The notes under the pieces are model-generated. The model was not told where the DNA came from. It saw only the letters and a list, made by a program, of their open reading frames with translations, and searched no databases. From NCBI GenBank assembly GCA_945865415.1, contig CAMBFY010000005.1:1-32076 (forward strand): 32,076 nucleotides of DNA. Direction: 5' to 3'. Positions 1-32,076 of the stretch are shown one piece after another. The stretch's first letter is position 1; the number at the start of each line of letters is the position of its first letter. The DNA is from Sphingobacterium thalpophilum. Its GTDB lineage: Bacteria; Bacteroidota; Bacteroidia; Sphingobacteriales; Sphingobacteriaceae. The translations under genes and the position numbers were made by a program.

Positions 1-162
1 CTAACCCTTTATCTGGATTTTATTAATTTGTTTTTGATGCTGCTTCGTCTTTTCGGAAACCGGAAGTAGCAATTTGTTATCCGTTACCAAATATTTGCTT
101 TCAACAGGCTGATAATTGGTGGCTTTTTTCAGCGAAATGTCATCTTATAACTCAATTTGCAT
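1..162 (-). pseudogene. possible C-terminal remnant of a small protein: MQIEL*DDISLKKATNYQPVESKYLVTDNKLLLPVSEKTKQHQKQINKIQIKG*
   Basis: Minus-strand reading frame ends with TAG exactly at positions 3..1. It is open back to an in-frame TAA at 147..145, with an ATG five codons further upstream. No family recognised. Confidence 0.25.
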
Positions 163-190
163 TTCATCAAAATATCATGCACTTTTGCAC

Positions 191-291
191 TGCTTATTTA
201 GAAAGATGGAGGGATTAGACCCTGAGAAATCTTAGCAAACTGTGCTAGTGATATGCTACATTCTAGCCGCCCAAGGCGGAACAGATAAGCA
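191..291 (+). promoter_or_regulatory. SAM-I family (S-box-like) riboswitch upstream of metH
   Basis: Core pattern GAAAGATGGAGGGATTAGACCCTGAGAAATCTTAGCAAAC...GTGCTAGTGATATGCTACATTCTAGCCGCCCAAGGCGGAACAGATAAGC resembles the S-box core (GAGGGA..CCCT.GAAa.C.UAGCAA, P4 hairpin CCGCC/GGCGG, terminal GAUAAG). P1 pairs GCTTAT (192-197) with ATAAGC (285-290). It lies directly upstream of the methionine synthase gene. Confidence 0.85.
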
Positions 292-426
292 ATTTCAACC
301 ATTGCAGACTTTTCGAAGATAAGCTTTTCTGCAGATACGAGATACTAGATATTAGATATTATACTTTGGCGTGCAAAAATCCTTGGAATCCATCAGTTTT
401 ATCTCACATCTCACACCTCATATCTC

Positions 427-3400
427 ATGTCTAAAATATATATGAGCATTAGAGAAGAACTCAAAAAACGAATCCTAGTTATTGATGGTGCCATGGGCAC
501 CATGATCCAGCGATACCAGCTAACAGAAGAAGATTTCAGAGGAGAACGATTTAAAGATCACCCCTGTGATGTGAGGGGTAACAATGACCTTTTAAACATT
601 ACCCGCCCAGACATCATCAAGGCGATTCATGCAGAATACCTTGAGGCAGGTGCAGATATCATTGAATCAAATACCTTCAGTACACAACGTATTTCCATGG
701 CCGACTACCAAATGGAAGAACTGTCATATGAAATGAGTTTTGAGGGTGCGCGAATTGCGAAAGAAATTGCCAATGAGTACACATTGAAAAATCCTGACAA
801 ACCCCGTTTTGTTGCCGGCGCGCTCGGTCCGACAACCAAAATGGCCTCTATGTCACCTGATGTCAATGATCCTGGCTATAGGGCTGTTACTTTTGAAGAA
901 TTGGTGGATGCTTATTACGAACAAGTTAAAGGTTTAATTGAAGGGGGTGCAGATGTATTACTTTTCGAAACAATCACTGATACTTTGATCACCAAGGCTG
1001 CTCTTTTTGCTACCAAAAATTATGAGAATGAGACCGGCAGGAAGATTGATATCATGATCTCGGGAACGATAACTGATGCCAGCGGGAGAACTTTATCCGG
1101 CCAGACTGTTGAAGCATTTTTAAACTCATTGAATCATGCCAATTTATTGAGTATTGGACTGAATTGTGCTCTAGGAGCTAAAGATATGCGTCCCCACATT
1201 GAAGAGCTTTCTAAAAAATCGGCTTGCTTTATTTCTGCTTATCCCAATGCCGGACTCCCAAATGAGTTTGGAGCATATGATGAACTGCCGCATGAAACCG
1301 CTCATCTGGTTGAAGATTTCATAGAAAATGGTTTTGTTAATATTGTTGGTGGTTGTTGTGGTACAACCCCTGAACATATAAAATGCATAGCCGAAAAAGC
1401 AGCAAAATTTTCGCCAAGGATACCCGCAAAACCTGAGCCATTTATGAGGCTTAGCGGACTTGAGCCGGTTACCTTAACTCCCGAAACGAACTTTGTCAAT
1501 ATCGGAGAACGAACCAATATTACCGGATCTCCAAAATTCTCGAAATTGATTCTTAGCGGGGATTTTGATGCCGCACTTTCTGTTGCTCGTCAGCAGGTTG
1601 AAGGCGGTGCTCAGATCATCGATGTCAACATGGATGAAGGTATGCTCGACTCTGAAGCTGCAATGGTTAAATTCCTGAACCTGATTGCTTCAGAACCGGA
1701 TATTTCCAAACTACCTATCATGGTGGATTCATCCAAATGGACTGTCATTGAAGCCGGATTAAAATGTCTTCAGGGAAAAGGTATTGTGAATTCAATTTCT
1801 CTGAAAGAAGGAGAAGAAGCCTTTAAAACATATGCTGGGAAAATCCGTCAATATGGAGCAGCCGTAGTTGTGATGGCATTTGATGAAACCGGACAAGCTG
1901 ATTCACTCGAAAGACGTAAGGAAATTTGTCAAAGATCGTACAACATTCTGGTTAATGAAGTCAATTTCCCTCCACAGGATATCATCTTCGACCCGAATAT
2001 TCTCACTGTAGCTACAGGACTTGAAGAACATAATAATTATGCAGTAGACTTCATTGAAGCTACCCGCTGGATCAAACAAAATCTTCCTCTTGCCAAGGTA
2101 AGTGGTGGAGTAAGTAATATTTCATTCTCTTTCAGAGGGAACAATACCGTCAGAGAGGCAATGCACTCAGCATTCCTGTACCATGCAATTAAAGCAGGAC
2201 TGGATATGGGTATTGTAAACGCCGGAATGCTTGAAGTATATGAAGAAATACCGAAGGATTTACTGGAACTAGTTGAAGATGTGCTACTTAACCATAGACC
2301 TGACGCAACAGAACGTTTAGTAGATTTCGCTGAAACGATTAAAACAACAGGTAAAGTTATCGTGAAGGATGAGGCATGGCGTAAAGGAAATGTGGAAGAG
2401 CGCTTATCCCACTCTCTTGTAAAAGGTATCATCGACTATCTGGATGATGATGTTGAAGAAGCCCGTCAAAAATATGCCAAGCCCCTTGAGGTAATTGAAG
2501 GACCACTAATGGACGGGATGGGAATAGTTGGTGATTTGTTTGGTCAGGGAAAAATGTTCCTGCCTCAGGTTGTAAAATCTGCGAGGGTAATGAAGAAAGC
2601 TGTGGCCTACTTATTACCATTTATTGAAGAAGAAAAACTCAATAATGCAGACAGTAATCAGCGTAAAAATGCTGGAAAAGTCTTGCTGGCTACAGTAAAA
2701 GGCGACGTTCATGACATCGGAAAAAACATAGTAGGAGTTGTTCTGGCATGTAATAATTTTGAGGTTATTGACCTTGGGGTAATGGTCCCTGCACAAAAAA
2801 TTATTGAAACAGCCAAGGCTGAAAATGTAGATATAATAGGGCTCAGCGGATTGATTACACCATCTCTGGATGAAATGGTTCATTTCGCAAAAGAAATGGA
2901 AAGGGAAGGATTTACGATTCCATTAATCCTTGGCGGAGCAACAACTTCCAGAATTCATGCTGCAGTGAAAGTGGCTCCAAATTATTCAGGTCCATCAGTT
3001 CACGTTCTTGATGCTTCGAGAAGTGTAACGGTATGCAGTACCCTAATGAGTGATGAAAACAGGGATGAGTACATTACAACCATTCATAACGAGTATTCAA
3101 AAGCAAGAGAGGCTCATTTAAGTAAACAAACAGATAAAAATTTTAAAACCATTGAAGAGGCAAGGTCCGCTAAGTTTCAAATTGATCTGAACACTGTTGT
3201 TGCCCCAAAACCATTATTCCTTGGAACCAAAACATTTGTTGACTTTTCTCTTGAAGAACTTGTACCCTACATAGACTGGACTCCATTTTTTCATACATGG
3301 GAACTAAGAGGCAGCTACCCCAAGATATTTAAGGATGCATTTGTAGGTACAGAAGCAAAGAAATTATATGACGAAGCGAGGATATTGCTGGATAAAATCA

Positions 3401-4116
3401 TATCCGACAAATCTTTGAAAGCCAAAGCCGTGATTGGTTTCTGGCCGGCCAATTCTGTGGGAGATGATATTGAACTCTATACTGATGAAAGCAGAACAAA
3501 GGTTTATAAAACCATTCATACATTAAGACAACAGGCCGAGAAAGCAACAGATGAACCATATTATGCACTTTCAGACTTTATCGCACCTAAAGATTCAGGA
3601 ATTGCTGATTATTGGGGTGGCTTTGCAGTTACCACCGGGATTGGTTGTGATGAATTAGTAGCTGTGTTTGAAAAGAATTTTGACGACTATAACAGCATTA
3701 TGGTAAAAGCTCTTGCTGATCGCCTTGCAGAGGCCTTTGCAGAGCGGATGCATGAGATGGTTAGAAAAGAATTCTGGGCATACTCAAACGATGAATCTTT
3801 TAGTTCTGAAGATCTGATCAAGGAAAAATACAGAGGTATTCGTCCGGCACCGGGCTATCCCGCCTGCCCTGATCATACAGAAAAAGCGACATTGTTTGAA
3901 ATTCTTGATGCAGAAAAGTCAACAGGAATTCATTTAACAGAAAGCTATGCTATGTATCCTACCGCAGCAGTTAGTGGTTATTATTTTGCTCACCCGCAGT
4001 CACGCTATTTCGGATTAGGTAAAATCAATAAAGATCAGGTAGAAAATTATGCTGTTCGTAAAGGTTTGACATTAGAAGAAACGGAGCGATGGTTGAGCCC
4101 GAATTTGGGATACTAA
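427..4116 (+). CDS. metH: cobalamin-dependent methionine synthase
   Basis: 1229 aa. N-terminal homocysteine-methyltransferase motifs ([22 protein letters not shown]), pterin-binding domain ([15 protein letters not shown]), B12-binding motif [11 protein letters not shown] and C-terminal activation domain ([15 protein letters not shown]). The true start may be the internal ATG at 445. Confidence 0.98.
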
Positions 4117-4140
4117 TGGTTGGTTAGTTGTTAGGTTATA
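4112..4140 (+). repeat. left arm of imperfect inverted repeat bracketing the S23-family gene
   Basis: ACTAATGGTTGGTTAGTTGTTAGGTTATA is similar to the reverse complement of 4546-4586 (ACTAGTTGGTTAGTTGGTTAGTTGTCGGTTAGTTAGATTAT). Confidence 0.75.
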
Positions 4141-4141
4141 C

Positions 4142-4513
4142 ATGAGTGCTTATCAGAAATATACCGAGTTGGATGTATGGAAACATACACGTCCATCAGC
4201 TTCGCATGTTTATGAGCTTACTGCCACTTTCCCAAAATCAGAACAGTTCGGGATCGTTTCACAGATTAGGCGATGCGCAGTTTCTGTGCCATCTGATATA
4301 GCAGAAGGTTGTGGAAGACAGTATAAAAAAAGAGACTGTACAATTTTGTCAATCGCTAGAGGTTCATTAAATGAATTGGAAACACAACTTTACATTTTAA
4401 ATGAACTATTATACATCACAGAAGATCAATTATCTTCCTGCCTCACAAAAATTGAGGTATCAGATAAATTAATATATGGTTTCATTAAGTACACTATTGA
4501 TAAAAAAGAATAG
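4142..4513 (+). CDS. four-helix-bundle protein, S23/23S-rRNA intervening-sequence-protein family
   Basis: 123 aa with family-typical motifs LDVWKHTR, VYELTATFPKSEQFGIVSQIRRCAVSVPSDIAEGCGRQ and IARGSLNELETQLYI. Confidence 0.92.
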   Translation: MSAYQKYTELDVWKHTRPSASHVYELTATFPKSEQFGIVSQIRRCAVSVPSDIAEGCGRQYKKRDCTILSIARGSLNELETQLYILNELLYITEDQLSSCLTKIEVSDKLIYGFIKYTIDKKE

Positions 4514-4545
4514 CATATACGTAATTGGTTATGGCTGTAGTAGAT

Positions 4546-4586
4546 ATAATCTAACTAACCGACAACTAACCAACTAACCAACTAGT
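4546..4586 (-). repeat. right arm of imperfect inverted repeat bracketing the S23-family gene
   Basis: ATAATCTAACTAACCGACAACTAACCAACTAACCAACTAGT is a run of degenerate CAACTAAC words, inverted relative to 4112-4140. Confidence 0.75.
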
Positions 4587-4590
4587 AGTC

Positions 4591-5547
4591 ATGAAAATCA
4601 CCGAACACATAAAAAAAGCCAAAGGCAAAACACTTTTCTCATTTGAGTTGCTTCCACCTTTAAAAGGGCAGAGTATACAGGGCATTTATGATGCAATAGA
4701 TCCACTCATGGATTTCAATCCTCCATTTATTGATGTAACCTATCATAGGGAGGATTACATTTATAAACAGCATGAAAGTGGGCTACTGGAGAAGGTTTCT
4801 TATCGTAAACGCCCGGGAACGGTGGCTATTTGCGCATCGATCATGAATCGGTACAATGTTGATGCAGTTCCCCATTTGATCTGCGGAGGCTTTACAAAAG
4901 AAGAAACTGAAAACACCCTGATCGATCTGCAGTTTTTAGGTATAGATAACGTTTTGGTTTTACGTGGTGATGCCCGTCATGCAGATTCTGGATTCATTCC
5001 AGCACCCGGCGGCCATGCTTATGCAACTGAGTTATTAGAGCAGGTAGTAAATATGAATAAGGGAGTTTATCTTCACGAGGACTACGATACAGCCTACAAG
5101 ACAAAATTCTGTATCGGTGTTGCGGGATATCCTGAAAAACATTTTGAAGCTCCAAACATGAAAACAGATTTTAATTTTCTGAAAAAGAAAGTTGAGCTGG
5201 GGGCTGAGTTTATAGTGACACAGATGTTTTTTGACAATTCCAAATATGTTGAATTTGTAGCGCTGTGCCGTGAAAATGGGATAAACGTTCCAATCATTCC
5301 GGGATTGAAACCTATCACTTCAGCTAAACAATTAATCAGCTTGCCGAAAATCTTCCATATCGATTTGCCTGAAGAACTGAGCGAAGCGGTTCAGCAATGC
5401 AAGTCAGAAAAAGAGGTCAGGGAAGTTGGAATTGAACACATGATTGCTCAATGTAAAGAACTGATGAAAGTTGGAGCGCCGGTATTGCACTTTTATACGA
5501 TGAGCAATCCAGGTCCGACGAAGAGAATCGCGGAAGCTATTTTTTAA
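4591..5547 (+). CDS. metF: 5,10-methylenetetrahydrofolate reductase
   Basis: 318 aa with FSFELLPP, LVLRGDARH, GVAGYPEKHFEAPN, GAEFIVTQMFFDN and PIIPGLKPI motifs. Adjacent to metH. Confidence 0.97.
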   Translation: MKITEHIKKAKGKTLFSFELLPPLKGQSIQGIYDAIDPLMDFNPPFIDVTYHREDYIYKQHESGLLEKVSYRKRPGTVAICASIMNRYNVDAVPHLICGGFTKEETENTLIDLQFLGIDNVLVLRGDARHADSGFIPAPGGHAYATELLEQVVNMNKGVYLHEDYDTAYKTKFCIGVAGYPEKHFEAPNMKTDFNFLKKKVELGAEFIVTQMFFDNSKYVEFVALCRENGINVPIIPGLKPITSAKQLISLPKIFHIDLPEELSEAVQQCKSEKEVREVGIEHMIAQCKELMKVGAPVLHFYTMSNPGPTKRIAEAIF

Positions 5548-5594
5548 TAAAACGAACACAACAGTCATTCCCTTTATAAACAGAAGTTTAAAAA

Positions 5595-5655
5595 GGGGAA
5601 TAATTCGACGGTAATTACCATTTGAACAATTAGAACTACCGTTGAATAATTATCC
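5595..5655. repeat. imperfect inverted repeat between convergent metF and thrC
   Basis: GGGGAATAATTCGACGGTAATT (5595-5616) is partly complementary to AACTACCGTTGAATAATTATCC (5634-5655). Confidence 0.45.
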
Positions 5656-5685
5656 AATAACTCATCATTGATTTTTTGTAAATTA

Positions 5686-5720
5686 TAACGCTGACAGGGT
5701 TTTAAACCCTGTCAGCGTTA
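5686..5720. terminator. perfect palindrome/hairpin TAACGCTGACAGGGTTTTAAACCCTGTCAGCGTTA, likely bidirectional terminator or REP-like element
   Basis: 15-bp perfect arms (extendable to 17) between the 3' ends of convergent metF and thrC. Confidence 0.7.
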
Positions 5721-5729
5721 AGGTGGTTT

Positions 5730-7034
5730 TTACCCAAGCAAATAAGCCTTAAATCCTTCAAATTCATTTCCAAGACTTGTAAAAACCCTTTTCTTGCCTT
5801 CCAGCCCCTGTACCTGTTCAGGTACAGCTGTTTTCGATGCCATATCAGCAGGAAAAATATCAGGAAATTTGCAAGGATGAGCTGTAGCTAAAAATACACC
5901 TGCAATCTCATCAGAGTTATGATTATTCATCCAGCTACGTAAGGCCAGCCAGGCAATAGCTGTATGCGGACACATGATATAGCCATGCTCCTTATATACA
6001 AGCTTTATGGCTTTAAGGGTTTCATCATCATTGAAACTACTGGCACTGATCAAATTTTTAATTAAGCTGCAGTCCCCATTAAAAAGATCCATAATTCTAA
6101 CCCAATTACTCGGATCACCAACATCCATTGCATTTGACCGGGTCTGCACACTTGGCTTTGCTTGATAAACTCCGGTTTTAAAAAAAACTGGAACCGTATC
6201 ATTCGCATTGGTTGCAGCAAGAAATGCCCTAACGGGCAGTCCCATTTTCCAGGCAAGTAAACCCGCTCCAATATTACCAAAATTACCGCTTGGGACAGAA
6301 AATACCACTTCTTTATACCCCATCCGACGAATCTGTGCATAAGCATTAAAATAGTAAAATGTTTGTGGGATCAATCTTGAAATATTAATGGAATTGGCAG
6401 AGGTGAGACGAAATTTCTCTTTCAGTTCAGGATCATTAAAAGCCTGCTTTACTATGGCCTGACAATCATCAAAGGTGCCATCAATCTCAATTGCTCTAAT
6501 ATTTTCTCCATTGGTAGTTAACTGAAGTTCCTGTATCGGACTTACCTTGCCTTTAGGAAATAAAATAGTTACTCTTACATTCGGCACCCCCAGGAAACCC
6601 AGTGCCACAGCTCCACCTGTATCGCCCGAAGTTGCCACGAGTACATCCAATTGCTTCTCGCCCGTCTGCAAAAAATAACTCATCACCCGGCTCATAAATC
6701 TGGCACCGAAATCCTTGAATGCTAAAGAGGGGCCATGGAAAAGTTCAAGAACATTTATGCTCTTAGAAATTTCAATAAGCGGTGCATCGAAATTAATCGC
6801 ATCATCAATAATCGACCTAAGAGCTGCTTCGGGAATTGCATCATTAAGAATTGATTTAGATACCTGGAAAGCAATATCTGGCAAGGTATAGTTGTGCAGA
6901 TCAGCAATAAATTCCGAATCCAGCACCGGGATATTTACCGGCATATATAAACCCTTGTCTGAAGGTAAACTATTGAAAACTCCATCCTTAAAAGGAACTC
7001 TCAAAGCTTTATTATTGGTACTGTATAAGATCAT
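5730..7034 (-). CDS. thrC: threonine synthase
   Basis: 434 aa. N-terminus YSTNNKALRVPFKDGVFNSLPSDKGLYMP, FHGPSLAFKDFGARFM and ATSGDTGGAVALGF PLP motifs. Directly follows thrB. Confidence 0.97.
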   Translation of the reverse strand: MILYSTNNKALRVPFKDGVFNSLPSDKGLYMPVNIPVLDSEFIADLHNYTLPDIAFQVSKSILNDAIPEAALRSIIDDAINFDAPLIEISKSINVLELFHGPSLAFKDFGARFMSRVMSYFLQTGEKQLDVLVATSGDTGGAVALGFLGVPNVRVTILFPKGKVSPIQELQLTTNGENIRAIEIDGTFDDCQAIVKQAFNDPELKEKFRLTSANSINISRLIPQTFYYFNAYAQIRRMGYKEVVFSVPSGNFGNIGAGLLAWKMGLPVRAFLAATNANDTVPVFFKTGVYQAKPSVQTRSNAMDVGDPSNWVRIMDLFNGDCSLIKNLISASSFNDDETLKAIKLVYKEHGYIMCPHTAIAWLALRSWMNNHNSDEIAGVFLATAHPCKFPDIFPADMASKTAVPEQVQGLEGKKRVFTSLGNEFEGFKAYLLG

Positions 7035-7969
7035 TAATCTAAAATTATTGGTCCCTGAGCATTAATCGGCGACCGGTATGCAATACTTTCTGTATCCAGC
7101 CATCTGAAATGTGCCTGCAATTTTTCATTGATCCGCCGCGCATCTTCATCATTCCTGGTAAATGTAAAAACCGATGGCCCAGAACCAGAAATGCCAAAGC
7201 TCAAAGCTCCATTTTCCATGGCAATTTCTCTTAATCTGTAAAAATCAGGAATCAGAATCGATCTGACTGGCTCAACAATCACATCCTTCATACTCCGGGC
7301 AATCAGATCTATATTTTTGGTATACAAACCACTAACCAATCCAGCTACATTCCCCCATTGAACCACTGCGTCTTTCAATAATATTTTACTTCTTATAATT
7401 TGACGTGCATCTCGTGTTGGAACGTCCACCTGCGGAAAAACAATTGAGCAATAAAGTTCTTCAGGAAACGGTAGCTGGATAATATCCAAGGGATCATAGC
7501 TGCGTATAAGAACAAAGCCCCCAAGCAGCGCGGGAGCCACATTATCTGCATGTCCGTAGCCGCAAGCCAATTCTTCTCCTTTCATGGCAAACGGCACAAG
7601 TTCCATTTTAGATAGGGGGCTATCCATCAGGGTATTAATAGCAAACAAACCTGCAACTGTACTCGCAGAACTTGATCCTAATCCGCTACCAATCGGCATC
7701 TTTTTATTCAATTCGATCTGAACTCCCACATCGGATTTACCAATATGATTAAGATAATGCTGCACACTCACACTAACCGTGTTCTTTGCAGGATCATAGG
7801 GCAGACGTCCATCATCTCCGCTTATTTTGGTGATTATTACGCCGGGTTCATCTTTGAGGCTCATAATTACTTCATCACCAGGTGCATTTACTGCAAATCC
7901 CAATACATCATAACCACAAACTACATTCGCAACTGTTGCAGGTGCAAAAACTTTTACAGATCTATTCAT
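7034..7969 (-). CDS. thrB: homoserine kinase (GHMP family)
   Basis: 311 aa with VFAPATVANVVCGYDVLGFAV, MPIGSGLGSSSAS and FGISGSGPSVF motifs. Position between thrA and thrC. Confidence 0.97.
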   Translation of the reverse strand: MNRSVKVFAPATVANVVCGYDVLGFAVNAPGDEVIMSLKDEPGVIITKISGDDGRLPYDPAKNTVSVSVQHYLNHIGKSDVGVQIELNKKMPIGSGLGSSSASTVAGLFAINTLMDSPLSKMELVPFAMKGEELACGYGHADNVAPALLGGFVLIRSYDPLDIIQLPFPEELYCSIVFPQVDVPTRDARQIIRSKILLKDAVVQWGNVAGLVSGLYTKNIDLIARSMKDVIVEPVRSILIPDFYRLREIAMENGALSFGISGSGPSVFTFTRNDEDARRINEKLQAHFRWLDTESIAYRSPINAQGPIILD

Positions 7970-8039
7970 ATTTGTTTAATGTCTCCCGAGAATTCTGCTT
8001 AATCCGAACAATCAAAAATATTAAAATAATCAGCTGCTA

Positions 8040-10496
8040 TCAGAATTTGTTAGCACCTACATGCACAATATCTGCAAACACTCCTGCTGCAGTAACCTCA
8101 GCTCCTGCACCCGGACCTTTAACAACCATTGGCCTTTCTTTGTAGCGATCAGTTATAAATGATATGATATTATCGCTTCCTGACAAGGCATAAAAAGGAT
8201 GTGTTTCGTCAACCATCTGAAGTCCGATATTAACCTTGCCATTCTCAAGCTTACCAATATACCTGAGCACTTTCTTGCCATTCTCAGCCTGCTTTTTCAT
8301 GCTTTCAAAAAAGCTATTCTCGGCCAGTAAAGTTTTATAGAAATCACCCACCGTATCAGCACCTAAACATGATTTTGGAAGCATACTTTCAATCTCTACG
8401 TCTGAAGCTTCAAGTTCATATCCGGCATCACGGGCAAGTATCAGCATCTTTCTCATAAAATCAGTGCCACGAAGGTCATCACGAGGATCGGGTTCAGTGT
8501 AGCCTTTCTCCTGAGCCTGCTTCACAATATCATGGAATGTTATATCACCTTTGTAGTTGTTAAAAATGTACGAAATAGTCCCGGAAAGTATTGCTTCAAT
8601 ACTTATAATCCGATCCCCGCTAATCATCAGATCTTTCAAGGTCTTTACAATAGGAAGACCCGCCCCTACATTGGTTTCATAGAAGAAATCTACCCCATGC
8701 AATCTTGCAGTATCCCTAAACAGTTTGTACTGTTCGAATGAAGAAGAATTCCCAATCTTATTACAGGTTACAATAGAAATATTTGAGCTGAATATCTCCT
8801 GATAATGTTCTATAGGTTTTAAACTCGCTGTATTATCTGCAAAAACACAGTTGGGAAGATTCATTGATTGCATCCTTTCTACAAAAAGAGAAAGGTCAGC
8901 CTGCTCACCTGTATTTTGCAATGTATCCTGCCAGTTTTCAAGTTCAATACCTTCTGCATCGAAAATCATCTTGCGGGTATTACCAATACCAACAACTTTG
9001 ATCTGTATTCCGTTATGCTTTTGAATAAAGTCTTTGTGTTCCAGTAATTGTTTGAATAAAGTAGTTCCAATATTTCCGGTACCCAGACAAAACACGTGCA
9101 AAGTTTTATTTAATTCAACAAAGAAAGCATCATGCACAGCGTTAAGACCTTTATTTAGGTCTTCCCTTGATATCACAACAGAAATATTATATTCTGAAGA
9201 TCCCTGAGCAATTGCCCTCACATTGATTCCGTTACGTCCCAATGAATGAAAAAGCTTACCTGAAATGCCGGGAGTTTGTTTCATATTTTCACCGACAATA
9301 GCGAGAACTGAAAGACCCTGTTCAAAAACAGGTGATTCGATCTTTTTGGCGAGCAACTCAAGTTCAAATTCCTGCTCAATCAATTGTTGTGCTCTGACCG
9401 CATCAGCAGGATGGATTGCAAAAGTGATACTGTGTTCTGAAGAAGATTGAGTAATAAGAATAACATTGATCTGTTCACGGGCAAGCAATGAAAAGAGTCG
9501 ACCGCTAAAACCCGCTTTACCAACCATTCCGCTCCCTTCCAGATTGATGATACTGATATCATTAATTGATGAAATTCCTTTTATGGCAAGGCTAGAATTT
9601 TCACAATCATGTCTGATGACGGAACCAGGAAACTCAGGCTCAAATGTATTCCGGATTACGATCGGAATTTTTTTCATAAACGCAGGTATCATCGTTGGAG
9701 GGTATATCACCTTGGCTCCAAAAAAAGATAACTCCATTGCTTCTGTGTAAGAAAGTTCAGGCAATGAAAAGGCCTTTTTAACCATTCTGGGATCTGCAGT
9801 CATCATTCCGTTCACATCAGTCCAGATCTCTATCTCCTCAGCATTCAGGGCTGATCCAAAGATGGCAGCTGTATAATCACTTCCTCCTCTACCTAGGGTA
9901 GTGATTCTACCCTCACTATTACTTGCAATGAAGCCGGTAACGAACAGCATTTTACCTGGATTATTATTGTAAAGATCTCTGATCAGGATCTCCGTAAGTT
10001 CCATATTCACACGTGCCTGTCCAAAAGTGCTGTCAGTTTTAATAAGATCTGCTGCATTGACGTAAATATCATCATCCGACTTCTGTCCGGCGATTTTACT
10101 GATCATAAATGTTGAACAACGCTCACCATAACTTAAAACCAAATCCCGGGTACGCGGAGTCAGTTCACGAAGAATTAAAACACCTTGCAAAAGATCTTCC
10201 AGTTCATTGAAGAGAATTCGAAGTTTTGTAAATACCGGATTTTGTTTTGGTACGGCTAATAATTCCTTAATCACCTCAAAATGACGTTCTTCCAGCTCCT
10301 TCAATTCATGGCTGAAAGTTCCACCCTGTGCAGCCTTATCAGCCATTGCCGACAAAAGATTCGTGACCCCGCTCATCGCTGAAAGAACAATAACCGGATT
10401 ACCTATCTGATTTTGTTCCTTTTCTATGATTTGTAATAACTTACTGATCGACTCAACCGATCCTACTGAGGTACCCCCGAACTTTAAAATTTTCAT
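8040..10496 (-). CDS. thrA: bifunctional aspartate kinase / homoserine dehydrogenase I
   Basis: Aspartokinase (MKILKFGGTSVGS, TLGRGGSDYTAA), two ACT-like regions and homoserine dehydrogenase (GTGNIGTTL, TVGAGLP-like TNVGAGLP, SGTISYIFN). The supplied ORF starts at an upstream TTG (10631) that overlaps a terminator and leader ORF. The correct start is ATG at 10496 (MKILKFGG). Confidence 0.97.
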   Translation of the reverse strand: MKILKFGGTSVGSVESISKLLQIIEKEQNQIGNPVIVLSAMSGVTNLLSAMADKAAQGGTFSHELKELEERHFEVIKELLAVPKQNPVFTKLRILFNELEDLLQGVLILRELTPRTRDLVLSYGERCSTFMISKIAGQKSDDDIYVNAADLIKTDSTFGQARVNMELTEILIRDLYNNNPGKMLFVTGFIASNSEGRITTLGRGGSDYTAAIFGSALNAEEIEIWTDVNGMMTADPRMVKKAFSLPELSYTEAMELSFFGAKVIYPPTMIPAFMKKIPIVIRNTFEPEFPGSVIRHDCENSSLAIKGISSINDISIINLEGSGMVGKAGFSGRLFSLLAREQINVILITQSSSEHSITFAIHPADAVRAQQLIEQEFELELLAKKIESPVFEQGLSVLAIVGENMKQTPGISGKLFHSLGRNGINVRAIAQGSSEYNISVVISREDLNKGLNAVHDAFFVELNKTLHVFCLGTGNIGTTLFKQLLEHKDFIQKHNGIQIKVVGIGNTRKMIFDAEGIELENWQDTLQNTGEQADLSLFVERMQSMNLPNCVFADNTASLKPIEHYQEIFSSNISIVTCNKIGNSSSFEQYKLFRDTARLHGVDFFYETNVGAGLPIVKTLKDLMISGDRIISIEAILSGTISYIFNNYKGDITFHDIVKQAQEKGYTEPDPRDDLRGTDFMRKMLILARDAGYELEASDVEIESMLPKSCLGADTVGDFYKTLLAENSFFESMKKQAENGKKVLRYIGKLENGKVNIGLQMVDETHPFYALSGSDNIISFITDRYKERPMVVKGPGAGAEVTAAGVFADIVHVGANKF

Positions 10497-10550
10497 TAGT
10501 GTATACTTATTTACATCCCCGCATGTGCGGAATTTCTTGAATTTTTGTAA

Positions 10551-10588
10551 AAAAAAACGCCTTCCCCTTTGTCGGAGGAAGGCGTTTT
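10551..10588 (-). terminator. leader attenuator (Rho-independent terminator) upstream of thrA
   Basis: On the minus strand: AAAACGCCTTCC-TCCGACAAAGG-GGAAGGCGTTTT followed by a T-run (plus-strand poly-A at 10550-10557). It lies between the Thr-rich leader ORF and thrA. Confidence 0.88.
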
Positions 10589-10605
10589 GATGTTTTATGC
10601 TAAAT

Positions 10606-10680
10606 TTACACCATACATTTACCTTCCCCAAGCATCAGCGTGGTAGTGATTGTTGTGGTGGTATAAAATGTTCTTATCAT
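10606..10680 (-). CDS. threonine-rich leader peptide MIRTFYTTTTITTTLMLGEGKCMV of the thr operon
   Basis: ATG ATA AGA ACA TTT TAT ACC ACC ACA ACA ATC ACT ACC ACG CTG ATG CTT GGG GAA GGT AAA TGT ATG GTG TAA. 24 aa with 8 Thr and 2 Ile, immediately upstream of the terminator and thrA. Too short for the supplied ORF track. Confidence 0.88.
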   Translation of the reverse strand: MIRTFYTTTTITTTLMLGEGKCMV

Positions 10681-10717
10681 TTTTTTACTGTGTAGTAAAT
10701 AACGGATTTAATTTTTG

Positions 10718-10739
10718 AATTCACAAATTCTTGTGAATT
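10718..10739. repeat. inverted repeat AATTCACAA-ATTC-TTGTGAATT in the divergent thrA/rsgA intergenic region
   Basis: Perfect 9-bp arms with a 4-nt spacer, upstream of the thr leader. Confidence 0.6.
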
Positions 10740-10831
10740 TATTTTAAATAATTAGTATTTTTTATTAAAATGATAATAAATAAGTCGTAAAATTATTGAT
10801 AGTGTAATCAGGAAGTATCTTATATGATCAA

Positions 10832-11752
10832 ATGCAAGGACTAGTTATAAAATCAACAGGAAGCTGGTATGAAGTTCAAACCGATGAGGGAAGAGCCATT
10901 AAATGCCGTATTAAGGGTAAGTTTCGAACCCTTGATATTAAAACAACCAATCCTGTTGCTGTAGGAGATCGTGTAACAATTCAGCCTGAACCCGATCAGG
11001 ATACGGGGCTTATTACCGACCTTGAGCCAAGAAAAAATTATATTATCCGAAAGTCAGTTAACCTCTCAAAGCAGGCACAGATTATTGCGGCAAATTTAGA
11101 TCAGGCTTTTCTTATTGTCACTCTGGCCTCTCCACGTACTTCACTGGGATTTATTGACCGGTTTCTTGTAACAGCTGAGGCCTATGATATACCTGCCAAA
11201 TTAATATTTAATAAACTCGACTTGTTTAGCGCTGAAGGTCTTGATATTTTAGATGACTACCAGTCAATTTATGAGCAGGCAGGCTACCCCTGTTACAGTG
11301 TTTCCGCATTAAAGGCAACAAATCTTGATCAGTTAAGAGGGCTTTTGAAAAATAAAGTAACGCTGGTCAGTGGGCATTCAGGTGTTGGAAAATCGACCCT
11401 AATTAATGCATTATTACCAGGCCATGAACTTAAAACTGGTGAGATCTCTGATTGGAGTGATAAAGGAAAACACACCACAACTTTTGCTGAGATGTTCAGA
11501 CTGCCTTTTGGCGGATACCTGATTGATACACCCGGAATACGTGAACTCGGTGTCTTCGATATTGAGAAGCAGGTACTCGGTCGATTATTTCCAGAAATCA
11601 GAAGGTTAATGGATGATTGCCGATTCAATAATTGCAGGCATCTCAACGAACCTGGATGCACTGTTATTGAGGCTCTGGAATCAGGTGAGTTAGAACCATC
11701 CAGATACGACAGCTACTTAAGTATTTACAATAATAACGACACCAGGGCATAA
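10832..11752 (+). CDS. rsgA: ribosome small subunit-dependent GTPase A
   Basis: 306 aa with circularly permuted GTPase motifs (NKLD, GHSGVGKSTLIN, DTPG), GKHTTT, and a C-terminal Cys/His zinc-binding region (CRFNNCRHLNEPGC). Confidence 0.97.
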   Translation: MQGLVIKSTGSWYEVQTDEGRAIKCRIKGKFRTLDIKTTNPVAVGDRVTIQPEPDQDTGLITDLEPRKNYIIRKSVNLSKQAQIIAANLDQAFLIVTLASPRTSLGFIDRFLVTAEAYDIPAKLIFNKLDLFSAEGLDILDDYQSIYEQAGYPCYSVSALKATNLDQLRGLLKNKVTLVSGHSGVGKSTLINALLPGHELKTGEISDWSDKGKHTTTFAEMFRLPFGGYLIDTPGIRELGVFDIEKQVLGRLFPEIRRLMDDCRFNNCRHLNEPGCTVIEALESGELEPSRYDSYLSIYNNNDTRA

Positions 11753-11753
11753 G

Positions 11754-12206
11754 ATGAGAGCAGTGATTCAGCGGGTCAACAGCGCGACCTGTAGCATTGA
11801 GGGTAAAATCAGCGGACAAATTGGTAAGGGTTTTATGATACTGCTCGGTATTGAAGATAATGATACCGATGAAGACCTGAATTGGCTGGCACAAAAGATC
11901 AGCAACATGAGGATCTTTTCAGATGAGAATGGAATGATGAATAAAGCCTTGGTTGATGTGCAGGGTAATATTTTACTCATTAGTCAGTTCACCTTATTTG
12001 CCTCCACAAAAAAAGGAAACCGGCCGGGATTTACGCGTTCTGCTAAGCCCGAACTGGCTGTTCCCCTATATGAAAAAATGATCAGTGAGTTAGGTCAGCT
12101 TACTGGAACTAAAATCCAGACCGGGGTGTTCGGTGCAGATATGCAAATCAGTCTGGTAAATGATGGCCCGGTAACTATAATTATGGATACTAAATCACGG
12201 GAATAA
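11754..12206 (+). CDS. dtd: D-aminoacyl-tRNA deacylase
   Basis: 150 aa with MRAVIQRVNSATCSIEGK, LLISQFTLFAST KKGNRPGF and GVFGADMQISLVNDGPVTI motifs. Confidence 0.97.
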   Translation: MRAVIQRVNSATCSIEGKISGQIGKGFMILLGIEDNDTDEDLNWLAQKISNMRIFSDENGMMNKALVDVQGNILLISQFTLFASTKKGNRPGFTRSAKPELAVPLYEKMISELGQLTGTKIQTGVFGADMQISLVNDGPVTIIMDTKSRE

Positions 12207-12222
12207 GTAAAAAATAATTCTT

Positions 12223-12549
12223 ATGACAATACAGGAAGCACAGCAAAATGTTGACGAATGGATCAGAACTACCGGGGTTCGGTATTTTAATGAACTAACT
12301 AATACCGCAATTCTAATGGAAGAGGTTGGAGAAGTTGCCCGAATTATGGCCAGAAAATATGGTGAGCAATCCTTTAAAAAATCAGATGAAAGTCATGATT
12401 TGGCAGATGAACTGGCCGATGTGCTATTTGTTCTTATCTGTCTTGCCAACCAGACTGGTGTAAATCTGACCGAAGCGCTCATAAAAAATATGGAAAAGAA
12501 AAATATCAGAGATGCCGACAGACATAAGAACAATGAGAAGTTGAAATAA
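12223..12549 (+). CDS. MazG-like nucleotide pyrophosphohydrolase
   Basis: 108 aa with EEVGEVARIMARKYGEQ and DLADELADVLFVLICLANQTGV, the EExxE/ExxD metal-binding pattern. Confidence 0.92.
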   Translation: MTIQEAQQNVDEWIRTTGVRYFNELTNTAILMEEVGEVARIMARKYGEQSFKKSDESHDLADELADVLFVLICLANQTGVNLTEALIKNMEKKNIRDADRHKNNEKLK

Positions 12550-12556
12550 CCCGAAG

Positions 12557-12595
12557 GCTGACAGGGTTTTGAAGCTTGTAAGCCTTTATGTCAGT
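12557..12595. terminator. degenerate hairpin between convergent MazG-like gene and comB, related to the 5686-5720 palindrome
   Basis: GGCTGACAGGGTTTTGAAGCTTGTAAGCCTTTATGTCAG shares GCTGACAGGGTTTT with the perfect palindrome at 5686-5720 and can form imperfect stems (CTGACA/TGTCAG or GGCT/AGCC). Confidence 0.45.
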
Positions 12596-13299
12596 TTAAC
12601 CAGTCGATCTCCATCCAGCACAGGAATCCCCTTGGTAATATTCAGATTTAGACAAAATTTAATATCTTCCTCAATACCCAGCTTTTTCAGGCGCTCACTA
12701 TGGGAAGTTTTCTTCAAATAAGCATTCAGATCATCTTTGGCCATGATATACAGGTCTTCGGAAGCGATACCTGCATCATCTAAAGCATAATTTTCCTTAC
12801 TAAGGCAATGTACAACCCCACCTGCAAAAAGTGTATCCTCAAGGTTAACTTTATCCTTCCAGCCGGAACATAATAACAAAACGTCATTAGATTGGGATTT
12901 AAGCCAATTGCAGAGAGATTCAAGGTTTAAAAAAGAACCTATAACAATTTTATGGGCTCCGCGTGACAAGTTTATTGCATGTGTTCCATTAGTGGTAGTT
13001 AGCACAATAGTTTTACCCCCCACCTTTTCCCTCGTATACGAAAAAGGAGAGTTCCCAAAATCGAAACCATCAACAACCTCACCATTTCGCTCTGCGGCAA
13101 GCAGGTAACCGGTATGTCTGTAAGATTCGCATGCCTCAATGGTAGCGACAGGGATGATTGATTCTGCTCCATTTTCAATGCCGTAGCAAATTGAAGATGT
13201 TGCCCTGAAAATATCAATTACAACAACAATACTGTTAGTAAAATCGTGAAGATGAAGCAAAGCAGGTGTCAGACATACTTCGAGGTTACGTTTTTGCAT
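12586..13299 (-). CDS. comB: 2-phosphosulfolactate phosphatase (ComB family)
   Basis: 237 aa with VVVIDIFRATSSI, AERNGEVVDGFDFGNSP, TTTNGTHAI, LLLCSGWKDKVNLEDTLFAGGV and DDAG motifs. Confidence 0.9.
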   Translation of the reverse strand: MQKRNLEVCLTPALLHLHDFTNSIVVVIDIFRATSSICYGIENGAESIIPVATIEACESYRHTGYLLAAERNGEVVDGFDFGNSPFSYTREKVGGKTIVLTTTNGTHAINLSRGAHKIVIGSFLNLESLCNWLKSQSNDVLLLCSGWKDKVNLEDTLFAGGVVHCLSKENYALDDAGIASEDLYIMAKDDLNAYLKKTSHSERLKKLGIEEDIKFCLNLNITKGIPVLDGDRLVKLT

Positions 13300-13314
13300 T
13301 TAGGGGATAGATTT

Positions 13315-14391
13315 TTATTTAAAAGGCATTTTTACCACCCTCGCTAATACTTTATTATCTCTAATCTTTATAAAAATATCCGTGCCAACCTTCGAGAAGC
13401 TTGTTTTGACATAACCCATACCTATACCCTTTTGAAGACTTGGCGATTGGGTTCCCGAAGTCACTTTACCTATTGCAATGCCAGCGTTGTCTACAATTTC
13501 ATAATCATGACGAGGAATACCTCTTTCGATCATCTCAAACCCAACAAGTTTACGTTCAACTCCATTTTGTTTTTGTGCAGCCAGATTTGCTGAGTTCACA
13601 AAATTCTTGCTGAACTTCGTGATCCAGCCAAGGCCTGCTTCAAGCGGAGAAGTAGTATCATCAATATCGTTTCCATACAAGCAGAAACCCATTTCTAACC
13701 GTAAGGTATCACGCGCTGCAAGTCCGATTGGTTTGATCCCATAAGGTGCGCCCGCTTTAAATATTTCATTCCAGATATGCTCTGAATGTTCTTTTTCGAA
13801 ATATAATTCAAAACCACCTGCGCCGGTATAGCCTGTTGCTGAGATCAATACATTTTCTACACCCGCAAACACGCCCTTTTTAAAAGTATAATACTCCATG
13901 GAAGAAAGATCGACCTCTGTTAAACTTTGAAGTGCTTCAATAGCTTTAGGGCCCTGAACTGCAAGCAGAGATGTTTGATCAGAGATGTTGATCATCTCTA
14001 CCCCGCCTGTATTATGTTTTGAGATCCAGTCCCAATCCTTTTCGATATTTGAAGCATTCACAACCAGCATATAGGTTTTTTCGTTAATACGATAAACCAG
14101 CAGATCATCAACAATACCACCCTCCTCATTAGGAAGACAGGAATACTGAACTTTACCGTCAAAAAGAGCAGAGGCATCATTTGAGCAAACTCTTTGAATA
14201 AGATCTAAAGCACCTTCTCCTTTTAAGATAAATTCACCCATGTGACTGACATCAAACACGCCTACACCATTTCTAACTGTTTCATGCTCGATGTTAATTC
14301 CATTATACTGGACAGGCATATTAAATCCGGCAAAAGGTACCATTTTGGCGCCAAGCTCAATATGGGTATCATTTAATGCAACACTTTTCAT
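13315..14391 (-). CDS. gcvT: glycine cleavage system T protein (aminomethyltransferase)
   Basis: 358 aa with [39 protein letters not shown] and [22 protein letters not shown] motifs. Confidence 0.97.
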
Positions 14392-14481
14392 TATTCAGGA
14401 GGGATTATTACTATGCCAAAAGTAATTAAAAACGATTAAAAGCTGAGCTATAATTTCAGTGTAGTCTTATCCTTTTAGAAT

Positions 14482-15081
14482 TTATAATCCAAGGCTAGGC
14501 TGGGGATTACTGATTTGAAAGGTTTTGCGATGAAAAGGTGATAGGCCATAGGAAATTACTGCATGTCTATGCTTAATGGTGGGATATCCTTTATTGTTTG
14601 TCCAGTCATACTGCGGATAATCTTCTGCCAGGCCTAGCATATATTCGTCACGATAGGTTTTAGCTAAAATAGAGGCTGCAGCAATTGAGAAATACTTACT
14701 ATCCCCTTTTACAATACAATGATGCCCAACATCCTCAAAAGATTTGAATCGGTTACCGTCAACAATTATAAACTCTGGCCGGATTTGAAGTTTCCTGAGT
14801 GCAAGATGCATTGCGAAAATTGACGCATTCAAAATATTCATTTTATCTATTTCAGTATGATCAACTAATGCAACAGCATATGCCAGCGATTCCCGTTGTA
14901 CCACATCACGAAGTTCAAACCGGTCCTTTTCCTTGATTTTCTTAGAGTCGTTGAGTAGGGGGTGGGAAAAACTACGGGGCAGGATCACCGCAGCAGCAAA
15001 AACAGGCCCTGCAAGACATCCTCTTCCAGCCTCATCACAGCCTGCTTCAATATAATCCTGCTGAAAATACGGAAGAAGCAT
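14482..15081 (-). CDS. rnhB: ribonuclease HII
   Basis: 199 aa with AGCDEAGRGCLAGPVFAAAVIL, DSKKIKEKDR, FIIVDGNRF, KGDSKYFSIAAASILAKTYRDEYM and KGYPTIKH motifs. Confidence 0.97.
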   Translation of the reverse strand: MLLPYFQQDYIEAGCDEAGRGCLAGPVFAAAVILPRSFSHPLLNDSKKIKEKDRFELRDVVQRESLAYAVALVDHTEIDKMNILNASIFAMHLALRKLQIRPEFIIVDGNRFKSFEDVGHHCIVKGDSKYFSIAAASILAKTYRDEYMLGLAEDYPQYDWTNNKGYPTIKHRHAVISYGLSPFHRKTFQISNPQPSLGL

Positions 15082-15310
15082 AATTTATAGTTAACGTGAA
15101 CTAGACATAAAATTTAAAAACTCCATACCTCCATGCCGGCAGGGAAACACAGCAGTTTATAGCTTCCACCCTTCATTTATGACACATATAGTCTTGAAGC
15201 TTCGCTTCAATCTATGCTTCCTCTAAAGCAAAATAAAAGACCATCTATGTAGTTAAATACTAATCTTTAAAAATTTTTATATCGAACTCGCGCTATTTAC
15301 AACAATTTTA

Positions 15311-16555
15311 TCAAGATACCCTAATGGTCAATAAAGTAATATCATCTGAATCCATCTTTGCATTATTATGGGTTTGAATATTCTTCAAAATAGTCTCATT
15401 AAGATTATCTACCTCCAATAAACAGCTTTCTAATAAATGTGAAACAAGTTCCTGATCAGAAATATATACTTCTTCATTGGGGCTTTCAACAAGGCCATCT
15501 GTATAATTGAACACTAAACTGCCAGGCGTCAGAATTTCAATTCCTAAATGGATGGATGGAAGGACTTCAAATGCCCCGATGATAGTAGTACCTTCTTTTA
15601 AGAACTTAACCTTGCCATCTAAAATGAGAATTGATGGATTATGCCCGGCATTAACATATTGCAATTCTCTAGTTTGTTCATTGTATAATCCAAGAAATAA
15701 GGTTATAAAGCGTTCTCCCTTAGTATTCGAGTAAACAATCTCATTCAATCGATCTGTCAGTTTTACAAGATTCCGCTCTACTGAAGCCCAAGCTCTTAAA
15801 CTTGCCTGTAAATTCGCCATCAGTAGAGCTGCAGAAACTCCCTTACCCGAGGCATCTGCAATACACCAAAGATATTCGTGCGTACCTAACTTGATAAAGT
15901 CGAAATAATCCCCACCGATATTTTCATTGGGAAGGTAGGTAGCACCAACCTCCAACGCACCTGTTTTTGGTAATCGACTGGGTATAAGCATTCCTTGAAC
16001 TTCAACAGCTAATTCCATATCGCGTTGTAAACGTTCCCTAACTACCCTTTCTTTCAGAAGTTTTTTATTCTCAAGTGCGACAACTATTACATTGATGAGA
16101 GTCTGAATAAAATTGAGATCACTGCTTAACAGTTTCTGATTCATATGAAAACCCCCTATCAGGACAAAAGCTAGAAGCTCCTGATTATGAAAAACCGGCA
16201 CAAAATATTCGTACTTATTTAATAAGGGATCTAGATGTGTTCTGAGAGAAGTTATATTTCTAAAATCTATTAATGCCTGATAGGTTTGCTGCAATGTTTT
16301 TGCATTTTCAAATTCACCACCAAACCGTGCTGCACAATAAAAATGTTCTCCCTCTTTGATCAATAGTCGAATCTCCCCTATTTTTAAGTGGACATTCAAT
16401 ATCACCTCCAGCATTTCAAATAAGACTGAGGAAGCACTATTGGTATTAATTGCCTGCGTAATTTCAAGCAAAGAGTTTAATTCAGCCTGACGTTTAAGCA
16501 AAAGTTGGATTAACTCGCTTTCATCGTTTACAGCTGATATTGGTTTTCTTTGCAA
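15311..16555 (-). CDS. PP2C-type SpoIIE/RsbU serine phosphatase with N-terminal GAF-like domain
   Basis: 414 aa with AVEVQGMLIPSRLPKTGALEVGATYLPNENIGGDYFDFI, CIADASGKGVSAALLMA, YVNAGHNPSILI and FNYTDGLVESPN motifs. The upstream region resembles a GAF sensor. Confidence 0.93.
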   Translation of the reverse strand: MQRKPISAVNDESELIQLLLKRQAELNSLLEITQAINTNSASSVLFEMLEVILNVHLKIGEIRLLIKEGEHFYCAARFGGEFENAKTLQQTYQALIDFRNITSLRTHLDPLLNKYEYFVPVFHNQELLAFVLIGGFHMNQKLLSSDLNFIQTLINVIVVALENKKLLKERVVRERLQRDMELAVEVQGMLIPSRLPKTGALEVGATYLPNENIGGDYFDFIKLGTHEYLWCIADASGKGVSAALLMANLQASLRAWASVERNLVKLTDRLNEIVYSNTKGERFITLFLGLYNEQTRELQYVNAGHNPSILILDGKVKFLKEGTTIIGAFEVLPSIHLGIEILTPGSLVFNYTDGLVESPNEEVYISDQELVSHLLESCLLEVDNLNETILKNIQTHNNAKMDSDDITLLTIRVS

Positions 16556-16700
16556 AACTTTAATATTGAGGGCTGCGCGTTTAAAATTAATGAATTAATC
16601 CAAACTTACAATCAGAAATAGGGTTTTATGGCTTTTTGACTTAAATCTTGTAACTGAGTCCGGGCTTTGCCAACTTCATGATTTTTCTCAAATCTTATAT

Positions 16701-17834
16701 CTACCGCACCATCCTCCCCTTCCAATTGTATTTTCCAGAATTGCCGGCAATCCCAATATATAACATATAAAATATGTGGACTATTGTAAGTAATGGCAAG
16801 AGCCGCAACAATTTACTTCTGTTTGCAAACCTGCAGAGAGTTACATGAAAGGAAAGTTCAGAAATAATTTTTATACTTATTATAGCTAAAAATAAGTACC
16901 AATAAAAAGGATTGTAAAAACCTAAAACTGATAATAAAACGATTACTAAATTAAACAGCCAAACTAAAACCCCAATAAATACAACAGCCTTGTTTTTGTA
17001 TTTTGTGCTTTTTGAAGCCCAGCGCTTTCGCTGTTGAATAAACTCACCCAGGGTAGATTTTGCATGTGTATAAACAATTGCGCCAGGTTCTTTACAAAAG
17101 CCAATCCCATCAGGATAAACTGATGCTACTTTATGAAGAAACAGTTCATCATCACCAGAGGCTAATTGATCAATACCTTGAAATCCTTTTAATTCATAAA
17201 AAACTTCTCTGCGATAAGCAAGATTAGCTCCATTACATGTTGACGGCATTTTGTTTCCTACTCCTGCAGCTCCTAATCCAAGCAGGAATAAAAATTCAAG
17301 ACTTTGCATTTCTTCGAATACACTCTTTTCTTCAAAAAAAAGAACTGGTGAGGAGATCATTTTATAATTTCCGGTCTCGTAGAATCCAACAATGGTTTTC
17401 AGCCATGCAGGCGACATCCTGCAATCGGCATCAGTTGTGATGATGAGTTCTGATTCAGAAAGCTTAATTGCCTCAGTTATTGCTTTCTTTTTATATGAAT
17501 TCAATGGCTTGCTCTCATTCAAAACCAATAGTTTTACACCTCTGTCTGCAAATGAAAGAACTATTTCAGATGTTTGGTCAGTAGAATGATCATCTACAAT
17601 AATTAATTCCACTAAATGTGAAGGATAATCCTGTGCAAGAATATCACTGATAGTATTGTAAATCTTATCTTCCTCATTTCGTGCCGCAATCATAACACTC
17701 ACAGTAGTTTTAAACTGATTACTTTTGAGATCATACGTTTTGAGGTTCTTCCATCCCCTACGCAGGAATAGTATCAAACCCAAATAAGCCACAGCGAGGC
17801 TAAACGAAACAATACTAATTATCAGGACTACCAA
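16701..17834 (-). CDS. family 2 membrane glycosyltransferase
   Basis: 377 aa with VSVMIAARNEEDKIYNTISDILAQDYP, IIVDDHSTDQT, ITTDADCRM and QQRKRWASKS (QxxRW) motifs. Hydrophobic N- and C-terminal segments. Confidence 0.93.
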   Translation of the reverse strand: MVVLIISIVSFSLAVAYLGLILFLRRGWKNLKTYDLKSNQFKTTVSVMIAARNEEDKIYNTISDILAQDYPSHLVELIIVDDHSTDQTSEIVLSFADRGVKLLVLNESKPLNSYKKKAITEAIKLSESELIITTDADCRMSPAWLKTIVGFYETGNYKMISSPVLFFEEKSVFEEMQSLEFLFLLGLGAAGVGNKMPSTCNGANLAYRREVFYELKGFQGIDQLASGDDELFLHKVASVYPDGIGFCKEPGAIVYTHAKSTLGEFIQQRKRWASKSTKYKNKAVVFIGVLVWLFNLVIVLLSVLGFYNPFYWYLFLAIISIKIISELSFHVTLCRFANRSKLLRLLPLLTIVHIFYMLYIGIAGNSGKYNWKGRMVR

Positions 17835-18789
17835 AGAAATTGAGTTTTAAAACGAAAACTGACCCTAAAATAGCTGGAATAATTAAATTAATCAGCCATA
17901 TACTTGCAACTGCTGCCATAACTGCGATTTCCTGATTCGTTACAAAAGAAAAAAAGTAAGCAGCGGTTGTTGCTCTTAAACCTATGTCAAGAAGATCAAG
18001 AGAAGGCATTGAGGATTGAACGAAGTAAAAGATGAACAGTATCAATATCATATACAGCGGATCTATTTCTGGAATCAGAAAATGAATGATCAGAAAATAT
18101 TGTGTACTGAATATAAGTATACGCGACACGCTATACATTGACATATGCAAGAGCTCTGACAATTTGAATTTCGAAAAAATAATAAAAAAACGTTTGTAAG
18201 GCCTCATGAATTTTATCTTTGATAGCAGGCCATTTATCCAATGGATATTGAAAAAGAAAAGTAGAAAAAATCCACTGAAAACAAGGGCCAAAATGGCTAT
18301 ACTTAATTTCATGATGGGATTCAGATCTAAAAAATGAAAAATAAACCAGCTTAGTGCCAATGAACCTAACACATTGATCAGTACCAATTGACCGAAAGCC
18401 CCAACAGTCATAGCAATAGCACCTTTTATCCGCTTATTTGGTGACAGAAAAAAGACCCTCCCTCCATATTCTCCGATACGGTTCGGGGTGAAAACTGCCC
18501 ATGTCAATCCGCAAAAAACAGATTCAACCGCCTTCCAGGTAGTGATTATCTCTATTTTCTGAACAAGGTATTTCCATTTTAGAGCCTCTAAAAACCAATT
18601 CAATACCATCAGCAAAATCTGGGTAGACAACACTATCCAAACATCTGAAGGATTAAGCTTATTGAGGATCATCCTGAAGTCGGTAATACCACTGTTATTA
18701 CTAAGCCTGTTGTAAATATACCAGGAAGCCAGACCTAAAATGGTTAACTTAATGCAAATGCTCAGAATTTTTTGGGTACGCTTATTCAA
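17815..18789 (-). CDS. lysylphosphatidylglycerol synthase TM / flippase-like (UPF0104) membrane protein
   Basis: 324 aa, multiple TM segments. FLEALKWKYLVQKI, VFTPNRIGEYGGRVFFL and SMPSLDLLDIGLRATTA match family signatures. TTG start. Overlaps the GT2 gene by 20 bp. Confidence 0.85.
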   Translation of the reverse strand: MNKRTQKILSICIKLTILGLASWYIYNRLSNNSGITDFRMILNKLNPSDVWIVLSTQILLMVLNWFLEALKWKYLVQKIEIITTWKAVESVFCGLTWAVFTPNRIGEYGGRVFFLSPNKRIKGAIAMTVGAFGQLVLINVLGSLALSWFIFHFLDLNPIMKLSIAILALVFSGFFLLFFFNIHWINGLLSKIKFMRPYKRFFIIFSKFKLSELLHMSMYSVSRILIFSTQYFLIIHFLIPEIDPLYMILILFIFYFVQSSMPSLDLLDIGLRATTAAYFFSFVTNQEIAVMAAVASIWLINLIIPAILGSVFVLKLNFFGSPDN

Positions 18790-18897
18790 AGTATTTTATT
18801 TCTGCAATGTTAAGCAAAAGCTTGAGTGAATTTAAATATTGAAATTGAATTAGGCTAAAAACATTAAAAAGCCCGTAATTTCTTAATATTGTCAAAA

Positions 18898-19464
18898 ATG
18901 ATTAAAGAAAAATCTACCGAACGGATAATCCTTGGAATTGATCCCGGAACAAGTGTTATGGGTTATGGTATTATCAAAGAAGTAAAAAGTACAGTTGATC
19001 TGATCTGTTTGGGTGTCGTCAAACTTCAGCACCTTGACGATCATCCTTTGAAACTCAAACATATTTTTGAGAAAACCGTTTTTCTGATTGATCAATATCA
19101 ACCCGATTGCCTCGCAATCGAAGCCCCTTTCTACGGAAAAAACATACAGGTGATGCTAAAACTTGGCCGGGCACAAGGAGTAGCAATGGCCGCAGCATTA
19201 TCACGAAGTCTTCCTATTTTTGAATACTCCCCAAGAAAGATAAAGCAGTCCATCACAGGTAATGGAAATTCTTCCAAAGAACAAGTAGCAGCTATGCTGA
19301 AAACACTTTTGAAATTCTCTGAAACTCCCGAATTTTTAGATGCTACTGATGGTTTGGCCGTTGCAGTTTGCCATTCATTCCAAAAAATAAGCAGCACTGG
19401 CAACAAAAAGAACTATTCCGGCTGGGATGCTTTTGCAAAGGATAATCAGAAGCGTCTAAAATAA
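18898..19464 (+). CDS. ruvC: Holliday junction endodeoxyribonuclease RuvC
   Basis: [65 protein letters not shown] and [12 protein letters not shown] motifs. The supplied ORF starts at TTG 18889. ATG 18898 ([13 protein letters not shown]) is the better start. Confidence 0.97.
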
Positions 19465-19470
19465 AGGGAT

Positions 19471-19863
19471 TTAGAGTTGTTCCTTAATTTTTTCGGCTGT
19501 AGCTTCAAACTCTTCGGCTGTAAAACTTAGTTTTGGCCGACTAAAATTCATATCGTCCATGTTGTTTATTGGAATGAGATGAATATGTGCATGAGGAATT
19601 TCAAGACCGATAACAGAAATACCAATCCGATGACATGATATTGCTTTTTTTAAGCCACTTGCAACAATCTGTGCAAACATCATTAGTCCGACATATGTTT
19701 CACTATCTAAGTCAAATATATAATCAACTTCCTGTTTAGGAATAACCAAAACATGGCCTTCTGTCAATGGGTTTATGTCTAGGAAGGCAAGAAAATCTGA
19801 GGTCTCAGCGACTTTATAACACGGAATGTCACCAGCTATAATTTTTGAAAAAATTGATTGCAT
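19471..19863 (-). CDS. HIT family hydrolase
   Basis: 130 aa with IFSKIIAGDIPCYKV, FLDINPLTEGHVLVIPK and HAHIHLIPI (HxHxH) motifs. Confidence 0.97.
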   Translation of the reverse strand: MQSIFSKIIAGDIPCYKVAETSDFLAFLDINPLTEGHVLVIPKQEVDYIFDLDSETYVGLMMFAQIVASGLKKAISCHRIGISVIGLEIPHAHIHLIPINNMDDMNFSRPKLSFTAEEFEATAEKIKEQL

Positions 19864-19896
19864 AATAATTTAATTTATCCGCTGATCAGGTTTTAA

Positions 19897-20370
19897 TTAT
19901 CTGCTGATTTCAATGATCTCAAACTCAATTTTACCAGCAGGAACAGCAATCTCTGCAGTATCTCCAACAGATTTACCAAGTAATCCCTGGGCTATGGGTG
20001 ACTTCACTGAAATTTTACCTGTCTTAAGATCTGCCTCTGATTCAGAAACAAGCTGATAAGTCATGGTTGCCCCATTCTTCATGTTTTTGATCTTCACGAT
20101 TGATAATGCCAATACTTTTGTAGAATCAAGCTTTGATTCATCTATTAAACGGGCATTCGCCAAAACATTTGTAAGCTTTGAAATTTTTGATTCATGATGA
20201 CCCTGTGCTTCTTTTGCAGCATCATATTCAGCATTCTCCGACAAATCACCCTTGTCTCTTGCCTCTGCAATTGCTTTTGAAATCTGTGAACGACCTTCAG
20301 TTTTTAATAAATGAAGCTCTTCTTTAAGTTTTTCTAATCCTTCCCTGGTATAATAAGTTACTTCCGTCAT
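19897..20370 (-). CDS. greA: transcription elongation factor GreA
   Basis: 157 aa with YYTREGLEKLKEEL, EARDKGDLSENAEYDAAKEAQG and SPIAQGLLGKSVGD motifs. Confidence 0.98.
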   Translation of the reverse strand: MTEVTYYTREGLEKLKEELHLLKTEGRSQISKAIAEARDKGDLSENAEYDAAKEAQGHHESKISKLTNVLANARLIDESKLDSTKVLALSIVKIKNMKNGATMTYQLVSESEADLKTGKISVKSPIAQGLLGKSVGDTAEIAVPAGKIEFEIIEISR

Positions 20371-20406
20371 ATCTCACACATTTTATAATAAACTCTTAAA
20401 AACAAA

Positions 20407-20440
20407 CAAGACTATGTCGGCTAAAGCCAATATAGTCTTG
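20407..20440 (-). terminator. hairpin terminator downstream of the D-2-hydroxyacid dehydrogenase gene
   Basis: On the minus strand: CAAGACTATATTGGCTTTAGCCGACATAGTCTTG followed by TTTGTTTTT. Confidence 0.7.
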
Positions 20441-20539
20441 CTCACATGAATACGAAGATAATATTTTTGATTTTAGATTTCCAAATTTCTATAATGAAAT
20501 CGGTAAGAAGAATGAAGAGATGCCAAAAAAGCTTCATTA

Positions 20540-21472
20540 TCAATCAATAGCAAATAGTTGTTTTATTTTTTCAGCCAGTACTTCAGAAATTTTTCTGTAG
20601 GATTCGTAGGTCCATCCTGCAACATGCGGACTTAAAATTACATTCGGACAATCTTTCAATTCATTGAACCATTCCTGCTCAGCTAAAGCGGGGAATTTTT
20701 CAACCTGAAGGACATCTAATCCAGCAGCGTTAATTTTTCCATTGCGTATCCCATTCAACAAGGCTTTTGTATTTACAATTTCACCTCTTGAAGCATTTAA
20801 CAAAATAATAGGCTTTTTAAAATGGAATAAATATTCTTCATTAACCATTTGTTTCGTTTCGTAGGTCAATGGAATATGAAAACTTAGAATATCTGCCTCT
20901 TTAACAACCTGTTCCATACTCACTTCTTCTGCATATTGACTTGAAAATCCCGTTTTGTATTTATCATAAGCAATCACCTTTACCTCAAATCCTGAGAGTT
21001 TGCGGGCTAGCATCTGACCGGTATTCCCATATCCAATAATAGCAACGGTTCTGCCTTTTAGCTCCCATCCTCTGTTACCTTCCCTGTCCCAGGTACCGTT
21101 TCGCACTTCACTATCTGCTTTCCTTAAATTATTTAGTAATGAAAGTAACATGCCAATAACATGTTCAGCTACAGCATCCCGGTTACCTTCAGGAGCATTG
21201 ATACAGCATATATTTTTAGTTTTGGCATAGTTATAATCCACATTATCCATACCTGCGCCTGCCCTAGCAATAAATTTAAGATTTGAACCTGCATCAATAA
21301 GCTCAGGGTCAACCTGAAATCGGGTACGGACAGCAATTCCTGTATAAATTTTCAGAACCTCCAGCATCTCATTTTTGCTGATAAATGGAAGCTCATCGCA
21401 AACAAAACCCAGTTTTTCTAACTCAATTTTAAAGGCAGGATGCAAGTGGTCTGCAATCAGGATTCTGTTCAT
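20540..21472 (-). CDS. D-isomer-specific 2-hydroxyacid dehydrogenase (phosphoglycerate dehydrogenase-like)
   Basis: 310 aa with VRTRFQVDPELID, RAGAGMDNVDY, GRTVAIIGYGNTGQMLARKL, LNASRGEIVNTKAL and GLDVLQVEKFPA motifs. Substrate not determinable from sequence. Confidence 0.92.
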   Translation of the reverse strand: MNRILIADHLHPAFKIELEKLGFVCDELPFISKNEMLEVLKIYTGIAVRTRFQVDPELIDAGSNLKFIARAGAGMDNVDYNYAKTKNICCINAPEGNRDAVAEHVIGMLLSLLNNLRKADSEVRNGTWDREGNRGWELKGRTVAIIGYGNTGQMLARKLSGFEVKVIAYDKYKTGFSSQYAEEVSMEQVVKEADILSFHIPLTYETKQMVNEEYLFHFKKPIILLNASRGEIVNTKALLNGIRNGKINAAGLDVLQVEKFPALAEQEWFNELKDCPNVILSPHVAGWTYESYRKISEVLAEKIKQLFAID

Positions 21473-22266
21473 GCTATGATTATTCTTGAGGAACCAATAA
21501 GGTTCGTCAGTTTAACAAAATCTTCTACGCTCAGCCGCTCAGCCCGAAGGTCGAACATTGGATCATCAATCATGATTTCTCTGCTGACAAGTGATGACAA
21601 AGCATTTCTCAGTGTTTTACGCCTTTGGTTAAAGCCTGCTTTGACAACCTTCCAGAACAATTTTTCATCGCAATTCAGTTTTTCAACATCATTTCGGGTA
21701 AGCCGTATGACTGCCGATGTAACTTTGGGTGGAGGATTAAAAACACCAGGTTTTACAGAAAACAAGTATTCGACCTTGTAGTAGGCCTGTAGAAAAACAC
21801 TCAATATACCATACTCTTTGCTTCCTGGCGTTTCTGCACAACGCTGGGCAACTTCTTTTTGAAACATTCCAACCAGTTCAACGACCTGATCTCGGTTATC
21901 GAGCACCTTGAATAATATTTGCGATGAAATATTATAGGGGAAATTACCAATAATGCCAAATTTTCCGGAAAAAACAGACGCAAAATCCAGTTGCAAAAAA
22001 TCTCCATTGATCAGGCTTTGCCCCAGATCTTTATATTTCTTTTTCAAAAATTCATAAGATTCAGTGTCTATATCTATGAGGTAGGTTTCCAAATCAGTTC
22101 TGGCAAGCAAAAAATCGGAAAGAATTCCCATTCCCGGGCCAACCTCCAATACCTGTTTATAATGATCTCCGGCATGAAGACTGTTGACAATTTTCTCAGC
22201 GATATTTTTATCTGTTAAAAAATGTTGTCCGAGATGTTTCTTTGCCCTTACTAAACTCATATCCAC
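21469..22266 (-). CDS. rsmA: 16S rRNA (adenine1518-N6/adenine1519-N6) dimethyltransferase
   Basis: 265 aa with VRAKKHLGQHFLTD, VLEVGPGMGILSDFLL, IGNFPYNISSQILFKVL and FNQRRKTLRNAL motifs. 4-bp ATGA overlap with the downstream dehydrogenase. Confidence 0.98.
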   Translation of the reverse strand: MDMSLVRAKKHLGQHFLTDKNIAEKIVNSLHAGDHYKQVLEVGPGMGILSDFLLARTDLETYLIDIDTESYEFLKKKYKDLGQSLINGDFLQLDFASVFSGKFGIIGNFPYNISSQILFKVLDNRDQVVELVGMFQKEVAQRCAETPGSKEYGILSVFLQAYYKVEYLFSVKPGVFNPPPKVTSAVIRLTRNDVEKLNCDEKLFWKVVKAGFNQRRKTLRNALSSLVSREIMIDDPMFDLRAERLSVEDFVKLTNLIGSSRIIIA

Positions 22267-22517
22267 TGTATTTGGTGCAAATTACGGAAAAAAGAGGTTA
22301 AGGGAATGAGCAAATTGAGGCAATTAACAAATTAGCAAATGATTTGTCTATGAATTGATTCGACTAATTGTCAATAAGATCGTACTCATGCTGAAGAATT
22401 TCTCAATAAATGATGATAATCCGAAACTTAAAAGAAACAACTTACAACTTACTTAATTGCAGTTTGAAATTAAAGTCATTATTTTGCGCTATTGATTTCA
22501 TAAACGGGCAAGCAGGA

Positions 22518-23573
22518 ATGAGTGATAAAATTAAAATTGGAATTTCAATAGGAGATGTAAACGGTATTGGTCTTGAAGTCATCATAAAAACACTGATGGA
22601 TACCAAGATCATGGATTATTGTATCCCTATTGTATATGGACATACTAAAGTTGCATTTTTCCATCGTAAAACATTGGATATAAATGAGTTCAATTTCAAT
22701 GTAATTAACCGTCCGGAAGAATCGCATAACAAACGTCCAAATATGATAAACTGCTGGGAGGAGGATGTGCGCTTAGAGTTGGGGGAAACTACACCCACAG
22801 GTGGCAAGTATGCTTTTATTTCACTAGAAAGGGCACTCGATGACTTAATTGCAGGCAAAACCGATGCGATTGTTACAGCACCCATTAACAAACACAATAT
22901 CCAAAGTGCTGATTTCCAGTTTGCCGGTCATACCGAATATATTCAGTATAAGACCAATGCCGAAGATTCTCTGATGTTTCTGGTGAGTGAAGATATCCGG
23001 GTGGGAGTAGTAACCGGGCATATTCCAGTGACTGAGGTTGCCGAAAAAATCAATAAGGAAAAGATTCTATCAAAGCTTTCCCTGATGAATCAAAGTCTTA
23101 AAAAAGATTTCTGGATTCAAAAGCCAAAAATTGCTGTTTTGGGATTGAATCCTCACGCAGGAGATATGGGGCTGATTGGACAGGAAGAGCAAGAAATAAT
23201 CATACCTGCGATAACCGAAGCCAATGCTCAGGGAATCTTTGCTTTTGGCCCTTATGCAGCCGATGGTTTCTTTGCGGCCCGTACGTATTCGCAATTCGAT
23301 GCTGTGCTGGCTATGTACCATGATCAGGGTCTAATACCATTCAAACAGATCGCTTTTCACAGTGGAGTGAATTTCACAGCCGGATTATCGGTTGTCAGAA
23401 CCTCTCCGGACCATGGCACAGGTTATGATATCTCGGGTAAAAATCAGGCTTCAGAAAGCTCCTTCAGAGAAGCACTGTTTACTGCTATAAAAATTGTTAA
23501 AAACAGAAGAGAAAATTCTGAACTTAACTCAAACCCCTTGAAGTTGAGTAAATTTTCAAAAGACAGAGATTAA
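22518..23573 (+). CDS. pdxA: 4-hydroxythreonine-4-phosphate dehydrogenase
   Basis: KIKIGISIGDVNGIGLEVI, FAGHTEYI, LGLNPHAGDMGLIGQEE, PYAADGFFA, AMYHDQGLIPFK and TSPDHGTGYDI motifs. The supplied ORF starts at 22410, but ATG 22518 (MSDKIKIG) fits family N-termini. Confidence 0.97.
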   Translation: MSDKIKIGISIGDVNGIGLEVIIKTLMDTKIMDYCIPIVYGHTKVAFFHRKTLDINEFNFNVINRPEESHNKRPNMINCWEEDVRLELGETTPTGGKYAFISLERALDDLIAGKTDAIVTAPINKHNIQSADFQFAGHTEYIQYKTNAEDSLMFLVSEDIRVGVVTGHIPVTEVAEKINKEKILSKLSLMNQSLKKDFWIQKPKIAVLGLNPHAGDMGLIGQEEQEIIIPAITEANAQGIFAFGPYAADGFFAARTYSQFDAVLAMYHDQGLIPFKQIAFHSGVNFTAGLSVVRTSPDHGTGYDISGKNQASESSFREALFTAIKIVKNRRENSELNSNPLKLSKFSKDRD

Positions 23574-23638
23574 AAGTTCATAAAATGCTTATTACCAAAG
23601 CTTTTGGCGGAGAAAAGCAGCTCATTTTTAAAAAACTG

Positions 23639-23668
23639 TTAGCAACTAAATAAATTTTCTTAAATTTG
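23639..23668 (+). promoter_or_regulatory. putative Bacteroidota-type promoter (TTAG ... TAAATTTG) for DUF177-rpmF-plsX-fabH
   Basis: TAAATTTG at 23661-23668 matches TAnnTTTG. A TTAG-like -33 element lies at about 23639. 20 bp upstream of the DUF177 start. Confidence 0.55.
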
Positions 23669-23687
23669 CGGGCTCAATTGGTGTGCT

Positions 23688-24224
23688 TTGAAATCGTTAC
23701 AACAATATAGCATTCCGTTTACCGGATTAAAACTTGGAGTTCACGATTTTGAATTCGAAGTGAATGATGCTTTTTTTAGTGAGTTTGAATACTCATTGGT
23801 TAAGAGTGGAAGTCTTAAGGTAGACCTTGAACTGGATAAGCAGGAGACAATGATGGTCCTGCATTTTCATATTTCGGGTGAGATGAAACTAGCATGTGAC
23901 GTATGCCTTGCTGATTACCCCTATTCGGTAAAGATTCAAGAAAGGCAGATCGTTCAATTAAATGGCAACGACGAACTGGAGGATGATACCGAAGAAATCG
24001 TTGTATTGAAAAGAAATGAAACTGAGATCAATGTAGCAACATTGATTTATGAATTTATTAATGTGGCAGCACCATACATCAGTCGTTGTACTGACGAAGG
24101 TAACACCAAATGGTGTGATCAGGAGATGATAAGCAAGTTGCAACAACTGGCTCCCGGGCCAAAAGAAGTTGAAGAAGAAATGGCTGACCCAAGATGGGAA
24201 GCTTTAAAGAAAATAAAAAAGTAA
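23688..24224 (+). CDS. DUF177 (YceD-like) domain protein
   Basis: 178 aa with CDVCLADYPYSVKI, YEFINVAAPYISRC and DPRWEALKKIK motifs. Located immediately upstream of rpmF. TTG start. Confidence 0.93.
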   Translation: MKSLQQYSIPFTGLKLGVHDFEFEVNDAFFSEFEYSLVKSGSLKVDLELDKQETMMVLHFHISGEMKLACDVCLADYPYSVKIQERQIVQLNGNDELEDDTEEIVVLKRNETEINVATLIYEFINVAAPYISRCTDEGNTKWCDQEMISKLQQLAPGPKEVEEEMADPRWEALKKIKK

Positions 24225-24245
24225 TAATTTAATACAAATCAACAA

Positions 24246-24437
24246 ATGGCACATCCAAAACGGAAAATATCCAAATCAAGAAGAGATAAAAGAAGAACTC
24301 ACTACAAAGCAGTTGCTCCGGGTTTAACAACCTGCCAAACTACTGGTACAGTACATTTACCTCATCGCGCATACACAGTTGACGGAAACTTGTATTATAA
24401 CGGGAAGATGGTGATCGAAAATACCTCTATTGCCTAA
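24246..24437 (+). CDS. rpmF: 50S ribosomal protein L32
   Basis: 63 aa, [23 protein letters not shown]...[18 protein letters not shown]. Confidence 0.98.
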
Positions 24438-24451
24438 ATTACCATTCTGAA

Positions 24452-25387
24452 ATGAAGATTGGCTTAGATATAATGGGTGGAGATTTTGCACCCAAAACAG
24501 CAGTTTTGGGTGCATTAGAAGCTCAAAAAGCCTTATCGGCAAACCAAAAATTAGTTCTTTTCGGAGACAAAAACCAGGCTCTTCCTTTTATCACAGAAGC
24601 CGGAATAGAACCTGATGTTTTCGAGTTTGTTCATACCACCGAAATGATCGGAATGGGAGAACACGGTACAAAAGCAGTACTTCAAAAGCCTACCTCAAGC
24701 ATCAGCTTAGGTTTTCAACATCTTAAAGAAGGTAAAATTGATTCCTTTTCATCCGCCGGAAATACCGGTGCAATGTTGGTTGGAGCCATATTTAGCGTAA
24801 AGCCTGTTCCTGGAGTTATTAGACCTGCAGTTGCCACCAATGTGCCAAAATTAAAGTCCGGCTTCGGAATCATGCTGGATGTAGGTGCCAATGCCGACTG
24901 TAAACCAGAAGTACTGGCTCAGTTCGGAGTGTTAGGAAGCCTGTATGCTGAACATGTGTACCATATTACAAACCCAAAAGTTGGTTTGATGAATCTTGGC
25001 GAAGAGGAAGAAAAGGGAAATGTTCTCACTCAATCCACATTCCCTCTGCTGCAAAAATCTGACATCAACTTTATTGGTAACATTGAAGGTCGTGACTTGT
25101 TCAACGAGAAAGCAGATGTTATTGTTTGCGATGGATTTACGGGAAATGTTATGCTGAAATTAGCCGAAACTTTTTATATTCTTACACTCAAAAAAGGATT
25201 TAAAGACGAATTCTTCGACCGTTTTAATTATGAGCAATATGGTGGCAGTCCAATTTTGGGAGTAAACGCACCTGTTCTTATCGGGCATGGAATCTCCAGT
25301 CCGGAAGCAATTAAAAATATGGTACTTTTATCCAGAACCATGATCGAAAGTCAGTTTGTCGATAAAATCAAAGAAGCCTTTAAATAA
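24452..25387 (+). CDS. plsX: phosphate acyltransferase PlsX
   Basis: 311 aa with [36 protein letters not shown] and [15 protein letters not shown] motifs. Confidence 0.98.
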
Positions 25388-25403
25388 TTATTTCCCATCT
25401 ACC

Positions 25404-26390
25404 ATGTCTAAAATTCATGCTGCAATAACAGCCGTCAATGCTTTCGTTCCGGAATATATTCTTACTAATAAGGAACTTGAAGGGATGGTTGAAACTAATG
25501 ACGAATGGATTACCAGTCGCACAGGTATCAAAGAACGCCGTATCCTCAAAGGTGGTCTTGGAACTTCTGATATGGCAACCCATGCCGTAAATGGTTTACT
25601 TAAAAAGCGCGGGATTAGTGCCGCTGAGATAGACCTTATCATTTTTTGTACTACAACTCCAGACATGGTTTTCCCTGCCTCGGCAAATATTCTTGCTCAC
25701 AAAATTGGGGCTACAAATGCCTGGGGATATGATCTAAATGCTGCATGTTCAGGTTTCCTGTACGGACTATCTACAGGCTCTCAATTCATTGAAACCGGTA
25801 AACATCAAAAGGTTTTGGTAGTCGGGGGTGATAAAATGTCATCTATAATCAATTATAAAGACAGAAAAAGCTGTATTATTTTCGGTGATGGCTGTGGTGC
25901 TGTTTTACTTGAACCAAATACAGAGGGTTTTGGCGTAATAGACTCAATATTAAAAAGTGATGGCTCTGGCGGCCCTTACCTATGCCAAAAAGCAGGAGGA
26001 TCGTTAAGACCCGCAAGCCATGAGACTGTTGATAATGATGAACACTTTTTATTCCAGGAAGGACAGGCAGTTTTTAAATTTGCTGTAACTAATATGGCGG
26101 ATGTCGCTGCAGAGATCATGGAAAAAAATGATCTTAGTTCTGATGATGTAGATTGGCTGGTTCCGCATCAGGCCAACAAGCGAATCATTGATGCTACAAG
26201 CAGTCGTTGTGGTGTATCTCCGGAAAAAGTAATGATTAATATCGAAAAATACGGGAATACAACCAACGGAACTATACCTCTATGTCTATGGGAGTGGGAG
26301 AGCAAACTCAAGAAAGGTGACAATTTGATACTTGCGGCTTTTGGTGGAGGATTCACCTGGGGTTCCTTATATTTGAAATGGGCCTACTAA
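25404..26390 (+). CDS. fabH: 3-oxoacyl-[ACP] synthase III
   Basis: [66 protein letters not shown] and [11 protein letters not shown] motifs. The supplied ORF (25356) overlaps plsX. ATG 25404 is preferred. Confidence 0.98.
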
Positions 26391-26464
26391 AAAATAAATC
26401 AAAATCGTTTCTTAATAATTTTATTATAATTTTATATTGAAATCGTCCACATAAACTGAACAAA

Positions 26465-26941
26465 ATGGATATTAAACAAATTCAGGAGCTTATTAAATTT
26501 ATTTCCAAGTCAGGTGTAAATGAAGTTTCTATAGAGCAGGAAGATTTTAAAATTACTATAAAAACTAATCAACAGCCCGTTTATCAGGCTCAGACTGCTC
26601 AGCAAATACAACCCGTTTCTACTCCAGCAATAGTAGTAACACCTGCAAGTCCGGTTGAAACTAAACCTGCTGCTGCACTAATAAAGGATGATAGTGCAAG
26701 CTATATTACTGTAAAATCTCCTATGATCGGTACTTTCTACAGATCCTCCAGTCCGGATAAGCCGCTTCTGGTTAATGTTGGTGACGAAATTAAAACCGGA
26801 CAAGTAGTTTGTATAATTGAAGCAATGAAACTTTTCAACGAAATCGAATCTGAAATTTCAGGCCGTATTGTAAAAGTACTTGTAGATAATGCAAGTCCGG
26901 TAGAGTATGACCAACCATTATTTTTGGTGGAACCCATCTGA
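26465..26941 (+). CDS. accB: acetyl-CoA carboxylase biotin carboxyl carrier protein
   Basis: 158 aa with MDIKQIQELIKFISKSGVNEVSIEQ and the biotinylation motif IEAMKLFNEIESE. Confidence 0.98.
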   Translation: MDIKQIQELIKFISKSGVNEVSIEQEDFKITIKTNQQPVYQAQTAQQIQPVSTPAIVVTPASPVETKPAAALIKDDSASYITVKSPMIGTFYRSSSPDKPLLVNVGDEIKTGQVVCIIEAMKLFNEIESEISGRIVKVLVDNASPVEYDQPLFLVEPI

Positions 26942-26944
26942 TTT

Positions 26945-27036
26945 GGAAATTAACAATTTGAAAATTTGAGGATGATCAGCAGCTAATGCAGGTTTTCGGA
27001 ATTTTCAACTATTCAAGTTTTCCAATATTCAAATTG
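26945..27036. repeat. imperfect inverted pair of AT-rich degenerate word repeats in the accB-accC spacer
   Basis: Left GGAAATTAACAATTTGAAAATTTGAGG (26945-26971). The reverse complement of 26998-27036 is CAATTTGAATATTGGAAAACTTGAATAGTTGAAAATTCC. Confidence 0.5.
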
Positions 27037-27043
27037 AAAAAAA

Positions 27044-28384
27044 ATGTTTAAAAAAATACTCATTGCAAATAGAGGTGAAATAGCTCTTCGAATTATCCGT
27101 ACCTGCAAGGAAATGGGAGTGAAAACCGTAGCTGTTTATTCAACCGCCGATCGCCATAGTCTGCATGTACGATTCGCAGATGAAGCAGTTTGTATCGGTC
27201 CGCCACCTAGTAAAGATTCTTATCTAAATATTCCGAATATAATTTCAGCGGCAGAACTTACCAATGCAGATGCAATTCACCCCGGATATGGTTTCTTATC
27301 TGAGAATGCAAAATTTTCAGCCATATGCAATGAATACGGCATCAAATTTATTGGTGCTACCGCGGATCAAATCAATGGTATGGGCGATAAGGCATCGGCT
27401 AAAGAAACCATGAAATTAGCCGGCGTTCCTACTATTCCAGGTTCTGAAGGTTTGTTATCTGATGTTAAAGAGGGAATTAAAATTGCTAATGAAATTGGCT
27501 ATCCAATTATCCTAAAAGCCACCGCAGGTGGAGGTGGTCGTGGAATGCGCATCGTATGGAATGATTCTGAGTTTGAGCCTGCATGGGATTCAGCACGTCA
27601 GGAATCAGCTGCTGCTTTTGGAAATGATGGATTATATCTTGAAAAATATGTTGAAGATCCCCGTCATATTGAAATTCAGGTAATTGGAGATCAATATGGA
27701 AAAGTATGTCATCTTTCAGAACGTGATTGTTCAATTCAACGCAGACATCAAAAACTGGTGGAGGAATCTCCATCGCCTTTCATGACCCCTGAGCTGCGGG
27801 AAAAAATGGGCGAAGCTGCGATCAAAGGAGCCATGGCTGTGAATTACGAAGGCGCCGGAACTGTAGAATTTCTGGTAGATAAACACCGCAACTTCTACTT
27901 CATGGAAATGAATACCCGTATTCAGGTAGAACACCCGGTTACTGAGGAGGTCATTAATTTTGACCTGATCAAAGAGCAGATCAAAGTTGCTTCAGGTATT
28001 CCTATCTCGGGGAAAAATTATATTCCTGAGATGCATGCCATAGAATGCCGAATCAACGCTGAGGATCCATTTAATAATTTCAGACCTTCTCCAGGACTAA
28101 TAACCAATTTCCATTCGCCTGGTGGGCATGGAGTAAGGGTTGATACTCATGTTTATGCAGGCTACCAGATTCCTCCAAATTATGACTCTATGATCGCAAA
28201 ACTGATATGTGTGGCACAAACCCGCGAAGAGGCAATTTGTACTATGGAGCGTTCATTGAGTGAGTTTGTTATTGAAGGTATAAAAACTACAATCCCTTTC
28301 CACTTAAGATTGATGAAAGACCCCAATTTCCGTGCTGGTAACTTTACTACCAAATTCATGGAAAGCTTTGACCTTAGTGAGTAA
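27044..28384 (+). CDS. accC: acetyl-CoA carboxylase biotin carboxylase subunit
   Basis: 446 aa with [52 protein letters not shown] and [14 protein letters not shown] motifs. Confidence 0.98.
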
Positions 28385-28475
28385 GTTCCAGTGTATATGC
28401 CGGCAAAATACAAAAGACTGTCATTTTTAGTCGCTGAATGTCACAATAGAATTGATGCTTAATAAATATCCACTG

Positions 28476-28515
28476 AATACCATTCTTAATTTAAACAGAA
28501 TGGTATTTTTGTTTT
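28476..28515 (+). terminator. Rho-independent terminator-like hairpin immediately upstream of tatC
   Basis: AATACCATTCT-TAATTTAAAC-AGAATGGTATT followed by TTTGTTTT. 11-bp perfect arms. Ends 6-7 nt before the tatC ATG. Confidence 0.75.
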
Positions 28516-28521
28516 AAAATT

Positions 28522-29397
28522 ATGAGTGAGCAACGTACTGACCTAATAAAGGCTATTAAAGAAAAAGGTAAAACCATAGAAGCAGAAATGTCTTTCTTTG
28601 ACCATTTGGATGTCCTCAGGGGCCATCTGATTAGAGCTTCTATTGCTATAGTAACCTTTACTATACTTGCCTTCTCATTTTACGATTTCATTTTCGACAA
28701 GATTATCATGGGACCAGGCAGAACTGATTTCTGGACCTACCGAATGATGTGCCTGGCCACCGAAAAGTTTAATCTCGGTGCTGACTTTTGTGTAAAAAAA
28801 CTCAGTTTTAATATTATAAATACTGAGCTTGGCGGACAATTTACATTGCAGCTCAACTCATCTTTAATGATCGGGATAGTGTTAGGAGTACCTTATCTAC
28901 TATTTGAAATATGGCGATTCGTAAAACCTGCATTACACGAAAATGAACGTAAATCCGCTACGGGTTTCGTTTTCTGGGCTTCTTTATTGTTTACTCTCGG
29001 ACTAGCATTTGGGTATTATGTTATCGCTCCTCTGTCGATCAATTTCTTATCCAATTATGAGGTCAGTTCCATTATTAATAACCAAATCACCATTTCATCC
29101 TATTTTTCTGTTGTAGCTACTCTGACAATCGGTGCTGCAATCACGTTTGAATTGCCGATTGTTATCTATATACTTTCAAAACTGGGCATCATGACTCCTG
29201 AGTTCATGAGATCTTCCAGAAGATATGCTACAGTTATAATTTTAATCATTGCCGCTATTGTTACCCCTACTCCAGATCTAGTGACCATGCTTACAGTTAG
29301 TTTCCCATTATTTCTACTGTATGAATTGAGTATTTACGTGTCAGCACGCGTTGCAAGCAATAAGAAAAAAGCAGAAATAGAATTTTACAAAGATTAA
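28522..29397 (+). CDS. tatC: Sec-independent (Tat) protein translocase TatC
   Basis: 291 aa with MSFFDHLDVLRGHLIRASIAI, YLLFEIWRFVKPALHENERK, FELPIVIYILSKLG and ATVIILIIAAIVTPTPDLVTM motifs. Six-TM character. Confidence 0.96.
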   Translation: MSEQRTDLIKAIKEKGKTIEAEMSFFDHLDVLRGHLIRASIAIVTFTILAFSFYDFIFDKIIMGPGRTDFWTYRMMCLATEKFNLGADFCVKKLSFNIINTELGGQFTLQLNSSLMIGIVLGVPYLLFEIWRFVKPALHENERKSATGFVFWASLLFTLGLAFGYYVIAPLSINFLSNYEVSSIINNQITISSYFSVVATLTIGAAITFELPIVIYILSKLGIMTPEFMRSSRRYATVIILIIAAIVTPTPDLVTMLTVSFPLFLLYELSIYVSARVASNKKKAEIEFYKD

Positions 29398-29438
29398 TAA
29401 AACACTTTATACTCGATTTTTTAACAGGATTTAAAAAG

Positions 29439-29873
29439 ATGAACCAAAATATTTCCATCGCTATAGGAGCAGATCATGCAGGTTTTGAATACAAAAGCAT
29501 TCTTGCAGATTTTCTGAAAGCATATCATGTTAAAGACTTTGGAACCTACAGTGCCGATTCTGTAGACTATCCGGACTTTGCACATCCGGTAGCCAGCGCT
29601 GTTGAAAATTCTGAATTTACAATCGGAATATTGATTTGCGGCAGCGCCAATGGTGTAGCAATCACAGCCAATAAACATCAGGGTATCAGAGCCGCAATTT
29701 GCTGGAATGAAGAACTTGCCGAGCTTGCAAGATCCCATAACAATGCAAATATTCTTTGTATCCCGGCCAGATTTATTAGCACTGAGCTTGCCAAACAAAT
29801 CTGTACAAAATTTATCACTACAGAATTTGAAGGTGGCCGTCATGCCAACAGGGTAAATAAAATAGCCTGCTGA
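29439..29873 (+). CDS. rpiB: ribose 5-phosphate isomerase B
   Basis: 144 aa with IAIGADHAGFEYKSIL, DYPDFAHPVASAVE, GILICGSANGVAITANKHQGIRAA, NNANILCIPARF and FEGGRHANRVNKI motifs. Confidence 0.96.
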   Translation: MNQNISIAIGADHAGFEYKSILADFLKAYHVKDFGTYSADSVDYPDFAHPVASAVENSEFTIGILICGSANGVAITANKHQGIRAAICWNEELAELARSHNNANILCIPARFISTELAKQICTKFITTEFEGGRHANRVNKIAC

Positions 29874-29898
29874 TCATTTTAAACTAACCAAGTAACAT

Positions 29899-31506
29899 AT
29901 GATTTCAAAAAAAACAATTTGGGCACTATCTCTGCTTTGTGTTTCCGCACAGGCTTTTGCCCAGGATCCAAATGCAAAAAAATTTTCTGAGGAGATTAAC
30001 GTAAAAAATGCAAAAAAACATTTGACAATCCTTGCCTCCGACAAGTTTGAAGGAAGAGAAACAGGTAAGGCAGGTGCTGAAAAAGCAGCTAATTACATAG
30101 CCAAAGAGTTTAAAAAATTAAATTTAACTGCACCTGTAAATGGATCATATTTTCAGGATGTTCCGCTGGTAGAGACCTCTTTTGATGTTAGGTCTTTTAT
30201 TTCAAACGGTAAAACACTGAGCCTGGGAAAAGAATTTCTATTTTCAGGTAGCGGAGAAGCTAAATCAATCGATGCCAGTGAAATAGTATTTATTGGTTAT
30301 GGAATTGGAGCAGAAAACTATGATGACCTAAAAAATATCGATGTAACCGGAAAAGTGGTTTTGATGATCAATAAAGGTGAGCCCATGAATAATGGGATAT
30401 CAGCAATCAGTAAAACCTCAAAAGCATCAGACTGGAGTACGAACCGGTTAAAACGCTTACAATATGTAATGAGTAAAGGTCCTTCAGTTATTCTTGCGGT
30501 AAATCCGGATGTAAGTGCTGCACTTCAATCGTATTCCCCAAGAAGTGGCAGATTAACAATCAAAAAAGAAACAAAAGCTGCAGCAAATAATCGCCCTGGA
30601 ACCGCTGCTTATTTCAGCATAGCACCGGATATAGCAAACCAGATTCTGAAAAATTCCGGAAAAAACTATGAAGATTTAAAATCAGCAATAGATAATAGCG
30701 GTACCCCACAATCTCAGGTTTTGAAATCTCAAATCTCAATGAATTATGGTCCTGTTAACAAGGATGTTAAATCTGTGAACGTAATGGGATATCTGGAAGG
30801 TACTGACCTTAAAGATGAACTGGTAGTTTATTCGGCACATTATGACCATATCGGACTGACAACTGATGGTGGTGCAGATAAAGTTAACAATGGTGCAGAT
30901 GACGACGGATCAGGCACTACAGGAGTACTAAACATAGCCAGAGCCTATGCAAAAGCTAAAAAAGCTGGACATGGCCCACGTAGAAGTGTATTGTTCTTAA
31001 TGGTAACCGGTGAAGAGAAAGGACTACTAGGTTCAGAATATTACTCTCTGAATCCGGTTTTCCCAATAGCTAACACCATTACCAACCTGAATATTGACAT
31101 GATTGGTAGAACCGGTGAATTATACAAAGGCTCTGCTGATTCTGCGAATTACTGCTACCTGATCGGTTCTGATAAGTTAAGTACAGATCTGCATAAGATC
31201 AGTGAAAACGCGAATGCTGTTTACACTAAGATGAAAATTGATTATAAATACAATGATCCAAATGACCCTGAGCGTATCTATTACCGTTCAGATCACTATA
31301 ATTTTGCCAAGAATGGTGTACCCATTGTATTCTATTTTAATGGTGTACATGAAGATTACCACAAAGCGAGTGATGAAGTAAGCAAGATAAATTTTGAATT
31401 GCTTGCAAAGCGCGCTCAACTGGTATACTATACTGGTTGGGATCTTCTGAACCGGGATAAAAGACCGGTAGTTGATGTAAAAAATGATATGCCGGCTACG
31501 CGATAG
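29899..31506 (+). CDS. M28 family metallopeptidase, secreted
   Basis: 535 aa. Signal peptide (MISKKTIWALSLLCVSAQAFA), PA-domain-like insert, YSAHYDHIG, NGADDDGSGTTGVL, TGEEKGLLGSEYY and RSDHYNF motifs. Confidence 0.94.
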   Translation: MISKKTIWALSLLCVSAQAFAQDPNAKKFSEEINVKNAKKHLTILASDKFEGRETGKAGAEKAANYIAKEFKKLNLTAPVNGSYFQDVPLVETSFDVRSFISNGKTLSLGKEFLFSGSGEAKSIDASEIVFIGYGIGAENYDDLKNIDVTGKVVLMINKGEPMNNGISAISKTSKASDWSTNRLKRLQYVMSKGPSVILAVNPDVSAALQSYSPRSGRLTIKKETKAAANNRPGTAAYFSIAPDIANQILKNSGKNYEDLKSAIDNSGTPQSQVLKSQISMNYGPVNKDVKSVNVMGYLEGTDLKDELVVYSAHYDHIGLTTDGGADKVNNGADDDGSGTTGVLNIARAYAKAKKAGHGPRRSVLFLMVTGEEKGLLGSEYYSLNPVFPIANTITNLNIDMIGRTGELYKGSADSANYCYLIGSDKLSTDLHKISENANAVYTKMKIDYKYNDPNDPERIYYRSDHYNFAKNGVPIVFYFNGVHEDYHKASDEVSKINFELLAKRAQLVYYTGWDLLNRDKRPVVDVKNDMPATR

Positions 31507-31523
31507 AATTAATTAAAGAAGTT

Positions 31524-31578
31524 AAAAAAGCCCCGCCCCGCCCCGGATTTAAACCGGGGTCCGTGCCGGGGCTTTTTT
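31524..31578. terminator. GC-rich nested hairpin terminator between tandem M28 peptidase genes
   Basis: Outer arms AAAAAAGCCCCG (31524-31535) and CGGGGCTTTTTT (31567-31578). Inner CCCCGG-ATTTAAA-CCGGGG (31541-31559). Confidence 0.88.
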
Positions 31579-31642
31579 ATTTATGCTCAAAAGGATTACA
31601 TTACTAAACAATAATTCAGCTAAATCCTGAACTCGATTAAAA

Positions 31643-32076
31643 ATGAAAAAACAACTAGCAGGCTTTTTACTCTTCGCAGCCATTTCGATTCAATGCTTTG
31701 CTCAGGATGTTACAGCTAAAAAATATGCTACCGAGATCAATGCTAAAAGAACGAAAAAACACCTGAAAATATTGGCCTCAGAGAAATTTGAGGGCAGAGA
31801 AACCGGAAAACATGGGGCTGAAATGGCCGCAGGTTACCTTGCACGCGAGTTTAAGAAATTGAAACTTATTGCCCCTGTTAAGGGAACCTATTTTCAGGAT
31901 GTCGAGTTAATCGAAACCTCTATTGTCGTCAATTTATTGGAAGTAAATGGCACCAAATTAAAGCAAAAAACAGATTTTTCCTTTAGTGGCAGCGGCGAAG
32001 CGAAAATAATCAATGCAAATGAGCTGACTTACATAGGACTCGGGACTGAATCGGAGCTAAAAAACACAACTATAAA
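31643..32076 (+). CDS. M28 family metallopeptidase paralog, truncated by window end
   Basis: MKKQLAGFLLFAAISIQCFAQDVTAKKYATEINAKRTKKHLKILASEKFEGRETGKHGAEMAAGYLAREFKKLKLIAPVKGTYFQDVELIETS... is clearly paralogous to the 29899-31506 product. The frame stays open to the end of the window. Confidence 0.93.
   Translation, partial: MKKQLAGFLLFAAISIQCFAQDVTAKKYATEINAKRTKKHLKILASEKFEGRETGKHGAEMAAGYLAREFKKLKLIAPVKGTYFQDVELIETSIVVNLLEVNGTKLKQKTDFSFSGSGEAKIINANELTYIGLGTESELKNTTI

Follow-up and report, generated by a model that had tools for sequence, protein, structure and literature searches.

The window, which is the whole stretch of 32,076 nucleotides of Sphingobacterium thalpophilum DNA that was analyzed, contains on its minus strand the genes thrA, thrB, and thrC, preceded by a leader region in which a short Thr-rich ORF is followed by an intrinsic terminator. 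The features of the locus, from the upstream neighbor to the end of thrC, are as follows.

10832..11752, plus strand: rsgA, the upstream neighbor of the thr leader, divergent from thrABC.
10696..10727, minus strand: promoter-like element just ahead of the leader ORF, TTTG (10727..10724), 20 bp, and GTTATTTA (10703..10696).
10606..10680, minus strand: leader ORF, MIRTFYTTTTITTTLMLGEGKCMV and stop, 24 codons with 8 Thr and 2 Ile.
10671..10669, minus strand: eighth Thr codon of the leader ORF (codon table).
10639..10662, minus strand: regulatory codons ACC ACC ACA ACA ATC ACT ACC ACG, 7 Thr and 1 Ile (codon table).
10605..10667, minus strand: protector hairpin in the minimum-energy fold, its outer helix formed by UUUAUACCA (10667..10659) with UGGUGUAAA (10613..10605).
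10622..10629, minus strand: region 2, the antiterminator 5' strand GGGGAAGG, codons for G-E-G, duplicating the terminator 3' arm.
10575..10582, minus strand: region 3, CCTTCCTC, the 3' strand of the antiterminator, which also forms the core of the terminator 5' arm (pairing and co-variation).
10549..10588, minus strand: intrinsic terminator, consisting of the 3:4 hairpin AAAACGCCTTCCTCCGACAAAGGGGAAGGCG (10588..10558) and nine T/U (10557..10549), identified from fold energy and covariation.
8040..10496, minus strand: thrA, bifunctional aspartate kinase/homoserine dehydrogenase I (NF006959, 1025.7 bits versus a cut-off of 726).
7034..7969, minus strand: thrB, homoserine kinase (NF002288 and TIGR00191, both above cut-off).
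5730..7034, minus strand: thrC, threonine synthase (TIGR00260, above cut-off).

The genes downstream of the leader are thus those of the threonine pathway itself. An ORF of 863 amino acids with a TTG start (10631..8040) runs across the leader structure, as an earlier note on this DNA had pointed out, but homologues begin at the ATG at 10496, so that the TTG extension is merely a mechanical open frame. The leader stop codon is 109 nt from this ATG, and the intrinsic terminator lies between them, an arrangement that is difficult to reconcile with a leader ORF acting through translational coupling or reinitiation at thrA, in a manner independent of termination. Bacteroidota often have short ORFs near genes, but their spacing peaks at 11-14 bp (PMC4833913), and such coupling is considered extremely improbable here.

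The leader ORF was described in the earlier note as a minus-strand mini-ORF of 24 codons (10680..10606), 8 of them for Thr and 2 for Ile, and it is present as described. A leader ORF rich in codons for the amino acid that the operon produces is a defining feature of ribosome-mediated attenuators, and at 8 of 24 codons the Thr content is the highest among the 444 ATG-initiated ORFs 12-40 codons long that the window holds on its two strands, counting nested starts, the runner-up having 5 Thr. When the 335-nt intergenic region is shuffled with its dinucleotide composition kept, an ORF with at least 8 Thr arises in only 2 of 5000 cases. Across five close relatives, the Thr run shows no first-position, one second-position, and three third-position codon changes, suggesting that variation in the leader Thr codons falls chiefly on third positions. 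The Pfam profile Leader_Thr (PF08254) does not match the window peptide and gives a score of 12.8 bits, below its cut-off of 25, with the leader peptide of locus L026. The peptides of some relatives nevertheless resemble that of E. coli; an example is L026, with MNRNTTITTTITTG.. where E. coli has MKRISTTITTTITITTG...

The terminator, an intrinsic terminator between the leader ORF and the first gene being a further feature of the attenuator class, has a predicted fold energy of -22.5 kcal/mol (z = -6.4) that is equaled by none of 200 shuffles, and 9 of its 13 consensus pairs carry double-sided changes among 31 relatives. The hairpin was correctly located in the earlier note, which placed hairpin and U-run at 10588..10551, but the end given there is two bases short because the T run reaches 10549. 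From a plain sequence alignment, RNAalifold recovers the terminator alone in its consensus, since columns cannot be matched up across the leader part. The antiterminator proposed in the same note, 10629..10622 with 10582..10575, does form 8 bp including one G-U, with a ninth pair (U-G) possible, and it co-varies with the terminator. The pairing between the leader and the terminator arm has an energy of -15.8 kcal/mol compared with a shuffle mean of -8.3 and is equaled by none of 300 shuffles. Pairing of region 2 with region 3 is the predicted minimum-energy fold before region 4 has been transcribed, whereas the terminator is more stable once complete; the finished RNA therefore favors the terminator and switching must be kinetic, as is usual in known attenuators.

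In three lineages with an altered terminator, the antiterminator strand within the ORF is altered to match: L023 (GAGGGAAG with CTTCTCTC), L027 and its relatives L041 and L043 (CGGGGC with GTCCCG), and L025 (TGGGG with CCCCA). Region 2 pairs with the terminator 5' arm in the relatives as well; the weakest cases are L022, L025, L027, and L028, with 5-6 contiguous bp that are equaled by 19-85 of 300 shuffles. It was also observed that the antiterminator strand, which is GGAGGAAG in many relatives and lies inside the leader ORF (10622-10629 in the window), resembles a Shine-Dalgarno sequence; this may be tolerated because Bacteroidota hardly use Shine-Dalgarno pairing.

The protector (1:2) hairpin, which is typical of the attenuator class and was absent from the earlier note, has an outer helix that joins the start of the Thr run to the end of the ORF and inner pairs between Thr/Ile codons and both ends of region 2. 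Examples of co-variation in this helix include UAUACCA:UGGUGUA and UAUUACAACAU:AUGUUGUAAUA, among others. In swap tests, from which shared ancestry is not fully removed, the antiterminator strands pair more strongly with their own partner than with swapped ones (-14.9 versus -13.5 kcal/mol, p = 0.0002), as do the protector strands of 22 leaders (-12.4 versus -9.8), for which the result was weak with loosely placed segments (p = 0.049) and strengthened to p = 0.00005 after the segments had been re-anchored on the ORF. Co-variation, the swap test, and the geometry all indicate an antiterminator that follows directly on the regulatory codons and is mutually exclusive with the terminator.

Conservation in relatives is the strongest evidence that the leader element is real. 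The loci compared, with thrA at least 66% identical, comprise 29 from the nearest-relative search (the window locus included) and 8 more of the same family, and in 37 of 37 a Thr/Ile-rich mini-ORF and then a terminator hairpin lie upstream of thrA, where the terminators of L023 and L042 were placed by eye after the automatic rule had missed both. The leader peptides differ among relatives in length, sequence, and codons but keep their share of Thr and Ile, with a median of 7 Thr and a median Thr plus Ile content of 46% of residues. The conservation of the Thr-codon run and terminator on which the earlier note had made its proposal depend is therefore present, although the element is missing from three genomes of the family with a distant thrA (G023, G026, and G027; 47-49% identity). 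These data also bear on the view that the hairpin serves as an ordinary 3' terminator or marks where a small RNA ends, the Thr-rich ORF being incidental. The strength of the hairpin with its nine U and the weak matches of Rfam models of unrelated terminator-containing RNAs fit that view, but no minus-strand gene ends at the site, the ORF, its Thr codons, and the terminator-matching strand are kept in all 37 loci, and the divergent orientation of rsgA leaves the terminator no other gene to serve, so that it can act only on thrABC transcription; that view is consequently very improbable.

Sequence comparison shows the ORF and its bias toward Thr and Ile, three competing helices that co-vary, and the nature of the controlled genes; the leader is in all likelihood a ribosome-mediated transcription attenuator, adjusting thrABC to the level of charged tRNA-Thr and probably of tRNA-Ile also. 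The attenuation reading of the earlier note is in this respect supported by tests at the level of sequence. The start site, the stalling, the switching, and the threonine response are the predicted parts of the mechanism. Around its P-site codon, a ribosome is known to cover roughly 15 nt in either direction. Between the last Thr codon (10641..10639) and region 2 there are 9 nt, so that stalling within the run would keep region 2 more or less free, and the leader stop codon (10608..10606) is 13 nt past region 2, so that a ribosome at this position covers the RNA from about 10626 onward, including most of region 2. When threonine is scarce, the ribosome would stall in the Thr run and occupy the protector 5' strand, leaving region 2 (10629..10622) free to pair with region 3 (10582..10575) once the latter is transcribed; the terminator would then not form and thrABC would be transcribed. 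When threonine is plentiful, a ribosome that has reached the stop codon would mask the greater part of region 2 (roughly 5 of its 8 nt), allowing the 3:4 terminator to form. Because the element is kept in nearly all close relatives, thrABC is very probably shut off at high threonine, on the principle known from E. coli.

The promoter-like box, whose form in the window is TTTG-N20-TTACTTTA, predicts a transcription start some 10-20 nt upstream of the leader ORF. The element resembles the Bacteroidota promoter, for which PMC9723704 gives TAnnTTTG as the -7 consensus. The box, as TTG-N18-21-[TG][TA].[CTA]TT[TA][AG], occurs in 30 of 36 family loci compared with 1.3 expected in shuffles, but it should be noted that the pattern was tuned on the same loci and that these are related, making the count supportive rather than proof. 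A transcription start downstream of the leader ORF had been named in the earlier note as an observation that would speak against attenuation; the position of the box, upstream in those 30 loci, suggests otherwise.

At curated cut-offs, a search of the whole window with Rfam identified nothing besides a SAM riboswitch (RF00162, 59.3 bits). This riboswitch is at 191-291 on the plus strand, upstream of a large metH-like ORF at 427. Its presence elsewhere in the window, together with the frequent location of riboswitches in structured 5' leaders of Bacteroidota, could be taken to suggest that the thr leader is regulated by another sensor, a riboswitch, T-box, or RNA-binding protein, with the peptide secondary. 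However, no Rfam family reaches its cut-off in the thr leader, structure there is limited to the ORF and the terminator, and it is the Thr/Ile content of the peptide that is conserved, codon change being synonymous, which leaves regulation by such a sensor very little probability. As regards the Thr_leader family itself (RF00506), the window leader scores 31.3 bits, below the gathering threshold of 55, and this threshold is reached in none of 61 family genomes. Across these genomes the model gives many matches of 33-51 bits away from thrA and scores 35-51 bits at many places, mostly not at the thr leader; these are probably terminator-like hairpins, and the E-values of the model are misleading in these genomes. 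Homology to the E. coli Thr_leader, considered on the basis of the sub-threshold score, was rejected as unproven since the model scores equally or higher at many other sites.

The comparison also exposed a contrast between the attenuator of the window's family and the thr leaders of other families of the same class, in which thrA often follows a Thr-rich ORF whose end folds around its own stop codon. With the same rule, an intrinsic terminator was found in 28 of 29 leaders of the window's family but only as one weak candidate among 25 from other families. In a second type of leader (L061, L064, L070, L074, L075, L079, L081, L090, and the Flavobacterium loci L097-L216), the peptide ends in ..TTTP or ..TTPLG before the stop, the stop codon sits in the loop of a hairpin, ACCCC-UUA-GGGGU, which is followed by CAUAUAAU, and thrA is about 50-200 nt downstream with no intrinsic terminator. 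A third type, from another family (L030, L052, L058, L063, L066, and L072), has the end ..ACG GGG TAA CCC GT, forming an ACGGGG-UAA-CCCGU hairpin, and likewise no terminator. The stop-codon-hairpin pattern occurs in at least 120 stretches from GTDB genomes, mostly Flavobacterium, almost all with a Thr-rich peptide, and among the matches listed the called downstream gene is nearly always thrA. There is about an even chance that Thr-rich leader peptides control thrA in several Bacteroidota families through at least two output modules on one sensor, a terminator/antiterminator switch in the window's family and a small stop-codon hairpin in others, Flavobacterium among them. The terminator-less type would need another mode of action (Rho, mRNA decay, or translation, for instance), and these leaders, including those of Flavobacterium, are more novel than the attenuator of the window.

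Attenuators have previously been sought by comparative surveys. The abstract of one of these, Vitreschak et al. 2004 (FEMS Microbiol Lett 234:357), reportedly mentions attenuator candidates in Bacteroidetes/Chlorobi. The window leader shares its principle with the systems of such surveys (Vitreschak et al. 2004; PMC2965389), and the authors of the latter (Naville and Gautheret 2010) state that they were aware of leader-peptide systems only in Proteobacteria and Actinobacteria. Leader-peptide attenuation has been proposed from transcriptome data in Flavobacterium psychrophilum, upstream of amino-acid biosynthesis operons (PMC9723704, whose main text names neither threonine nor thrA), and in Bacteroides thetaiotaomicron, for short ORFs in long 5' UTRs (PMC7366714, whose main text does not name threonine). 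The mechanism has thus been proposed in Bacteroidota before, and the thr leader is an added case; it is less novel than the earlier note suggests, since leader-peptide attenuation ahead of amino-acid operons had been reported in a species of the phylum (PMC9723704). The papers searched include none that names a Bacteroidota thr leader. The Flavobacterium thrA leader differs in build from that of the window, with no intrinsic terminator. The Bacteroid-trp motif (RF01692) is also a Bacteroidota cis-regulatory RNA in Rfam, listed in a table of PMC2864571, and its name suggests a trp operon leader; it matches neither the window leader (E up to 10) nor 20 related leaders, other families included (E up to 0.5).

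The closest counterpart is E. coli thrL, in which a Thr/Ile-rich leader also precedes thrABC with a fused aspartate kinase-homoserine dehydrogenase, and protector, antiterminator, and terminator helices are present, with an antiterminator strand that copies the terminator 3' arm. The sequences of the helices are unrelated, and the proposal in the earlier note of thrL logic in a distant phylum with unrelated sequence agrees with the presence of all three helix types. The window leader is very probably a case of classical ribosome-mediated attenuation, similar to that of E. coli thrL but not belonging to Rfam Thr_leader by its cut-off, and it offers a specific, easily tested element that Rfam lacks at cut-off. 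If confirmed, it would imply a coupling of transcription and translation tight enough that folding can be steered by a stalled ribosome, in a phylum largely devoid of Shine-Dalgarno initiation, and it extends the textbook logic of thrL to an entire family of Bacteroidota, with evidence of selection on each helix.
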